A stretch of DNA of 64,000 bases from Acinetobacter sp. XH1741 (lineage in GTDB: Bacteria > Pseudomonadota > Gammaproteobacteria > Pseudomonadales > Moraxellaceae). Positions 1 to 64,000 of this stretch are shown here, in pieces. Under the pieces are notes generated by a model. The model was not told the DNA's origin and did not search any database. It saw only the letters and a program-made list of their open reading frames with translations. Position 1 is the first letter of the stretch. Every line of letters starts with the position of its first letter. The translations under genes were made by a program, and so were the position numbers. The stretch is taken from the NCBI RefSeq assembly GCF_041021895.1, contig NZ_CP157428.1, positions 2,914,001-2,978,000 on the forward strand, read 5' to 3'.

Positions 1-381
1 ATAACTTTTTACATAACCCACTTCATTCATATATGTGACGACATTGTAATAACTCTCGGCTCTTAAAAAATAATAGTCTTTAGGCTTTTTAAAGCTTTTA
101 ATCATTCTTAAATATTGAAATAAACCTGATGAACTACTTGCTGAATTAAGTCGCACATTTAGAGTGCCGCCTTCTTCTGAAAAGCCAAGTGCCAAAGCGA
201 TGGCTTCCATAATAGTCGACTTACCAGAACCATTTTCACCCACAAAAAAAGTGACATCTGGATGGAAAGTTAAGTGTTCAATATCATTAACGGCTGGTAT
301 GGCAAAGGGATAAATTGACCAGTCGACCTGCATATTTGCTTTAATTTGTACCGAACGTAAATAAGGTTTTGCTTCTAGCAT
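1..381 (-). CDS. AAA family ATPase, N-terminal 127 residues (cut by window edge)
   Basis: Reading the minus strand from the ATG at 381 gives 127 codons with no stop up to the window edge. Residues 46-54 read GENGSGKST, a P-loop (Walker A), preceded by the beta-strand VTFFV and followed by IMEAIALALGF. This is the ABC/SMC-like ATPase head arrangement found in RecF, OLD and predicted AAA ATPases of the COG3910 type. The signature motif, Walker B and C-terminus lie outside the window, so the class cannot be settled. ATP binding is well supported; the cellular role is unknown. The next gene in the same direction, the Lrp-type regulator, starts upstream after a 45-bp gap. Confidence 0.8.
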   Translation of the reverse strand, partial: MLEAKPYLRSVQIKANMQVDWSIYPFAIPAVNDIEHLTFHPDVTFFVGENGSGKSTIMEAIALALGFSEEGGTLNVRLNSASSSSGLFQYLRMIKSFKKPKDYYFLRAESYYNVVTYMNEVGYVKSY

Positions 382-426
382 GTTTCGCCGGTCCTTAGTC
401 TTTAATGGTATCGCCAGTTGCTTTTA

Positions 427-897
427 TTAGAAAAAATTTAAAGGAAGTTCTGTCGTATATTTAATTTGCTCCATTGCAAAACTAGAGCTCACATCGGCCA
501 ATCCATTAATTTCAATTAATTTTTTATAAACTTTATCGTATTCAGCAACATCAGATACGGCGACTTTAAGTAAATAATCTGTTTCACCTGCCATTCTATA
601 AACTTCAATCACTTCATCTATGTTATAGATATGAGCGTGAAATTTCTGAATCCATTCAATATTGTGTTGTGCAGTTTTAATAAATACCATCACAATCACA
701 TTAATGTTAAGTTTTTTACGGTCTAGCAAAGCAACTTTTGCACGAATAATACCTTCTTCTTCCATCTTATGTATTCTTCGCCAACAGGCCGTGTTACTTA
801 ATCCCACTTTTTCAGCAATATCTCCTATTGCCAATGTGCAGTCCTTCTGTAGAAAATCTAATATTACGCGGTCATATTTATCTAAGTTTAACTTCAT
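427..897 (-). CDS. Lrp/AsnC family transcriptional regulator
   Basis: This 156-residue protein has the standard Lrp/AsnC layout. An N-terminal winged helix-turn-helix (about residues 5-60, with IAEKVGLSNTACWRRIHKM as the recognition region) is followed by an alpha/beta RAM ligand-binding domain (about residues 65-150). The segment VYRMAGETDYLLKVAV matches the conserved G-x-x-D-Y ligand and oligomer contact of the family. Lrp-type proteins bind DNA as dimers to octamers and respond to amino acids. The length is typical (150-165). The effector and target genes cannot be told from sequence; the neighbouring SDR gene and the YddG exporter further along are possible but unproven targets. Confidence 0.9.
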   Translation of the reverse strand: MKLNLDKYDRVILDFLQKDCTLAIGDIAEKVGLSNTACWRRIHKMEEEGIIRAKVALLDRKKLNINVIVMVFIKTAQHNIEWIQKFHAHIYNIDEVIEVYRMAGETDYLLKVAVSDVAEYDKVYKKLIEINGLADVSSSFAMEQIKYTTELPLNFF

Positions 898-994
898 ACC
901 TTCAAGCTTCTCTGCACTATTTATTTGAGATAAATCAATTCAACGAACAATATATTAGATTATTCTTATAATTTTTCTGTTAATTTGCTGTGCT

Positions 995-1699
995 CTATAA
1001 GCTTCCCCCACCATCAACATTTAAAACTTGACCCGTAATAAAACCTGCATGTTCTGATAGTAAAAAAGATACGGCATGTGCAACATCTTGTGGTGTGCCA
1101 ATCCGTCCTAGGGGAATACTTTCTAATATCGCTTTTTCAGCTTCACTTCCAACTGGTCTGGTTTTTCTAAAAAGTTCCGTTTCAATTGGCCCCGGTGCGA
1201 TACAGTTTACCGTTATTCCAAACTCAGCCAACTCAAGTGCCCAAGTTTTAGTACACCCGACCAATGCACTTTTTGCTGCCGAGTATGCTGTCCGTTGTTT
1301 TGCTCCATAAATTGCCCTACTGCCAATATTAACAATTCGTCCAAAGCGCTGTGCTTTTAGTTGAGCAACAAAATGCTGAGTTACTTGTATAGCAGCTCTT
1401 ACATTTAAGTTCCAAACTTCCTCTAAAGCAAGAAAGGAAATCTGCCCTAAAGGTTGAGGTAAGCTAATTCCTGAGTTATTTACGATTCCATGTATGACAT
1501 GAGATTGAGAAATTAAAGCTAAGGTTTCTTCAGTCTGTTCTATATTGGATAGATCACAACTAAAAAGCTGTCCGCGAAAGTCTATATTGTCAATGTTTCT
1601 GGCAATACCAATCACTTGATGCCCCTGCAAGGACAGTGCATCGCTAATAGCTTTTCCAATACCTTTTGTAGCGCCTGTAACTAAATAAGTGTTTTTCAT
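995..1699 (-). CDS. SDR family NAD(P)-dependent oxidoreductase (FabG-like)
   Basis: This is a 234-residue classical short-chain dehydrogenase/reductase. The N-terminal TGATKGIG is the TGxxxGxG nucleotide-binding motif, NNSGIS stands at the NNAG position, the active-site serine lies in VNIGSRAIYG, and YSAAK is the catalytic YxxxK. The PGPIET segment after strand 6 and the C-terminal ITGQVLNVDGG are typical of FabG-like SDRs. The substrate is unknown. The alanine-to-serine change in NNAG is a mild deviation. The gene is transcribed away from the PEP-mutase-family gene at 2010, with a 310-bp spacer between them. Confidence 0.9.
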   Translation of the reverse strand: MKNTYLVTGATKGIGKAISDALSLQGHQVIGIARNIDNIDFRGQLFSCDLSNIEQTEETLALISQSHVIHGIVNNSGISLPQPLGQISFLALEEVWNLNVRAAIQVTQHFVAQLKAQRFGRIVNIGSRAIYGAKQRTAYSAAKSALVGCTKTWALELAEFGITVNCIAPGPIETELFRKTRPVGSEAEKAILESIPLGRIGTPQDVAHAVSFLLSEHAGFITGQVLNVDGGGSL

Positions 1700-2009
1700 A
1701 GCCTATCCTCGTTCGTCATAAAATAGTTTCTGATTTCTCTCTTGTTACGTACAAAAATAATAAAACGCTAACTCGAGTTTTTTATGACGATAAATGGATT
1801 TATATAGCTTCAGAAAATCTATAATCCATGTCCAAAAATGAACATCACTTTATTTTGATTTTCTTATTTGAAATGAAGAAGTGATTATATTTCTATAAGT
1901 TAAAAAATTGTTATAGTCATTTAGCCTCAACTCACCTTTTAAGCCTTTTCTATAAAGACAAGATTAAGTGACTAAATTTAAGTAAATACACTAAAAAGAG
2001 TACGAAATA
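1700..2009. other. Intergenic spacer between divergent genes
   Basis: This 310-bp AT-rich spacer separates the SDR gene (minus) and the PEP-mutase-family gene (plus), so it should hold both promoters. I see no convincing operator palindrome, RNA gene or small ORF with a ribosome-binding site. Confidence 0.5.
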
Positions 2010-2783
2010 ATGAAAATCTCAATTGATGAGAAAAGAAAAAATTTCCGCGCACTCCATGAAGAGGGATTCTTTATTTTACCCAACCCTTGGGATGCAGGCA
2101 GCGCAAAAATACTCGAACAACTCGGCTATAAAGCACTTGCTACAACCAGCTCAGGCTATGCATGGTCTTGCGGCAAAGCAGATGGTCAGCTCGACCGAGA
2201 TGAAACACTGGCACATCTACGTTATATGGTTCAGTCCACTAACCTACCTATCAATGCTGATTTTGAAAGTGGCTTTTCAGATACAACTCAAGGCATTATT
2301 GAAAATGTTTTGATGGCACTTGATACAGGTATAGCAGGTATTTCTATTGAGGATTCAACCGGAAATACTGAAAAGCCACTACGTGATATTTCTGATGCAG
2401 TTGAAAGAATACGAGCAGCTCGTGTAGCGATCGATCAAAGTGGAACTAACGTGATGCTTATCGGTCGTGCTGAAAACTTCTTTGTAGGTGTGCCCGATTT
2501 AGAAGATACCATTAACAGGTTAAAAGCATATTCAGAAGCTGGTGCTGACTGTCTATATGCGCCCGGTATTAAAACTCGTGAACAAATCATCGCTGTTGTG
2601 AATGCCGTTTCACCAAAACCCGTAAACGTTTTAATTGGTTGGGATAGTGATTTAACGGCGGCAGAGCTTGCATACTTGGGTGTAAGACGCATTAGTCTTG
2701 GTGGAGCATTAGCTCGTTCAGCTTGGGATGGTTTTATTAAAACAGCATTCGCTCAATACTACGGTTTCAAGTGGCGATCTTAA
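2010..2783 (+). CDS. Isocitrate lyase / PEP mutase superfamily enzyme
   Basis: This 257-residue protein has the PEP mutase/isocitrate lyase barrel signature. PNPWDAGSAKILEQLGYKA is the N-terminal strand and helix, TTSSGYAWSCGKADG covers the substrate loop region, and NADFESGF plus ISIEDSTG carry the acidic residues that bind Mg2+ in the family. The canonical KKCGH catalytic motif of isocitrate lyase is absent. A C-C or P-C bond lyase or hydrolase on a small oxo-acid (for example an oxaloacetate-like or methylisocitrate-like substrate) is therefore likelier than isocitrate lyase itself. The gene is 65 bp upstream of a GNAT acetyltransferase in the same direction and may be co-transcribed with it. 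Confidence 0.85.
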   Translation: MKISIDEKRKNFRALHEEGFFILPNPWDAGSAKILEQLGYKALATTSSGYAWSCGKADGQLDRDETLAHLRYMVQSTNLPINADFESGFSDTTQGIIENVLMALDTGIAGISIEDSTGNTEKPLRDISDAVERIRAARVAIDQSGTNVMLIGRAENFFVGVPDLEDTINRLKAYSEAGADCLYAPGIKTREQIIAVVNAVSPKPVNVLIGWDSDLTAAELAYLGVRRISLGGALARSAWDGFIKTAFAQYYGFKWRS

Positions 2784-2848
2784 TAGTCGATTTAAATAAA
2801 ACTCGGGGTAATCTCTTTATTTGCTAACTTCTCATTAGGACCTCTGTT

Positions 2849-3433
2849 ATGCCTTTAAACATAACGCTTTCAAGTGAACGTATTCGGTTACGCATATTAA
2901 CCATTGAAGATTCAAAAGCCTTAGTCGCCGCTGCTTCAGATGGAGAACTATGGAACCTCCCTTTCACTGTAGTTCCTTCAGCAGAAACTATAGATGACTA
3001 TATTCAGCACGCCCTAGAGGGTTACCACTCGGGTACAGTTCTTCCTTTTATAGTCGAAGATATCGCCACAGGGAAAATCATTGGGTCTACCAGATTTTGG
3101 AAAATAGATAGAAAAAATTTAAAGTTGGAAATTGGAAGTACTTGGTACTCAAAATCATGGCAGCGAACATACGTAAATACAGAAGCAAAATATTTGCTTC
3201 TGCAATATGCCTTTGAAGAGTTAAATTGCGTTAGAGTTCAATTCACAACAGATGTACTGAATGAAAAATCACAGAATGCGATTTTAAGACTAGGCGCTCA
3301 GAAAGAAGGTGTTGTTAGAAATGAGCGAATTATGCCTAATGGCAGAAAAAGGAATTCTGTCAGGTTTAGTATCATTGATGAAGAATGGCCGAGCATAAAA
3401 GATAATCTAATTAAAAAGTTAAATTATTATTAA
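2849..3433 (+). CDS. GNAT family N-acetyltransferase (RimJ/RimL-like)
   Basis: This 194-residue protein starts with the RimJ/RimL-type strand ITLSSERIRLRILTIEDSKAL. It contains the GNAT core strands (LPFIVEDIATGKIIGSTRFW) and the acetyl-CoA-binding and dimer region ending in VLNEKSQNAILRLGAQKEG, a typical motif B of GNAT_3 proteins. It presumably transfers acetyl from acetyl-CoA to an amine; the substrate is unknown. A ribosome-binding site is plausible at TAGGA about 9 nt before the ATG. Confidence 0.88.
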   Translation: MPLNITLSSERIRLRILTIEDSKALVAAASDGELWNLPFTVVPSAETIDDYIQHALEGYHSGTVLPFIVEDIATGKIIGSTRFWKIDRKNLKLEIGSTWYSKSWQRTYVNTEAKYLLLQYAFEELNCVRVQFTTDVLNEKSQNAILRLGAQKEGVVRNERIMPNGRKRNSVRFSIIDEEWPSIKDNLIKKLNYY

Positions 3434-3468
3434 TTTTTCCTACGGCTTTATTGCCTGCAAACCATTGC

Positions 3469-3483
3469 AAATGAGTCTCATTT
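3469..3483. promoter_or_regulatory. Fur-box-like palindrome
   Basis: AAATGAG-T-CTCATTT is a perfect 7-bp inverted repeat around one central base, resembling the NAATGATNATCATTN core of Fur boxes. It lies about 110 bp before the TonB-dependent siderophore receptor start. Iron-dependent repression of that gene is inferred from position and known biology, not shown. Confidence 0.55.
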
Positions 3484-3591
3484 ATATATACTTTACACAC
3501 TTTTTTGAGTCTAGTCGGCACTCCTTTTTGTTCGCTTGAATAGTCGCTCTTATTTGGCCTTTCACGATTTTTATATCACTTAGGTATACTT

Positions 3592-5763
3592 ATGTTTGCT
3601 TTCTCCCCGCGTAAAAATTTAATTACTGTTGAAATTTTAAAACATAGTAGCCCCTTACTTTTATCTCTCATCCCGATGATGTCTTGGGCAGAAGCAACCG
3701 CAATCCAACCAGCGCAACTAGAAACGATTAAAGTTCAGGCTGAAGCAGACTCAAGCTATATTGGTACACAAACAGCGTCGACCCTCAGAGGCAAACAAAA
3801 AAATCTAGAAAGCCCGCAAACTGTAAACGTCGTATCTAAGCAATATATGAAAGATTATTTGCCTGCAAACTTGGACAATGCACTAACCCAAGTCAGTGGT
3901 ATTACGCAGGGCAATACTTTAGGTGGTACGCAAGACACCGTAATGAAACGCGGCTTTGGTGATAACCGCGACGGTTCAATTACCGTAAATGGTATGCCAA
4001 TTGTGCAAGGCCGAACCATGAATGCGGCAGTTGAACAAGTTGAAGTTTTAAAAGGCCCAGCTTCATTACTCTATGGCATTATGGACCCGGGCGGTGTAGT
4101 CAATGTCATTACAAAAAAACCTGAGACAACTCAGAAAACTGAACTTTCACTCTATGGTTCAAGCTTTGCTGCGGGTAAAAATGGTCTAGGCGCAAGCATA
4201 GATACCACGGGTGCAATTAGTGGTAGTAACTTTGCCTATCGCTTTATTGCCGATCATTCTGATGCAGACTACTGGCGTAATTTTGGTAACCTGAAACAGA
4301 CTTTAATTGCTCCGTCTGTGGCTTGGGATAATGGTCAAACTAAAGTAAACCTGAGCTATCAATACCGTCACTTTGATGTGCCATTTGACCGCTCTACCGT
4401 TTTTGACCCGAAAACCAACAAAGCCCTCCCTATCTCTAAATACCAACGCCTAGATGAAGCTTTTAACCAAATGAAAGGTGAAGATCATTTGGCGCAGTTG
4501 TTGGTAGATCACCAAATTAATGATAACTGGTCAGCTCACTTAGGCTATACCTATAACTATGAAACCTATGATGCTAACCAATTACGTGTGACCAAGTTAG
4601 ATACGACTAATCACACCGTGACACGCCGTACAGATGCAACCTTAAATGCACAAAGCATAGATAGTAATGCTCAAGCGTATGTCACGGGTTCAACCAATCT
4701 GTTTGGTTTAAAACATGACATTCAAATTGGTTCAGACATCGAATACCGTAAATATTTCCGTCCAGATATGGTGCGTGGCAATACCTCAACTTTAGATTAT
4801 TTAAATCCAAGTTTTGGAACTATCGAACCATCTCAAAATGTTGTGGCATCAGATAGCGACCAAACCGATAAACTGCATACCTATGGTTTTTACGTACAAG
4901 ATGCAATTCACTTAAATGAAAAATGGATTGCTGTACTTGGCGGACGTTACCTGAACTATCAACAAACTGCTGGCCGTGGTAGACCGTTTAAAGAAAATAC
5001 CAATACCAATGATGATGCTTGGCTTCCACATGCAGGTTTAGTCTATAAGTGGAATGACCAGCTTTCATTCTATGGTAGCTATACCGAGTCACTTAAGCCT
5101 TCTTCTTCAATTGCGCCTTTGGGTGGCGATGCGGTTATTAACTCTGATGTGCAACCAGAACAAGCCAAATCTTATGAAGTGGGTGCAAAATATGAGTTAA
5201 ATGACCGTATTAAAGCCAATTTTGCGCTCTACGATATTAAAAAACGTAATGTTTTAGCTAAAGTCACTAACTCATCGACTGGTGAAGTTGAACTACATAC
5301 TACAGGTGCAGTACGTTCTAAGGGAGCTGAACTCGACCTGACAGGACGCGTAACCGATCAACTTGATGCGACCCTGACCTATGCTTATACAGATGCTAAA
5401 GTAACCGAAGATGAAAGTGGCCTTGAAGGCAATCGCTTGAATAATGTAGCGAAAAACACTGCTTCTTTAGCATTGGCCTATAACTACGGTGAACTTTATA
5501 ACGGTAATTTACGTTTTGGTGTAAGCGGTAACTATGTGGGCAAACGTGCTGGGGATTCGGAAAATACCTTCGACCTACCTGACTATACCCTTGCTAATGC
5601 CTTTGTGAGCTATGACACGACCATTGCTAAACAAGCAGTCACGTTCCAATTTAATTTAAATAATATCTTTGACAAAACCTACTACACAGCGAGCGTCAAT
5701 AATTTGGCCGTGTCTCAAGGCGACTCTCGTCAAGCGGTATTACGTGCAACCTTTAAATTCTAA
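3592..5763 (+). CDS. TonB-dependent siderophore receptor
   Basis: This 723-residue protein has an N-terminal export region ending near MMSWAEA and a TonB-box-like ETIKVQAEA at about residues 44-52. The plug domain contains SPQTVNVVSKQYMKDYL, the conserved KRGFGDNRDGSITVNGMP segment and VEVLKGPASLLYGIMDPGG. The remainder is a beta-barrel with alternating hydrophobic strands ending in the terminal aromatic ATFKF. This architecture is that of FhuA/FoxA/FhuE-type outer-membrane ferric-siderophore receptors energised by TonB-ExbBD. The exact siderophore cannot be assigned. A Fur-box-like palindrome lies upstream and an exported protein gene follows after 48 bp. Confidence 0.93.
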   Translation: MFAFSPRKNLITVEILKHSSPLLLSLIPMMSWAEATAIQPAQLETIKVQAEADSSYIGTQTASTLRGKQKNLESPQTVNVVSKQYMKDYLPANLDNALTQVSGITQGNTLGGTQDTVMKRGFGDNRDGSITVNGMPIVQGRTMNAAVEQVEVLKGPASLLYGIMDPGGVVNVITKKPETTQKTELSLYGSSFAAGKNGLGASIDTTGAISGSNFAYRFIADHSDADYWRNFGNLKQTLIAPSVAWDNGQTKVNLSYQYRHFDVPFDRSTVFDPKTNKALPISKYQRLDEAFNQMKGEDHLAQLLVDHQINDNWSAHLGYTYNYETYDANQLRVTKLDTTNHTVTRRTDATLNAQSIDSNAQAYVTGSTNLFGLKHDIQIGSDIEYRKYFRPDMVRGNTSTLDYLNPSFGTIEPSQNVVASDSDQTDKLHTYGFYVQDAIHLNEKWIAVLGGRYLNYQQTAGRGRPFKENTNTNDDAWLPHAGLVYKWNDQLSFYGSYTESLKPSSSIAPLGGDAVINSDVQPEQAKSYEVGAKYELNDRIKANFALYDIKKRNVLAKVTNSSTGEVELHTTGAVRSKGAELDLTGRVTDQLDATLTYAYTDAKVTEDESGLEGNRLNNVAKNTASLALAYNYGELYNGNLRFGVSGNYVGKRAGDSENTFDLPDYTLANAFVSYDTTIAKQAVTFQFNLNNIFDKTYYTASVNNLAVSQGDSRQAVLRATFKF

Positions 5764-5774
5764 AACAGAGGATC

Positions 5775-5802
5775 AGAGCAGTGTTTAAATCACTGCTCTT
5801 TT
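5775..5802 (+). terminator. Hairpin between receptor gene and downstream gene
   Basis: AGAGCAGTG (5775-5783) pairs perfectly with CACTGCTCT (5791-5799) around a 7-nt loop and is followed by only three T residues. It could be a weak terminator or attenuator reducing expression of the following exported protein relative to the receptor. Confidence 0.5.
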
Positions 5803-5811
5803 GAGATCAAT

Positions 5812-6489
5812 ATGAAAAAGCTTCTTTCTATCTTGGTGTTGATTGGCACACTGTTTAGCTCTTCTGTTTATGCCCAAACACGAATTGCCCTGATTTCACA
5901 GGTTAAGGGTTCATCGGCTAGCACAGATATTGCCATTCAAAAGTACTTGCAAAGCAAAGGCTATCAAGTTGAGGTATTAGATCAATCTGTTTCACCAAAC
6001 AATTTAAAGAATACAGATTTAGTTATTATCTCTTCTACTGTCGCGTCTAAGAATATGCAATCGGGATGGCGTCAGCTACCCGTTCCACTTATGACGTGGG
6101 AAAACGATTATCTTGATGACTTGGCAATGACCGGTAAACGCATTAATACCGATTTTGGCGAAGTCGAGAAAGAACGTTATTTGTGGTTAGTCAATGCACC
6201 GCATCCATTGTCTGCGCATCTTCCTGCGGGAACTCATAATGTGTATAAAGCACAAGCACCTATGAGTTGGGGCAAACCCGGATTAGGCGCGACTATTATC
6301 GCAACTATTTATGGGCAACCTGAAAAAGTGGCCATTTGGGGTTATGAGAAAGGCGCAACAATGGATTATGAATCTTTAGCACCTGCAAAACGACTCATGT
6401 TCTTCCTTAATAATGACACCTTTACCAATCTATCTGACGATGGGTTAAAACTGTTTGATGCCTCAATTCAATGGCTCATCAATAAATAA
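5812..6489 (+). CDS. Exported protein of unknown function, possible class I amidotransferase-like fold
   Basis: This 225-residue protein has a clear signal peptide (MKKLLSILVLIGTLFSSSVYA, cleavage after VYA). The mature part has an alternating strand/helix pattern: RIALISQVKG, YQVEVLDQS, DLVIISSTVAS, LPVPLMTWEND, KVAIWGYEKG. This pattern and the C-terminal FDASIQWLI resemble ThuA-like or other glutamine-amidotransferase-like domains, but no catalytic Cys is visible, so this is only a fold-level guess. It follows a siderophore receptor after 48 bp, which suggests a periplasmic role linked to iron uptake. Confidence 0.75.
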   Translation: MKKLLSILVLIGTLFSSSVYAQTRIALISQVKGSSASTDIAIQKYLQSKGYQVEVLDQSVSPNNLKNTDLVIISSTVASKNMQSGWRQLPVPLMTWENDYLDDLAMTGKRINTDFGEVEKERYLWLVNAPHPLSAHLPAGTHNVYKAQAPMSWGKPGLGATIIATIYGQPEKVAIWGYEKGATMDYESLAPAKRLMFFLNNDTFTNLSDDGLKLFDASIQWLINK

Positions 6490-6542
6490 AAAAATTTGTA
6501 CAGCTCACAAGGTTTCATTCATTACACTTTGCTGAGCTGCCA

Positions 6543-7013
6543 TCAATAGACCACATTCACACGTACCCAATCTTCATACTTTGTTGCCTGAACATTGGTA
6601 CTCGATGTAATCATCCCATGAACAGGAATATTTTCTTTCATACCTGTTGCGACTCCCGAATGTATTTTACTTCCTGTCCCTCCCCAAATTTGAGTATGGC
6701 CTGCATCTTGAAATAATACGTATGCGACAGATGCTGTGTTGGCAGCAGATTTAAGTTCAAAGTTATTGTCTGAAGTTATAGCCAATTGATACGGCGTATT
6801 GTGAGTGCATTGCACAGAAACATTCGTGGTTGCAGGAGCAACGGGTTGCGCACGGACAACTGAACCAAAATCTAAATTTCCTTGTGTTGAGACCTCACAA
6901 CTTTCAAGAATGGTTAAACTGACCTTTAAAGATGTCGATGCATTTCCCGCCTCTGCATTATTTATGATCAGCATTCCCATAAGAGAAAATAAGGCGTATT
7001 TAATGAGATTCAT
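6543..7013 (-). CDS. Spore coat protein U domain (SCPU) pilin-like protein, orphan
   Basis: This 156-residue exported protein has signal peptide MNLIKYALFSLMGMLIINNAEA. The SCPU/Csu-type pilin pattern follows: SLTILESCEVSTQGNLDFGSV (first Cys plus the LDFG motif), VQCTHNTPYQLAITSDN (second Cys), and a C-terminal beta-strand VRVNVVY. These are the features of CsuA/B-family subunits. Unlike the csu operon at 14-20 kb, no chaperone or usher gene lies beside it, so it is an orphan subunit that may use another machinery. It converges with the exported protein gene at 5812. Confidence 0.85.
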   Translation of the reverse strand: MNLIKYALFSLMGMLIINNAEAGNASTSLKVSLTILESCEVSTQGNLDFGSVVRAQPVAPATTNVSVQCTHNTPYQLAITSDNNFELKSAANTASVAYVLFQDAGHTQIWGGTGSKIHSGVATGMKENIPVHGMITSSTNVQATKYEDWVRVNVVY

Positions 7014-7461
7014 TTCTTCTCCTTATCTTTTTGTTCTAATAACTCGTCATTTTTTATTGTCATTTCTCTGCTTCTATAAAGAAACAGTTTCAGGATGTTT
7101 TAGTTATAAAACTTAATATCACCCCCTGTCAATTAACAATAATTTCATGATTTTCATATTATTTTTATAATGTGTGATGGATTAAACGTAATCGATTTAA
7201 ATTAGAAAATAGTTGATATTTTTTATTTATCTTAAGCCACATTTTAGCAACAAATTGTTTGATCACTTCATTCAAGTGGGGTGTCTTATTGAGCTGCTTA
7301 AGTGTTTAATGACTCAAATGGCATTCATTTTTGATTAAAAAGGTTGTTAAGAAAAACTTACTTTTATGAGCTAGTTAAAAATATAATTTTATAGCTTGAA
7401 TGAACTGATGTTTTCTTATTATTATTTCGAAAGTGCTCAATACAATAAAATGGACAAAAAC
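7014..7461. other. AT-rich intergenic region
   Basis: About 450 bp lie between the divergent SCPU gene and the ppnP start. It must contain both promoters. The open frame extends upstream of ppnP to 7396, but that extension lacks a good ribosome-binding site and family similarity. No RNA gene or repeat is evident. Confidence 0.45.
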
Positions 7462-7785
7462 ATGCAAAATCAATTTGATTCCGTTTCTATAAGAAAAAAA
7501 GCAAATGTTCACTTTGAAGGCCATTCTGTGAGTCACATGATTGAATTTGAAGATGGCTCAAAGAAAACCTTAGGTGTCATTCTTCCTACCCCTACATCAT
7601 TAACCTTTAAAACTCACGTACCAGAACGCATTGAGATAATTTCAGGAAAATGTACTGTTCAAATTGGTGATGAACCAGAAGCTAAAATTTACTCGAGTGG
7701 CGAATCTTTTAATGTGCCTGAAAATAGTAAATTTAAAATTATGACAGATGAAGTGATTGATTATATTTGTCACTTAGATGAATAA
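7462..7785 (+). CDS. ppnP: Pyrimidine/purine nucleoside phosphorylase PpnP (DUF1255/YaiE)
   Basis: From the ATG at 7462 the product is 107 residues, close to the ~95-105 typical of PpnP. It shows the single-domain cupin pattern: FDSVSIRKKANVHFEGHSVS, then KKTLGVILPTPTSLTFKTHVPERIEI, SGKCTVQIG and SGESFNVPENSKFKI. These match the conserved YaiE/PpnP segments. The enzyme phosphorolyses nucleosides to free base and ribose-1-phosphate in nucleotide salvage. Alternative in-frame starts exist at 7396 and 7450, but the extra residues are not family-like. Confidence 0.85.
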   Translation: MQNQFDSVSIRKKANVHFEGHSVSHMIEFEDGSKKTLGVILPTPTSLTFKTHVPERIEIISGKCTVQIGDEPEAKIYSSGESFNVPENSKFKIMTDEVIDYICHLDE

Positions 7786-7807
7786 ATTAAAAAGTATTTT
7801 TATAAAC

Positions 7808-8145
7808 TCATTGAAAGGATGATTTGGTACGTCGGTATTGTCCCGGCAACATACCAATATGCTTTTTAAAAGCTTTTCCGAACGCAGCCTCAGACTGATA
7901 ACCAACCTCTAATGCAATTGTCCCTACCTAAGAATCTGTCTTAGTCAATAAATGACAAGCCATAGACATCTTTGCTTCTTGTCGTCGTGTCCAATCCAGC
8001 TTGAGCTTTCAAGATGCCTTGTTCTGTTTCAATCAACCACTCGCCCCGCCAACAGCACCTTTAAAACGAAATAATTCTGCCATTCTCGCAATTGCATAAA
8101 AAAAGCGATCAACGTAATATCTGAAAATACAATACGATTTTGCAT
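7808..8145 (-). pseudogene. Decayed AraC family transcriptional regulator
   Basis: On the minus strand the last part reads VGYQSEAAFGKAFKKHIG followed by MLPGQYRRTK, the C-terminal helix-turn-helix of AraC/XylS regulators. Upstream, other frames give an N-terminal piece starting MQNRIVFSDITLI from the ATG at 8145, with AELFRFKGAVGG and GWLIETEQGILKA-like cupin fragments. These are interrupted by frameshifts, stops and an internal deletion, and only about 340 bp of an expected ~900 bp remain. A functional product is very unlikely. Confidence 0.7.
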
Positions 8146-8253
8146 AATGTTAACCTTCTAGATTCAAAACAAAGAAGGCTGTAAAGTTGACTTTAAAATG
8201 AATAATTTTGGCAGTTAAAGCCACCCTATTTGTTAATTTGAGAAATGATTGTT

Positions 8254-8691
8254 ATGAAAAAATATCTATTCCTACTTTTACTCAGCTCTTTTTCGGTTCA
8301 TTCCTTTGCTGCCGACAAACTTAATGGCACTGTTTGGAAAACCATTGATGATGAAACCAATCAGCCTAGAGCACTCATCAAATTTAGCGAAGACAAAAAC
8401 GGCGTTTTGACTGCTAATATCGAAAAAATTCTTGTTCCAAGCGAAGCCAATAAATGCACTATGTGTGAAGGCACATATAAAAATAAATCTTTAATTGGCT
8501 TAACTATTGTCAAAAACTTAAAAAATGTAAGCCAAAACAAATATGACAAAGGATCTATTCTTGACCCTCAGTCAGACAAGACCTATCGCTTTAGCGTATC
8601 GGTATCTCCAAGTTGGGACAAACTCACCGCACGTGGTTATATTGGTATCTCTGCAATTGGCCGAAACCAGACATGGTATCGAGTTAAATAA
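8254..8691 (+). CDS. DUF2147 domain-containing exported protein
   Basis: From the ATG at 8254 the product is 145 residues with signal peptide MKKYLFLLLLSSFSVHSFA. The mature part carries the DUF2147 pattern: GTVWKTIDDETNQPRALIKF, a Cys pair in NKCTMCEG, LIGLTIVKNLK, KGSILDPQSDKTYRFSV and ARGYIGISAIGRNQTWYRV. DUF2147 proteins are small periplasmic beta-barrel, lipocalin-like proteins of unknown function, common in Acinetobacter. An alternative start at 8245 adds three residues, but GAGA is better spaced from 8254. Confidence 0.88.
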   Translation: MKKYLFLLLLSSFSVHSFAADKLNGTVWKTIDDETNQPRALIKFSEDKNGVLTANIEKILVPSEANKCTMCEGTYKNKSLIGLTIVKNLKNVSQNKYDKGSILDPQSDKTYRFSVSVSPSWDKLTARGYIGISAIGRNQTWYRVK

Positions 8692-8723
8692 GCTTTAAAT
8701 AGCACTTCCTATTTATATAAGCC

Positions 8724-8762
8724 ACATGGTTTTTGACGAGATTATTTTGTCTAAAACCATGT
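8724..8762. terminator. Inverted repeat between convergent genes
   Basis: ACATGGTTTT (8724-8733) pairs with AAAACCATGT (8753-8762) with a 19-nt loop, followed by ATTTTT. It lies between the convergent DUF2147 and yddG genes and probably terminates the former. Confidence 0.55.
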
Positions 8763-8857
8763 ATTTTTGAACTTTCGCAGTCATTTTATAAGTAAAAGTT
8801 AGTGAAACCTCGTTATTTAAATAACTGATCTACCTCAAACCAGTGTCTTCAAATTTA

Positions 8858-9742
8858 TTACTTCTGCCGCGTGGCAAGCCAACATAAAACCGAACCGATA
8901 CATACCATGGCTGCCCCTTGCCAAAACGACATGGAAAGCGGTGTTTGTAAAACAATTGCTGCCAAAGCTGCTGAAAACACAGGTATAAAGTAAGACGCGC
9001 CAGCAAGAATCGTTACATTGCCATGCAAAATACCGACATTCCATGCTGCATAGCCAAAACCCATTGCGGCAGCAGCAAGTACAAGATAGATCACTGCATG
9101 GAAATCAAATACCATTGGTGCCCCGCCAATGACGAGATACTTCACCCATAACGCCAGTGCTGTGAGTATGAAAAAGAGTGTTACGCCATTTTTTCCGTTG
9201 GCGATTCTTGCAGTTACCGTACAGTATGTCGCCCAAATTAATGCACCGATAAAAGCCAGCCCATAACTGAGAGGATTGTCTTTTATATTTTCGAGCATAC
9301 TCTCCAAATTAAGACCTTTCTCACCACCTAGTACCCAGCAGATTCCTAAAATGGCAATAATGAATCCGGGAATTACTAACCAGTTAGATTTTTGATTGTT
9401 AAATAAAATAGCCGCGACCATTGTCAGAGCTGGCCATAAATAATTGACTATACCTACTTCAATAGCTTGGCGGTTGGTATTTGAATAACCAATAGATAAT
9501 GCAAGACATAACTCATAGGACACAAACAATAAGCTGCCCCAAATTAAATAGCGCTTAGGGAATTCACTCAGTTTTGGAAACCCTATGCTAAGCAAGAGAA
9601 AGACAGAGGCAACGCTGTACATCATGGCTATACCACCCGTTGCGCCCAAGCTCTCGGTCACACTACGAATTAGTCCAACAATAGAACTCCATAGCAAAAC
9701 AGCGATGAGCCCGATTAACGTTGCATTTCTCCTACCGATCAT
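8858..9742 (-). CDS. yddG: Aromatic amino acid DMT transporter YddG
   Basis: This 294-residue protein has about ten hydrophobic segments in two EamA repeats. It follows Escherichia coli YddG closely in remembered landmarks: KRYLIWGSLLFVSYELCLAL, NRQAIEVGIVNYLWPALT, PGFIIAILGICWVLGG, FGYAAWNVGILHGNVTIL and SFWQGAAMVCIGSVLCWLAT. The length matches the ~293 of YddG. It should export aromatic amino acids or related compounds across the inner membrane. It lies 29 bp downstream of an alpha/beta hydrolase gene in the same direction. Confidence 0.92.
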   Translation of the reverse strand: MIGRRNATLIGLIAVLLWSSIVGLIRSVTESLGATGGIAMMYSVASVFLLLSIGFPKLSEFPKRYLIWGSLLFVSYELCLALSIGYSNTNRQAIEVGIVNYLWPALTMVAAILFNNQKSNWLVIPGFIIAILGICWVLGGEKGLNLESMLENIKDNPLSYGLAFIGALIWATYCTVTARIANGKNGVTLFFILTALALWVKYLVIGGAPMVFDFHAVIYLVLAAAAMGFGYAAWNVGILHGNVTILAGASYFIPVFSAALAAIVLQTPLSMSFWQGAAMVCIGSVLCWLATRQK

Positions 9743-9771
9743 ATCTTTAAATCACTTCATTCATTAATGCC

Positions 9772-10845
9772 TTATTTCACGGTAGTACTATAAAAACTGT
9801 CAATAGCATTCACCATTTGCGATAAACCCGGTTGCTCTAAAGGATAGTGCCCCGCATTTTGTAATATCACAGTTTTTACAGGAACTTTGTGAATACGACT
9901 AAGAAATGGCGTACTCAAATCAAGCGGCGTCCAACGGTCTTTTTCCGGTTGGGTTAACAAGACTGGGCATACATCAAAATCTTCAGGCGCAATCTCTGGT
10001 TTGTAGTGTATGTAGGTATCTAAAAAAGTAAGTGAAACCGAGTTACCAGCCGAGGTTTTATCTTTCATAAAGACCTTTAAAGCCTCTTTGTTATTTACCA
10101 AAGTACTCATTTTACTTGCCCAGCTCATTGGAACTCGCATAGATGCCAACGGTGTTTTTGCAGTCAAATGCGTAATTGGTGTGCCTACCCGACTCATAAA
10201 TAAGTTACTTGCTACCGTGTCTCTCACCTTTTTGTCACTTGTATCAAGGAAAGTCATGCCAACAATTGCTTTTACTTTTTTATTCTTGGCAGCAACATGA
10301 TAAGTCAGCATTCCACCTGCACTTAAGCCATACAGTACAACCGGACGGTTATCTTTTGCCAATTCAACATCAACCAAGTCACTACCTGCCTGCACCCAAT
10401 CGTTATAGCGAATAACTTTGCCTTTCCCCACTTGTGTTACACCATAGCCGGGCATATCGACTGCTATTGTTTCATAGCCCCGATCTGCCAAAGGCTTACC
10501 TAAAATCATCGACATTTGACGGCCATTGGTGCCTACACCGTGAAATAGAATGACCTTAATTTTTGCATTTGGGTTTCGGTACGTATCTAAATGAATGTTA
10601 TTGCCATTCCAAGCCCACCATTCTTCTTTGGGTAATTGGTCTTTAGCAATATGAAATTCTTGCGGAAGAAATTGTTCAATTTGTTGCCAAGCGACTTGTT
10701 TTTGATAACCCATTGCCGAGTCTCCTGTTTTTATTACTTCAGCGGCAGATACATGTGTGGCACAGACTACGAAGCCTATTACGCTTATTTTTTTTATTAA
10801 ATACCGCATCACACCTTCAGATTTTCTTTGTTGAATAGTATTCAT
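9772..10845 (-). CDS. Exported alpha/beta hydrolase
   Basis: The alpha/beta-hydrolase landmarks are VILFHGVGTNGRQMS (oxyanion region), TIAVDMPGYG, the nucleophile elbow YGLSAGGML (GxSxG), the acid near LLTQPEKDRWTPLD and the histidine in NAGHYPLEQPG. A signal-peptide-like segment MRYLIKKISVIGFVVCATHV precedes SAAE. I chose the ATG at 10845 because AGGAT sits 5-9 nt upstream; 10809, the start of the hydrophobic segment, and 10860 are alternatives. It probably acts in the periplasm on an ester or lactone; the substrate is unknown. yddG follows. Confidence 0.85.
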   Translation of the reverse strand: MNTIQQRKSEGVMRYLIKKISVIGFVVCATHVSAAEVIKTGDSAMGYQKQVAWQQIEQFLPQEFHIAKDQLPKEEWWAWNGNNIHLDTYRNPNAKIKVILFHGVGTNGRQMSMILGKPLADRGYETIAVDMPGYGVTQVGKGKVIRYNDWVQAGSDLVDVELAKDNRPVVLYGLSAGGMLTYHVAAKNKKVKAIVGMTFLDTSDKKVRDTVASNLFMSRVGTPITHLTAKTPLASMRVPMSWASKMSTLVNNKEALKVFMKDKTSAGNSVSLTFLDTYIHYKPEIAPEDFDVCPVLLTQPEKDRWTPLDLSTPFLSRIHKVPVKTVILQNAGHYPLEQPGLSQMVNAIDSFYSTTVK

Positions 10846-10961
10846 TTTTATCCTACTCATTCTTAGTCAGTACCTAGATGTTAGGTGTTTAGATTTAAAT
10901 TAACTATGGAGGTTTCGACGTAAATTTTATTATTTCGGTCAATTGCCCCCATTTATAATTT

Positions 10962-11513
10962 TTAAAAAATAAAAAACCGTTCCACCACCGTATCTCTTTC
11001 ATCCAAACTATTTGAGCTTAAAGCTTGTAGCAGCAAACCATCTATAAGATTTACCACCATGTTGGCATCAAATTTTGGTTCGCGGGTTTCTCCGCTAAAA
11101 ATTAGGTCAAAAATCTCATGGTGCAACCATTTGCGATATTCAACTGCCATGCGGTAGGCCTTCGGGTATACCAGTTTCGTTTCAAAAATGGCCTTAAGTA
11201 ATAAATGGTACAGGCTGTTTAAATGGGTATGTAACACAATAATTTCTTTAATTTTATCTTTTGACGTGTAGTAACGGCTTGAGTAAATGATGGCGAGTAC
11301 TTCTTCTTTGAGCAGACTTTTTTGAAAGACAATACACATTTCAACTAGACCTTCTTTTGAGCCAAAAAAGTTATAAAGCGTGGCTTTGGGTATTTCTGAC
11401 TCTTTCACGATTAAATCGACACCTGCTGTGTGAAATCCATAAGTCGTAAATAGACGAATAGAGGTATCAATAATGTGTAATTTTTTGGAAGAGGTTTCTA
11501 AGTAATTTGGCAT
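10962..11513 (-). CDS. TetR/AcrR family regulator, copy A of a paralogous pair
   Basis: From the ATG at 11513 the product is 183 residues. The helix-turn-helix is HTAGVDLIVKESEIPKATLY followed by NFFGSKEGL, the TetR pattern. It is clearly paralogous to the regulator at 40490-41050, sharing GF-H-GVD-IVKE-E--K-T-YN-F-SK and the -LL-KA-FETK--YP-A distribution. The open frame extends to 11618, but that part is the conserved untranslated leader (11562-11637) shared by both copies, so 11513 is preferred. Immediately before both starts is the conserved TTATAACGGTAAAA. Upstream and divergent lies a C4-like RNA element. Confidence 0.85.
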   Translation of the reverse strand: MPNYLETSSKKLHIIDTSIRLFTTYGFHTAGVDLIVKESEIPKATLYNFFGSKEGLVEMCIVFQKSLLKEEVLAIIYSSRYYTSKDKIKEIIVLHTHLNSLYHLLLKAIFETKLVYPKAYRMAVEYRKWLHHEIFDLIFSGETREPKFDANMVVNLIDGLLLQALSSNSLDERDTVVERFFIF

Positions 11514-11561
11514 AGTTTTACCGTTATAAAATTCTTGTTGTATGGATATGAGAAAAAAGCC

Positions 11562-11637
11562 TGTGCCCTTTTTGGGAGAAAAAAAGGCACAGCAAAGCCG
11601 CAAGACGGTGCTTGGCACATCTCAAGTTTTGTTGTTG
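11562..11637 (-). promoter_or_regulatory. Conserved leader upstream of TetR copy A
   Basis: About 76 bp are nearly identical to the leader of TetR copy B (41104-41179). It contains GTGCC/GGCAC arms (plus-strand 11563-11567 and 11586-11590) able to form a hairpin around a T-rich loop, and a second GTGCCAAGCAC self-complementary segment. In both copies it can be read as a short peptide beginning MCQA and continuing G-F-A-V-P-F-F-L-P. An attenuation or leader-peptide role is inferred from conservation only. Confidence 0.55.
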
Positions 11638-11724
11638 CTAAGTTTTAAGTAAAAATGACGTAAAGCCTGAAAACCCTAGGGCGTTCAAGCTGCTGTAATT
11701 TTTTAAGCTGTGTCGTTATAGCTT

Positions 11725-11741
11725 TTGGCATCGAGAGCCAA
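11725..11741. promoter_or_regulatory. Inverted repeat TTGGC-N7-GCCAA, copy A
   Basis: TTGGC (11725-11729) and GCCAA (11737-11741) form an inverted repeat. The arms are conserved at 41274-41290 in the second cassette, while the 7-nt centre differs (ATCGAGA versus AATGGCT). It lies between the TetR leader and the C4-like RNA, suggesting an operator or promoter element; TTGGCA could also be a -35 box with TAATGA 15 bp on. Confidence 0.5.
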
Positions 11742-11804
11742 GAAATAATGAATGTACAAAGCCAACTCCTTTTTATTGGGAGTTCTGCCAAAGCATTATA
11801 AATT

Positions 11805-11885
11805 ATGGTGGCAGAACGAAAGGGGTTCGCAGACTGGCTTCAAGAGACCCAGCACACCCGAAGGTGTCCCCCTCCGTTCCACCAT
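11805..11885 (+). ncRNA. C4-like antisense RNA, copy A
   Basis: The element folds as a cloverleaf. The outer stem ATGGTGG (11805-11811) / CCACCAT (11879-11885) continues with AACG/CGTT and AGGGG/CCCCT. Inside are a CTGG/CCAG hairpin and an ACACC-CGAA-GGTGT hairpin. As in the C4 antisense RNAs of phages P1/P7, two internal segments are complementary to downstream DNA: 11828-11846 with 11932-11951, and 11854-11874 with 11887-11904. A second copy at 41352 keeps both the fold and the complementarity although the bases differ. Calling it C4-like rests on this architecture; no covariance-model search was run. It should act in trans or cis by pairing with its target leader. Confidence 0.7.
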
Positions 11886-11886
11886 A

Positions 11887-11990
11887 GAGGGGGCGCGAGG
11901 GTGTACACACTAAAAGAAGAATCTTTTAATGCTCTTGAAGTTCGGTCTGCGACGACCGACTGGCAATGTAGGCCAGCAGGCAAAGAATAG
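11887..11990 (+). other. C4 target segments and conserved mini-ORF end, copy A
   Basis: This holds the predicted target segments b (11887-11904) and a (11932-11951) of the C4-like RNA. One frame ends here in RSATTDWQCRPAGKE before TAG at 11988; the same position in copy B encodes RSAKTDWQYRPACKG before TAA. The C-terminal pattern RSA-TDWQ-RPA-K is thus preserved in both, although the upstream frame is not, so a short peptide may be the regulated product. Confidence 0.5.
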
Positions 11991-12218
11991 TGTCCAAGTC
12001 ACATGTAGTCAAGCACACAAAATGACATTTGTTTTAAATTAGATCATTAAAAAGTAAAGATAAATAATGAATGAGTTATTGTTAAGGAGGGGTTTATAAA
12101 TTATTTATATAAAACTCAGTATATATGCCTAGTAAAAGCTTATTGTTTACTTTAGCTTGAGTACGAATAATATATTTTTGATAACTATTAAATTTACGTG
12201 ATTTATATAAGGATTATT

Positions 12219-12728
12219 ATGAGTTTGTATGAAGTGAGTATTTCTACTCAAAGACTTAATCTAAATCCATTTACGGCGGAAGATGCAGATGAAATATACA
12301 ACTGTATTACCCCTACACTCACACGCTATATGGCTTGGGATCCTCAACCAAGACAGGAGTTCGATCAAACTTGGAGTAAATGGCTAAAAAACTTTGCTGA
12401 TGGAACTGAAATTATATTTGTTATCAGAGAGGTATCTTCTCAAGTATTTATAGGGCTTGTTGGCCTACATCGTATGCAAACCAGTAACCCAGAGTTAGGC
12501 ATATGGATACGCGAAGATTATCACCATCATGGCTATGGTAGAGAAGCTGTAACGGCGGTAGTAAAGTGGGCAATTGACTTTGTTAAGCCGAACTTTTTTG
12601 TTTATCCAGTCGCCGAAGAAAACTACCCAAGTCGAAAAATTGCTGAATCTCTAGGAGGGAAAGTAGTTTCAAAATCTACAGGCCCCAAATACGAAGTTGT
12701 AACTTATGAGATTCCTATTAATGTCTAA
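12219..12728 (+). CDS. GNAT family N-acetyltransferase
   Basis: The start at 12219 is set by AAGGA, 6 nt upstream; the open frame reaches 12198. The 169-residue product shows the RimJ/RimL-type opening STQRLNLNPFTAEDADEIY, the central strand FVIREVSSQVFIGLVGLHRM, the acetyl-CoA loop region GIWIREDYHHHGYGREAV and a C-terminal NYPSRKIAESLGGKV motif B. It probably acetylates an amine, protein N-terminus or small molecule; the substrate is unknown. It is the first complete gene downstream of C4-like element copy A. Confidence 0.88.
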   Translation: MSLYEVSISTQRLNLNPFTAEDADEIYNCITPTLTRYMAWDPQPRQEFDQTWSKWLKNFADGTEIIFVIREVSSQVFIGLVGLHRMQTSNPELGIWIREDYHHHGYGREAVTAVVKWAIDFVKPNFFVYPVAEENYPSRKIAESLGGKVVSKSTGPKYEVVTYEIPINV

Positions 12729-13090
12729 ACCGATAGAAATGAGTATAAAAATTACCTATCAGAAGACTTTTTAGAACAAAATTTAATTCAAACAAAAAAG
12801 CCAATTCTTTCGAATTAGCTTAATTACAACAGACCAGCTTTACTTGAAAATTGCTTCTTGGTTTTATTGTTCGCAACAATCTTCATCTTTTTTTGTTATA
12901 GGCTTAACTTAACTTTTCATTATGACATTTCGGTTAAAAAAACATCGCACACCTATATGAAAACAAACTTGATACACAAAATAGTGATTTTAGCCAACCA
13001 CATCACAATTCAATGAACAAGTATTTTTAATACATATTTCACCGAACTCATAAGTCTATTATGCTTAAATTGTCTAATGGTTAAGTATGT
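12729..13090. other. Intergenic region with an orphan terminator
   Basis: This 362-bp spacer lies between two plus-strand genes. Apart from the minus-oriented terminator at 12794-12821 I see no gene. The minus strand between about 12822 and 13090 has no ORF with a start site, so a small RNA ending at that terminator is possible. Confidence 0.4.
12794..12821 (-). terminator. Rho-independent terminator on minus strand without an obvious gene
   Basis: Read on the minus strand, AAGCTAATTC-GAAA-GAATTGGCTT forms a 10-bp stem with one wobble and a GAAA tetraloop, followed by a T tract. On the plus strand the same stem would have an A-C mismatch and no T tract, so the direction is minus. Confidence 0.55.
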
Positions 13091-13327
13091 ATGATGGAAC
13101 AGCAAACTTTATTACAGGAACTGAACTCACTCATTGAATACTATTCAAAAAGAACCGATTGCCCACCTGCTCGAATATGCATCGGCTATAGAGCTTATGC
13201 AAAACTCATGCAGTGCCCGCCTTTTGCGGATGAAGTAATGAACTCAGCGTTAGATCCCAATAAGCGAAAATATAAAAAGATTAAGATCAAAATTACCAAA
13301 GATGACGACCAATTAGAGCTTGAGTAG
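13091..13327 (+). CDS. Small hypothetical protein (78 aa)
   Basis: The product is hydrophilic and charged, with the pattern LLQELNSLIEYYSKRTDCPP near the N-terminus, then CIGYRAYAKLMQCPPF and a lysine-rich then acidic C-terminus. There are three Cys. No signal peptide or membrane segment is seen and I do not recognise the family. Two adjacent ATG codons (13091 and 13094) are possible starts. Confidence 0.6.
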   Translation: MMEQQTLLQELNSLIEYYSKRTDCPPARICIGYRAYAKLMQCPPFADEVMNSALDPNKRKYKKIKIKITKDDDQLELE

Positions 13328-13366
13328 TTGTATGTTGTGAATATCTCAAATTAGTTTGTATCGACC

Positions 13367-13885
13367 TTAAAAATTTCTTTTTATGATTTCAATTTCTTCA
13401 GCGGTAATATGAGTTAACTGTATTGATGATAGTTCGTTATTAGAGTTAAATCCAAAATATAACTCTTCATTTTTAAAGTAATGTATTGATTTTTCAATAT
13501 TTAAAAAATTTAATGCCAAGTAATCTGAACCTACAACTAATTGTAGTTCATAATTAAAATCATCTTTAAATATGTTGGAATAATCCTGAGATATTATATT
13601 CCAATCTGAGACATCAAATTTAGGTAGGACATTTTCCACAGGAAATGGAATTTCAAAGTTACTGTTGTTTTTCAAAACGTTACTATTATTTATTGATGTA
13701 AGAGTAATATTAATTACTTCTCCAGTGTTACTTAAACCTAGTTCAAATAAACAAGTTTTTCCATTTCCACATCGCCAGTATAGATCAGCTACTCTATTTT
13801 CAGAGAACTCAATAGAAAAAGGAATGTATGAGTCTATGCTAGTTAATACATGTTTAGGCTGCTGTTTATCAGACATAACTAACAT
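13367..13885 (-). CDS. Hypothetical cytoplasmic protein (172 aa)
   Basis: A strong ribosome-binding site (AGGAAGGG about 6 nt upstream) supports the ATG at 13885. The protein has no signal peptide or membrane helix. It is rich in Asn, Ser and Glu with many short beta-strand-like stretches (FSIEFSENRVADLYWRC, EVINITLTSI, LQLVVGSDYLALNFL). The low-GC, strand-rich profile is like that of bacterial immunity proteins, but no toxin gene adjoins it. Function unknown. Confidence 0.65.
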   Translation of the reverse strand: MLVMSDKQQPKHVLTSIDSYIPFSIEFSENRVADLYWRCGNGKTCLFELGLSNTGEVINITLTSINNSNVLKNNSNFEIPFPVENVLPKFDVSDWNIISQDYSNIFKDDFNYELQLVVGSDYLALNFLNIEKSIHYFKNEELYFGFNSNNELSSIQLTHITAEEIEIIKRNF

Positions 13886-13951
13886 ACTTTGCCCTTCCTG
13901 ATTTAAAGTTAAAACCTATATTAATTATTTGATTGTAAAATATTTTCCAAG

Positions 13952-13976
13952 AAAAAAAGCCCATGAACTGAGCTTT
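13952..13976 (-). terminator. Terminator of the csu operon
   Basis: On the minus strand, AAAGCTCA and TGGGCTTT form an 8-bp stem (one wobble) with a 5-nt loop, followed by a T tract. It sits about 25 bp after the csuE stop. Confidence 0.65.
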
Positions 13977-14000
13977 TATCCTTAGTAAAACAAACAAAAT

Positions 14001-15020
14001 CTAAAACTCGACTTGTACTGTCACCGTGTCTTGATAGGTTCCCGCTGGTGTAGTGTCTGCATTTTCATCGACAATTTTTGTGGTAAACACATAGCTCTGC
14101 TGGGTCACTCCGTTATGTACACCCGGATTGATAGTCGCATTTAAACTCGACCAACGTTCATTACCACTTCCCCATCGGTCATTCGATGAGTTTTTAAAAA
14201 TATCGTATTTTAAAAATGTATTTCCCGTTTGCGACTTCATGGCACGTTGGTTGCCATTTTGCGGGGAAAGTCCATCATTTAAACTCACATAATACGGAGT
14301 ATTTACAGAGCACCGAATTCCCATAGATGACTGTACAGGCTCAAGCTTGGAAGCAAATGCTGCCGTACCAAAGTTTACGTCTTGAGTTAAAATTCGACAG
14401 TCCGGAAGTACGGTAATTGAAAGTGAACCGAGTGAATCAGCTCCACTTCCCCAGTTAAAACCAATACCTAATACCCCACGTTTAAACCCAGGGCTTTCAA
14501 AGAAGATCCCGATGCCGGCAATAGCGACACCCGGTACAGAATAAAACCATTTTACTTTTAACGGTGAGTCAGCCTGATAAACACCCGGTGATACAGTTTG
14601 CCCAGCCGGAAGGCGTATATAGAAAGGCAAATTACCATCTGGCCCACTAAAAAGATTGACTAGCGTAAAGCTACTCATGTCTTTCTCTTGGCCTAAACTC
14701 AGAATTTCATTGTTACTGTCTAAAATAATGGCATTGAGCTTTTCTCCGGTTTGAGCATTGGTAAATGTATTCGACATTTGCTCAACCCGATACTTTAAAT
14801 AAGTCATGTTCGCCAAAGCCAAGCTAAAACCCGTACATGATAAACCCGAATTAAACTGTGAAGAGTTCTCACCATTTTCCGTTAAGTAGATAGACGGAAC
14901 TGAAATAGAAGATGAACCAGAAGCGCTCACGCTACATGCAGCATGAGCCAAATTTCCAGCCAGCATAAGTCCAGAAAACAGGCATAAATGGCTGAGTAAT
15001 TTTTTTGTTTTTATATTCAT
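14001..15020 (-). CDS. csuE: CsuE, tip subunit/adhesin of Csu pili
   Basis: This 339-residue exported protein has a signal peptide ending NLAHA/ACS. It carries two SCPU-type domains: an N-terminal half with CSVSASGSSSISVPSIYL and a long insert, and a C-terminal half with PDCRILTQDVNFGTAAF and IRCSVNTPYYVSLNDG, ending TVTVQVEF. In the archaic Csu chaperone-usher pilus, CsuE is the two-domain tip adhesin that binds hydrophobic surfaces through exposed loops. It is last in the operon and overlaps csuD by 4 bp, so translation is coupled. Confidence 0.93.
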   Translation of the reverse strand: MNIKTKKLLSHLCLFSGLMLAGNLAHAACSVSASGSSSISVPSIYLTENGENSSQFNSGLSCTGFSLALANMTYLKYRVEQMSNTFTNAQTGEKLNAIILDSNNEILSLGQEKDMSSFTLVNLFSGPDGNLPFYIRLPAGQTVSPGVYQADSPLKVKWFYSVPGVAIAGIGIFFESPGFKRGVLGIGFNWGSGADSLGSLSITVLPDCRILTQDVNFGTAAFASKLEPVQSSMGIRCSVNTPYYVSLNDGLSPQNGNQRAMKSQTGNTFLKYDIFKNSSNDRWGSGNERWSSLNATINPGVHNGVTQQSYVFTTKIVDENADTTPAGTYQDTVTVQVEF

Positions 15021-17515
15021 GGTAAAGATACCTCATGACACGTAACAGGCTTAACCACCACAATCTGTTGCTTGGCTTGCTCTACATCTACAGAAAAATC
15101 TGCTTTACAAATGCTTTGATCCGAACGTTGAACCGTTACGGTATTGTTCGGTTTTAAATTTTCTAAATAGACAATGCCATCCATTCCCACATATGACGAC
15201 TCTTGGTCCTCTCTATGCACCACAGAACCCACCGGTATAGGTTTGCCATCTGCTTGAGTCAAATAAACGTTGGCAGCAATAGACTGATGAACCGGGAACT
15301 TAATCACCACACCCGAACCGCGTTTAGCGGAAATACGCTGTTCCACTTGGGTAATGGTAAAGTTTGAAGGTAAGTCGATTGGGTCGACACTGTATTTACC
15401 CGAATAATAAGGCGTCACGGATGGCACAAAAATATGGCCTTTTTTATTACTTCGACCAATTAAACTGTTTTCGTATCTGACCAGAACATCCGGTACTTGG
15501 TTGGTGTCGACCAATGCAAAAGACTCACCCAAGCGGTTCGAAGCAAATACTTCGCCTGACATATAAATGAGGGAACCAGATAAACCAAACCAGTAGTTAT
15601 AGTCATGATTTCCAGACATACCAAAGTCTGTATTGATATAACCGTTGCGGTAGTTGACCCGTGCCTGATTTAAATCTTCACTATTTTCATTATAGCGTCG
15701 GGTCAAATCGACACCGAAACCACCTTCGGATGGTACAGAACGGTTGAAGTTAATATAGCCAGTATCACCCTGTTTATTAAATGCATAACCCGAGTTTACA
15801 GTAGCGTTTCGCTGGAACAGTGGGATTGAAACTTGAAATGCAGCACTCCACTCTTTTTCAATAAAATCACGGTTTGCACTGAGTGAAACGGTTACGCCAT
15901 TCATATAAGTTGGTAAAACAGGTGCCCATGACAAGTTTAAGAACCGGTTTTTAAAGTCATTTGCTTTGGTATCAATATATCCGACACCAAAAGTCCCTGA
16001 GTTTTTGGTCGCAAAGTAAGTATTGGCCGTTAAGCTTTCATTACTATTGACCGAAATTAAATTGCTATATTGCAGTCGTGAAAGGTCGGTGTATTCATCA
16101 TCACGGTGGTTATGGTTAATGCTAAAACCAAACCGATTACGGTTATAGCTGTACCCGACTGTATATTGCTTACCCTGTAAGTCTTTCGTCCGATCACCAA
16201 ACATCGACTTATCGGCTTTACTTTGGGTAAAAGAAGCACTGAGCACCCCTAAGTTTGCAAGCTTGAGTACAGACCCTGCACCGAATAACTGTAGGTCTGA
16301 AGAAAGCTCTGTTCGTCCTTCTATAGTTAACCAATCATTTACCCCATATCGGGCATCGGCAGCACTTGCAAATTTCCCATAAGAAAAATTCTTCAATCCG
16401 TAGTCTTCACGGATTTTCCCTAACGACAATGAATAGTCGAATAGTCCCGGTTTTAACAATGTATTTGCAATATAAAATGGAACGGCCGTAGTAACCTGAC
16501 GCCCGACCGCATCGGTCGTCACCACAACGGCTTCCCCTTTCCCATTAATAAAGGGAACATTGTTTAATATAAACGGGCCAGACTGTACTTCAGTTGAGCT
16601 GGTCTTTTGACCATTAATAATTAAGTCGACTGTGCTTGGTAATGCAGCTTGCCCAATAAACTGTGGTAATGGATAGGTAATTAAATCGGGTCGGGTTGAA
16701 TAGTTTCTTTGTACCTGAAAACCACCGAGGCGAACCGAACTCCCCCACGTGGTTTTACTTCCCGTAATAATGTCACCCAGCAAGAAAGAGGTCGCATTCT
16801 TTTGGTTGTCAAACTGCCAAGATGTGTCATAACGACGATAGCCGTCATTGTCTAAAGTCTCGGCGTTACCTTCATTTTTATACTGATTTTTGACATAGAC
16901 ACCAGAGTTTTTAATTACCCCTAATGGAGAGAAAAAACGCTGCTCTGTAAATAAACTGCTGGTTGACCCACCTTGATGCGGTCTATAAGTATAAAAATCA
17001 TAGTTATTGAGTAGCCCTATACCCGACTGAGCAACAACTGGCTTATACCATGAGTCTTTACCCAAAACTTGAGTTGGCATCCAAGCAGGCGGGAAGTTCA
17101 GCTTAAAATATTGGTTTGATGAATTATATTCATAGCTTACATCTTTTAATTTATCTAAAGATATCCAGTCACTCGCATCGCCATTAAACCCCAAAGTTAA
17201 GATATCTTGATTGGTTAAGGCAGTCTCAGTATTGGTTAATAACTCTTGAGGAATCTGAATTTCCAACTCATCAATGAGCTTGTTTTTTTGTATAAAGTAC
17301 TCATCATTTTTAACAATAACAGGTACAACTTGTTGCACTGAATATTGGTTTACAACCAAGTCGAGGTACAGTTTAAACAGTTGATTAATTTCGTTAATAT
17401 CTTTTGGTGGTGGAGGCAATTCGCCAGCAAGAGCAATATTGGGAATATTTAAGCATCCACCCGACAACAAAATTAGCAAAATACTTTTGCATAAATTATT
17501 ATGCCGAAGGATCAT
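15017..17515 (-). CDS. csuD: CsuD, outer-membrane usher of Csu pili
   Basis: This 832-residue usher starts with a signal peptide and an N-terminal domain, followed by the beta-barrel signature. Visible landmarks are LGDIITGSKTTWGSSVRLGGFQV, PQFIGQAALPSTVDLIINGQ, GPFILNNVPFINGKGEAVVVTTDAVGR (plug region) and a C-terminal domain with YSGKYSVDPIDLP and RGSGVVIKFP. It secretes and assembles SCPU subunits delivered by CsuC. The start overlaps the csuC stop by 4 bp and the end overlaps the csuE start by 4 bp. Confidence 0.94.
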   Translation of the reverse strand: MILRHNNLCKSILLILLSGGCLNIPNIALAGELPPPPKDINEINQLFKLYLDLVVNQYSVQQVVPVIVKNDEYFIQKNKLIDELEIQIPQELLTNTETALTNQDILTLGFNGDASDWISLDKLKDVSYEYNSSNQYFKLNFPPAWMPTQVLGKDSWYKPVVAQSGIGLLNNYDFYTYRPHQGGSTSSLFTEQRFFSPLGVIKNSGVYVKNQYKNEGNAETLDNDGYRRYDTSWQFDNQKNATSFLLGDIITGSKTTWGSSVRLGGFQVQRNYSTRPDLITYPLPQFIGQAALPSTVDLIINGQKTSSTEVQSGPFILNNVPFINGKGEAVVVTTDAVGRQVTTAVPFYIANTLLKPGLFDYSLSLGKIREDYGLKNFSYGKFASAADARYGVNDWLTIEGRTELSSDLQLFGAGSVLKLANLGVLSASFTQSKADKSMFGDRTKDLQGKQYTVGYSYNRNRFGFSINHNHRDDEYTDLSRLQYSNLISVNSNESLTANTYFATKNSGTFGVGYIDTKANDFKNRFLNLSWAPVLPTYMNGVTVSLSANRDFIEKEWSAAFQVSIPLFQRNATVNSGYAFNKQGDTGYINFNRSVPSEGGFGVDLTRRYNENSEDLNQARVNYRNGYINTDFGMSGNHDYNYWFGLSGSLIYMSGEVFASNRLGESFALVDTNQVPDVLVRYENSLIGRSNKKGHIFVPSVTPYYSGKYSVDPIDLPSNFTITQVEQRISAKRGSGVVIKFPVHQSIAANVYLTQADGKPIPVGSVVHREDQESSYVGMDGIVYLENLKPNNTVTVQRSDQSICKADFSVDVEQAKQQIVVVKPVTCHEVSLP

Positions 17516-18333
17516 GTTGGATCCTCCATTTTGGTGATTTCGATCAACTCTTGTTTTATGCCGGAGCTATCAACACCATATATTTTAGAAGTTTTTAACA
17601 GCTCATTTGCGGTCGACTTATCAATGGCAAACTTCATGGTGCTATTTGATAAAACATAGCCAAAGGCAGCCTTTCCTAAAGAAATATCATTGCCAGTTTT
17701 TGACGTTTTGAGTGATGAAAGGCGTGCAAATTTTTGACCATTATTTTTAAGATATAACTCAAACTGCCCCTGTTCATTGTTGCGAATTGACCATTGTAAT
17801 ACAGGCTTAGCTAAAGGATTTTTTGCATTCGCTTTTTGGCTTTCTTCATTTAACCCACTGCCTATACCTTTTCCATAAGCAAAAAGCGGAATGGAGTAAC
17901 GCATTTGGAAGCTCACTTTAGAAGCATCTTGCTCGTTTCCATCAGAAAGACGAATCGGTAACTCATCTACAATTAAGCGATATGACTGTTCTTTGCCATC
18001 TGGCAAATTAGCACTTTTGGTTAAGCGAAGCATGTGCTTCTCACCTGCTTTAATCTTAGCTACAGGTGGGCTTGGTATAACCTCAGATTGCTCGCTATAG
18101 TTATCTTTTGAGCCGTCTTGGTTCCATTTAAATACGCGAATCTGAACCATCGCATCGGTCTTGCCCGTATTTTGCAACCAAACCGCAGTCGCTTTTTCGT
18201 TGGCTTCAATTTTCGGATAAATTGGCCAAATTAAAAAAGTCGCTTGAGCCATCGCAGGCGTCACAAGTGATAATGTACTTGCAAATAAAAAAGTTTTTAA
18301 AATGCCATTTTTAATAAATGCAGAATTGTTCAT
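17512..18333 (-). CDS. csuC: CsuC, periplasmic pilus assembly chaperone
   Basis: This is a PapD-like chaperone of 273 residues from the ATG at 18333, chosen for GGTGA 6 nt upstream; 18345 is the upstream alternative. A signal peptide ending PAMA/QAT is followed by the IWPIYPKIEANEKATAVWLQN strand, where a basic and polar cleft binds subunit C-termini. YRLIVDELPIRL and MRYSIPLFAYGKG in domain 1 and a C-terminal Ig-like domain complete it. Archaic (sigma class) chaperones of this type deliver SCPU pilins to the usher. Confidence 0.92.
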   Translation of the reverse strand: MNNSAFIKNGILKTFLFASTLSLVTPAMAQATFLIWPIYPKIEANEKATAVWLQNTGKTDAMVQIRVFKWNQDGSKDNYSEQSEVIPSPPVAKIKAGEKHMLRLTKSANLPDGKEQSYRLIVDELPIRLSDGNEQDASKVSFQMRYSIPLFAYGKGIGSGLNEESQKANAKNPLAKPVLQWSIRNNEQGQFELYLKNNGQKFARLSSLKTSKTGNDISLGKAAFGYVLSNSTMKFAIDKSTANELLKTSKIYGVDSSGIKQELIEITKMEDPT

Positions 18334-18338
18334 ACAAA

Positions 18339-18872
18339 TCACCATGAAATCATTATTGAAACAGTATCTTTATAAATTCCCGCGGTATGTGATTCATTAT
18401 TATTTCCTAAATCAACGACACCATATATTTGAAAATTTGCCAGATGGTTTGTAGGCGTTGTAGCAGGAAGTAAATATGTACTCCCTACAACATATTCATT
18501 TATTAAACTACTCGAGTTATATAACTTATAAGACAAATAATCAGACGATGAAGTATTTTTCATACGTCTAATATTATTCTCGAGGTTTTGACCACCATCT
18601 ATAGATATATTTACAGGCAAGCTTTCGGTACACCGAATATTCCAAGAAGTTGCACTATTTATAATATTCGCTATCACTTTATCTTTGGATAAAGCTGAGT
18701 ATTGACCAAAATCCATTTTCTGCTCAACATTATCAATCGAGCATCCATTTTCAATTTTGGCTTGAACTTTAAAACTCGAATTTAATAGAGGGTCTGCTGC
18801 ATATATAAACGGACTAACCGACAACAAAAATATTGCTTTAAAACAAAAGTCTTTCATTTTCTTAAAACTCAA
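18339..18872 (-). CDS. csuB: CsuB, minor pilin subunit
   Basis: This 177-residue exported SCPU-domain protein has a signal peptide ending PFIYA/ADP, the motif NGCSIDNVEQKMDFGQYSAL, the second-cysteine strand WNIRCTESLPVNISIDGG, and the C-terminal TAGIYKDTVSIMISW donor/chaperone-binding strand. It overlaps csuA by 11 bp at its 5' end. It is most likely an adapter subunit between rod and tip. Coding sequence is clearly AT-richer than csuD. Confidence 0.9.
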   Translation of the reverse strand: MSFKKMKDFCFKAIFLLSVSPFIYAADPLLNSSFKVQAKIENGCSIDNVEQKMDFGQYSALSKDKVIANIINSATSWNIRCTESLPVNISIDGGQNLENNIRRMKNTSSSDYLSYKLYNSSSLINEYVVGSTYLLPATTPTNHLANFQIYGVVDLGNNNESHTAGIYKDTVSIMISW

Positions 18873-19410
18873 TCGTAATCGGCACTATATCCGTATACTC
18901 ACCCTTAGATATACGACTACCATCATGGGTTGCCTGACCAAAAATATCGATATTCTTTTTAATGTTCATGTCATTAAGAATAAATACATCATTTGCTTTA
19001 ATGACTTGTTTACTTAAACCATAGAGCAAGTTATAAGCAACAAAGTCTCTACCATTACTCAAAGCATGATAATAATTTTGTGAAAATGAAGCAGGAACTT
19101 TACTATCATTATTTCCAGACCCAAAGGTTATTTTTACAGTTGAAATACCAGCACATTCAATCTGTAAACCTGAATTACCACCATTAACTAAACTTGCCTC
19201 TAATATTCCATTAAATGCAGTAGTCGTTTCACCAAAATCAATAGTTCCTAAATTTAAATTTGCCGTATTATTTTCAACAACTTTATTATTAATAGAACAA
19301 GAAGGTAATAATTCAATTTGTGTATTTAATTTAGCTCCTATTTCTCCAGCACTCACCGAGGATATTAAAAAATAAAAAAATATAAATGCTGAACCGCGAT
19401 TAAATATCAT
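18862..19410 (-). CDS. csuA: CsuA, minor pilin subunit
   Basis: The start at 19410 is chosen because GGAGGGG lies just upstream; the open frame extends to 19440 (MNKPVLNGGV). The product has a short signal peptide (FIFFYFLISSVSAGE) and an SCPU domain with LPSCSINNKVVEN, LGTIDFGETT and LQIECAGISTVKITFGSG. It ends KGEYTDIVPITIEF. It follows the major pilin gene after a 73-bp gap and overlaps csuB. Confidence 0.9.
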   Translation of the reverse strand: MIFNRGSAFIFFYFLISSVSAGEIGAKLNTQIELLPSCSINNKVVENNTANLNLGTIDFGETTTAFNGILEASLVNGGNSGLQIECAGISTVKITFGSGNNDSKVPASFSQNYYHALSNGRDFVAYNLLYGLSKQVIKANDVFILNDMNIKKNIDIFGQATHDGSRISKGEYTDIVPITIEF

Positions 19411-19483
19411 CACCCCTCCATTTAAAACAGGTTTATTCAACTGCGAACAAACCTGCTACTCAATTAATTATTTCTTTTTATAT

Positions 19484-20026
19484 TTAGAAATTTACTGTTA
19501 CTAAGAGAGTATCTTTATAATCGCCTTGTGCTTTTGGTGTACCCGTATTTGGCGCGATTGTACCGAAAATTGGTACATCCGTAGCTTGGCCACTCACCGT
19601 ACTGAACTGTTGAGGTTGATTCACAACATATAGGTTTGTACGCGCAGCATCACGGTAAACGTTATATGCAACTACATCAGCAGATGCGGTATTTTTTAAA
19701 GTACGGTCTGTACGTTCACCACCATCGATTGCAACTGTAAAATCAACAGGATCAGTTCCGTCACACGTTACAGAAATATTGCCACCGGTTGCTGCAGAAG
19801 CAACTTCAGCAGTTAATACGTTGTTCCAAGTACCAGAAGTTTTACCGAAATCTAAAGTACCAAACTTGTTCATATTTCCTTCAGTTTGACTACCCCCTAC
19901 AGTACAGCCTGTTGAGACATTTAATTTAACGTCAACTTGTCCGGTAACAGCCGCTTGAGTATTTACCGCATAACCAGCAACTATTAATGCTGCAAGAAGT
20001 GATTTCTGAATGTTTTTCATATTCAT
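19484..20026 (-). CDS. csuA/B: CsuA/B, major rod subunit of Csu pili
   Basis: This 180-residue exported protein has a signal peptide ending YAVNTQA. It carries the SCPU signature VSTGCTVGGSQTEGNMNKFG then LDFGKTSGTW, a second Cys in ISVTCDGTDPVDFTVAID, and a terminal GDYKDTLLVTVNF strand. Being first in the operon and single-domain, it matches CsuA/B, the polymerising rod pilin of abiotic-surface biofilm pili. Its GC content and codon use look more like a highly expressed gene than csuA or csuB. Regulation probably involves the 575-bp upstream region with TGACCTAT repeats and the divergent TetR gene. Confidence 0.94.
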   Translation of the reverse strand: MNMKNIQKSLLAALIVAGYAVNTQAAVTGQVDVKLNVSTGCTVGGSQTEGNMNKFGTLDFGKTSGTWNNVLTAEVASAATGGNISVTCDGTDPVDFTVAIDGGERTDRTLKNTASADVVAYNVYRDAARTNLYVVNQPQQFSTVSGQATDVPIFGTIAPNTGTPKAQGDYKDTLLVTVNF

Positions 20027-20386
20027 AACCTACATATATAATGATTAGATTTGTAGAACAAAATGAATCAGACTTAATAAATAAAATATGACCAATTTGT
20101 TTTATATATAAAACAAATTAATATTTACTAATATGTGATTCTTTTCACAATTTAATAACAATTATTTAACTTGTATACATACATTACAAAAAGACTATGT
20201 TGAGTTATTTAAAATCAATTTTTGAACTCTTAAAAAATCACTTGGTTAAATACCCACCCCTACTTTAAAAAAATGGCTAAAATTTATAAAAAATAAATAT
20301 CTTTTTTTTAATCAAAAAACTTAAATTATCATTCAAATACAATTGTTTATAAATTCAACAAAACTTAATATTATTTACCCATATTT

Positions 20387-20510
20387 AAATAGGTAGGTTG
20401 ACCTATTTTAACTAATACTACACAAATAAAATTAAGTCAGTTGACCTATTTTTTTGTTTTTAATTGAGTCATATGACCTATATTAGAGAACTATCGGTCA
20501 TATGACCTAT
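20387..20510. promoter_or_regulatory. Four-fold TGACCTAT operator-like repeats between csu and tetR
   Basis: TGACCTAT begins at 20399, 20442, 20474 and 20503. The first is part of the inverted repeat AAATAGGT (20387-20394) / ACCTATTT (20401-20408). The last is part of the palindrome GGTCATATGACC, and the third of GTCATATGAC. Such a cluster about 95-200 bp before a TetR-type gene is what an autoregulatory operator looks like; control of csuA/B from the same site is possible but inferred. Confidence 0.65.
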
Positions 20511-20602
20511 ATTTAGTTTAATAGAATTTAAATATTTTATTTATATTTTTTTAATTTCATGGTTTAGAATGCCTTTTTTAAATAGTACTTACAGGCTGGA
20601 TA

Positions 20603-21241
20603 ATGATCAAAATTGATACCTTTGATACTATGCAAATAAAGAAGTCCTTTACCACATTAAAAGGGCAAGAAAGAATAAAGCAAATCTTAAAAAACGCTGA
20701 ACTCGTTTTTCTTACTAAGGGTTATTCAGGCTTTAGTATGAGAGGAGTGGCTAATCAATCGAATATTAGTTTAAGTACACTACAGCATTATTTCCCCAAT
20801 AAAGATATTTTATTAAAAGCACTGCTTAATAAATTAATTTGTGACTACATACAGCGAATTGAAATTTTAATCAATTTAAATGCAAATGAAGCACCATTAC
20901 ATCGCTTTATGAATATTATTACCAATATAATCTATGAAATAGAAAAACCGATCATTACTAATACATTTAAAGAGTTTTTTTCAATCTCAGATCATTTACC
21001 CTATGTATATGATGCTTTGTCAATCATACAAAAGTATAATCTTGAGCTTATATATAAAATCATTTTACCTATTCACAATGAAATATCATCAGAAGAATAT
21101 AAAGAAAGAGCAATTATTATAATCACACAACTCAATGGGTATTTAGTTCAACATTCAAACAAAAATACAGATGAATCCTATAAAGAATTTCTAAGAAATA
21201 TACTTTTAAAAAATATATCAAGATTAGTCAGTGAACCATAA
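20603..21241 (+). CDS. TetR/AcrR family regulator divergent from csu operon
   Basis: The 212-residue product has the TetR helix-turn-helix at about residues 25-70: RIKQILKNAELVFLTKGYSG, then MRGVANQSNISLSTLQHYFP and NKDILL. The remainder is the helical ligand-binding domain. An internal start at 20630 is also possible. It is divergent from csuA/B across a spacer with four TGACCTAT repeats, so it is a candidate repressor of itself and possibly of csu. A strong hairpin terminator follows it. The effector is unknown. Confidence 0.88.
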   Translation: MIKIDTFDTMQIKKSFTTLKGQERIKQILKNAELVFLTKGYSGFSMRGVANQSNISLSTLQHYFPNKDILLKALLNKLICDYIQRIEILINLNANEAPLHRFMNIITNIIYEIEKPIITNTFKEFFSISDHLPYVYDALSIIQKYNLELIYKIILPIHNEISSEEYKERAIIIITQLNGYLVQHSNKNTDESYKEFLRNILLKNISRLVSEP

Positions 21242-21246
21242 GTTTG

Positions 21247-21275
21247 AAAACATAGGAGTGGTTCTCCTATGTTTT
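21247..21275 (+). terminator. Rho-independent terminator after tetR
   Basis: AAAACATAGGAG (21247-21258) pairs perfectly with CTCCTATGTTTT (21264-21275) around loop TGGTT: a 12-bp stem ending in T residues, right after the TetR stop. Confidence 0.75.
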
Positions 21276-21451
21276 CAATAAAAAATTGGCGTACTCTGGT
21301 CGGGTGAAATTCTGACCTTATTTTTAAGCATGAGAAAATAATAAAAACTGTCATTTGCTGACCTCTTTCATCGCTCTTGAATAGTAAAATAAATCTAAAG
21401 ATAATGGCTCAGCATATGAAAACTGAAATTTCAAACATTTAGAGAACACAA

Positions 21452-21853
21452 ATGGCAAATGCTAATGCATTAAAATTTATAAATATTGTGCTGGCTTTTT
21501 TATGGATCTATCAAGGATTAGTTCCCAAACTTCTTTTTATCAATGCTGATGAAATATTTGTGTGGCAAACAATAGGATTATCTTTTGAAAATGCGAAACT
21601 TGCAGGGCGCGCGAGCGGTATAGCTGAAATTATTTTTGGTTTATTGTTTCTTTTTTCTACTCATAAATATATTCACTATTTAAGTATTTTAGGTTTATTC
21701 GGTTTACTCCTCTTAATTGGTTTTTTAAAACCCTCTACACTTATCTCGCCTTACAACCCTGTTGTAATGAATATTTCGATGATAAGTTTATCAATTATCT
21801 ATCTACTTTTATTAAAAGAACAGGTTTCTGACTTTGGTAAATTTGTGCAATAA
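21452..21853 (+). CDS. DoxX-like membrane protein
   Basis: The 133-residue product has four hydrophobic helices: FINIVLAFLWIYQGLVPKLLF, a segment around GIAEIIFGLLFLFS, YLSILGLFGLLLLIGFL and MNISMISLSIIYLLLL. The WIYQGLVPKL motif near helix 1 is characteristic of the DoxX-like (DoxX_3) family. Members are small inner-membrane proteins of unclear, often redox-related, function. It lies 36 bp before an SDR gene in the same direction and probably forms a two-gene operon with it. Confidence 0.82.
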   Translation: MANANALKFINIVLAFLWIYQGLVPKLLFINADEIFVWQTIGLSFENAKLAGRASGIAEIIFGLLFLFSTHKYIHYLSILGLFGLLLLIGFLKPSTLISPYNPVVMNISMISLSIIYLLLLKEQVSDFGKFVQ

Positions 21854-21889
21854 CCTTCTAAGTTTTTAGAATTTTATATAGAGATTTCA

Positions 21890-22723
21890 ATGAGTTTATC
21901 TAAAAGTGAAGTTTATTGTGTAGTCATTACGGGTAGTACTAAAGGTATTGGTTTAGCACTTGCCCATGCTTTTTTAGAGCTTGGATGTTGTGTAGTGATT
22001 ACTGGACGTAACGCGGAGCAGCTTAACTACGCCCTTTCTCATTTAGGAGCACATTTTAATCAAGAGAAGTTTATTGGCTTATGTTGTGATGTGACACAAA
22101 TTGCTGACGTACAAGTCTTATGGGATAACGCTATTCAGCATTTTGGACAAGTCAATGTCTGGATTAATAATGCAGGAAGCTGCCACCCAACGAAAGACTT
22201 TATTGACCTAGAACCAAATGAGTTAAACGCAGCCGTTTCCACCAATATTTTAGGTACCATGCTTGGTTCGCAAGTGGCTTTAAAGGGAATGCTGAAACAA
22301 GGTTACGGTCAAGTTTTTAATATGGAAGGTTGGGGAAGCAACGGCGAATGGAGTGCAGGAATGACTCCTTACGCAACCACCAAACGAGCGGTAAGTTATT
22401 TTAGTAAAGCACTTTATAAAGAAACAAAATCCACTTCTATTTTAACTGGTACGCTCAGCCCTGGCATGGTGGCAACCGATCTATTAGTTTCTTCTTGGAC
22501 CAATGGCAATATACAAAACTGGAAAAAGATGAAACGTTTATTTTTCTTTGTGATTGACCCGCCTAAGGTTGTTTGTGCTTATTTGGCGAAACAAATTATG
22601 CAAAACAAAAAAACCAATCGACGCATTGCATGGATTACCCCGTTGAAACTTTTTCTTAGATTCTTACAGCCTTATTACTGGCGTAGAAACCCAGTTAAAG
22701 GCACGGCGTTAGAGCATTTATAG
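21890..22723 (+). CDS. SDR family oxidoreductase
   Basis: The 277-residue short-chain dehydrogenase has TGSTKGIG for nucleotide binding, INNAG, and YATTK as the YxxxK motif. At the usual active-site serine position it reads FNMEGWGSNGEWSAG, so the Ser of the triad is not in its standard place: MEGWGSNG in place of a hydrophobic-S-S pattern. The C-terminus (RFLQPYYWRRNP) is basic. Substrate unknown. It is co-directional with the DoxX-like gene 36 bp upstream. Confidence 0.88.
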   Translation: MSLSKSEVYCVVITGSTKGIGLALAHAFLELGCCVVITGRNAEQLNYALSHLGAHFNQEKFIGLCCDVTQIADVQVLWDNAIQHFGQVNVWINNAGSCHPTKDFIDLEPNELNAAVSTNILGTMLGSQVALKGMLKQGYGQVFNMEGWGSNGEWSAGMTPYATTKRAVSYFSKALYKETKSTSILTGTLSPGMVATDLLVSSWTNGNIQNWKKMKRLFFFVIDPPKVVCAYLAKQIMQNKKTNRRIAWITPLKLFLRFLQPYYWRRNPVKGTALEHL

Positions 22724-22872
22724 TTAGGCTTACCGCCTAATTAAAATCTGATGACACCAAGCTAAATTAGTTTGATTGATAGGCGCATCGGGTTTAACAC
22801 TTTAAGCTTTTTACCATAAACCTGTTCAGTAGAAGTTCTTCTAAAGAGAGCTTCTACTGAACTTGATACTCA

Positions 22873-24702
22873 TTAAGAATCGCTATCTGAATGATCTTCC
22901 TTATTTAAAATCCGCCCTTCCCGTTTTGGTCGAATTAACGGTGCTGTTGGTCGTGGATGATGTGTATGTGTATATTGCAAACCTACTCCCGCATTTACGT
23001 CATCTGCTGCGATTTCAGTTTCAAACCGCTCATTATCCAAATCTCGAATTTCCTCGGTAATTCTTTCTACTTCGTCTTTATCTACGCCAAGTTCTTGTAA
23101 AATTACTCCACCAAACTTAATTGCAGATTCAAACGTTTCACGAATCATAAAGTCTACTTTTTGTTTGACTAGATGCAGCGAGTGTTCACGGTCATATGAG
23201 CGGACTAATAATTTCGCTAAAGGAAATTCATGGGTGACGAGTTCCACAATTCTATTTGTGGTTTCTTTACTGTCTACACACACCACAATCGCTTGTGCTG
23301 TTGCAGCACCAGAAGCATGTAGAATATCTAGGCGGCAACCATCGCCATAATAAATTTTAAAACCAAATTTTTCGGCGTTTTGAATCATGTCGGTATTATT
23401 ATCAATAATGGTGACATCCACACCTCTTGCCAATAAGAGTTGACTGGTTACCTGCCCAAAGCGTCCGAAACCGATCATTAAAACACTACCGCTTAAACCC
23501 TCGGCAATATTGACGTTTTCTAATGAAACATCCGCTTTCGTCTGAGTAAATCGTTTAAAAAGAATACCCACAATTGGGGTCAACACCATTGAAAGTACCA
23601 CAATAGCGGTTAAGTTAGATTTAACCGTACTATCAATCACTTGAGCACTTAGCGCGGCAGAGAAAAGTACAAAAGCAAACTCTCCTCCTTGAGCCATGAG
23701 TAAAGCGCGATCCAATGCTTCAGTATGAGGACTTTTGGTTAATCGGGCGACTATATAAATCATGAGCGCTTTGGCAAACATCAGGGCAATTACACCACTC
23801 ACAATGAGCTGCCAGTTTTGAGCAACAACCGATAAATCCAATGACATGCCGCCCCCAAGAAAAAACAGGCCCAACAAGATTCCTCGGAATGGTTCAATAT
23901 CAGCTTCAATTTGATGTCTAAAGGTCGATTCAGATAAAAGCACTCCCGCTAAGAAAGCACCCATCGCCATAGACAACCCACTCACTTGCATGAGTAATGC
24001 AGCCCCCAACACAACCAATAATGCAGCGGCAGTCATGACTTCTCGGGCTTTAGCAGCCGCCAAGAGTCTAAATAACGGATTAAGTAACCAATACCCTGCC
24101 GCGATAAGACCTGCAATTGCGATTAAACCAATTCCTATATTTTCTAAACGTACAGATGTACTTTCAACCACATGGTTGGGTGCCATAAAAGCAACAATGG
24201 CCAGCAAAGGTACAATTAGTAAATCTTCAAAAAGTAAGATAGCTACAATTTTTTGCCCACGAGGCTGAGTCAAATCCCCCCGATCGCCCAACAACTGCAT
24301 CACAATCGCAGTCGAAGTTAATACAAACCCTGCCGCACCAATAAAAGAAACTTGCCACGTAAAACCAAACAACAACCCGACACCAGTTAAAGCCAGTCCG
24401 CAAATGATGATCTGTAGTGTGCCAAGCCCAAAAATTTCGCGTCTAAGACTCCACAAATGTGATGGCTGCATCTCTAAGCCAATCAAAAATAGATACATCA
24501 CTATTCCCAACTCAGCAATATGCAAAATTGCGGTGGAATCTTGAAAAAAAGCAAAACCGAATGGGCCAATAACCAGACCCGCAATTAAATAACCTAATAC
24601 TGAACCTAAACCAATACGTTTAAAAATAGGGACTGCAATTACAGCCGCTGCCAATAAAACCACGGGGGCAACCAAGCTAATTGAATGTGCTTCTGCGCTC
24701 AT
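22873..24702 (-). CDS. Monovalent cation:proton antiporter-2 (CPA2), KefB/KefC-like
   Basis: The 609-residue protein has an N-terminal half with about twelve membrane segments of the Na+/H+ exchanger family (GLGSVLGYLIAGLVIGPFG, LGIVMYLFLIGLEMQP, MAMGAFLAGVLLSES). An RCK/TrkA-N domain follows from about residue 405 (VLMIGFGRFGQVTSQLLL, then VTIIDNN, and YYGDGCRLDIL). This is the layout of KefB/KefC glutathione-gated K+ efflux systems. Unlike E. coli, no KefF/KefG ancillary gene lies beside it. A terminator separates it from the upstream gltS gene. Confidence 0.9.
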   Translation of the reverse strand: MSAEAHSISLVAPVVLLAAAVIAVPIFKRIGLGSVLGYLIAGLVIGPFGFAFFQDSTAILHIAELGIVMYLFLIGLEMQPSHLWSLRREIFGLGTLQIIICGLALTGVGLLFGFTWQVSFIGAAGFVLTSTAIVMQLLGDRGDLTQPRGQKIVAILLFEDLLIVPLLAIVAFMAPNHVVESTSVRLENIGIGLIAIAGLIAAGYWLLNPLFRLLAAAKAREVMTAAALLVVLGAALLMQVSGLSMAMGAFLAGVLLSESTFRHQIEADIEPFRGILLGLFFLGGGMSLDLSVVAQNWQLIVSGVIALMFAKALMIYIVARLTKSPHTEALDRALLMAQGGEFAFVLFSAALSAQVIDSTVKSNLTAIVVLSMVLTPIVGILFKRFTQTKADVSLENVNIAEGLSGSVLMIGFGRFGQVTSQLLLARGVDVTIIDNNTDMIQNAEKFGFKIYYGDGCRLDILHASGAATAQAIVVCVDSKETTNRIVELVTHEFPLAKLLVRSYDREHSLHLVKQKVDFMIRETFESAIKFGGVILQELGVDKDEVERITEEIRDLDNERFETEIAADDVNAGVGLQYTHTHHPRPTAPLIRPKREGRILNKEDHSDSDS

Positions 24703-24788
24703 ACATTTCTCATTTTATTTATCTGCAATTTATTCTATGTGAAACCATGTTTAAGGGCGATTATTACTTTTGGGAAAAGCCCTCATAA

Positions 24789-24812
24789 AAAAAAGCCCTT
24801 ACGGGCTTTTTT
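24789..24812. terminator. Rho-independent terminator between gltS and the antiporter gene
   Basis: AAAAAAGCCC-TTAC-GGGCTTTTTT: a symmetrical stem with U-tracts possible on both strands, four bases beyond the gltS stop. It should end gltS transcription. Confidence 0.8.
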
Positions 24813-24815
24813 CGA

Positions 24816-26051
24816 TTAAACAATAAATTTCAACATCAACTGAATGACAGTCGCATTAATTAAGTCGACAAAGAATGCACCACAAAGCGGAACAATCAAA
24901 AATGCCTTATGTGATGGCCCATACATATTGGTAATGGCTTGCATATTTGCAACTGCTGTCGGTGTTGCACCCATACCAAAACCACAGTGACCTGCTGACA
25001 ACACCGCTGCATCATAGTTTTTGCCCATTACACGGAACGTCACAAATGCTGCATATAGCGCCATCGTAATCGTTTGTGCACCCAAAATAACGACAAGCGG
25101 GCCAGCTAAGTCAGCAAGCTGCCAAAGCTTTAATGAAAGCAATGCCATTGCTAGGTAAAGTGATAAAGAAGCATTCCCAAAAACATCAATTGCGCGGTCA
25201 AAAATATCAATTTTCAATACGCTTTCTAAAATGTTTCTTAAAATTACACCACCGCCCAGCGCCCAAACGAAGGTAGGTAACTCAAACCATGTTCCCTTAC
25301 TAAAGCCAGTCATAAACTCAGCAAACGCTAAACACGCTGCAAACATACCTAGTGTAGTAATTGCATTGTCGGCTGTAATTAAACGAACTTGATGTGGGTT
25401 TTCAAACGGCGCGAGATCATCCGAATGTTGTTCAACATGCGTATCGCGATAGTGAATTTCATCATTGGTTTTTGCTTGAGCAAGCTGATAACGGTTAATG
25501 AGTAATTTGGCTAAAGGTCCACCAATCACACCACCAATAATCAAGCCAAATGTCGCACTCGCCATGCCTAATGCTAAAGCACCTTGAATACCATGCTGGC
25601 TTTCTAAAATTTCACCCCATGCACCTGCTGTACCATGACCACCAGTTAAGGTGATTGAACCCGCAATTAAACCAATGAGTGGATCAAGCCCTAATAAGGT
25701 CGCAAGGCTCATGCCCACAGCATTTTGAACCACAATAAATGAGGCCACACAAATTAAGAAGATGATCAAAGCGCTACCACCTTCTTTAAGCTTCATAAAA
25801 TTGGCACTTAAACCAATTGAAGCAAAGAACACGAGCATAAAGCTAGTTTGTAATTCGCTACTAAAAACAATGCTGTACCCCCACAAACTGTGGACAAGTA
25901 AAGAAACTACAGCAGCCACCAAACCACCCGCTACTGGTTCAGGGATATTATAACGTTTTAAAAAATCGATACGATTAACAAGAAAGCGGCCCAACAATAA
26001 AACAATGACCGCCGAAATTAGTGTATAAAAACCATTAAAAACAAATTCCAT
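24816..26051 (-). CDS. gltS: Sodium/glutamate symporter GltS
   Basis: The 411-residue membrane protein follows GltS closely: a segment around LLLGRFLVNRIDFLKRYNIP, PVAGGLVAA, GSITLTGGHGTAGAWG (the conserved re-entrant loop), and near the C-terminus GHCGFGMGATPTAVANMQAI, the second re-entrant loop. Two inverted halves with a charged hydrophilic linker (THVEQHSDDLAPFENPHQVR) match the family. It imports glutamate with Na+. Length agrees with E. coli GltS (~401). Confidence 0.95.
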   Translation of the reverse strand: MEFVFNGFYTLISAVIVLLLGRFLVNRIDFLKRYNIPEPVAGGLVAAVVSLLVHSLWGYSIVFSSELQTSFMLVFFASIGLSANFMKLKEGGSALIIFLICVASFIVVQNAVGMSLATLLGLDPLIGLIAGSITLTGGHGTAGAWGEILESQHGIQGALALGMASATFGLIIGGVIGGPLAKLLINRYQLAQAKTNDEIHYRDTHVEQHSDDLAPFENPHQVRLITADNAITTLGMFAACLAFAEFMTGFSKGTWFELPTFVWALGGGVILRNILESVLKIDIFDRAIDVFGNASLSLYLAMALLSLKLWQLADLAGPLVVILGAQTITMALYAAFVTFRVMGKNYDAAVLSAGHCGFGMGATPTAVANMQAITNMYGPSHKAFLIVPLCGAFFVDLINATVIQLMLKFIV

Positions 26052-26394
26052 ATATACTACTTTCTGATTACATTCCTAACGGATTGTAAAATAATTATAT
26101 TTTAAATTTTAATATGTAAAAAAAACACAAATAAACTTTACAAAATTACCCTAGCAATAAAAATTATCATCATTCTTAAAAAAACCTTAAATTTTTAAAA
26201 TTTTATACAATAAATTAATTTATCTTTAAACTTCAAAATCTTAAATAAAATAATTCTTAATTTAAAAATTTAGTCCTTGATACCTTAAGCAGAAAATCCT
26301 GTCTTTTAAGTCACTGAACTCCCCTTTTATTCCATTTAATATTTATATCAGACCAGCTCGTGATTGCTCTGGGTAACATCTGTTTTATATTCAA
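26052..26394. other. AT-rich divergent promoter region
   Basis: This 343-bp, strongly AT-rich spacer lies between gltS (minus) and the PhaC-like hydrolase gene (plus). I see no confident operator, RNA gene or small ORF. Confidence 0.4.
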
Positions 26395-27534
26395 ATGAGT
26401 TTATTGCTTAAAATGCGACAGTTACAATCGATTAGAAGATCTCTTAAAAAGCGTGCTGGTCAAAACGTGCCTCGCATGTTAACCAATGCATCAGACCTAT
26501 TTTTTAGAGGCTCTCAAATTGCCTTATCTGGAAAAACGCCCTTTGATGTAATTTATGAGCATGAAATTATAAGTTTACGTCATTATAGAAACGAAACCGA
26601 GGCTTCAGTAAAGACACATCGTGTCCCTTTGGTTATTGTTCCGCCATTAGCAGTCAATATGCTCATTTATGACTTATTTCCTACACGCAGCCTTATACGT
26701 TATTTTTTATCTCAAGGTTTCGATGTCTATTTAATTGACTGGGGTATGCCAACCCGACATCAGGCAAAATACAACTTCGGCACTTATATTAAAATTTTTA
26801 TGCCGGAAATGTTACAACAGGTTCGTAAGCATAGTGGGCAGCAGCAACTTTCTTTACATGGCTGGAGTCTGGGCGGCGCACTTTCCCTCTGCTATACCGC
26901 ATTATTTAAAGATAAAGATATTAAGAACCTGATTATTATTGCGTCCCCTATCGATACACATAAAGCAGGTTATATGGGCAAACTCTATGGAAGCTTGACT
27001 AAACCTGCAAACTGGGTGCGTAAACATACCCCGTTTCGTATTCGGCAGCATGTACCGAGTGAAGTGTTTCACATTTATGGATGGCAAAACACGCTAGGTT
27101 TTAAGTTAACAGACCCGATTGGCAACTTAAAAACCTATTGGCAACTTTTTAAAAACCTTGATAACCGAGAGTTTATTGTTGACCATGCGACTTCTAGTTC
27201 ATTTATCGATAATATGCAGGCCTATCCGGGCGGCGTTATGCGTGACATCATTCTACGTTTCTGGATTGATAATGAACTTTCAACAGGTGTAATTAAATTT
27301 GGTGAACTAACCGCCTATTTAAAAGATATTGATTGTTCGGTTTTAGCTATAGGCGGCAGTACAGACATTATTGTCACCAGTGATGCTGTTAAGCCGCTTA
27401 TGGACTTAATTAGTAGCCAAGATAAAACGTTCAAAGTCGTATCAGGTGGCCATATGGGTGTCGTTTCAGGCAGTCAGGCGCCTACTTCTGTTTGGCCAGA
27501 AATAAGCGATTGGCTGGTTAAACGTTCAGATTAA
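26395..27534 (+). CDS. PhaC-like alpha/beta hydrolase (serine nucleophile)
   Basis: The 379-residue protein resembles the polyhydroxyalkanoate synthase branch of alpha/beta hydrolases. VPLVIVPPLAVNMLIYDLFP, then SLIRYFLSQGFDVYLIDWG, the elbow LHGWSLGGALSL, and SVLAIGGSTDIIVTSDAVKP with the catalytic Asp and GGHMGVVSG with the catalytic His are all PhaC-type landmarks. However, the nucleophile is Ser (GWSLGG) rather than the Cys of true PHA synthases (GxCxG), so it is more likely a hydrolase or acyltransferase than a polymerase. No phaA, phaB or phasin gene is nearby. Confidence 0.85.
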   Translation: MSLLLKMRQLQSIRRSLKKRAGQNVPRMLTNASDLFFRGSQIALSGKTPFDVIYEHEIISLRHYRNETEASVKTHRVPLVIVPPLAVNMLIYDLFPTRSLIRYFLSQGFDVYLIDWGMPTRHQAKYNFGTYIKIFMPEMLQQVRKHSGQQQLSLHGWSLGGALSLCYTALFKDKDIKNLIIIASPIDTHKAGYMGKLYGSLTKPANWVRKHTPFRIRQHVPSEVFHIYGWQNTLGFKLTDPIGNLKTYWQLFKNLDNREFIVDHATSSSFIDNMQAYPGGVMRDIILRFWIDNELSTGVIKFGELTAYLKDIDCSVLAIGGSTDIIVTSDAVKPLMDLISSQDKTFKVVSGGHMGVVSGSQAPTSVWPEISDWLVKRSD

Positions 27535-28201
27535 TCAGTTTCAAAAGTGATAAAGCCAGCGTAGCCCGTTCTATGCTGGTCAAAATTCAAAAATGATGAA
27601 CAGTCTTCTAACTCATTTTACTAACTTATATCGTTCAAGATTGCTTACTAACATTTTAAGTAAGATGTGTTTTTTAAAAAACTAAAACAGAGTTCATAAA
27701 ATTTATCTTTATATATCCAACAAATATATTAAACCATTTATCAAAATATAAATTTTATTTATTAAAAAATCATTTTAACAATAAAATATTTTATCAAACG
27801 TTAAAAAATATTTTAAATAAGACAATTTCGTTTCAATACCCTCTTTAATTTCTAAAAATATCTTTCTGGTCTCGATGTTACTTTTTGTTATTTGTGTAAA
27901 ACTCACCTCAACATTATTTTTAAATAAATATTTGAAATTAAATAGTTTTCCACAATGATTTTTTGTAAAATTTGATTATTTTTTATACAAATGTAGGCAA
28001 TATCTCACAATCATGTAAGCCAAAGCGTACAACACAACCTTTTGTTTTTCCTATAATTAATTTAAGTACATAGAAGCACTCTTTACTATTAAATAGAAAG
28101 CTTAATATTAATGAAGAGATCTGGAGAAAATGATAAAGTCATCTTTATTAATATAAAAACTCTCAATAATAGAAAAAGAATCTCAAAAAATTAATATGTA
28201 C
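27535..28201. other. Long AT-rich intergenic region with one hairpin
   Basis: Nearly 670 bp without a credible gene. CCAGCGTAG (27556-27564) and CTATGCTGG (27571-27579) form a 9-bp stem with one wobble just after the hydrolase stop but without a T tract. The rest is very AT-rich (many runs of A and T), with no RNA gene recognised. Confidence 0.45.
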
Positions 28202-28231
28202 TGTCTTTCCTCTGGCAACAGAGGAAAGACA
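28202..28231 (+). promoter_or_regulatory. Perfect 13-bp hairpin with GCAA tetraloop in leader of small membrane protein gene
   Basis: TGTCTTTCCTCTG (28202-28214) is exactly complementary to CAGAGGAAAGACA (28219-28231) with GCAA between, a GNRA tetraloop. No T tract follows on either strand, so it is not an ordinary terminator. It ends about 32 bases before the ATG at 28264, and its 3' arm contains a GAGGAAAG purine stretch. Confidence 0.6.
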
Positions 28232-28263
28232 AATTCCTCAAATCTTTGGATAGGGTACAGAAA

Positions 28264-28590
28264 ATGTTTATTGCAAAAAATATATTTATATATTTACTAT
28301 CAATGTTAGCTTTATGCTTACTCATTATTTTGTTTAACTATCTAGGAATGAATGAGACGTTTAATCTCGTTCTTTCTTCGGCTCTCTTTGGAATATTCAT
28401 TACTTGGTATTATAAAGGAAGTGGACTATGCCTCGCCTTGTTTAGTTTGTTCTATTGGGCGATGTTTGTGATTAGCCAAAGTTTTGAAGTGCTATGGATG
28501 TTCTCGATTTCAATTATTGTGTATTTAGTCATGACTAAAATAACACCTAAACTCAAGGACATCCATATCGGTATAACATCAAATGGTTAG
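28264..28590 (+). CDS. Small membrane protein, hypothetical (108 aa)
   Basis: The ATG at 28264 is preferred, with AGGGT about 9 nt upstream; the open frame reaches a TTG at 28246. The product is almost entirely hydrophobic, with four likely helices (NIFIYLLSMLALCLLIILF, LVLSSALFGIFITWYY, LCLALFSLFYWAMFVIS, VLWMFSISIIVYLVMT) and a short polar tail. I do not recognise the family. Its last four bases overlap the end of the convergent blsA gene, and a perfect hairpin lies in its leader. Confidence 0.7.
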   Translation: MFIAKNIFIYLLSMLALCLLIILFNYLGMNETFNLVLSSALFGIFITWYYKGSGLCLALFSLFYWAMFVISQSFEVLWMFSISIIVYLVMTKITPKLKDIHIGITSNG

Positions 28591-29057
28591 AATGGATTTA
28601 CTCCTCGATTGACCATGCCAACTTTCTTATTAGGAGTAAGTTTAGTTTGTTCTGTAACGACTAGCTCATCTAAGAAAAATTTGAGATTTTGCTGATTAAG
28701 TAGGCTTGGGTTAAATGATTTCTCTCCCATCTTAAGAAAGAAAGCCTCAATATTGGTATTGCGTTGCACATATTTCATAGACCAACTTTGAAAAGAGTTT
28801 TGATCAATGGAATATGTGCATAACCATTTGATATTGTAGTGTCTTCGATCATTTTTAATTTTTTCAAATAATCCTTCCACTACCTCTTGCTCTCCTTCTA
28901 AACACTGAAAGAAAGCGTTATCAGCATAATAAAGTACCCCACAAATCTCATTTAATTCATTGAAATCACGAGCTTCAGTCAGGATATCACGTAAATCTTG
29001 TAGTAAATCTTCATTTTCTTCGTTTCGTTGGCTGGCATAACACAGTCGAACGTTCAT
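28587..29057 (-). CDS. blsA: BlsA-type BLUF domain photoreceptor
   Basis: The 156-residue protein has the BLUF pattern. It opens NVRLCYASQR, with the Tyr that contacts flavin (CYAS) near residue 7. ICGVLYYADNAFFQCLEGEQ supplies the conserved Asn/Gln environment (residues about 32 and 51), followed by RHYNIKWLCTYSID and QSWSMKYV. A short C-terminal helical extension follows, as in Acinetobacter BlsA, a blue-light and temperature sensor that affects motility and biofilm formation. Length matches BlsA as I know it. It ends in a 4-bp overlap with the convergent membrane protein gene. Confidence 0.92.
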   Translation of the reverse strand: MNVRLCYASQRNEENEDLLQDLRDILTEARDFNELNEICGVLYYADNAFFQCLEGEQEVVEGLFEKIKNDRRHYNIKWLCTYSIDQNSFQSWSMKYVQRNTNIEAFFLKMGEKSFNPSLLNQQNLKFFLDELVVTEQTKLTPNKKVGMVNRGVNPF

Positions 29058-29141
29058 AAGACTTCCGTGAAATATATAATTTCATAATTAATGGAATTTT
29101 CAACTTAACACACATTCATTAGAAAAACTTTATCTTTCGTT

Positions 29142-29175
29142 AAAAAAAGCCTGAAACTAGTTTCAGGCTTTTTTT
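29142..29175. terminator. Bidirectional-type terminator between ygiW-like gene and blsA
   Basis: AAAAAAAGCCTGAAA-CTAG-TTTCAGGCTTTTTTT is fully palindromic with T tracts on both strands, located just after the stop of the YgiW-type gene (minus strand). Confidence 0.85.
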
Positions 29176-29191
29176 ATTAAATAACAATGAA

Positions 29192-29554
29192 TTATTTAAC
29201 ACGCTCAATTTGTAAAACTTCAATATCGGTCGGTTTCATACGATGAGTATCAACCTCACCTACAATGCGCACTTTATCGCCCGCTTTCAATTCCCAACCC
29301 TTTGCTAAATCATCATCTACCTCAATGATGATTGAACCTGTTTTATCTTTAAACTCATAGTGTTCACCAGCAACATGTTTAACAATAGTACCGGTTAACG
29401 TTACGCCTGTTTCGTCAGCTAAAGTTTTTGCTTTTGAAACAGTCACTATATTTTTTGCAGCTTGATTAAGTATCGCTGGATCTGTTCTTGCAAATGCTGC
29501 ATGACTACCTAATAAAACCAAGCTTGTTATTGCAGTTAATAATATTTTTTTCAT
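29192..29554 (-). CDS. YgiW/YdeI family stress-tolerance OB-fold protein
   Basis: The 120-residue periplasmic protein has signal peptide MKKILLTAITSLVLLGSHAAFA and a bacterial OB-fold (BOF) domain: VTLTGTIVKHVAGEHYEFKD, then GSIIIEVDDDLAKGWEL, GDKVRIVGEVD and the terminal IEVLQIERV. These are typical of YgiW/YdeI/NirD proteins, linked to cationic stress and peroxide tolerance in enterics. It is a single-gene unit flanked by a terminator. Confidence 0.9.
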   Translation of the reverse strand: MKKILLTAITSLVLLGSHAAFARTDPAILNQAAKNIVTVSKAKTLADETGVTLTGTIVKHVAGEHYEFKDKTGSIIIEVDDDLAKGWELKAGDKVRIVGEVDTHRMKPTDIEVLQIERVK

Positions 29555-29707
29555 GAAATGACTCCTATTTTTTATTCATATTTATCTAAACAACTTTTTA
29601 AAACTGTGAGTTTTAGCTTTTGTGATTTTTTGTGTGATCGTGTCAGATATACAGCACTCTTGTTAGGGTACTCTATTGATTTACGCTGTATTTAGGTCGT
29701 TACGGTT

Positions 29708-29733
29708 AAAAAAAACCACATCGGGTGATGTGG
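29708..29733 (-). terminator. Terminator of the glycosyltransferase operon
   Basis: On the minus strand CCACATC-ACCC-GATGTGG is followed by a tract of eight T residues, about 105 bp after the glycosyltransferase stop at 29838. It closes the four-gene operon from 32848. Confidence 0.75.
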
Positions 29734-29837
29734 CAAAAAGGTATAGCTTAATAAATACAAGAACAAACTGTGTAACAGAGGATATAGAATCAGAATAGGT
29801 TTTAATTATTAAAACAATCTTAACCAAATACATTTAA

Positions 29838-30482
29838 TTAAAGATTTTCTAAAAATTTTGATAAACCTTCTGGCGCTCTCCCTTCAAGTCGACTACTGGT
29901 AGTTACTCGAACTAAATTACTCCATGTAATATTGCAGCACTGTCTTATCAATTTATTAATAAGTGAAACATCTTCATGGCAAGGAACTGGCTCAAAACCA
30001 CCGACTTGCATGTAAACAGCAGCACTAAAGCTTAAATTTGCACCATGAATATGCTGATGATTCATGCAATCTTGATAATGTGACAAATACTTTTTTTGTT
30101 TCATCACCGATAAACGGCTCAAGTCATCTAAAGTGACAATACCGCAAATCGCGTCTGTAGGTTGATGCAAAAGTTGGCAACGCAACCAGTCAGGGCTGAC
30201 TACGCTATCGGCATCGGTACATGCAAGCCAAGTTGCTCCGTTTTGAATCAGCTGACGGATCCCTAAGTCCCTTGCCTTGCCGACACATGCATAATTACAT
30301 TCAATCCAGTTTACTCCGTAGCTTTGTACAATTGAGCGCGATTGATCTGTACAGCTATCAAGGACAACCATCACCTCGACTTGTTCATCGGGTACTTGTT
30401 CAATTGCCTCCTGAATAGACTGCAAACAGGCAGGCAAATGTTGCTCTTCATTATGCGCTGGAACTACAACACCTATTTTCAT
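29838..30482 (-). CDS. Glycosyltransferase family 2
   Basis: The start at 30482 forms an ATGA overlap with the methyltransferase stop. The 214-residue GT-A protein opens MKIGVVVPAHNEEQHLPACL, the GT2 N-terminal nucleotide-sugar strand, followed by VMVVLDSCTDQS, and TWLACTDADSVVSPDWL, the DxD-type motif. GFEPVPCHEDVSLINKLI carries the ED acceptor-base motif. It has no membrane segments, so it is a soluble transferase. It is the last gene of the acyl-CoA dehydrogenase/PIG-L/methyltransferase/GT2 operon and presumably adds a sugar to the product of that pathway. Confidence 0.9.
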   Translation of the reverse strand: MKIGVVVPAHNEEQHLPACLQSIQEAIEQVPDEQVEVMVVLDSCTDQSRSIVQSYGVNWIECNYACVGKARDLGIRQLIQNGATWLACTDADSVVSPDWLRCQLLHQPTDAICGIVTLDDLSRLSVMKQKKYLSHYQDCMNHQHIHGANLSFSAAVYMQVGGFEPVPCHEDVSLINKLIRQCCNITWSNLVRVTTSSRLEGRAPEGLSKFLENL

Positions 30483-31078
30483 CGTAATTGTTCTCGCTGA
30501 GCTAATGATGAAGGGTTTACAGTCCAAAGATCAATCATAAAGTCCAGATCGTTTAGACTTAAATAATGATGAAACGGAAAATATTGTTTAAAACTTTGGT
30601 GAACTTGCTCGGCATTTAATTCAAAATCTTGAATATCATGTTGCCAGTGGCAGCATAGAATTTCCCCATCCGGATTTAATGCCAATCTTAATTTTTCAAT
30701 AAAATCATGCAACTCCTCTAAAGTGAGGTAGTACGCCATTTCACTAATGACAATCAGGTCAAATTTTTGTTCATAAAAATCTTCAGGTATTTTTTTATTT
30801 TCAACCGTGACATGTTCAAAGGCTTGTAACCGCTGAGAAGCTAAATGGACTGCTTCCATCGACACATCAATACATACAAGATGCGAAGCACGTTTTGCTA
30901 AATGCACGCTTAAATGACCATTTGAGCAGCCAATTTCTAAAACTTTTTGATAGTGTGGTCGTGTTAATAATGCAAGGCAGATTTGTCTTTTACGGGCTTC
31001 ATACCAGTGATAATCATAGCCCCATGGATCATTATTACTACGATACAACTCCTCAAAATACATACGAGAATGAGTCAC
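30479..31078 (-). CDS. Class I SAM-dependent methyltransferase, NodS-like
   Basis: The 199-residue protein has SAM-binding motif I KVLEIGCSNGHLSVHLAKRA, the acidic end of strand 2 LVCIDVS, and FDLIVISEMAYYLT as motif post-II. The opening FEELYRSNNDPWGYDYHWYEARKR matches the N-terminal helix of NodS-type N-methyltransferases, which act on a deacetylated amino sugar in Nod-factor synthesis. It overlaps the PIG-L gene by 26 bp upstream and the glycosyltransferase by 4 bp. The substrate here is unknown. Confidence 0.9.
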   Translation of the reverse strand: MTHSRMYFEELYRSNNDPWGYDYHWYEARKRQICLALLTRPHYQKVLEIGCSNGHLSVHLAKRASHLVCIDVSMEAVHLASQRLQAFEHVTVENKKIPEDFYEQKFDLIVISEMAYYLTLEELHDFIEKLRLALNPDGEILCCHWQHDIQDFELNAEQVHQSFKQYFPFHHYLSLNDLDFMIDLWTVNPSSLAQREQLR

Positions 31079-31847
31079 TCAGATATACCTCATAAGGCAT
31101 TAAAAGACGGCTAATTGCACTTGAGGATAAAACGGCGGAATTTCCTGTGCTTTCATCGGCTTCAAGTTGTGTTTTAAATTGCATAACCGCTTGATGTTTT
31201 TTAATTAATTGTTGTTCGGTTAAGGTATAAGCTTTTGCTTTAGACCAATCAATGCGAGGATCTAAAGGCTCTGCCCAATGCCAAGCCCAAATCAGTACAT
31301 GTAAACACATAAGCTGGTGAGCCTTTGCAAAAGCCTGTACGGTTTTACCTACTGCTTCATGGTCGGGATGACCATCAAATGCATAACTACAAATTAAAAT
31401 ATCTTCGGGTTGAACAATTCGGCTGAGCGCCTGTTTGAGTTGATCGGTTTGTAAATGAACCTGACCATCCATTAAATTTAAAGCAATCCGTTCAGAATGA
31501 TCTGATACGCCTAAACTGTTCAAAGCAGCCAAAGTTTCTTGTGGACGTAAATCGTTTAATTGCGCTTGGCTATATTTTGTTGAGTGAGGATGACTTTGTG
31601 TACCGTTCGTTGCAGCTAAAATAACAATACGGCAGTTTTCTTCGACTAACTGTTGCATCAAACCACCACAGCCCAGCACTTCGTCATCTGGGTGCGGTGC
31701 AACAATAACTACCCTTTTAGAGCGAAATAGCTGTACATCGAGTGAATCTAAGGGATGCTGTTTAAATGCCTCTAACCACATCACTTTAGGTGTTCCTTCA
31801 CCGGAAATAATGCGGTCTTCCACCAAGGGATGTTTTAAAGTTCCCAT
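31053..31847 (-). CDS. PIG-L family deacetylase
   Basis: The start at 31847 has GGAG 9 nt upstream; an upstream in-frame start at 31883 is possible. The 264-residue protein has the metal-binding AHPDDEVLGCGG (H-P-D-D) motif, followed by GTQSHPHSTKYS, and the second HPDHEAVG metal ligand region (FDGHPDHEAVG). PIG-L/LmbE enzymes remove N-acetyl from GlcNAc-type amino sugars using Zn2+. It sits between an acyl-CoA dehydrogenase-like gene and a NodS-like methyltransferase, overlapping both. Confidence 0.93.
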   Translation of the reverse strand: MGTLKHPLVEDRIISGEGTPKVMWLEAFKQHPLDSLDVQLFRSKRVVIVAPHPDDEVLGCGGLMQQLVEENCRIVILAATNGTQSHPHSTKYSQAQLNDLRPQETLAALNSLGVSDHSERIALNLMDGQVHLQTDQLKQALSRIVQPEDILICSYAFDGHPDHEAVGKTVQAFAKAHQLMCLHVLIWAWHWAEPLDPRIDWSKAKAYTLTEQQLIKKHQAVMQFKTQLEADESTGNSAVLSSSAISRLLMPYEVYLSDSFSYVF

Positions 31848-32848
31848 AAGCTTTTCTCCGATAAACAAAGCTCTGCAATACACTCATAATCAAAAGCCGC
31901 ATGACTTTGCCGAATAAAAACAGGTAAATCAGCCATGAGCTGTGAAAATGTAGGTTCTTCACAATAAAGCCGTGCGCCTAAAGCCTTGCCAACAAGTTGA
32001 ATAACACTCTGGCAGCATTGTTCTGTTTGGGCTCGTAATATACGGATTTCGTGCTCATGACTGAGCATAGGCTCGTCATCTATAAGCTTGGCAACATATT
32101 GAAAATACTGTTTTGTTACAGAGAGTTGTTGGGCTAACTCTCCCAAATACATTTTTTTAAATGCATTTGGATGGGTTTGGCAGCTTTTCTGCAAAAAACT
32201 AACTAAGCGTACAGCCGCACCATACCAACAAGCCGCGACACCGGCTGCACCATGCCAAAAACCTGGGCGCTCTAAATAGCAATTTGGCTCACCTATCGAA
32301 ATCACAGGTGTATTGTCAAAACTGACTTGTGCAGTTTGGGTTCCTTGCATGCCAACTGCTTGCCAGTGGCTTAGATCAACATGAACGGAGGGATGAGCTA
32401 ACTCAACGATACAAAGCTGTGCTTGGCCTTGTTTGTCCTTATAGCTCATTAAGGCTTTTTGAATAAACGCGGCACCTGAACACCATGTTTTTATACCACT
32501 ACATTGATTATGCTGTACCTGCAAAGGTGCAGGCCCACCGTCTGCGGCCCATATAGCCCACACTAGCTCATCTATTTGGTCTTCATAACCAAGCTCATTC
32601 AAAATACTTAAAGCGTCACAATGCGACTCAAACAATTTAGCTAGACTTAAGTCATATCCTGCAATTTGAGCAAAAAATTGCCATCGTTGATACGTTTGGC
32701 CGGAAGCGGGATAAGGTAAATTTTTTGCTAAATCTACCAATTGATAGAGCAAATCTTGACGTAGCTGAGTTTTATTTTCGGTCTGAGCATGCTCGAATTC
32801 ATTCAACATACTCAAGACCGTCATATTTATAGGTATTTTAATATTCAT
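31835..32848 (-). CDS. Acyl-CoA dehydrogenase-like protein
   Basis: The 337-residue protein is shorter than usual acyl-CoA dehydrogenases (~380-400). Recognisable parts include CSGIKTWCSGAAFIQKAL (the flavin/substrate strand corresponding to G-K-K-x-C-S-G-A), GMQGTQTAQVSFDNTPV and CYLERPGFWHGAAGVAACWYG. A helical C-terminal domain (VTKQYFQYVAKLID) follows. It lacks a clear full flavin-binding C-terminal motif, so activity is uncertain. It is first in the operon with the PIG-L, methyltransferase and GT2 genes. Confidence 0.82.
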   Translation of the reverse strand: MNIKIPINMTVLSMLNEFEHAQTENKTQLRQDLLYQLVDLAKNLPYPASGQTYQRWQFFAQIAGYDLSLAKLFESHCDALSILNELGYEDQIDELVWAIWAADGGPAPLQVQHNQCSGIKTWCSGAAFIQKALMSYKDKQGQAQLCIVELAHPSVHVDLSHWQAVGMQGTQTAQVSFDNTPVISIGEPNCYLERPGFWHGAAGVAACWYGAAVRLVSFLQKSCQTHPNAFKKMYLGELAQQLSVTKQYFQYVAKLIDDEPMLSHEHEIRILRAQTEQCCQSVIQLVGKALGARLYCEEPTFSQLMADLPVFIRQSHAAFDYECIAELCLSEKSLWEL

Positions 32849-33108
32849 TACAAATAATTATTCAAAAGTATTCACTTAAACATATCGAAATAATTCTGTT
32901 TAATTAAAGGTGCAAAGTGTAATAAAAAGATACTTTTTACAACTTTTTTAACTGAGTATTTCTTTTTATTTCATTGTTATTTAAATATATCGCTTAAGTG
33001 AAATTATAAAATGATCATGTAAGGTTTATTAAAAAACCAAGATTTCTTCTGTTTTATCCAGTAATTTAGTTTCTACCGTTTTTTTATTTTCAAAGAAGAG
33101 GTTTTTAA

Positions 33109-33342
33109 ATGAGTACTTTAAATATTAATGATATTAAAAAACATGCTGACGTTATTGCTTCTTGTGGTACTAAAGTAGGTACTGTCGATCATCTTGATGG
33201 TGAAAATCAGTTAAAACTTACTAAAGATGAAAACGGTCAGCACCATCTTATCCCTACTTCTTGGATTGGGGAGGTAAAAGATGATCAAGTCATTTTAAAT
33301 AAAAACTCAAAAGAAGTTCAAGAAAATTGGCAAGCCATTTAA
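33109..33342 (+). CDS. DUF2171 domain-containing protein
   Basis: The 77-residue protein matches the DUF2171 pattern: IKKHADVIASCGTKVGTVDH, LDGENQLKLTKDENGQHHLI, PTSWIGEVKDDQVILNKN, and a short polar end EVQENWQAI. The family is a small PRC-barrel-like beta domain of unknown role, common in Acinetobacter and often stress-induced. AAGAGG lies about 9 nt before the ATG. A bidirectional terminator follows. Confidence 0.85.
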   Translation: MSTLNINDIKKHADVIASCGTKVGTVDHLDGENQLKLTKDENGQHHLIPTSWIGEVKDDQVILNKNSKEVQENWQAI

Positions 33343-33428
33343 ACTTCTTTGCACAGTGCGTTTTTAACTGTGCATTTTATTTTAAATATAAACAACAATT
33401 AATATAAAACCATTAGAATTAAAAAAGT

Positions 33429-33458
33429 AAAAAGCTCCTTTTCATTAAGGAGCTTTTT
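33429..33458. terminator. Bidirectional terminator
   Basis: AAAAAGCTCCTT-TTCATT-AAGGAGCTTTTT: a perfect 12-bp stem with T tracts on both strands, between the DUF2171 gene (plus) and the convergent permease gene (minus). Confidence 0.85.
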
Positions 33459-33490
33459 ATTTATATGGTTAAAATTTTAATTTAATATTT

Positions 33491-34888
33491 TTATAAATTA
33501 CTCTGATTTATTGCAACCGCTCTGGTTGCTTTACGCTTTCGGGTCACAAATAACCCGCAAACCACGACTCCTAAAGTCACACCTAAAGATAAAGTGGTTT
33601 CATAACTATAGGCTGGCGATAAGAACATATACGCGAGCACACTTAAAATAATAATAATCACAAACCACGTAAGCCATGGAAACAACCACATTTTAAATGG
33701 AATTTCCGCTCCAACTGCTTCTAACTTATGTCTTAAGCGTAATTGTGAGAACGCAATAACCAAGTACACCAGCAAAGCAATAGACCCTGTGCTTGAGAGC
33801 AATAGACCAAAGATTTTCCCTGGGAATACATAGTTAATAACACAGCACACCAGCCCAATAAACGTTGAAGCGAACACTGCAATGGCAGGCACACCGGCAT
33901 AATTCACCTTAGTGACGGCCTGTGGCGCTTCATTACGTGTGCCTAAACGAAATAACATACGAGAAGACGTATAAATTGCAGCATTCATACAACTCGCCAC
34001 GGCGATAAATACGACCGTATCAATGATGAGCTTAGTACCCGGTACGTTTAAGCTCATTAAAACATATTGGAATGTCCCGTATTTCTGTAAGTCTGGTGAA
34101 CGCCAATCGACCAGCGAAACGGCAATAAACATTGAAACCACAAAGAAAAGAATAATACGGTACAGCACCAAGTTGGTGGCACGTCTAATTTTCTGTTTAG
34201 GGTTTGATGACTCGGCTGCGGCAATGGAGACAATTTCTACCCCAAAAAATGAAAATGCCGTAATTAAAATGGCAGATAAAACGCCTCCCATACCGTGCGG
34301 CATAAAACCTGCGTTATTGTATAAATTGGCAACGCCACTGACATTTTTAGCTAAAGGCCAAACACCTGAAATTGCCAAAATACCAATAATGATAAACCCA
34401 ATAATGGCAACTACTTTGACTAAAGAAAACCAGAACTCAAACTCACCAAAACTTTTGGTACTAAAAAAGTTGGCCAAGCTTAGGAACACAATAAAGCAAA
34501 ATGCATAGATAGAAACCGAAACGCTCGGAAACCACGAATGTAAAATTTCAGCACCAGCAATGGCTTCGACCGGAATCGCGAGTACCCAAAACCACCAATA
34601 TAACCAACCAATGGTAAAGCCTGCCCACGGGCCAATTGCTTTACGGGCATATGTAGAAAATGAACCAGTGTCCGGCTCTAAAACGGCCATTTCACCTAAC
34701 ATGCGCATCACCAGAAAAACCATAATACTGGTAATCAGGTAAGCAAGAATCACTGCGGGGCCTGCCTTGGCAATTGCAGAAGATGAACCGACAAATAAAC
34801 CTGCACCAATAACACCGCCAATACTAATCATTGTGATATGGCGATTTGAAAGTCCTTCGCCTAATTTTTTTGTTCTATCATTATTCAT
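33491..34888 (-). CDS. Amino acid permease of the AAT/GabP type (probable beta-alanine or GABA uptake)
   Basis: The 465-residue protein has twelve predicted membrane segments. It carries the APC/AAT-family opening LGEGLSNRHITMISIGGVIG then AGLFVGSSSAI, plus GPAVILAYLITSIMVFLVMR and MLGEMAVLEPDTGSF. The IAAAESSNPKQKIRRATN loop also matches. GabP-like permeases import GABA and beta-alanine by proton symport. It lies next to mmsA and a class III aminotransferase, which fits uptake of a beta- or omega-amino acid. A terminator hairpin between it and mmsA implies partly separate transcription. Confidence 0.88.
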   Translation of the reverse strand: MNNDRTKKLGEGLSNRHITMISIGGVIGAGLFVGSSSAIAKAGPAVILAYLITSIMVFLVMRMLGEMAVLEPDTGSFSTYARKAIGPWAGFTIGWLYWWFWVLAIPVEAIAGAEILHSWFPSVSVSIYAFCFIVFLSLANFFSTKSFGEFEFWFSLVKVVAIIGFIIIGILAISGVWPLAKNVSGVANLYNNAGFMPHGMGGVLSAILITAFSFFGVEIVSIAAAESSNPKQKIRRATNLVLYRIILFFVVSMFIAVSLVDWRSPDLQKYGTFQYVLMSLNVPGTKLIIDTVVFIAVASCMNAAIYTSSRMLFRLGTRNEAPQAVTKVNYAGVPAIAVFASTFIGLVCCVINYVFPGKIFGLLLSSTGSIALLVYLVIAFSQLRLRHKLEAVGAEIPFKMWLFPWLTWFVIIIILSVLAYMFLSPAYSYETTLSLGVTLGVVVCGLFVTRKRKATRAVAINQSNL

Positions 34889-34953
34889 ATTTCATTCCTT
34901 AAAAATATATCCATCAAAACAATCTATTACATGTTTAAAATCCTACAGTCATG

Positions 34954-34979
34954 AAAAAGGGAAAACCTCATGTTTTCCC
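34954..34979 (-). terminator. Rho-independent terminator after mmsA
   Basis: On the minus strand GGGAAAAC (complement of 34972-34979) and GTTTTCCC (complement of 34959-34966) form an 8-bp stem with a 5-nt loop, followed by five T residues. It sits between mmsA and the permease gene. Confidence 0.75.
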
Positions 34980-34992
34980 CTTATGGTAATTA

Positions 34993-36561
34993 TTAATTTA
35001 AAGTCGGCATTGAAAATTGCTTTGCTTCACGGACTTGAGCCGATGGCCAACGCTGGGTAATGGTTTTACGGCGTGTGTAGAAACGGACACCATCTGGACC
35101 ATAAGCATGTAAGTCACCAAACAACGAACGTTTCCAACCACCAAAGCTATGGTAAGCCACAGGAACTGGTAACGGCACATTAATCCCAACCATACCGACT
35201 TGAATATGGTTACTAAAATAACGTGCCGCTTCCCCATCACGGGTATAGATACAAGTACCATTACCATATTCGTGGTCATTAATCAGTTGCATGGCTTCTT
35301 GCATGGTATCTACACGCATAACTTGCAGTACAGGGCCAAAAATTTCTTGCTGATAACTGGTCATGTTTGGTGTGACTTGGTCAATTAAAGTTGGGCCAAC
35401 AAAGAAACCTTTTTCATAGCCTGCTGGTTTTGCATCACGGCCATCTACCACAATTTTCGCACCTTGCTGTTCTGCACTTTGAATATAAGCTTGTACTTTG
35501 TCTTTATGCACTTGCGTAATGAGTGGACCAAAGTCGTTGCTTGCATCTGCATAGTTGCCGAACTTCAATTTTTTCATTTCCTGAGTCAGCTTATCAATCA
35601 CTACATCGGCAACTTCATCACCAATCGCAACTGCCACCGAAAGTGCCATACAACGTTCGCCTGAAGACCCGAAAGCCGCGCCTAACAAGGAAGTCACCAC
35701 GTTATCAATATCGGCGTCAGGCATGATAATGGCATGGTTTTTAGCGCCGCCTAATGCTTGGCAACGTTTACCTGTTGAAGTCGCTGTACGATAAATATAT
35801 TCAGCAATTGGCGTCGACCCTACAAAGCTGACTGCCTGTATACGAGGATGATGCAATAAAGCATCTACCGCTTCTTTGTCACCATTGACCACATTAAACA
35901 CGCCGTCAGGTAAGCCCGCCTGTTTTAATAACTCTGCAAGGTATAAAACCACAGAAGGCGCTTTTTCAGAAGGTTTTAAAATAAAGCAGTTACCGCAGAC
36001 CAGCGCCATCGGGAACATCCATAGCGCCACCATGGCAGGAAAGTTAAATGGTGTGATGCCAGCCACAACACCTAGCGGCTGGAACTCGCTCCATGAGTCG
36101 ATATCAGGGCCAACATTTTTTGAAAACTCACCTTTTAAAAGCTCTGGTGCGCCGCAAGCATATTCAACATTTTCTATACCGCGTTGCAATTCACCTTGAG
36201 CATCATGAGAAATTTTACCGTGCTCTTGTCCAATCAAAGCGCAAATCTTTTCGGCATTTTGCTCTAATAATTGTTTGAACTTGAACATAACACGCGCACG
36301 TTTAATAACTGGCGTATCTCGCCATGCAGGAAATGCTTGCTCGGCTACCTGAACTGCTTCATTTACCGTTTGCACATCTGCAATTTCGACTTCTTTCGTA
36401 ATTTCACCCGTCGCAGGATTGTAAACTGGCTGTTTTTTTGCCGATTTAGAGACAATTCTTCCTTGAATGAAATGCCCTAGCACTTTTTTGGCTTGTTCAC
36501 TATGCGTATCGTTTTCAGTTGAAACGTCGTCATAGCTAAAATTTTCTAGGCCATTCGTCAT
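34993..36561 (-). CDS. mmsA: CoA-acylating (methyl)malonate-semialdehyde dehydrogenase
   Basis: The 522-residue protein is an aldehyde dehydrogenase of the MmsA type: an N-terminal VLGHFIQGRIVSK, NPATGEITKEVEIA, EFQPLGVVAGITPFNFPAMV, and the catalytic cysteine in FGSSGERCMALSVAV. IQVGMVGINVPLPVPVAYHS near the C-terminus is diagnostic of MmsA. It converts malonic or methylmalonic semialdehyde plus CoA and NAD+ to acetyl- or propionyl-CoA with loss of CO2. It lies 107 bp downstream of an omega-amino acid aminotransferase gene; together they fit beta-alanine degradation. The N-terminus is about 20 residues longer than usual. Confidence 0.92.
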   Translation of the reverse strand: MTNGLENFSYDDVSTENDTHSEQAKKVLGHFIQGRIVSKSAKKQPVYNPATGEITKEVEIADVQTVNEAVQVAEQAFPAWRDTPVIKRARVMFKFKQLLEQNAEKICALIGQEHGKISHDAQGELQRGIENVEYACGAPELLKGEFSKNVGPDIDSWSEFQPLGVVAGITPFNFPAMVALWMFPMALVCGNCFILKPSEKAPSVVLYLAELLKQAGLPDGVFNVVNGDKEAVDALLHHPRIQAVSFVGSTPIAEYIYRTATSTGKRCQALGGAKNHAIIMPDADIDNVVTSLLGAAFGSSGERCMALSVAVAIGDEVADVVIDKLTQEMKKLKFGNYADASNDFGPLITQVHKDKVQAYIQSAEQQGAKIVVDGRDAKPAGYEKGFFVGPTLIDQVTPNMTSYQQEIFGPVLQVMRVDTMQEAMQLINDHEYGNGTCIYTRDGEAARYFSNHIQVGMVGINVPLPVPVAYHSFGGWKRSLFGDLHAYGPDGVRFYTRRKTITQRWPSAQVREAKQFSMPTLN

Positions 36562-36668
36562 TGTTGTTACTCCTTACTACAATTAGTTTTCAGATCAAGC
36601 TGTATTTTTCATTTGGTTTTTAAAGAGCATCTATAGAACTTACCGATGCTCATAAATATCTATAAGCC

Positions 36669-38051
36669 TTAATTCACGTGATAAAGCGCATCGCCCACGG
36701 CATTCAGTAAGCGGTCAATATCAGCCTCTGTGCTGTTAAACATTGGACCGAATTGAAGCGTGTCGCCTCCAAAGCGAACATAGAATCCTTCTTTCCACAG
36801 CTTCATACCAATTTCAAAGCCTCGGATTGTGGCGTCGCCATCACGAGGGGCTAATTGCAAAGCACCGATCAAACCACAGTTGCGAATATCTAAAATGTGC
36901 GGTGCGCCTTTTAAGCCATGTAGCGTTTTTTCAAAACTTGGGGCCAATGCCGCAGATTGAGCCAATAGGTTTTTCTTTTCTAAAACTTCAAGCGCAGCTA
37001 AAGCGGCTGCACAAGCCACGGGATGTGCCGAATAGGTATAGCCGTGAGTAAACTCAATGGCATGCTCTGGTAAATCTTGCTGCATAAAAGCAGAGTAAAT
37101 TTCGCGGCTTGCCACCACTCCACCTAAAGGAATAGCACCATTGGTCACTTGTTTAGCAAAATTCAAAATATCTGGTGTGACCCCAAAATATTCTGCCGCC
37201 GTCCACGTTCCTAAACGGCCAAACCCTGTAATCACCTCATCAAAAATTAACAAGATGTCATGCTGGTCACAGATCTCTCTTAAACGCTGTAAATAACCTG
37301 TTGGCGGTACAATACAACCTGCCGAACCAGAAATAGGCTCCACAATGACGGCTGCAATGTTTGAAGCGTCATGTAGTTCAATTAACTTAAGCATTTCATT
37401 GGCAAGTTCTACCCCACCTGTTTCTGCACAGCCTTTGGTAAAAGTTAAATTTGGCTGCAAGGTATGCGGTAAATGGTCTACATCCATCAGTTGACCAAAC
37501 ATTTTACGGTTACCACCAATACCACCTAGGCTTGTTCCCGCAACGTTTACACCATGGTAACCACGCGCACGACCAATCAATTTGGTTTTGCTTGGTTTAC
37601 CTTTAATACGCCAATAAGCACGTGCCATTTTGATAGCAGTATCGGCTGACTCTGAACCTGAGTTGGTAAAAAACACATGTTGTAGTTTTTCAGGCATATG
37701 CTGAACGATTTTATCTGCCAGCTTAAAAGACAACGGATGACCAAACTGAAAAGCTGGTGAATAATCTAGCTGACCTAACTGAGCACTCACCGCTTGTTGA
37801 ATTTCCGGCAAGGTATGGCCTGCACCACAAGTCCATAAACCTGAAAGTGAGTCATAAATTTCACGGCCCGAATCATCAATCAAATACGACCCTTTTGCGC
37901 CCACAATCATGCGTGGATCTTTGGCAAAGTTTCGATTTGCAGAAAATGGCATCCAATGTGCCTGATAATTTAATTGCATCTTATTATTAGATTGAACTGC
38001 TTCTGAAGCATGCTCAGCGTCGCTAAATTTATCCGTATCAAACATAATCAT
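36669..38051 (-). CDS. Class III aminotransferase (probable beta-alanine:pyruvate aminotransferase)
   Basis: The 460-residue class III PLP enzyme has DSLSGLWTCGAGHTLPEIQQ near the N-terminus, TNSGSESADTAIKMARAYWR (phosphate-binding), LLIFDEVITGFGRLG (Asp for the pyridine N), and LNFAKQVTNGAIPLGGVVAS with the Schiff-base Lys. HGYTYSAHPVACAAAL follows. This set matches omega-amino acid:pyruvate (BauA-type) aminotransferases. Next to mmsA, the likely reaction is beta-alanine plus pyruvate to malonic semialdehyde plus alanine. Divergent from it is a LysR regulator. Confidence 0.9.
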   Translation of the reverse strand: MIMFDTDKFSDAEHASEAVQSNNKMQLNYQAHWMPFSANRNFAKDPRMIVGAKGSYLIDDSGREIYDSLSGLWTCGAGHTLPEIQQAVSAQLGQLDYSPAFQFGHPLSFKLADKIVQHMPEKLQHVFFTNSGSESADTAIKMARAYWRIKGKPSKTKLIGRARGYHGVNVAGTSLGGIGGNRKMFGQLMDVDHLPHTLQPNLTFTKGCAETGGVELANEMLKLIELHDASNIAAVIVEPISGSAGCIVPPTGYLQRLREICDQHDILLIFDEVITGFGRLGTWTAAEYFGVTPDILNFAKQVTNGAIPLGGVVASREIYSAFMQQDLPEHAIEFTHGYTYSAHPVACAAALAALEVLEKKNLLAQSAALAPSFEKTLHGLKGAPHILDIRNCGLIGALQLAPRDGDATIRGFEIGMKLWKEGFYVRFGGDTLQFGPMFNSTEADIDRLLNAVGDALYHVN

Positions 38052-38062
38052 TCCTGTTTATT

Positions 38063-38113
38063 TTCAAATTATGGTTTGAGTGTACATAGCGTGTTAAGTT
38101 TGATAAATTCAAA
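38063..38113. promoter_or_regulatory. LysR-type operator candidates in divergent promoter
   Basis: The 97-bp spacer between the aminotransferase and LysR genes holds TCAAA-N6-TTTGA (about 38063-38079) and TTTGA-N5-TCAAA (38099-38113), both interrupted dyads. LysR regulators recognise such dyads at divergent promoters; assignment is positional. Confidence 0.5.
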
Positions 38114-38148
38114 TTATCTTGAGTTTAGATTTAAAAAAACAAAACTAA

Positions 38149-39066
38149 ATGAAACCTAAAAAATTAAATCAAGTCACTGATTTTGATATAAAACTTCTCA
38201 AAATATTTAAAACGGTTTGCGACTGTCATAGTTTTACATCTGCTGAAAGTATTTTAGGTATTAGCCGCTCTGCAATTAGTTTGCATATGGGTGATTTAGA
38301 AAATCGATTGGGCATTCGACTATGCCAGCGAGGTCGTGCGGGATTTGCCCTGACAGACGAAGGACGAGAAATTTTAGAATATATCGAAGTGCTCACAGCA
38401 GCCATTGAAGACTTCCGCTCTAAAGTCAATCAAATGCATAACCGCCTTAAGGGTGAGTTTAATATCGGCATTATTAACAACCTTGTGACTATGCCTAGGG
38501 GGTATATCACCAACACCTTGACTCAACTTGCCGAGGAACACGCGGAAGTTATTATTAATATTAGTATGAGCACCCTTTCAGATATTGAATGCCGCGTGCT
38601 GGATAACCGTTTACATTCGGGCGTTATTCCCCTTGTGACGCCTTTGTCTGGTTTAGACTATTTCGATTTATATAGTGAAAGTTCATTTTTATACTGCGGC
38701 AAAAACCATCCTTTATTTAACCAATGTAGCAGCATCAATTTAAATGAGTTAAAAAAATGGCAAGCGATTCTGCCTAATTATGCCATTACATCGGAAGCGG
38801 CAAAGTTACATCAGCTTTTAGACTGTAAAGCGACTGCAAGTGACCGCGAAGGTATCGCCTTTCTAATTTTAACTGGCAAATTCTTAGGTTTTTTACCCGA
38901 CCACTATGCAAAAAAATGGGTAGAAGATGGTGTGATGCAACCTGTTGCAAAAGACAAAATGCACTACAGCACCCCTATATGCTTAATTACGCATAAAGGC
39001 AAAAACCACAATAATATTTTAAAAACCTTTATGGATATGCTTGAGAAACGAATCAGCAATAATTAA
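38149..39066 (+). CDS. LysR family transcriptional regulator
   Basis: The 305-residue protein has the LysR helix-turn-helix at residues 10-70: FKTVCDCHSFTSAESILGIS then RSAISLHMGDLENRLGIRLC and FALTDEGREIL. A periplasmic-binding-protein-like effector domain follows from about residue 95. It is divergent from the aminotransferase/mmsA genes, so it is the likely activator of beta-alanine catabolism. The effector is unknown (perhaps beta-alanine or a semialdehyde). Confidence 0.92.
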   Translation: MKPKKLNQVTDFDIKLLKIFKTVCDCHSFTSAESILGISRSAISLHMGDLENRLGIRLCQRGRAGFALTDEGREILEYIEVLTAAIEDFRSKVNQMHNRLKGEFNIGIINNLVTMPRGYITNTLTQLAEEHAEVIINISMSTLSDIECRVLDNRLHSGVIPLVTPLSGLDYFDLYSESSFLYCGKNHPLFNQCSSINLNELKKWQAILPNYAITSEAAKLHQLLDCKATASDREGIAFLILTGKFLGFLPDHYAKKWVEDGVMQPVAKDKMHYSTPICLITHKGKNHNNILKTFMDMLEKRISNN

Positions 39067-39312
39067 AAATAGTTATATATAGATAGAAAGATATAGATAA
39101 TTTTATAAACAATGAATCTTTTTATTTAAAAAAACTTCATAATAGAGATTCATAAAAGCAAAGCTTAATATCGCCTATTTAGATAAAAATGACTATTGAG
39201 TATACTCCAGTCTACTTAATATTTAATAAATATCATTTAACGACCTGTTTTTAATAAATAAAAAATATATAATCACGCCCGCAAAGTAAACATAAATACT
39301 TAAGGTTTATTC

Positions 39313-40434
39313 ATGAAAAAAATTTCAACTTTAGCAGTTTCTATTTCATTTATTATGTTAACGGGGTGCGGTGGAGGCAGTTCAAGCTCTAATAATACTG
39401 AAAATGTATCATCGCAAGCTCAAGGGCAATCTACTCAAAATGTAAATAGTCTAAAGTGTGATAGAGGTATTCTCTTAAACTCTACGCTTTCAACCAATAC
39501 AATTTTTGATGAAACGCTATATTCTCTTACTTTTAGATCTAAGGAAATTTCTTCAGGAAATCTTCCAACTTCAATTCCACAACTTTATGCATATGAAATT
39601 AAAAGAAATGATCAAATGTTATATGCTTATCCAAAAGCAATTTACAATATAACTGCTGATGAAATTGAAACTACTTTAGCTGCGGATATTGTACAAAGTT
39701 ATGACCTTAACTCTTTCGGTCTTTTTACTAAAAAGAATTACCAAAAGCAAAATAATGGATGGCCTTTAGGTTATGTTGTAGCTTCACAAGGCTCACAAAT
39801 TACGACGGCTCAATTTAATGACACTTGTAATTTAAATTCATATAACATTAGTTACGATTACGAAAAAATTGATGTTTCTGGTAAAAAAATATCTGACATT
39901 TTCCCATCAAATATTTTAACAAGTAATCCTAAAAATATAGACTACCTATATATTAGTAATCGCTTTACTGAAACACTTAAAAATAATCAAGCTGCTTTTA
40001 CGAACTTAGTAAATAGTAATGCGACTTTCCCAAGTGGTTCTTTTATTTATGTTCCAAAGTCTGTTGTTTATAACAATACCGAATTTTATTTCTTTGATAG
40101 CGATAGTACTAATTTCAAAACTGTAGTTGAATGGCAACAAGCTCTTTATCCAAAGGCCAAATATACATTTGATACTGTTGCTGGCTACAATGTAACTTAC
40201 TCTGTAGACAGTGCAGGAAATCAAATTTATTCGGGTGGTAAAGATCCTGCTATTGAAATGAATGGCAAAATTTACGATGGTGAATGGCAAGTTAAAGGTA
40301 ATGTTGTTTCTGAAACATACGGTGAACCAGCAATTATGTCGACCACTAACTATCAAACAAAAGGAAAATTTGCTTTATACAATAAAGCGAGTTATGACTT
40401 TATTGCTGCCCAAATCCAGACTTACTATAAGTAA
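39313..40434 (+). CDS. Lipoprotein of unknown function (373 aa)
   Basis: The signal peptide MKKISTLAVSISFIMLTGC ends in a lipobox (LTGC), followed by a Gly/Ser-rich linker GGGSSSSNN, so it should be lipid-anchored. The mature protein is polar and Tyr/Asn-rich with many beta-strand-like stretches (KFALYNKASYDFIAAQIQ at the end) and two Cys (KCDRG, DTCNLN). I recognise no domain. Low GC like its neighbours. A 13-bp stem terminator follows. Confidence 0.8.
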   Translation: MKKISTLAVSISFIMLTGCGGGSSSSNNTENVSSQAQGQSTQNVNSLKCDRGILLNSTLSTNTIFDETLYSLTFRSKEISSGNLPTSIPQLYAYEIKRNDQMLYAYPKAIYNITADEIETTLAADIVQSYDLNSFGLFTKKNYQKQNNGWPLGYVVASQGSQITTAQFNDTCNLNSYNISYDYEKIDVSGKKISDIFPSNILTSNPKNIDYLYISNRFTETLKNNQAAFTNLVNSNATFPSGSFIYVPKSVVYNNTEFYFFDSDSTNFKTVVEWQQALYPKAKYTFDTVAGYNVTYSVDSAGNQIYSGGKDPAIEMNGKIYDGEWQVKGNVVSETYGEPAIMSTTNYQTKGKFALYNKASYDFIAAQIQTYYK

Positions 40435-40448
40435 AATTTAAAAACTGT

Positions 40449-40485
40449 ATATCCCAAAGTAACTTGCTAAGGTACTTTGGGATAT
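40449..40485. terminator. Terminator between convergent lipoprotein and TetR genes
   Basis: ATATCCCAAAGTA (40449-40461) pairs perfectly with TACTTTGGGATAT (40473-40485) around an 11-nt loop. It lies between the lipoprotein gene (plus) and the TetR gene (minus) and may serve both. Confidence 0.7.
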
Positions 40486-40489
40486 TTAC

Positions 40490-41050
40490 TTAACCCCGCC
40501 CTATCTTCAGTAAAAAGTAATCTAAGGCTTTATCTGGTTCCCCCATACCGCTGTTATCTAAAAGCTGGATAATTGCGCCGTCAATCATATATAAAAAGAG
40601 TCTGGCGTCATTAAAAGAAGCATCTTTTTTTAACTGTCTGAGCTGGCTATAAATTTCATTGGTAAGCCACATTCTATATCTCACCGCGGTCTGAAAAGCA
40701 TTTGGATAACTGGTTTTAGTTTCAAAAAGTGCCTTAAATAATAAGTAATATGGCCCTTCTAAATCGGTATGTAAGTAATAAAGTTTCTTAAGTTTATCTG
40801 TGGCGACTGTGTGATGATCATACTCGATCATTTCAATTACTTGGTCTTGGAGTCGTTCTTTTTGCACGATTAGACAGATATCAATGAAGCGTTGTTTAGA
40901 GTGAAAATAGTTATAAAAGGTCATTTTTGTGACTTCTGTTTCTTTCACTATTTTGTCGACACCGACTATGTGAAACCCACCGTGATGAAACAGATGAATC
41001 CCTTTATTTACAGCTTGTAAGGCACGTGTTGAGAGAACTAAATTTTGCAT
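40490..41050 (-). CDS. TetR/AcrR family regulator, copy B of a paralogous pair
   Basis: From the ATG at 41050 the product is 186 residues. The helix-turn-helix region reads HIVGVDKIVKETEVTKMTFY then NYFHSKQRF. It is paralogous to the regulator at 10962-11513 along its whole length. The open frame extends to 41167 through the conserved leader, but the family-like sequence and the TTATAACGGTAAAA context before the ATG set the start at 41050. As in copy A, a C4-like RNA element lies divergently upstream. The ligand and target are unknown. Confidence 0.85.
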   Translation of the reverse strand: MQNLVLSTRALQAVNKGIHLFHHGGFHIVGVDKIVKETEVTKMTFYNYFHSKQRFIDICLIVQKERLQDQVIEMIEYDHHTVATDKLKKLYYLHTDLEGPYYLLFKALFETKTSYPNAFQTAVRYRMWLTNEIYSQLRQLKKDASFNDARLFLYMIDGAIIQLLDNSGMGEPDKALDYFLLKIGRG

Positions 41051-41103
41051 ATTTTTACCGTTATAAAATAAATTTTTGTTGTTTCTCAATGAAATAAAAA
41101 AAC

Positions 41104-41179
41104 TGTGCCCTTTCTGGGAGAAAAAAAGGCACAGCAAAGCCGTAAGACTGTGCTTGGCACATCTCAAGTTTTATTGTTG
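41104..41179 (-). promoter_or_regulatory. Conserved leader upstream of TetR copy B
   Basis: Nearly identical to 11562-11637. It contains GTGCC (41105-41109 on plus) and GGCAC (41128-41132) hairpin arms and, on the coding strand, a short reading frame starting MCQAQSYGFAVPFFLPERAQ that ends in TAA just before the TetR ATG. In copy A the corresponding frame runs into tetR. This suggests a translated leader peptide; the function is not known. Confidence 0.55.
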
Positions 41180-41273
41180 ATGCAATTTTTTTGAGCCGTA
41201 ATGACTTAAAGCCTGAAAAGCTAATAGCCCTTCAAACTGTTTAAAGATGATTTAAGTTGTGTCGTTATAGCTT

Positions 41274-41290
41274 TTGGCAATGGCTGCCAA
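41274..41290. promoter_or_regulatory. Inverted repeat TTGGC-N7-GCCAA, copy B
   Basis: TTGGC (41274-41278) and GCCAA (41286-41290), with the same spacing as at 11725-11741 but a different centre. It may be an operator or promoter part for the C4-like transcript. Confidence 0.5.
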
Positions 41291-41351
41291 GAAATAATGA
41301 ATGTACAAAGCCAACTCCTTTTTATTGGGAGTTCTGCCAGACATTAAAATT

Positions 41352-41434
41352 ATGGTGGCAGAACGAAAAGGGGTTAGCAGACTGGTCAAACGTGGCCAGC
41401 ACACCCGAAGGTGTCCCCCTCCCGTTCCGCCGCA
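41352..41434 (+). ncRNA. C4-like antisense RNA, copy B
   Basis: The same cloverleaf as copy A. GGTGG (41354-41358) pairs with CCGCC (41427-41431), including one G-U where copy A has A-U. A CTGG/CCAG hairpin and the ACACC-CGAA-GGTGT hairpin follow. Segment 41374-41384 pairs with 41491-41501 (11 bp, one wobble) and 41386-41393 with 41481-41488 (8 bp perfect). These bases differ from copy A, yet pairing is kept. The b' segment 41401-41421 is only partly matched by 41435-41452. Same C4 (phage P1/P7) inference as copy A, not tested against a covariance model. Confidence 0.7.
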
Positions 41435-41538
41435 GAGGGGGCACGAGGGCACAACACTAAAAGTATGAAACTTTTAATGTACGTTTGATGCGGTCTGCTA
41501 AAACCGACTGGCAATATAGGCCAGCATGCAAAGGATAA
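41435..41538 (+). other. C4 target segments and mini-ORF, copy B
   Basis: Holds the predicted b (41435-41452) and a (41481-41501) target segments. An ATG at 41488 opens a 16-codon frame, MRSAKTDWQYRPACKG, ending at 41538. Its body matches the end of the reading frame in copy A (RSATTDWQCRPAGKE). The start overlaps target segment a, where RNA pairing would block translation. Confidence 0.5.
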
Positions 41539-41835
41539 TAGTCACTCTATTTGTCGTCAAGCACAAAAAGTGACAACTGTTTTAAAATAAATCAGTCAAA
41601 GTATTTGATAAATCAGTGGGTTTTAAGATGAACTACAAAATCTACGGGTAAAGTGAGAGGTTGTTATTTCTATAGATTTTTTAAAAATAATTGAGTTCAG
41701 CAATAAACAGATAGAGCTAATTTATGCAGTACCTAATTAAAATGAATATGAAAAATAAGCCTCTTACTCGTAGTTGGCTTGAGGCTTGGTAAATTCATCT
41801 CAATAGCACCTGTTTAAAGATGCTACACAAAATAA
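41539..41835. other. Intergenic region
   Basis: Nearly 300 bp without a credible gene. AAGCCTC (about 41758) and GAGGCTT (about 41782) form a loose inverted repeat that may terminate the minus-strand gene at 41836. No promoter or RNA gene is evident beyond the end of the C4-like cassette. Confidence 0.4.
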
Positions 41836-42219
41836 TTAATGGTTCTTTTTAGAGAATTTATGACCTTTAGGAAGTGGAGCATCACATGGCTGATCCGTCT
41901 TTACATCGACCATTTTCACTGGCCCATCATTGTAGACCGTTACTTTACAGCCTTTTACAACATATTCCTGTTCAATACCACCGTACCTTTCATCATCAGA
42001 AACGGGAGCTACAGAAGTTACACCATAACAAGCTCCATCAGCACCACATTCAACCTCTACTCCACTAACATCAGCTCCACCCGCTTCTGCCACTTCTGCT
42101 CCAGCAGCTTCCATTGCATCAACCTCTTCAACCTGTGTCTTTGCTGCATATGCATTTGAAAGACTCATCATCAGAAAAACTGCAAGAAAGAACTTACTAC
42201 TGCGATTTATTGAATTCAT
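41836..42219 (-). CDS. Small exported Cys-containing protein, hypothetical
   Basis: The 127-residue product has a signal peptide (SSKFFLAVFLMMSLSNAYAA) and a mature part with an Ala/Glu/Gly-rich stretch (VDAMEAAGAEVAEAGGADVS) and four Cys (ECGADGACYG, VKGCKVTVYN, DQPCDAPLP). It ends in a basic KGHKFSKKNH tail. I do not recognise the family. It is the first gene of the AT-rich array downstream of the haemagglutinin locus, on the same strand as that locus. Confidence 0.65.
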   Translation of the reverse strand: MNSINRSSKFFLAVFLMMSLSNAYAAKTQVEEVDAMEAAGAEVAEAGGADVSGVEVECGADGACYGVTSVAPVSDDERYGGIEQEYVVKGCKVTVYNDGPVKMVDVKTDQPCDAPLPKGHKFSKKNH

Positions 42220-42234
42220 GTTTTATCCATAGCT

Positions 42235-42608
42235 TTAATATTCATCAGGATCCGGATCCCACAAATTAGGATTTGGTTCCGCATATATAGAGTTTTCAAT
42301 AACTTTACACCAGCCTATACCATTTAAAAACATACTTAAATCTAAAATCTTGAAATGATCTTTATCAATTTTTTCTAATGTAATTAAACTACGTTTATAG
42401 TACATATATTCACCTCCAGAGCCAGCAGGCACTCTTTTATTTAATTCACTCCATGACCATTCTAAAACTTGTCCAGATATATGAGGAACAGTCTCAAAAA
42501 ATCAATATTAAATATACTATTTATCCTCACCAAACACGGAATATTTTCACACTCCAACATCATTTCAGAATGTAAATTATTTGGAAGTTTAAGATCTAAA
42601 ATAAACAA
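42235..42608 (-). pseudogene. Frameshifted paralogue of the gene at 42679-43053
   Basis: The last 65 codons (42235-42432) align with the end of the 42679-43053 protein: KRVPAGSGGEYMYYKRSLIT versus KRVPAAAGGEYLHHKYGLIT, and FLNGIGWCKVIE versus FARGIGWVQIID. Upstream, another frame gives NNLHSEMMLECENIPCLVRI, matching NNLYTEMMLETKRVPCLCRI. The two frames join at the T tract near 42495-42503 if one base is restored. The original start codon seems to have become ATT or TTG. A single-base error in the sequence would look the same. Confidence 0.65.
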
Positions 42609-42678
42609 TTATTTATAATTCCGCAGAATAATACTTTCACATGTAAAGAATTTATTAAAATCTTCTATTCGACTTAGG

Positions 42679-43053
42679 TCATAAATCTTTCAACCAATCT
42701 GGCTCTTCTACTTTAGGTATAGCTGCATATTCTCTATGATCTATTATTTGTACCCAACCAATTCCTCTAGCAAACATTTCCAAAGTTTCTATTACATAAA
42801 TATTCTCTCGAATATGTACAAGAGTAATGAGGCCATATTTATGATGCAAATATTCTCCACCCGCTGCTGCAGGTACTCGTTTATCAATATCTTCTAATTT
42901 CCAATTTATAACTTGACCTGTTACTGATGGAATAGATTCTAAGAAATCAATATAAAATTTGTCTGAAATTCGACATAAACATGGAACACGTTTAGTTTCT
43001 AGCATCATCTCTGTGTATAAATTATTTTCAAATTTAACTTGAACTTCTAACAC
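42679..43053 (-). CDS. Hypothetical protein (124 aa), immunity-like
   Basis: A soluble protein of 124 residues with no signal peptide. It contains MMLETKRVPCLCRISDKFYI, a SIPSVTGQVINWKLEDIDKR turn, and GEYLHHKYGLITLVHIREN. A decayed tandem paralogue lies just downstream (42235-42608). Duplicated small low-GC genes after a TpsA-type haemagglutinin are usually immunity genes for lost or exchangeable toxin tips; that role is inferred from position. Family not recognised. Confidence 0.65.
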   Translation of the reverse strand: MLEVQVKFENNLYTEMMLETKRVPCLCRISDKFYIDFLESIPSVTGQVINWKLEDIDKRVPAAAGGEYLHHKYGLITLVHIRENIYVIETLEMFARGIGWVQIIDHREYAAIPKVEEPDWLKDL

Positions 43054-43219
43054 TATTTATAATTCCTAAGTATTACTATTTCGCCAGTGAATGCCTTTTT
43101 AAAGCTTTCTATAGGAATATAACATATAAAAACTTTCATAATTTATGTACTTTACAACTTAAAAAGAAATAAGGTTGGCATTTAAATATATTATATATAT
43201 TTAATTATATAGATGGAAT

Positions 43220-43681
43220 TTAATGAATCACAAAATCCTCAGGTTCTGAGTTTAAATCAAGCAATCTTTTTGATTCCTTTAAATAGATATCCAATATTTC
43301 CTTTGAAACAAACACTCTTAATTTTGATTCATAATTATAATTCATGATATTGCTAGATAGAATATACAAAAATATATAAATCTCATTATTAGAAACATCC
43401 TCTCCTTTGTTTATTACTTCAATTCTCAGTGAATCACTATTAATTAACTGATCCAAAAATTCAGTTAAACAATCTGAAAAACCATCTGGACTTGCACCAA
43501 AATAAGATGTATTTTCAGTTAAAATAGTATTTATATAATGGTATTTATTATATATTTCCTTACCAAAATAGGAATAAATTTCATAAATTGTTTTTAGTGT
43601 ACTATCAACTTTTAAAACTAACTCATTACTACATTCATAATCTTCAGCACCAAAAAGGCTATATAATTTTTTTCTACTCAA
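43220..43681 (-). CDS. Hypothetical protein, immunity-like, paralogue of 46042-46509
   Basis: I choose the TTG at 43681 because GGAG sits 6 nt before it and because it aligns with the ATG of the paralogue; a GTG at 43693 overlaps that GGAG. The product has about 153 residues. It shares with 46042-46509 the middle YFG--PDGF-DCLT-- pattern and an almost identical tail, SKEILDIYLKESKRLLDL then DFVI. The shared tail is also highly similar at DNA level. Probably an immunity protein of the CDI-type locus; family not recognised. Confidence 0.65.
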   Translation of the reverse strand: MSRKKLYSLFGAEDYECSNELVLKVDSTLKTIYEIYSYFGKEIYNKYHYINTILTENTSYFGASPDGFSDCLTEFLDQLINSDSLRIEVINKGEDVSNNEIYIFLYILSSNIMNYNYESKLRVFVSKEILDIYLKESKRLLDLNSEPEDFVIH

Positions 43682-44108
43682 TTTCCGCTCCACTTTAAAA
43701 AACTTTATTAGGCTAACAGTTTATCTAACCTGCAAATAGGCTATATATTCAGTATGATGAACTGATTCAATTTACAAATTCAGCTAGATAACTTTATTGA
43801 AGTGTCACATAATCTAACCCTTTATCGATAGCATTTGCTTTTGACATAATATTCCCACTAGCACTGTCAGTGTTTTAGTTATCGCATACTCTTGTCATAC
43901 GCAGCTTTTGCAGCCATTAAAAGAGCGAAATAAAATAGAAAATCTATTTTTAGCTTAATCAAAGAAACATACCATTTGGTCATAAGCAAAGCTCGAAGTG
44001 CGCAGGTTATTTAGCGTGGATTATACATCTTTATGTGCTTATCAGTTGTGTCATCAAAATAAGCCAATAATTCGTCTTATGCGAACATTGGCTTAAGCAA
44101 AATTTTGA
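43682..44108. other. Spacer with a possible toxin or coding remnant
   Basis: No intact gene. On the minus strand at about 43794-43870 a frame reads NTDSASGNIMSKANAIDKGL ending DYVTLQ before a stop, with nearby frames giving KAAYDKSMR. This looks like the decayed 3' end of a larger gene, perhaps an orphan toxin tip between immunity genes, but it is too short to name. Confidence 0.35.
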
Positions 44109-44738
44109 TTAATTAATTTCTTCTAATATTCCACCTTTATATATACTATATCTTTGAGTTTTTTCATTTAACTCTATAATTGTCTGATCATTAAAATAGT
44201 AAATGCAATTTTTGCATTTAAGACCATCAATTTTAAATCCTTCATTACTTTTTTTAAATTGGTTATAGTCAAAATTATTTTGATTGATTTCAACAATATC
44301 AAAATAATTTTCAATCTGATGGTTTTTTAAAAAACAATATAGTAAAAAACTTTCTATATTTTCATAGTAATGTTCTGCTTCCTTCTCTTGAAAAGCATAT
44401 ACATAGATACTTCCTGTTGAATTTTCAATACATAAAAATTCGTCATCAAAATCCTGTCCGAAATAACATGTTCCTTTTGGAACAATTTCTTCATCAGTTA
44501 TTTCATCAAATGGGAATTGCTTTGTATAATACCTCTTAAATCTATCAAAAGTACAATCAGAAAATATACTCGTCAACAGAGCTACACTATTACCATATCT
44601 AATATAAAAACTTCTCTGATCCGACCTTATTGGAAGATTGTATTCCTCAATTATTTCGTCAACTAGAATAGGATTAATACTAAAAAGCTTAGAATAATTA
44701 TTTGTCAATAACTCTATTAATTTCTCTTTAGATATCAC
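44109..44738 (-). CDS. SUKH/SMI1-KNR4-like immunity protein (tentative)
   Basis: The 209-residue soluble protein carries a pattern reminiscent of SUKH superfamily immunity proteins: IIEEYNLPIRSDQRSFYIRY then GNSVALLTSIFSDC, and GTCYFGQDFDDEFLCIENST followed by GSIYVYAF. SUKH proteins neutralise nuclease and other toxins of polymorphic toxin systems. The later part (CKNCIYYFNDQTIIELNEK) has a Cys pair. Low GC and location in the array fit an immunity role. Assignment is by eye. Confidence 0.6.
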   Translation of the reverse strand: MISKEKLIELLTNNYSKLFSINPILVDEIIEEYNLPIRSDQRSFYIRYGNSVALLTSIFSDCTFDRFKRYYTKQFPFDEITDEEIVPKGTCYFGQDFDDEFLCIENSTGSIYVYAFQEKEAEHYYENIESFLLYCFLKNHQIENYFDIVEINQNNFDYNQFKKSNEGFKIDGLKCKNCIYYFNDQTIIELNEKTQRYSIYKGGILEEIN

Positions 44739-44846
44739 TGTTTATTACCTCAATGCGAATTTGATTTATTTGCTTCATTTAAGTAGATATCTTGATTACA
44801 CTTATTACCACATGTCAGGCAAAATTCCATTTGATTTTAACTCAAA

Positions 44847-45557
44847 CTATTTTTCTCCCCTTGATATCCCCTTAAAATCACAATTAATAAACTTAACACC
44901 ATCAGAACAAGAGAAATCCACATTTGTTATAAAGTCATTTACCCCATTATATTCCAAGCTAGAAAAAGAACAGTTATTAAATAGAGCATTTTTTAAATTA
45001 GCATTTAAAAATATTGCTCCTTCAAATCTTGAATCTATTATGTCTGCATTTTCAAAACTAGAATTTTGAAAACTAGATTTTGAAAAATCACAACCAATCA
45101 TCTTAGTTTTTTTAAAGTTGCAATAGTTAAAGTTATTATAAGCCCCACTATTTCTTGGGTTTCCACCATTCCCAAAAGCTAAACAATCTTTAAAATAACA
45201 GTTTTCAAAATTTGAATTAGGAGCAAAGAATGGTATAAATTGTACTCTTTCAAAAAATGATCCCGTAAAATTAGTATTAATTGCTATAGCATGATGAAAG
45301 TGAGTTCTAAAAAAATTTGAATAGGATAAATTTGCATGAGCCAAATAATGTCCCATCCATACTTTTCCAAAGTTTAGACTACTTAAATCAATATAAGATA
45401 AATCTATTAACTCAGATTTATCTTCTTGCATTATTACTTTAGGTAATTTCAGATAAGTATCATTGTCTATTCCTAAATTTTCTTCCGTCTGCAAATTACA
45501 TTTAATCAAATTTTTTAAAAAAATATAAGAATCTACTTGATCCCATTTATTTTCCAT
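44847..45557 (-). CDS. Pentapeptide repeat-containing protein
   Basis: The 236-residue protein has repeated five-residue units of A(D/N)LxX type: LSYIDLSSLNFGKVW, ANLSYSNFFRTHFH, SNFENCYFKDCLAF, FNYCNFKKTKMIGCDFSKSS then FQNSSFENADIIDSRFEGAI, and FLNANLKNALFNNCSF. This gives a right-handed quadrilateral beta-helix, here Phe-rich. Members range from gyrase-protecting DNA mimics to effectors and immunity proteins. An N-terminal helical part (about 45 residues) precedes the repeats. Function here unknown; position suggests the toxin/immunity array. Confidence 0.85.
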   Translation of the reverse strand: MENKWDQVDSYIFLKNLIKCNLQTEENLGIDNDTYLKLPKVIMQEDKSELIDLSYIDLSSLNFGKVWMGHYLAHANLSYSNFFRTHFHHAIAINTNFTGSFFERVQFIPFFAPNSNFENCYFKDCLAFGNGGNPRNSGAYNNFNYCNFKKTKMIGCDFSKSSFQNSSFENADIIDSRFEGAIFLNANLKNALFNNCSFSSLEYNGVNDFITNVDFSCSDGVKFINCDFKGISRGEK

Positions 45558-45636
45558 TTACTTCTACCAATCGAAGTCTAGATAATTTTACTATTTTACG
45601 TTAAAATTTACAAAATATTAAATACTTACATTAATT

Positions 45637-45978
45637 TTATAGTAATTTCTTCTCTGAAGAAATCTGAGAGTTCATAGATATCTTATACTGACCAGTTAAC
45701 TCTTCTCTTAAAAGATCGAATAATTCACTTTCTAATAGTTTGAATTTCCTCTCATCCTGAATCGATTTAAAGACAAAATTAATAGATTCATCTAAACATA
45801 AAGTTTCATCATACATATCAGACCATAAGACAAGCTTATCTATTAGTATTTCTGATATTGGAAAATCTTTTGGATTTAAATTAGCTACTAAGCCAAATTC
45901 ATCATATTCTCATAAGGGATAACATTGATAATCTGGCATCAACTTAATCAATTTTTTCACATATTTTTCTCTAATCAC
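45637..45978 (-). pseudogene. Immunity-like gene with in-frame stop
   Basis: From a GTG at 45978, 113 codons run to TAA at 45637 with one internal TGA after the residues MPDYQCYPL and before EYDEFGLVANLNPKDFPISE. The surrounding pattern (PL-x-EYDEFG, LIDKLVLWSDMYDETL) is that of a widespread family of small, probably immunity, proteins in which the stop position is usually Trp. A TGG-to-TGA change would explain it. A terminator hairpin lies directly upstream. Confidence 0.6.
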
Positions 45979-45981
45979 ATA

Positions 45982-46010
45982 AAAGACCTATCTAGTATTG
46001 ATAGGTCTTT
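45982..46010 (-). terminator. Terminator after immunity-like gene
   Basis: AAAGACCTATC (45982-45992) pairs perfectly with GATAGGTCTTT (46000-46010) around a 7-nt loop, with T residues following on the minus strand. A nearly identical hairpin lies on the other side of the gene (46541-46570). Confidence 0.65.
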
Positions 46011-46041
46011 ATTTATTAAAATTTTATTATTTATTAAAATT

Positions 46042-46509
46042 CTAATAAATAACAAAATCATCATCATGTGTATCTAAATCAAGCAATCTTTTTGATTCCT
46101 TTAAATAGATATCTAATATCTCTTTTGAAATATAAACTTTTAGCCTTGAGTCATAATCATAAGAAAGCATAGCAATTGCTATAGCATTTAAAAATAAAAA
46201 AAGTTCTTTATCTGTTACTCCTTCACTTTTACTCAATATCTTTAAGCACAACATTACATTCTTATTTCTTAAATTCAAATAATCAGTTAAACAGTCAAAA
46301 AATGCATCTGCACTAGTACCACCAAAATAATATTTATTGCCGGAAAATATAGGATTATCATATGGATAATCCTTATAAACATGCTGACCAATATATTCAG
46401 TAATATCACCAATAAAATTCAACGATCTGTCAATTATAACTTCTATAATCGGTGTATTTATCTCTTGATATCCTGCACAAAAAAAAGTGAACAACTTTAG
46501 TTCACTCAT
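46042..46509 (-). CDS. Hypothetical protein, immunity-like, paralogue of 43220-43681
   Basis: The ATG at 46509 has GGAG 9 nt upstream; the more distal TTG at 46524 overlaps that site. The product is about 155 residues with KYYFGGTSADAFFDCLTDYL and the tail SKEILDIYLKESKRLLDL then DFVI, nearly the same as in 43220-43681, while the N-terminal half differs much more. It is bounded by two similar hairpins, giving it a cassette look. Probably an immunity gene for a lost toxin tip. Confidence 0.68.
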   Translation of the reverse strand: MSELKLFTFFCAGYQEINTPIIEVIIDRSLNFIGDITEYIGQHVYKDYPYDNPIFSGNKYYFGGTSADAFFDCLTDYLNLRNKNVMLCLKILSKSEGVTDKELFLFLNAIAIAMLSYDYDSRLKVYISKEILDIYLKESKRLLDLDTHDDDFVIY

Positions 46510-46540
46510 TTTTATTTTCTCCAAGTATTTCTAATTCAAT

Positions 46541-46570
46541 AAAAAGTCTATCAATATTGATAGGCTTTTT
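46541..46570. terminator. Hairpin flanking the immunity-like cassette
   Basis: AAAAAGTCTATCA-ATAT-TGATAGGCTTTTT: a stem with one G-T pair and T tracts on both ends, very like the one at 45982-46010. The pair encloses the 46042-46509 gene. Confidence 0.65.
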
Positions 46571-46597
46571 AAATATTGAATATTAAGATTCATAAAT

Positions 46598-46829
46598 CTA
46601 TTTTTTATTTTGCTCTTTCAACGTTACTCGTTTCTCCCACTCATCATGAGGTATATTATATTCATCTAATTCTTCTTCTTTCAAATCACTAACTGCCTTC
46701 ATATACAAATTTACCCAACTGTCTTCTCTTGGAATATAACCAAATTCCGTACTAAATTTCCTACTATTAGTAAGTGTGATTTTAAAATGTGTCCATTTCT
46801 CTTTAAAAATGTCTAATAATCTTAAATCT
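46598..46829 (-). pseudogene. C-terminal remnant of an immunity-like gene (YezG/DUF600-like, tentative)
   Basis: A minus-strand frame without a start reads LDIFKEKWTHFKITLTNSRK then FSTEFGYIPREDSWVNLYMK and EYNIPHDEWEKRV, ending EQNKK at the TAG at 46598. It begins immediately after an in-frame TAA, about 25 bp after the haemagglutinin stop. The content resembles the C-terminal half of YezG/DUF600 immunity proteins; the 5' half is missing, consistent with a deletion that also removed the haemagglutinin's toxin end. Confidence 0.5.
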
Positions 46830-46853
46830 TAAATCAAATTTACTATTTGGTCT

Positions 46854-49800
46854 TCAATGACTTAGTAGTCCACCTTGGCTGCCACTATGAGTATTAATTA
46901 AATCGTGACTTTGTGTATCAATACTTAGAACATTATTCGTTTGAATAAGCCCTTGATCATTATTTAAGGTACCAGAACGAATATTCGCGGTATCAGCACT
47001 GATTAGACCTTGTTTATTATTCAATTCTTGTAACTCGGTATCAATATCTAAAATTTGCCGAGCAATAATCTGTCCTTGATTATTATTTAGTCCTGAAGCA
47101 TGAATATTAATATGCTGACCAGAAAGCAAAGACCCAGATTGATTATTTAGAACCTGATCCCCCATCTCCAGATTCAGGCTTCCCGCGACGCTACCAATTT
47201 GGCCTTGGGTATTATTTAAACCATGGCTTGTTAAAGTAATGTCCTGATTAGCTGTAATTGCCCCAGTCTGATTATTTAAAAGACCTGTAGTTTGTAATGT
47301 AGCCTGACCTTGAGCACTGATCTTCCCAGATAGTGAATTATCAATTGATGCCGCATCTATAATGAGGTCTTGACCTGCCTGTAATAATCCAGCTTGGTTG
47401 TTTAAAATTAAATTCCCCACCTGCAGAGTCAAATGCCCTTGTGTTCCAATTTGACCTTTCTGGTTATTGAGACCCTGGCTATTCACCTGAATCCCCTGAT
47501 CTGCTGAAATCACACCTTGGGTATTGTTCACTTCTTGCTGGCTTTGTAGATCAATCTTCGCCTGCGACGTCATCTGGCCTGCCGTGCTGTCAAGTGACAA
47601 GGCCTTAACACTTAAATCTGTTTTTGACTGTAATAGTCCAGACTGGTTAACCACAGCCTGATTACCTGCATCAACAGATAACCCACCCTGAATACTGCCG
47701 ATCTGGCCTTGACGGTTATTTAAGCCCTGACCCGTCAAGCGAATGTTCTGGTTGGCAACCAGGCTGCCAGCTTCGTTATCAATCAGGTCTGCACTGATGA
47801 TATTCAATGCATCTTGGGCACTGATTTGTCCTTGCTGGCTGTTATTGACCGAACTTGCATTGAGTTGAACATTTGCACCGCCATAAATTTGTCCAGACTG
47901 GTTATTTAGTGCTTCACGAACTGTTAAATTTAGGTCCGCCTGCTCACCTGTCTGTATCACACCAGACTGGTTACTTAAGTTCTGGCTGCTTACCTCTAGT
48001 TGTTTGTTCGACAACAGCTTCCCGTGGTCATTCGTCACATCGTCCTGACTATTTAATGTCAGTCGATCCAGAGCACTAATTACGCCACTGTTATTTAAAC
48101 CGTTCACATCAAGCGTCAGGGTTTTCCCTGACTGGATAGCACCTGAACCATTATTCAAGGATAAGCCACCCGTCTGAATCAGTAAATCACCTTGTTCTGT
48201 ACCGATCTGACCGCCACCATTTTGTAAGCCCTGACTCTTTAACACCATCTGCTGGGTTGAAACCATTACGCCTTGGGCATTATTAATGCCTTGTACGGCA
48301 TCAATGTTCAATACACCCTGTGCATTGATCTTGCCCTGATCATTATTTTTAACCGAACCCGCCTGAATAGCCGTGTTCCCGCCACTGTACACTTGCCCTG
48401 ACTGGCTATTATCAAACAGGCCACTCAGCTTAAAGTTCAGATCTGCTCCACTTTGCAGTAAACCACCCTGATTGATAAGGTCCTGCCCAACAAACGTTAA
48501 CGCGCTACCCGAAATAATCTGGCCCTTGTTGTTATTCAGCCACTCTGGCTGCATATCCAGCTTGGCCTGCGTTGCAATCAGACCTGACTGGTTATCAATC
48601 CCTTGCGCTTTTAAGGTCAAATCCTGACTAGACTGGAGCTTGCCTTGCTGGTTACTTAATACCCCTGTACCGGCATCAATAGTAACCGTACCTTCAACAC
48701 TGCCTATCTGCCCTGCATTGTTCGTCAGACCCTGACTGCTTAGCTGTATCGCCTTGTTCGCAATGATCTGGCCTGAACTGTTATCTATGTCCTGACCAAC
48801 TGTCGCCTCTATCGAACCTTGGGCATTGATCAAGCCCGACTGGGTCTTTAACTGGCCCGCCTGAACCTTGATGTCCTTACCTGACTGTAAAGCGCCTGAC
48901 TGGTTGCTCAATACCCCTGTACCAGCATTTAGAACCAGCTGATCCTTGATACTCGCGATCTGCCCCTGATTGTTATTCAGCCCCGAACTCTTGATCTGTA
49001 CCGCATTATTGGCAACGATCTGTCCTGCTGTGTTGTTCACCAGCTGTTGTGATTGAAGTTCAATCCCTTCTTCTGAACTGATTAATCCTGACTGGCTATT
49101 CACCTGCTCAGCAATAAGCTGCAGATTGCCTTGAGCCTGTAATACCCCAGACTGGTTATCTAAAATGCCTGAACCACTGTTGATGCTTAATACATCATGG
49201 AGACTTGCAATTTGACCATGGGTATTATTAAGTCCTTGGCTATTTAAGTTAACTTGCTGGTTTGCAGCAATCACACCTCTGTCATTATTAATATCTTTGC
49301 CCGTGCTGATTGTTAACCAGTCCTGACTGTTAATTTGTCCCTGTACACTGTTGTCCAGCTGATCTGCATTAAGCTGTAAGCTCTGGCCTGCAATGACCTT
49401 GCCGGTTTGATTACTCAATACCCCCTGGCCTGCATTCAGCACAATATTGCCTTGGGCACTGGTGATTTGGCCTGAATTATTATTGAGACCCTGGCTATTC
49501 ACCTGAATCCCCTGATCTGCTGAAATCACACCTTGGGTATTATTCACTTCTTGCTGGCTTTGCAGATCAATCTTCGCCTGTGAAGTTATCTGGCCTGCCG
49601 TGCTGTCAAGTGACAAGGCCTTAACACTTAAATCTGTTTTTGACTGTAATAGTCCAGACTGGTTAACCACAGCCTGATTACCTGCATCAACAGATAACCC
49701 ACCCTGAATACTGCCGATCTGGCCTTGACGGTTATTTAAGCCCTGACCCGTCAAGCGAATGTTCTGGTTGGCAACCAGGCTGCCAGCTTCGTTATCAATC

Positions 49801-50378
49801 AGGTCTGCACTGATGATATTCAATGCATCTTGGGCACTGATTTGTCCTTGCTGGCTGTTTGTTAAAGCATTGACTTGCAGATTCAAGGCTGCACCACTTT
49901 GAATACTGCCAGCATGGCTATTGTCTAAGGTACCATTGACTACAACATCCAAGTCCGAGCCTGCTCCAGACTGCATTACACCAGACTGGTTACTCAAGTT
50001 CTGACCTATAACTACAAGATGACCATTTGATGCAATTTGTCCAGACTGATTACTAATGTCCCCAGTACTTGTAATTGTGTTATTACTCAGCGCAACTATA
50101 CTGCCCGAGTTATTATTTAAATCACCACTAGTGATATTTAGATCAGTTCCTGCCTGTAAAGAACCTGACTGGTTAAGGAGTTGCTTTTGACCGACGTCGA
50201 TCTTCAATAAGCCATGAGCACTACCAATTTGACCCTGACTATTGTTCAGGCCTTGGCTATGCATTCCAACATCCTGATTAGCAACCATAATCCCTGATTT
50301 GTTATCAATCGCCTGTACAGCATCAATATTCAATACACCCTGTGCATTGATCTTGCCCTGATCATTATTTTTAACCAA
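46854..50378 (-). CDS. Filamentous haemagglutinin (TpsA/CdiA-like), C-terminal part after a frameshift
   Basis: This 1,174-codon frame continues the giant gene at 50330-60400 after a shift by one base near 50386-50398. Its apparent TTG start (MVKNNDQGKINAQG) is simply where the frame opens; the same residues stand inside the repeats (GSVKNNDQGKINAQGVLNID). It consists of 20-25-residue haemagglutinin repeats of the form LNN--GQI-S----L-L-A. It stops at GSQGGLLSH with no pretoxin, DUF637, VENN or toxin domain. Either a broken 3' half or a sequencing artefact splits one gene of about 4,500 codons. Confidence 0.8.
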   Translation of the reverse strand: MVKNNDQGKINAQGVLNIDAVQAIDNKSGIMVANQDVGMHSQGLNNSQGQIGSAHGLLKIDVGQKQLLNQSGSLQAGTDLNITSGDLNNNSGSIVALSNNTITSTGDISNQSGQIASNGHLVVIGQNLSNQSGVMQSGAGSDLDVVVNGTLDNSHAGSIQSGAALNLQVNALTNSQQGQISAQDALNIISADLIDNEAGSLVANQNIRLTGQGLNNRQGQIGSIQGGLSVDAGNQAVVNQSGLLQSKTDLSVKALSLDSTAGQITSQAKIDLQSQQEVNNTQGVISADQGIQVNSQGLNNNSGQITSAQGNIVLNAGQGVLSNQTGKVIAGQSLQLNADQLDNSVQGQINSQDWLTISTGKDINNDRGVIAANQQVNLNSQGLNNTHGQIASLHDVLSINSGSGILDNQSGVLQAQGNLQLIAEQVNSQSGLISSEEGIELQSQQLVNNTAGQIVANNAVQIKSSGLNNNQGQIASIKDQLVLNAGTGVLSNQSGALQSGKDIKVQAGQLKTQSGLINAQGSIEATVGQDIDNSSGQIIANKAIQLSSQGLTNNAGQIGSVEGTVTIDAGTGVLSNQQGKLQSSQDLTLKAQGIDNQSGLIATQAKLDMQPEWLNNNKGQIISGSALTFVGQDLINQGGLLQSGADLNFKLSGLFDNSQSGQVYSGGNTAIQAGSVKNNDQGKINAQGVLNIDAVQGINNAQGVMVSTQQMVLKSQGLQNGGGQIGTEQGDLLIQTGGLSLNNGSGAIQSGKTLTLDVNGLNNSGVISALDRLTLNSQDDVTNDHGKLLSNKQLEVSSQNLSNQSGVIQTGEQADLNLTVREALNNQSGQIYGGANVQLNASSVNNSQQGQISAQDALNIISADLIDNEAGSLVANQNIRLTGQGLNNRQGQIGSIQGGLSVDAGNQAVVNQSGLLQSKTDLSVKALSLDSTAGQMTSQAKIDLQSQQEVNNTQGVISADQGIQVNSQGLNNQKGQIGTQGHLTLQVGNLILNNQAGLLQAGQDLIIDAASIDNSLSGKISAQGQATLQTTGLLNNQTGAITANQDITLTSHGLNNTQGQIGSVAGSLNLEMGDQVLNNQSGSLLSGQHINIHASGLNNNQGQIIARQILDIDTELQELNNKQGLISADTANIRSGTLNNDQGLIQTNNVLSIDTQSHDLINTHSGSQGGLLSH

Positions 50379-53300
50379 ACCCGCCTGTATCCGGTATTCC
50401 CACCACTGTACACTTGCCCTGACTGGCTATTATCAAACAGTCCACTCAGCTTAAAGTTCAGATCCGCTCCACTTTGCAGTAAACCACCCTGATTGATAAG
50501 GTCCTGCCCAACAAACGTTAAGGCGCTACCCGAAATAATCTGGCCCTTGCTGTTATTCAGCCACTGTGGCTGCATATCCAGTTTGGCTTGCGTTGCAATC
50601 AGGCCTGACTGGTTATCAATCCCTTGCGCTTTTAAGGTCAAATCCTGAGTAGACTGGAGCTTGCCTTGCTGGTTACTTAATACCCCTGTACCAGCATCAA
50701 TAGTAACCGTACCTTCAACACTTCCTATCTGCCCTGCATTGTTCGTCAGACCCTGACTGCTTAGCTGTACCGCCTTGTTCGCAATGATCTGGCCTGAACT
50801 GTTATCTATGTCCTGACCAACTGTCGCCTCTATCGATCCCTGAGCATTGATCAAGCCCGACTGGGTCTTTAACTGGCCCGCCTGAACCTTGATGTCCTTA
50901 CCTGACTGTAAAGCGCCTGACTGGTTGCTCAATACCCCTGTACCAGCATTTAGAACCAGCTGATCCTTGATACTCGCGATCTGCCCCTGATTGTTATTCA
51001 GCCCCGAACTCTTGATCTGTACCGCATTATTGGCAACGATCTGTCCTGCTGTATTGTTCACCAGCTGACGCGATTGAAGATCAATTCCATCTTCTGAACT
51101 GATTAATCCTGACTGGCTATTCACCTGCTCAGCAATAAGCTGCAGATTGCCTTGAGCCTGTAATACCCCAGACTGGTTATCTAAAATGCCTGAACCACTG
51201 TTGATGCTTAATACATCATGGAGACTTGCAATTTGACCATGGGTATTATTAAGTCCTTGGCTATTTAAGTTAACTTGCTGGTTTGCAGCAATCACACCTC
51301 TGTCATTATTAATATCTTTGCCCGTGCTGATTGTTAACCAGTCCTGACTGTTAATTTGTCCCTGTACACTGTTGTCCAGCTGATCTGCATTAAGCTGTAA
51401 GCTCTGGCCTGCAATGACCTTGCCGGTTTGATTACTCAATACCCCCTGGCCTGCATTCAGCACAATATTGCCTTGGGCACTGCTGATCTGACCCGAGTTG
51501 TTATTGAGACCCTGGCTATTCACCTGAATCCCCTGATCTGCAGAAATCACCCCTTGGGTATTATTCACTTCTTGCTGGCTTTGTAGATCAATCTTCGCCT
51601 GCGACGCCATCTGGCCTGCCGTGCTGTCGAGTGACAAGGCCTTAACACTTAAATCTGTTTTTGACTGTAATAATCCAGACTGGTTAACCACAGCCTGATT
51701 ACCTGCATCAATAGATAAGCCACCCTGAATACTGCCGATCTGGCCTTGACGGTTATTTAAGCCCTGACCCGTCAAGCGAATGTTCTGGTTGGCAACCAGG
51801 CTGCCAGCCTCGTTATTAATCAAACCTGCACTGATGATATTCAATGCATCTTGGGCACTGATTTGTCCTTGCTGGCTGTTTGTTAAAGCATTGACTTGCA
51901 GATTCAAGGCTGCACCACTTTGAATGCTGCCAGCATGGCTATTATCCAAGGTACCATTGACCACAACATCCAAGTCCGAGCCTGCTCCAGACTGCATCAC
52001 ACCAGACTGGTTACTCAAGTTCTGGCTGCTCACATCAAGTTGCTTGTTCGATAACAGCTTCCCATGGTCATTACTCATATCGCCCTGACTATTTAATGTC
52101 AGTCGATCCAGAGCACTAATTACGCCACTGTTATTTAAACCGTTCACATCAAGCGTCAGGGTTTTCCCTGACTGGATAGCACCTGAACCATTATTCAAGG
52201 ATAAGCCACCCGTCTGAATCAGTAAATCACCTTGTTCTGTACCGATCTGACCGCCACCATTTTGTAAGCCCTGACTCTTTAACACCATCTGTTGTGTTGA
52301 AGCCATTACGCCTTGGGCATTATTAATGCCTTGTACGGCATCAATGTTCAATACACCCTGTGCATTGATCTTGCCCTGATCATTATTTTTAACCGAACCC
52401 GCCTGAATAGCCGTGTTCCCGCCACTGTACACTTGCCCTGACTGGCTATTATCAAACAGGCCACTCAGCTTAAAGTTCAGATCTGCTCCACTTTGCAGTA
52501 AACCACCCTGATTGATAAGGTCCTGCCCAACAAACGTTAACGCGCTACCCGAAATAATCTGGCCCTTGTTGTTATTCAGCCACTCTGGCTGCATATCCAG
52601 CTTGGCCTGCGTTGCAATCAGACCTGACTGGTTATCAATCCCTTGCGCTTTTAAGGTCAAATCCTGACTAGACTGGAGCTTGCCTTGCTGGTTACTTAAT
52701 ACCCCTGTACCGGCATCAATAGTAACCGTACCTTCAACACTGCCTATCTGCCCTGCATTGTTCGTCAGACCCTGACTGCTTAGCTGTATCGCCTTGTTCG
52801 CAATGATCTGGCCTGAACTGTTATCTATGTCCTGACCAACTGTCGCCTCTATCGATCCCTGAGCATTGATCAAGCCCGACTGGGTCTTTAACTGGCCCGC
52901 CTGAACCTTGATATCCTTACCTGACTGTAAAGCGCCTGACTGGTTGCTCAATACCCCTGTACCAGCATTTAGAACCAGCTGATCCTTGATACTCGCGATC
53001 TGCCCCTGATTGTTATTCAGCCCCGAACTCTTGATCTGTACCGCATTATTGGCAACGATCTGTCCTGCTGTATTGTTCACCAGCTGACGCGATTGAAGAT
53101 CAATTCCATCTTCTGAACTGATTAATCCTGACTGGCTATTCACCTGCTCAGCAATAAGCTGCAGATTGCCTTGAGCCTGTAATACCCCAGACTGGTTATC
53201 TAAAATGCCTGAACCACTGTTGATGCTTAATACATCATGGAGACTTGCAATTTGACCATGGGTATTATTAAGTCCTTGGCTATTTAAGTTAACTTGCTGG

Positions 53301-56300
53301 TTTGCAGCAATCACACCTCTGTCATTATTAATATCTTTGCCCGTGCTGATTGTTAACCAGTCCTGACTGTTAATTTGTCCCTGTACACTGTTGTCCAGCT
53401 GATCTGCATTAAGCTGTAAGCTCTGGCCTGCAATGACCTTGCCGGTTTGATTACTCAATACCCCCTGGCCTGCATTCAGCACAATATTGCCTTGGGCACT
53501 GCTGATCTGACCCGAGTTGTTATTGAGACCCTGGCTATTCACCTGAATCCCCTGATCTGCAGAAATCACCCCTTGGGTATTATTCACTTCTTGCTGGCTT
53601 TGTAGATCAATCTTCGCCTGCGACGCCATCTGGCCTGCCGTGCTGTCGAGTGACAAGGCCTTAACACTTAAATCTGTTTTTGACTGTAATAATCCAGACT
53701 GGTTAACCACAGCCTGATTACCTGCATCAATAGATAAGCCACCCTGAATACTGCCGATCTGGCCTTGACGGTTATTTAAGCCCTGACCCGTCAAGCGAAT
53801 GTTCTGGTTGGCAACCAGGCTGCCAGCCTCGTTATTAATCAAACCTGCACTGATGATATTCAATGCATCTTGGGCACTGATTTGTCCTTGCTGGCTGTTT
53901 GTTAAAGCATTGACTTGCAGATTCAAGGCTGCACCACTTTGAATGCTGCCAGCATGGCTATTATCCAAGGTACCATTGACCACAACATCCAAGTCCGAGC
54001 CTGCTCCAGACTGCATCACACCAGACTGGTTACTCAAGTTCTGGCTGCTCACATCAAGTTGCTTGTTCGATAACAGCTTCCCATGGTCATTACTCATATC
54101 GCCCTGACTATTTAATGTCAGTCGATCCAGAGCACTAATTACGCCACTGTTATTTAAACCGTTCACATCAAGCGTCAGGGTTTTCCCTGACTGGATAGCA
54201 CCTGAACCATTATTCAAGGATAAGCCACCCGTCTGAATCAGTAAATCACCTTGTTCTGTACCGATCTGACCGCCACCATTTTGTAAGCCCTGACTCTTTA
54301 ACACCATCTGTTGTGTTGAAGCCATTACGCCTTGGGCATTATTAATGCCTTGTACGGCATCAATGTTCAATACACCCTGTGCATTGATCTTGCCCTGATC
54401 ATTATTTTTAACCGAACCCGCCTGAATAGCCGTGTTCCCGCCACTGTACACTTGCCCTGACTGGCTATTATCAAACAGGCCACTCAGCTTAAAGTTCAGA
54501 TCTGCTCCACTTTGCAGTAAACCACCCTGATTGATAAGGTCCTGCCCAACAAACGTTAACGCGCTACCCGAAATAATCTGGCCCTTGTTGTTATTCAGCC
54601 ACTCTGGCTGCATATCCAGCTTGGCCTGCGTTGCAATCAGACCTGACTGGTTATCAATCCCTTGCGCTTTTAAGGTCAAATCCTGACTAGACTGGAGCTT
54701 GCCTTGCTGGTTACTTAATACCCCTGTACCGGCATCAATAGTAACCGTACCTTCAACACTGCCTATCTGCCCTGCATTGTTCGTCAGACCCTGACTGCTT
54801 AGCTGTATCGCCTTGTTCGCAATGATCTGGCCTGAACTGTTATCTATGTCCTGACCAACTGTCGCCTCTATCGATCCCTGAGCATTGATCAAGCCCGACT
54901 GGGTCTTTAACTGGCCCGCCTGAACCTTGATATCCTTACCTGACTGTAAAGCGCCTGACTGGTTGCTCAATACCCCTGTACCAGCATTTAGAACCAGCTG
55001 ATCCTTGATACTCGCGATCTGCCCCTGATTGTTATTCAGCCCCGAACTCTTGATCTGTACCGCATTATTGGCAACGATCTGTCCTGCTGTGTTGTTCACC
55101 AGCTGTTGTGATTGAAGTTCAATCCCTTCTTCTGAACTGATTAATCCTGACTGGCTATTCACCTGCTCAGCAATAAGCTGCAGATTGCCTTGAGCCTGTA
55201 ATACCCCAGACTGGTTATCTAAAATGCCTGAACCACTGTTGATGCTTAATACATCATGGAGACTTGCAATTTGACCATGGGTATTATTAAGTCCTTGGCT
55301 ATTTAAGTTAACTTGCTGGTTTGCAGCAATCACACCTCTGTCATTATTAATATCTTTGCCCGTGCTGATTGTTAACCAGTCCTGACTGTTAATTTGTCCC
55401 TGTACACTGTTGTCCAGCTGATCTGCATTAAGCTGTAAGCTCTGGCCTGCAATGACCTTGCCGGTTTGATTACTCAATACCCCCTGGCCTGCATTCAGCA
55501 CAATATTGCCTTGGGCACTGCTGATTTGGCCTGAATTATTATTGAGACCCTGGCTATTCACCTGAATCCCCTGATCTGCTGAAATCACACCTTGGGTATT
55601 GTTCACTTCTTGCTGGCTTTGTAGATCAATCTTCGCCTGCGACGTCATCTGGCCTGCCGTGCTGTCAAGTGACAAGGCCTTAACACTTAAATCTGTTTTT
55701 GACTGTAATAGTCCAGACTGGTTAACCACAGCCTGATTACCTGCATCAACAGATAACCCACCCTGAATACTGCCGATCTGGCCTTGACGGTTATTTAAGC
55801 CCTGACCCGTCAAGCGAATGTTCTGGTTGGCAACCAGGCTGCCAGCTTCGTTATCAATCAGGTCTGCACTGATGATATTCAATGCATCTTGGGCACTGAT
55901 TTGTCCTTGCTGGCTGTTATTGACCGAACTTGCATTGAGTTGAACATTTGCACCGCCATAAATTTGTCCAGACTGGTTATTTAGTGCTTCACGAACTGTT
56001 AAATTTAGGTCCGCCTGCTCACCTGTCTGTATCACACCAGACTGGTTACTTAAGTTCTGGCTGCTTACCTCTAGTTGTTTGTTCGACAACAGCTTCCCGT
56101 GGTCATTCGTCACATCGTCCTGACTATTTAATGTCAGTCGATCCAGAGCACTAATTACGCCACTGTTATTTAAACCGTTCACATCAAGCGTCAGGGTTTT
56201 CCCTGACTGGATAGCACCTGAACCATTATTCAAGGATAAGCCACCCGTCTGAATCAGTAAATCACCTTGTTCTGTACCGATCTGACCGCCACCATTTTGT

Positions 56301-57005
56301 AAGCCCTGACTCTTTAACACCATCTGCTGGGTTGAAACCATTACGCCTTGGGCATTATTAATGCCTTGTACGGCATCAATGTTCAATACACCCTGTGCAT
56401 TGATCTTGCCCTGATCATTATTTTTAACCGAACCCGCCTGAATAGCCGTGTTCCCGCCACTGTACACTTGCCCTGACTGGCTATTATCAAACAGGCCACT
56501 CAGCTTAAAGTTCAGATCTGCTCCACTTTGCAGTAAACCACCCTGATTGATAAGGTCCTGCCCAACAAACGTTAACGCGCTACCCGAAATAATCTGGCCC
56601 TTGTTGTTATTCAGCCACTCTGGCTGCATATCCAGTTTGGCTTGCGTTGCAATCAGGCCTGACTGGTTATCAATCCCTTGCGCTTTTAAGGTCAAATCCT
56701 GACTAGACTGGAGCTTGCCTTGCTGGTTACTTAATACCCCTGTACCGGCATCAATAGTAACCGTACCTTCAACACTGCCTATCTGCCCTGCATTGTTCGT
56801 CAGACCCTGACTGCTTAGCTGTATCGCCTTGTTCGCAATGATCTGGCCTGAACTGTTATCTATGTCCTGACCAACTGTCGCCTCTATCGAACCTTGGGCA
56901 TTGATCAAGCCCGACTGGGTCTTTAACTGGCCCGCCTGAGCCTTGATGTCCTTACCTGACTGTAAAGCGCCTGACTGGTTGCTCAATACCCCTGTACCAG
57001 CATTC
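47460..57005. repeat. Macro-tandem repeat, ~2,019-bp unit, about 4.7 copies
   Basis: The landmark AACCGAACCC (AACCAAACCC in one copy) occurs at 48351, 50373, 52391, 54410 and 56426, i.e. every 2,016-2,022 bp. A second landmark, GTCATTATTAATATC, lies at 49281, 51302, 53321 and 55340. Units are near-identical and encode 673 residues each (a multiple of 3). Some sub-modules come in two versions: the segment at about 47.9 and 56.0 kb encodes IQTGEQADLNLTV, while 49.9, 52.0 and 54.0 kb encode MQSGAGSDLDVVV. Confidence 0.9.
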
Positions 57006-60000
57006 AGTATTAATTTGCCTTCTACTGAACCAATTTCACCTACATCATTATTAAGTCCTTGAGAAGAAATACCAACATCAGCATTTGCAATGATTTTTCC
57101 AGATTGGTTATTGATGAGCCCTAAGCTTGTTAAAGTCAAAGCATTCTGTGCAGATATTTTCCCAGCCATACTGTTATTGATAGAACCAGCATGAATATTA
57201 TTGTTCAGACCTGCATAAATTTGACCTGATTGGCTGTTATCGAGTAAACCCGCCACATCAAGCTGTAGATTATGATCCGCTGCAGAACTTAACTGACCGC
57301 CCTGATTATTTAAGCTACCCGCAGTAATATAAAGTGCTGTTGGACTTTGAATAAATCCTAACTGGTTATTGATTTGATCTCTAATGGCTAATGTAAGCGG
57401 TTTTAATGTTCCGCGTTGGATCATTTGCGCTTTTTGGTGACTCAAGTTATACGCGATAATATTAATTTGATCTGCTGACGTAATAGCACCATCTAGTATA
57501 GCTTGCTCTGTAGCTAACAATAATTGTCCATTACTTAGAATCTTACCTTGGGCTCCCTGCAATTGATTACTATTGATATTCAATTGCTGATTTCCAGAGT
57601 GAATAATTTGGCCTGCTTCATTGTTTAGAATAGAAGTATTTAACTGCATTAAAGCTGCATTACTACTAATTTCACCTGATTTATTATTTAGACCATTTAC
57701 AAAGTTCAGAGTAAATTCGTTATTTCCTGTATGCTGAATTTTCCCTTGGCTATTATCTAGTTGTTGAGCAGAAAGAATAATATCCTGACTATTTAACTGT
57801 CCCTGCTGATTATTGATCAGATTCTGGCTAGTCAGTTTGAGTTGGTCTTGAGCAACAACTGTCGCTGCCTGAGTTGAAATATCTGTACCAGCGTTCAATG
57901 CAATCGTTTTCGATTGTAATTGTCCCTGTGCTGCATCAATCGTCCCAGTCGCATTAACCTGGATATGCTGACCTGCGAATGTTTGGCCATGTAAACCAGC
58001 CCGATCCACATTGATCGTAAGATCCCCAGTATCACCAAGTTTGCCATCACGATCTAGGCCCGCGGCAATTAAACCATTCTGTGTATGTTCTAATGCTGAG
58101 CTTGTGATTTTTACATTTTCCCCAGCCGCCAAAGAACCGGAATTTTGAATATCTTTTCCTGTAATCGTTAAATCCTTATCCGCATAAATACCACCGGTGT
58201 TTTTAAGCTGATCATGGCGCAACTGAACAGTTGTTGCCTGTAATTGCCCTTGATCATTGTCAAATTGCTGAACAGTACTGTTTAAATTTTGCTTGGCAAT
58301 TATAGCTCCTTGGCTATTATTGACAGTACCATGTTGCTGTTGAATTTGATTGCCAATGATTTGCCCAGATGTATTATTCAGCGCTTGGCTATTTAAATTT
58401 AAATCAGTTTTTGCCTGTATAAGCCCCTCTGTATTATCAATCGCTTGGTTGGCTTTGATATTTACAGATTGGTTTTCTGAATAAATCACACCAAACTGGT
58501 TGCTTAAATCGCCTGCACTTACCTGAACATTTTCACCACTAGCAACGTAGCCCTTACTATTATTTAACTCACCGCCTATAGCTAAATCGAGCTGTCCAAT
58601 TGACTGGATTTTACCACTTTGGTTATTGGCATTCTGGCTTTGAATTTTCAGTATACTATTCGATGCCAACTGACCTTGCTGGTTACTAAAACTTGAAGTT
58701 TGAATCTCGGCACTTTTAACAGTGAACTCCCCTTGATCATTATTAAAGCTATTTCCTTTAATCGCAACCGTCCCAAGATTTAATTGACCACCTTGGTTAT
58801 TTAGGCCATTTTCACTGTCTAAATCCACGCCTCCATTGGCAACCACTGCACCTTGATCATTATTAAAGATTCCCGTTGCATGGATAAAACCTGTATCGTA
58901 GGTTTTTGGTGTTGTAGTCGTTGGTGCAACAACCCCCAGACTTCCACCATCCTGTGCTGGATCAACAGGAACCGGCGGGACTGTTCCAGTATTACCAGAA
59001 CTATTTCCTGCTGTACCACCACTTGTATTACTCTTAGCAACTCCAATTTTACCACCTAGGTTGGTGATTGAACCCGTCTTTAAATCAAGTCCTTGCAAAC
59101 CTGTTTGTTCAATTGAGCCACTATTTTTAAGGTTTGCGGTATCAAGTGCAATTCGAGCAGCATTCAATGTGCCACTATTATTTAAACTATTTTGCTGATT
59201 AAGATGTAACTCATCAGCACTACTGATTAAACCAGAGTTATCTAGATTTTGACTCTCAACAGAAATTTGTGAAGTTGCGCTACTGACATTGCCAGTATTT
59301 TGAATATTTTGAGCTTTCAGCTCTACCTGATCTTTATTCGCGATCAAGTTACCATTATTGACCAGATCACCATTAGCATTCAGCGTAAGTGTGCTTTGTA
59401 TACTATTTATCGTACCTGCGTTACGTACACCTAGCCCTTGCTCTGTTCCCACCAAAAAGATCTTTCCAGCATACATCCCACCCAATTGGCCTACATCTAA
59501 AGCAAAATTTGGCTGAGGTGTGGTTGTAGCTGCTGTCGTTGCCGTGATTTGAGGAGCTACTTGGTCTTTAATTTGAATATCATTTTGTCCAAGGACCGTA
59601 TTGAGTTCATTGGCATATAGGCCTGCATTCACTTTTAAAGCACGCGCATAAATATCTGTATAAGGGGTTAAACTTCCATTTAAACCTTTACCTTCAATCG
59701 TGACCTGCCCTTCGCGGACGCGGAATGATTCAAGATAACCTTGATTCATCACCGCTTGACCCGTAGTTAAAGTAAAGCGATCTGCATTAATCACACCACA
59801 GCCATCACATATCAAACCAGATGGATTCGCAATAACAACTTGTGCTTGTTTTCCGGCAACTTCAATATAGCCTTTGAGTTGACTTGGATTATTACTATTC
59901 ACTTCATTCAAAATAACTTTGGCTTCGCCTTTTGCAAGCCATGGGTTACCTTGCACCCAGCCTCCTAATTGAGTTTGGGTGTTATTTCGTGAGTTATTTA

Positions 60001-60400
60001 AAATAGCGCCTTCTTGTCCAACATCAAACTGAGTATAGGTATTACGTGAAACACCACCAGCGCTTGGTGTCTGAATATTGACCTGAGTCGTCCCATTTGC
60101 ACTAGTTAAAATTGTCGGCTGCTGCGACGTAGGAGCACCTTTATCTGCAATAATTTGAGTATCTGCCACGCTGCTCATTGGTAAGCTAATCACCAATGCT
60201 CCCAAACAGCCAATCACAGCAAAGTTGAGTGGATTTAACTTCTTATAATGAATAGGTAGAACCGAGACTGTAGTCGAATCTGTTCCCCCTGCCCCCTGAC
60301 TTTGCCCTGCTTGCTTGGTTTTGCTTTTTACAATCTCGGCAACCGCAATAAACATCCCACGAGCATGGCTAAAAATAATACGATAACAATTCTTATTCAC
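50330..60400 (-). CDS. Giant filamentous haemagglutinin / CdiA-like TpsA exoprotein, N-terminal 3,356 residues
   Basis: N-terminal ESPR-type extended signal (MNKNCYRIIFSHARGMFIAV) and a signal peptide ending SSVADT are followed by the two-partner secretion domain (about residues 80-330, with NPSGLICDGCGVINADRFTL). A low-complexity Gly/Thr/Pro linker lies around residues 450-500. The rest is a long beta-helix of haemagglutinin repeats, including most of the 673-residue macro-repeats. It is 61 bp downstream of a TpsB transporter gene, giving the cdiB-cdiA order. The frame ends in aberrant GYRRVWLKIMIRARSM after a frameshift near 50390. Repeat-rich adhesin or CDI stick is the likely role; no toxin domain is present. 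Confidence 0.9.
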   Translation of the reverse strand: MNKNCYRIIFSHARGMFIAVAEIVKSKTKQAGQSQGAGGTDSTTVSVLPIHYKKLNPLNFAVIGCLGALVISLPMSSVADTQIIADKGAPTSQQPTILTSANGTTQVNIQTPSAGGVSRNTYTQFDVGQEGAILNNSRNNTQTQLGGWVQGNPWLAKGEAKVILNEVNSNNPSQLKGYIEVAGKQAQVVIANPSGLICDGCGVINADRFTLTTGQAVMNQGYLESFRVREGQVTIEGKGLNGSLTPYTDIYARALKVNAGLYANELNTVLGQNDIQIKDQVAPQITATTAATTTPQPNFALDVGQLGGMYAGKIFLVGTEQGLGVRNAGTINSIQSTLTLNANGDLVNNGNLIANKDQVELKAQNIQNTGNVSSATSQISVESQNLDNSGLISSADELHLNQQNSLNNSGTLNAARIALDTANLKNSGSIEQTGLQGLDLKTGSITNLGGKIGVAKSNTSGGTAGNSSGNTGTVPPVPVDPAQDGGSLGVVAPTTTTPKTYDTGFIHATGIFNNDQGAVVANGGVDLDSENGLNNQGGQLNLGTVAIKGNSFNNDQGEFTVKSAEIQTSSFSNQQGQLASNSILKIQSQNANNQSGKIQSIGQLDLAIGGELNNSKGYVASGENVQVSAGDLSNQFGVIYSENQSVNIKANQAIDNTEGLIQAKTDLNLNSQALNNTSGQIIGNQIQQQHGTVNNSQGAIIAKQNLNSTVQQFDNDQGQLQATTVQLRHDQLKNTGGIYADKDLTITGKDIQNSGSLAAGENVKITSSALEHTQNGLIAAGLDRDGKLGDTGDLTINVDRAGLHGQTFAGQHIQVNATGTIDAAQGQLQSKTIALNAGTDISTQAATVVAQDQLKLTSQNLINNQQGQLNSQDIILSAQQLDNSQGKIQHTGNNEFTLNFVNGLNNKSGEISSNAALMQLNTSILNNEAGQIIHSGNQQLNINSNQLQGAQGKILSNGQLLLATEQAILDGAITSADQINIIAYNLSHQKAQMIQRGTLKPLTLAIRDQINNQLGFIQSPTALYITAGSLNNQGGQLSSAADHNLQLDVAGLLDNSQSGQIYAGLNNNIHAGSINNSMAGKISAQNALTLTSLGLINNQSGKIIANADVGISSQGLNNDVGEIGSVEGKLILNAGTGVLSNQSGALQSGKDIKAQAGQLKTQSGLINAQGSIEATVGQDIDNSSGQIIANKAIQLSSQGLTNNAGQIGSVEGTVTIDAGTGVLSNQQGKLQSSQDLTLKAQGIDNQSGLIATQAKLDMQPEWLNNNKGQIISGSALTFVGQDLINQGGLLQSGADLNFKLSGLFDNSQSGQVYSGGNTAIQAGSVKNNDQGKINAQGVLNIDAVQGINNAQGVMVSTQQMVLKSQGLQNGGGQIGTEQGDLLIQTGGLSLNNGSGAIQSGKTLTLDVNGLNNSGVISALDRLTLNSQDDVTNDHGKLLSNKQLEVSSQNLSNQSGVIQTGEQADLNLTVREALNNQSGQIYGGANVQLNASSVNNSQQGQISAQDALNIISADLIDNEAGSLVANQNIRLTGQGLNNRQGQIGSIQGGLSVDAGNQAVVNQSGLLQSKTDLSVKALSLDSTAGQMTSQAKIDLQSQQEVNNTQGVISADQGIQVNSQGLNNNSGQISSAQGNIVLNAGQGVLSNQTGKVIAGQSLQLNADQLDNSVQGQINSQDWLTISTGKDINNDRGVIAANQQVNLNSQGLNNTHGQIASLHDVLSINSGSGILDNQSGVLQAQGNLQLIAEQVNSQSGLISSEEGIELQSQQLVNNTAGQIVANNAVQIKSSGLNNNQGQIASIKDQLVLNAGTGVLSNQSGALQSGKDIKVQAGQLKTQSGLINAQGSIEATVGQDIDNSSGQIIANKAIQLSSQGLTNNAGQIGSVEGTVTIDAGTGVLSNQQGKLQSSQDLTLKAQGIDNQSGLIATQAKLDMQPEWLNNNKGQIISGSALTFVGQDLINQGGLLQSGADLNFKLSGLFDNSQSGQVYSGGNTAIQAGSVKNNDQGKINAQGVLNIDAVQGINNAQGVMASTQQMVLKSQGLQNGGGQIGTEQGDLLIQTGGLSLNNGSGAIQSGKTLTLDVNGLNNSGVISALDRLTLNSQGDMSNDHGKLLSNKQLDVSSQNLSNQSGVMQSGAGSDLDVVVNGTLDNSHAGSIQSGAALNLQVNALTNSQQGQISAQDALNIISAGLINNEAGSLVANQNIRLTGQGLNNRQGQIGSIQGGLSIDAGNQAVVNQSGLLQSKTDLSVKALSLDSTAGQMASQAKIDLQSQQEVNNTQGVISADQGIQVNSQGLNNNSGQISSAQGNIVLNAGQGVLSNQTGKVIAGQSLQLNADQLDNSVQGQINSQDWLTISTGKDINNDRGVIAANQQVNLNSQGLNNTHGQIASLHDVLSINSGSGILDNQSGVLQAQGNLQLIAEQVNSQSGLISSEDGIDLQSRQLVNNTAGQIVANNAVQIKSSGLNNNQGQIASIKDQLVLNAGTGVLSNQSGALQSGKDIKVQAGQLKTQSGLINAQGSIEATVGQDIDNSSGQIIANKAIQLSSQGLTNNAGQIGSVEGTVTIDAGTGVLSNQQGKLQSSQDLTLKAQGIDNQSGLIATQAKLDMQPEWLNNNKGQIISGSALTFVGQDLINQGGLLQSGADLNFKLSGLFDNSQSGQVYSGGNTAIQAGSVKNNDQGKINAQGVLNIDAVQGINNAQGVMASTQQMVLKSQGLQNGGGQIGTEQGDLLIQTGGLSLNNGSGAIQSGKTLTLDVNGLNNSGVISALDRLTLNSQGDMSNDHGKLLSNKQLDVSSQNLSNQSGVMQSGAGSDLDVVVNGTLDNSHAGSIQSGAALNLQVNALTNSQQGQISAQDALNIISAGLINNEAGSLVANQNIRLTGQGLNNRQGQIGSIQGGLSIDAGNQAVVNQSGLLQSKTDLSVKALSLDSTAGQMASQAKIDLQSQQEVNNTQGVISADQGIQVNSQGLNNNSGQISSAQGNIVLNAGQGVLSNQTGKVIAGQSLQLNADQLDNSVQGQINSQDWLTISTGKDINNDRGVIAANQQVNLNSQGLNNTHGQIASLHDVLSINSGSGILDNQSGVLQAQGNLQLIAEQVNSQSGLISSEDGIDLQSRQLVNNTAGQIVANNAVQIKSSGLNNNQGQIASIKDQLVLNAGTGVLSNQSGALQSGKDIKVQAGQLKTQSGLINAQGSIEATVGQDIDNSSGQIIANKAVQLSSQGLTNNAGQIGSVEGTVTIDAGTGVLSNQQGKLQSTQDLTLKAQGIDNQSGLIATQAKLDMQPQWLNNSKGQIISGSALTFVGQDLINQGGLLQSGADLNFKLSGLFDNSQSGQVYSGGNTGYRRVWLKIMIRARSMHRVY

Positions 60401-60461
60401 TTTAAAGTCTCACTAAATTTTTTTATGTAATCAAATAAATACTTAATTGGGAGAGTATGGA

Positions 60462-62219
60462 TTAGAAAGTCCAGTTCACGCTAAATCCAGTCGTGTAATC
60501 ATCTGTTTCGAAGTGATCTGGCTTTTTCAACGGCGCTCCGACAAAAGCGTCATAATTCACACGTAAGGGGGCAATTTGTCCACGTAATCCAACAACTGCG
60601 CCTAATAAACTTGTGCCCGGCAAAGGATTTGGATAATGGGCAGTTTTTCCACCAACTTCTCCGTAATCGATGCCCGCATACCAAGAATGTGGTTTATTCA
60701 TGATTGAGCCACTCAGTTCATTGCGAACTAGAAAACCATTATCGGCCAATAAAGTTTGCTCACCATCAAAACCTCTTACGGTATAACGGTTTCCAATTGA
60801 AAATCTGTCTTGAGGAGTCAAAGGTTGATTACTGTGTTGAGTACGCCATTCTGCTAGATATTGCAGATTTTGCTGATCCACTTTAAAAGGTACTTGTAAA
60901 CTGGCATTGGCCTGTAAAATCCCGACATGTGTATAAGCTTCACCAAAGTCTTCTTCTGGGGCTCTCATGGCATTCAACCAGCCTGTACCACGTTTATAAG
61001 TCACATTACCGCTTAAAGTGGCATTAGAAAAATATTCAGTATGATCAAGAGTTGCTTTCCAGCCTGCTGTTTTACGGCGCTGTACTTCAACCTCTACGTC
61101 ATTGATATAGTTTTGTGATTCACGGTACCAACCACCAAAACCTAGGGCTGTTTTACGGTGTGCATCCCGATAAATCACCCGTGATAAATCTGCATTAATG
61201 AGTTCACTTTTACCGCTATATTGATAAGTTTCACTACTTCCAGCGACTGTTTGTAGATAATTAGAGCGACTATAACTGGTTGAAAACAACCAGTAATCAA
61301 ATGGAATGGTATAACTTGCATAAAAGCCATCAGTACCATGTTTACCAGAGTTTCCACCACCCAAATCATGGTTATAGCTGATATAAAACAGATCATTTAA
61401 AGTCAGCACATTATCAAGTGACAAAGTCGCTGTGCCTTGGTATTTTCCTGTCGCATCACTCCCTGAATCATCAATCCCTATATGTAAGCGATAAGGTTTA
61501 GCCTGTTGCCAAGCGAGAATCACATCGCTATAGCCCGGCTCCTTTTTTTGTTCTGCTGGCTGGATTTTAAAATCAGCTTCAACCGTCGGCACTCGCTTAA
61601 AGTTCTCTAAACCTTGTTCCATATCCCGAATATTTAACAGCTCCCCCGACTTCATCGGCAAAGCATTCCATAAATGTGCGCGTTTAGAGGTACCGTCAGC
61701 AAACTTAATCTGATCCACTCGCCCTGGAATAACACGGACACGCACTGTACCAGAGGCAATGTTTTGTTGGAGAAGCAAAACACGTGTGGTCACATAACCT
61801 TTTGCTATAATTTTGTTTTGAACAAGATCAAGTGCCTGGTTTAGTCCATTTACCCCTAAACATCTTCCAATAATATTGTTCTTACCTGCAGTAATAACAT
61901 TAAAAGTAGAAATGAATTGATGGGCTTCCTCGCCTTCTAAAAGTATTTTCTTAATTTCAAAACAAGGGGTTTCACTATTAGAGCGTAAATATTGCAATTG
62001 CTGAGCCGAAATTTTACTTTTTTCTTGCCCCAGATTTACATTCACCTCTGGCTGGATTTGTTTTTCTAATGCGCTATCTCGTTGTTGTTGTCGGATGGTT
62101 TGGTCAGCCTGAATTCTCTGACGAATAGGATCACCCGAGTCAGCTGCATAACTTAAGCTCCCCATTACTGATAAACAGATAAACAAGACGCTTTTATTGA
62201 ATTTTTTATAGTTCAACAT
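60462..62219 (-). CDS. TpsB outer-membrane transporter (CdiB/FhaC/ShlB family)
   Basis: The ATG at 62219 begins a signal peptide (LFICLSVMGSLSYA); the frame opens at 62228. The mature protein of about 560 residues starts with an H1-like helix rich in Gln (RQRIQADQTIRQQQRDSALE), then a POTRA domain pair (CFEIKKILLEGEE; GYVTTRVLLLQQNIASGTVR then VRVIPGRVDQIKF), and a 16-strand barrel with FSIGNRYTVRGFDGEQTLLA (the conserved VRGF/D motif of loop 6) and the terminal FSVNWTF. It exports the haemagglutinin encoded just downstream. Confidence 0.93.
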   Translation of the reverse strand: MLNYKKFNKSVLFICLSVMGSLSYAADSGDPIRQRIQADQTIRQQQRDSALEKQIQPEVNVNLGQEKSKISAQQLQYLRSNSETPCFEIKKILLEGEEAHQFISTFNVITAGKNNIIGRCLGVNGLNQALDLVQNKIIAKGYVTTRVLLLQQNIASGTVRVRVIPGRVDQIKFADGTSKRAHLWNALPMKSGELLNIRDMEQGLENFKRVPTVEADFKIQPAEQKKEPGYSDVILAWQQAKPYRLHIGIDDSGSDATGKYQGTATLSLDNVLTLNDLFYISYNHDLGGGNSGKHGTDGFYASYTIPFDYWLFSTSYSRSNYLQTVAGSSETYQYSGKSELINADLSRVIYRDAHRKTALGFGGWYRESQNYINDVEVEVQRRKTAGWKATLDHTEYFSNATLSGNVTYKRGTGWLNAMRAPEEDFGEAYTHVGILQANASLQVPFKVDQQNLQYLAEWRTQHSNQPLTPQDRFSIGNRYTVRGFDGEQTLLADNGFLVRNELSGSIMNKPHSWYAGIDYGEVGGKTAHYPNPLPGTSLLGAVVGLRGQIAPLRVNYDAFVGAPLKKPDHFETDDYTTGFSVNWTF

Positions 62220-62376
62220 ATAAATCAAATCAAAATTTACTTTAATTAATCATATTTTAACAAAATGTTAACAAAGTAAAAATACTTTATACAGATTAGT
62301 CTGTATGAAATTAAATTTTATTTAAGTAAAAAGAATAATTTTTGAAACATTCATTTTTATAAATATACTAGACATA

Positions 62377-62405
62377 AAAAAAGCTCCCTCAACAGGAGCT
62401 TTTTT
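62377..62405. terminator. Terminator downstream of tRNA-Gly
   Basis: AAAAAAGCTCC (62377-62387) pairs with GGAGCTTTTTT (62395-62405), with U-tracts possible in both directions; it ends the tRNA cluster transcript on the minus strand. Confidence 0.8.
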
Positions 62406-62411
62406 GAATCT

Positions 62412-62485
62412 TGGCAGAGGATCAAGGACTCGAACCTTGACGAACGGTTTTGGAGACCGTCATGCTACCATTACACCAATCCTCT
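62412..62485 (-). tRNA. tRNA-Gly (TCC), copy 1
   Basis: The 74-nt cloverleaf is on the minus strand: acceptor AGAGGAT/ATCCTCT, D-loop TGGTGTAATGGTAGCA, anticodon loop CTCCAAA (anticodon TCC, glycine) and T-arm GGTTCGAGTCC, with encoded CCA. Confidence 0.93.
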
Positions 62486-62518
62486 ATATATACAATTAAA
62501 CCCTTTAGATTTAATCAT

Positions 62519-62550
62519 AAAAAAAGCAAGATCATCGTCTTGCTTTTTTT
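62519..62550. terminator. Hairpin between tRNA-Leu copy 1 and tRNA-Gly copy 1
   Basis: AAAAAAAGCAAGA-TCATCG-TCTTGCTTTTTTT, a perfect 13-bp stem with T tracts on both strands, located just after tRNA-Leu copy 1. It may separate the two halves of the cluster into two transcripts. Confidence 0.75.
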
Positions 62551-62552
62551 AA

Positions 62553-62637
62553 TGGTGGGGGCGAAGAGACTCGAACTCTTACACCTTGCGGCGCTGGAAC
62601 CTAAATCCAGTGCGTCTACCAATTTCGCCACGCCCCC
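62553..62637 (-). tRNA. tRNA-Leu (TAG), copy 1
   Basis: The 85-nt cloverleaf is on the minus strand with a long variable arm: acceptor GGGGGCG/CGCCCCC, anticodon loop TTTAGGT (anticodon TAG, leucine), T-arm GAGTTCGAGTCTC and encoded CCA. Confidence 0.93.
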
Positions 62638-62664
62638 ATCTGGGACATTTATTTAAAATAAATG

Positions 62665-62738
62665 TGGCAGAGGATCAAGGATTCGAACCTTGACGAACGG
62701 TTTTGGAGACCGTCATGCTACCATTACACCAATCCTCT
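62665..62738 (-). tRNA. tRNA-Gly (TCC), copy 2
   Basis: The same 74-nt structure as copy 1, with a single difference in the T-loop region (GGTTCGAATCC). Encoded CCA present. Confidence 0.93.
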
Positions 62739-62791
62739 TCCAAGATTTAAATGACTTAACATTCAAATCAACTTTAAGTCTTAACTTAAAG

Positions 62792-62876
62792 TGGTGGGGG
62801 CGAAGAGACTCGAACTCTTACACCTTGCGGCGCTGGAACCTAAATCCAGTGCGTCTACCAATTTCGCCACGCCCCC
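62792..62876 (-). tRNA. tRNA-Leu (TAG), copy 2
   Basis: Identical 85-nt tRNA-Leu to copy 1, upstream on the minus strand, with its own encoded CCA. The order Leu-Gly-Leu-Gly shows a tandem duplication. Confidence 0.93.
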
Positions 62877-62978
62877 GATGGCTGTGTATATTAGCGATAA
62901 GATCTAACAGTGACAAGTGTTTTTTTTCTAAAAAAAACTGACCGTGTAAATTGTATACAGATACTAGATCAATGATTT

Positions 62979-63785
62979 TTATGAGTTTGAGAGCGCTTTT
63001 AAACAATTAATTGCTTCAAATGCCTTTGAAAACCGATTTTTCTGTTGTTTTTGTAATAATCCACTCAGTAATGGGTAAAAAATTTGAACTGAATCAGGCA
63101 ACTGAATGTTTAAATTTTGGCAATGTAATACAGCCCAATCATGATAAGTATTTGCTTGTAAACGCATTTGACTTAACCATTCATACAAAACAATACCTAA
63201 AGCATATAAATCACTTTGTACACGCTTACTGTCCCCATGAAACAGTTCAGGTGCCATATATCTTGGTGTAGCATCAATAATTGTATCTGGACTCGATATA
63301 AGCCGTGCTTTTTCAAAATCAATTAAATAAAGCCCCTGCTCGAACTTTCTAAAGTGTTCCTTTTTAATATCGCCATGAATCCATCCAAGCTCATGAAGTT
63401 CTGCTAAAACCATAAGCGCTCTATAGATCGTCTCATGGATATCTTTTAAATTTTGCTTTTGGGAAGAGTCGTCAAACCAACACTCTGTATCTGGCAAAAT
63501 TAATCCTTTGCCTTGAGAGGGTTGTAATTGGGAAATAGTACCAACATCAACTATTTTAAAAGGTAAAAGCCAGTTTGCTTTTTTATGCTGAATATCTTCA
63601 TAAAATTGCAATTCATGCAAAAAATCTTGCTCACTTTGAGCATGTACATGAGGCAGATGATATTTTAGCCAATAGCGATCAGCATCTATAGTACAAGTCC
63701 ATAGATGCCGTCCTAAAGCTGCACTTTTAGGTTTTGTCACGCATTTTAGGTTTTCTATATGAGAAGCAAAATTATGCTTCAGCAT
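62979..63785 (-). CDS. Protein kinase-like protein with degenerate catalytic motifs
   Basis: The start at 63785 (MLKHNFASHIENLKC) overlaps the upstream gene by 14 nt; an in-frame ATG at 63818 is possible. The ~268-residue protein has a kinase C-lobe: ELGWIHGDIKKEHF in place of HRDxKxxN, YLIDFEKARL in place of DFG, RYMAPELFHGDS with the APE motif, and SDLYALGIVLYEWL, subdomain IX. The Asn that binds Mg2+ is replaced by His and DFG by DFE. It could be an atypical or inactive kinase, or an RIO/Kdo-kinase-like enzyme. The nucleotide-binding Lys may be in RYWLKYHL. Confidence 0.8.
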   Translation of the reverse strand: MLKHNFASHIENLKCVTKPKSAALGRHLWTCTIDADRYWLKYHLPHVHAQSEQDFLHELQFYEDIQHKKANWLLPFKIVDVGTISQLQPSQGKGLILPDTECWFDDSSQKQNLKDIHETIYRALMVLAELHELGWIHGDIKKEHFRKFEQGLYLIDFEKARLISSPDTIIDATPRYMAPELFHGDSKRVQSDLYALGIVLYEWLSQMRLQANTYHDWAVLHCQNLNIQLPDSVQIFYPLLSGLLQKQQKNRFSKAFEAINCLKALSNS

Positions 63786-64000
63786 AGTAAGACTCTGACT
63801 GTTGTCTCTTTTCTTCAAAACGTAAAACTTCTAAACAATGCTGAATTGTTTTACCAATACGCGCATGAGTTTCAATAGAGGAAATTTTTGGCCAAGTCGC
63901 ACGCTCACCTTCTCGCTGTAAACGCTTAAACAAATGTGGACGAGGGTTTTGTAGCGTATAGGCATAATGTTTTAGGCCATATTTAGCGATAATATTGACA
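63772..64000 (-). CDS. C-terminal part of a protein cut by the window edge
   Basis: An open minus-strand frame enters at the window edge and ends at TAA (63772). Its last residues include KYGLKHYAYTLQNPRPHLFK, WPKISSIETHARIGKTIQHC and ending ESYYAEA. The end overlaps the kinase-like gene start by 14 nt, so the two are probably co-transcribed. Family not recognised from this 75-residue piece. Confidence 0.6.
   Translation of the reverse strand, partial: VNIIAKYGLKHYAYTLQNPRPHLFKRLQREGERATWPKISSIETHARIGKTIQHCLEVLRFEEKRQQSESYYAEA

Follow-up and report, generated by a model that had tools for sequence, protein, structure and literature searches.

C4-like antisense RNA leaders of Acinetobacter sp. 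XH1741 carry self-matched, locus-specific codes and precede a subfamily of TetR-type regulators

C4 is an antisense RNA of phages P1 and P7 (RF01695, with c4-a1b1, RF03163), and the P1 GenBank record names a2 and b2 as the repressing targets of C4, with a1 and b1 entered as putative ones. P4 CI RNA and Gifsy-1 IsrK are likewise processed antisense RNAs that act on their own leaders; in the available sections of PMC4825925, P4 CI RNA is described as base-pairing with its own leader at two sites, one on either side of itself, and so stopping transcription early. C4 has been reported in Acinetobacter (available sections of PMC5320573 and PMC2864571). As described in the available sections of Weiss et al. 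(2016; PMC5320573), the Group 1 small RNAs of A. baumannii AB5075 are a multi-copy, C4-like family with an upstream hairpin, Region 1, and a processed C4 part, for which strong reads start at GGW; those sections neither recognise the Region 1 area as an a1b1 target nor describe own-site pairing or a link to TetR, and the string 'tetr-' occurs once in PMC5320573, inside 'tetraloop'. A further group, the TTTRs, are related TetR regulators at scattered sites that are independently active (Perez-Varela et al. 2022; PMC9802203, available sections): overexpression of eleven TTTR genes turns opaque AB5075 cells translucent, a related pseudogene is present, and the genes switch on at random and in different combinations with little cross-regulation. 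The words 'antisense' and 'ABUWs' are absent from PMC9802203, and our literature search, with subscription papers and preprints mostly outside its scope, found no paper linking C4 to these TetR regulators.

The element studied here, copy B, lies on the minus strand of the window (the whole 64,000-nt stretch of Acinetobacter sp. XH1741 that was analysed; feature positions below refer to it). Its C4 RNA (41351..41437) scores 63.5 bits against RF01695, above the cut-off of 45. Upstream, a promoter match (41532..41560; TTGACG, 17 nt, TATCCT) fits the consensus; alone it is not above chance (1 found versus 1.7 expected in shuffled sequences), and its −10 region is kept across an alignment of 101 elements from five genomes. 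It is followed by the Region 1 hairpin (41508..41525), which is also kept in that alignment and whose loop is one base off the published Group 1 consensus. The hairpin lies within a full-length RF03163 match (41487..41538; E 0.00057) that at 24.7 bits remains below the cut-off of 46.7. The targets a1 (41491..41501) and b1 (41481..41488) come next, then a predicted spacer hairpin (41454..41480) and the C4 RNA with b' (41386..41393, a hypervariable position in the alignment) followed by a' (41374..41384). Downstream are a leader ORF with a TTG start and 18 codons plus stop after an AAGGAG site (41252..41308), two overlapping terminator-like hairpins (41102..41144; 2 found versus 0.6 expected in shuffles, and also returned by a script), and a TetR-type regulator (40490..41050; PF00440 on ORF 40490-41167, with 41050 as our chosen start). 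A P1-form a2b2 at the downstream ribosome site was not found in copy B (a2 5/7, b2 3 contiguous pairs), and the antirepressor gene of a P1 immI-type operon is not downstream of it, TetR_N (PF00440) being there instead.

The four long-range segments that a first-pass annotation had proposed for copy B are exact to the base. On the minus strand, b1 and b' form 8 contiguous Watson-Crick pairs, and a1 forms 10 of 11 pairs with a', the single mismatch being C opposite A, which takes on the appearance of a G-T pair only in a plus-strand reading. Both matches in this order arose in 1 of 200,000 sequences generated by a dinucleotide model fitted to the upstream 125 nt. The two-part target has a single occurrence in the whole genome, in its own leader; two loose matches considered as other targets were rejected, one being within a coding frame and neither at a start codon. 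The other element in the window, copy A, has the same strand and parts: a promoter (11984..12012, consensus match; alone not above chance, 2 found versus 2.0 expected), a1 (11943..11953), b1 (11932..11940, 9 contiguous pairs with b'), a C4 RNA of 79.1 bits against RF01695 (11804..11889) containing b' (11838..11846) and a' (11826..11836), both read from the sequence like a1, two overlapping terminator-like hairpins (11561..11602; 2 found versus 0.7 expected in shuffles) and a TetR-type regulator (10962..11513; PF00440 on ORF 10962-11618, start 11513 chosen).

The XH1741 leaders are like those of P1 and P7 in that the copy B C4 fold exceeds the Rfam cut-off, the order is a1, b1, C4 and leader ORF, and the P1 a' allele TGTCAA is common to many XH1741 copies. 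Unlike them, the XH1741 C4s are chromosomal, number about 20 and have differing codes, and their cargo is a TetR gene or a small protein gene rather than icd-ant; copy B has no a2b2. P4 CI RNA and Gifsy-1 IsrK, likened here by description, differ in being single phage loci. The nearest named loci, in a search from which records of this genome or very close ones may be missing, are those of A. nosocomialis and A. seifertii. Positions 33400-39067 of the window share 91.0% identity with two A. baumannii chromosomes that are catalogued as plasmids; XH1741 probably belongs within the A. calcoaceticus-baumannii complex, to a species other than A. baumannii. Chromosome-like records filed as plasmids include NZ_CP104448, NZ_CP064203 and NZ_CP077849.

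The XH1741 genome holds 23 C4s above the RF01695 cut-off. Under stricter filters, C4 is present in 101 of the 119 Acinetobacter genomes searched; 12 of them, XH1741 included, carry 15-26 copies and the remaining C4-positive genomes 1-10. An order-level search found C4 in 44 of 293 genomes, and outside Acinetobacter four of the five matching genomes of genus g57 (G265, G329, G369, G407) each carry at least 13-14 C4s. The same is seen in one genome of genus g73 (G288), and the parsed loci of g57 and g73 have both a1b1 and a2b2, as in the canonical type. RF03163 was listed at E ≤0.5 for 8 of 20 XH1741 loci, none above the cut-off. Tandem arrangements also occur, with four C4 matches within 0.7 kb in G008 (C1:2707289-2707979) and four within 0.6 kb in G082 (C1:255601-256181).

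The paired differences between copies A and B that the first-pass annotation had pointed out extend through this family. In 22 of the 23 XH1741 copies, b1 and the b' of the same copy form 6-10 contiguous Watson-Crick pairs (mean 7.86 versus 3.68 for non-cognate combinations), and a' pairs with its own a1 over 7-10 bases (mean 8.64 versus 5.71); neither mean was reached in 100,000 permutations. The exception, c10, is a decayed copy (G000 C1:287237-287323) without a1. The 22 copies share five a' alleles and have 20 distinct b' arms. We then enlarged the sample to five genomes (XH1741 plus four others, from which 80 of the 81 regions planned were included), which gave 108 elements; seven were dropped, four without a readable a' and three without an a1 of at least 8/11, leaving 101. 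The a1 allele fits the a' allele in 97 of these, and 48 of 55 distinct b' arms, each represented by one element, form at least 6 contiguous pairs with their own b1, as against 4.6% of foreign b1 sites. The remaining seven arms form 3-5 pairs with their own b1, and some of these reflect doubtful a1 calls. With one representative per b' arm, the excess of compensatory change was present and the mean was again unreached in 100,000 permutations. Variation along the aligned leaders is greatest in b1 and b', and very little is seen in the C4 core or the Region 1 hairpin. Copies A and B by themselves could not have proved selection for pairing, as had been claimed, since a whole leader can be exchanged in one piece; over the larger set that claim is supported. 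At the level of sequence comparison, covariation between target and RNA in the family of copy B is real.

Codes were then compared at fixed chromosomal sites. The copy B locus aligns with loci of A. nosocomialis GNU001 and A. seifertii over 3.9 kb including both flanks (88-89% identity). A second A. nosocomialis locus matches it at 84% across 3.3 kb, from the leader onwards in the downstream direction. In an A. baumannii chromosome the match is 81% in the element and 91% in the downstream flank, and the intervening gene is absent. At this site the code is TGCTAA (a') with ACGTTTGA (b') in XH1741, TGCGAA with CTCGTTTGA in the A. nosocomialis and A. seifertii loci, and CGTCAA with TCTATGA in A. 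baumannii; in each case the locus's own a1 and b1 match, such that sister species have different, self-matched codes at one site, and a single-base paired change is among the differences. Across 41 flank-assigned comparisons at 16 loci, 34 changed code, of which 28 were still self-matched at 6 or more pairs; assignment rests on both flanks in 7 comparisons and on one flank only in 34 of the 41, and therefore some comparisons may involve paralogues. Where both flanks agree, four comparisons changed code and three of the four were still self-matched. Paralogues that exchange whole leaders can spread existing codes, but such exchange does not generate a multitude of matched ones. The literature already has C4, a1b1 and the multi-copy family; a private, changing code for each locus was not found in print.

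Recognition of its own target by each RNA, the orthogonality proposed from copies A and B, is upheld by predicted energies without being absolute. The predicted duplex energies are −22.4 kcal/mol for B on B and −13.9 for B on A, and −27.2 for A on A and −13.4 for A on B. Over the XH1741 copies the predicted mean is −24.1 kcal/mol for cognate versus −13.9 for non-cognate duplexes, with the own target best in 20 of 22; those not ranked first are c01 and c07, and c01 and c03 have the same code. When only contiguous pairs are counted, 14 of 22 copies have their own b1 as the single best partner, and 18 have it as best or tied. An earlier energy matrix (whole arms, 125-nt windows) was noisy and put the own target first for 6 of 23 b' arms and 12 of 23 a' arms, although its means were reached in 0 of 20,000 permutations; it was replaced by the position-restricted tests given above. 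Of 12 pairs of copies with alike b', 10 differ in a'. Active avoidance of shared codes within a genome was not significant (2 the same versus 3.26 expected, P=0.33). Most copies are thus predicted by these models to be insulated, and selection on insulation itself is not supported by the avoidance test.

The a2b2 pair at the ribosome site of the leader ORF is present in 23 of 101 copies, intermediate in 33 and lacking in 45, copy B among the last. These 45 keep a self-matched b1 (29 arms, mean 7.07 versus 3.77, 0 of 20,000 permutations). In other genomes a2b2 was found in 33 of 34 parsed best-scoring C4 loci, a sample of one locus per genome biased to strong matches, from which 14 of 48 loci were dropped. 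Retention of a1b1 independently of a2b2, as read from these 45 of 101 copies, was not found in print. A leader ORF was found in 84 of the 101 copies, 44 of the 84 having 18 residues. Terminator-like hairpins precede the cargo in 36 of 66 TetR-type copies, in 0 of 22 'lipo' copies and in 1 of 13 unclassed copies; these cargo classes rest on motif and length only, and the cysteine motif occurs in 14 of the 22 'lipo' entries. PF00440 was found in the TetR cargo of both window copies and of all seven others scanned. The alternative cargo is a small lipoprotein-like protein without a Pfam match in the three members scanned, and its relatives are hypothetical proteins, almost always from Acinetobacter where an organism is named.

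In the genomes compared, the linkage to TetR is to one subfamily. With a threshold of E 1e-30 or better, all 63 genes of this subfamily in four genomes (16/16 in G000, 15/15 in G008, 18/18 in G053 and 14/14 in G004) are preceded on the same strand by a C4 at a distance of 150-900 nt; the count includes the c17 TetR, which is in two pieces, one partial G053 TetR and one G004 C4 of 42.0 bits, under the cut-off of 45, and leaves out five weaker G000 TetR rows, which have no C4 nearby by coordinates. The C4-to-TetR distance is 360-424 nt, the exception being c10, which lies 726 nt before the c01 TetR. By comparison, C4 was upstream of none of 12 more distant TetRs (E 1e-22 to 1e-14). Outside the multi-copy genomes, all seven subfamily members (E <1e-40), from six genomes, have a C4 above the cut-off. 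This strict linkage between C4 and one TetR subfamily, as it appears in the genomes compared, was not found in print.

We then placed the TTTRs relative to the Group 1 RNAs on an AB5075 chromosome whose length we take to be 3.972 Mb. Coordinates were interpolated from gene numbers with one anchor, ABUW_2969 (PMC5320573). Ten TTTRs and the pseudogene ABUW_0939 interpolate to a mean of 10.3 kb from 11 distinct Group 1 C4 small RNAs in the published table, versus 115 kb for random placement (0 of 100,000), and in a circular-shift check 8 of 1,986 shifts did equally well, with the optimum at −6 kb. ABUW_0222, 22 kb from the closest small RNA in the table, was left out; ABUW_0220, two numbers away, resembles Group 1 according to the available sections of Weiss et al. 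(PMC5320573). By interpolated gene number, the C4-linked TetRs may be the TTTR regulators of the A. baumannii opacity and virulence switch, on evidence that is strong but indirect.

The anatomy, the self-matching by paired change and the linkage to a TetR subfamily are read directly from sequence. Copy B is probably one of a set of domesticated, phage-derived C4 leader cassettes, in which a self-repressing leader would hold its own regulator off. Such a cassette would consist of a promoter, the a1b1 target, the C4 RNA, a short leader ORF, often terminators, and a cargo gene, most often for a TetR. The leader would be transcribed steadily and C4 excised from the transcript; RNase P-like processing of the AB5075 Group 1 RNAs is reported as read coverage in the available sections of PMC5320573. 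Once free, C4 would use a' and b' to bind a1b1 in newly made leaders of its own locus, and most of these transcripts would then stop, or remain untranslated, before the TetR gene. Because nearly every locus has its own code, each regulator would be held off separately, and a cell short of one C4 would let that single gene through; separate codes would let each regulator be released alone, as reported for the TTTRs. Counted against a self-repressing leader are the findings that by contiguous pairs the own b1 is the single best partner in only 14 of 22 copies, that only 36 of the 66 TetR-type copies have the hairpins, and that the U-run terminator of canonical elements is not recognisable between b1 and C4; this reading does not account for the heritable ON state or the role of SrvS. 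An activator RNA described in the literature, SrvS, which derives from the aadB leader of p1AB5075, was considered as a C4 decoy and rejected: the last 260 nt of the aadB leader showed no excess pairing with the 23 XH1741 leaders (mean longest match 7.57 versus 8.1 in shuffles).

The step at which a leader would stop may differ between canonical and Acinetobacter loci. All nine parsed non-Acinetobacter canonical loci have a U run between b1 and C4, and when the chain is cut at that run a terminator-like hairpin folds in seven of nine; P1 has a similar run and did not fold so. On account of the U run and this hairpin, C4 binding at a1b1 could stop canonical transcription early. A U-run terminator between b1 and C4 was recognisable in 0 of the 101 copies (T runs of at least 5 in 35 of 101), and with a hairpin that has no recognisable terminator at the site, a stop at the terminators that precede the TetR gene, or loss of leader translation, is more likely there. 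The loci with a U run between a1b1 and C4 are P1 (L192 2256-2343), L075, L076, L078, L079, L082, L084, L090, L092 and L093; the run often follows a terminator-like hairpin that competes with another one immediately after b1, an attenuator-like arrangement that could be tipped by C4 binding.

The same sequences could be explained otherwise. A folding switch acting only in cis, in which a1b1 pairs with a' and b' of the same molecule and blocks C4 folding and processing, with no action in trans and codes that drift neutrally in matched pairs, seems to us unlikely while deserving some weight, since the long a1b1:b'a' helix is close to the C4 fold in predicted energy in all copies and is preferred in the best fold of 15 of 22. 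Copy B itself, however, favours the C4 fold (−63.3, against −59.8 when the helix is imposed), the existence of 20 distinct b' arms in a single genome is left unexplained by cis pairing alone, and P1 C4 acts in trans (available sections of PMC8546580). With a self-repressing leader, this same-molecule pairing, being almost as stable as the C4 fold, may instead set C4 output. Weiss et al. (2016) suggested free-standing small RNAs adapted to regulate other chromosomal mRNAs; their report, in its available sections, describes Group 1 RNAs as abundant in AB5075 and variable in the a' and b' parts (PMC5320573). This variation is mirrored by the adjacent a1b1, and outside its own leader XH1741 has no start codon with an exact copy of the two-part copy B target, the only one searched, which leaves a role of that kind very improbable.

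That chromosomal C4s serve as an immunity repertoire, silencing incoming phages or plasmids with a matching a2b2 and varying their codes in an arms race, would suit the canonical C4 as an immunity RNA, the Acinetobacter plasmids with C4 loci, the canonical C4 before a Rha-like gene and the fast variation of codes. We nevertheless consider it very improbable, given a cargo of host-type TetR or small protein that is C4-linked in every case examined, and given the 45 copies that keep a1b1 without a2b2. Phage leaders might also be relics, spread by duplication and gene conversion, matched through block movement and under no present selection; identical codes do recur across species and before different cargo, and decayed or tandem copies exist. 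But block exchange, which can spread arms, does not create 55 different ones with 48 self-matched, and the core is conserved while the paired loops vary, down to the single-base paired change at the copy B site, all of which makes relics the least probable explanation, one we regard as barely credible. The self-repressing leader remains our preferred reading. A wider version of it, which we offer only tentatively, is that a phage immunity RNA may have been turned into about 20 largely insulated antisense locks with hypervariable two-part codes, each holding one TetR master switch off, such that chance loss of one lock would let one regulator fire and change colony type and virulence. If true, it would provide a testable cause for the random, separate switching of about a dozen A. 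baumannii TetR regulators. The C4 a1b1 site, only putative in the P1 record, here gains natural evidence of selection in its own right, and the C4 family is a natural collection of many antisense pairs that differ in specificity.

Several further observations concern the cargo and the surroundings of copy B. A phage origin of the TetR gene through a match to PHROG 21633 was considered and rejected, as the 15 listed of 27 phage records are one contig set resembling misfiled bacterial DNA; these 'Acinetobacter phage MD-2021a' contigs reach 378 kb. Plasmids of A. ursingii, A. soli and A. johnsonii (L094-L096) have C4-like leaders before operons of hypothetical and CAP-domain proteins, and the gene that follows one canonical C4 is the Rha-like one. 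Beside copy B, a large ORF with haemagglutinin-like repeats (window 46854-50378, −) is succeeded by small ORFs, and by eye the arrangement resembles a contact-dependent inhibition region; two of the small ORFs after it, 43220-43693 (−) and 46042-46524 (−), have a common C-terminal stretch. At 62415-62876 (−), the window contains two pairs of near-identical tRNA genes in alternating order.
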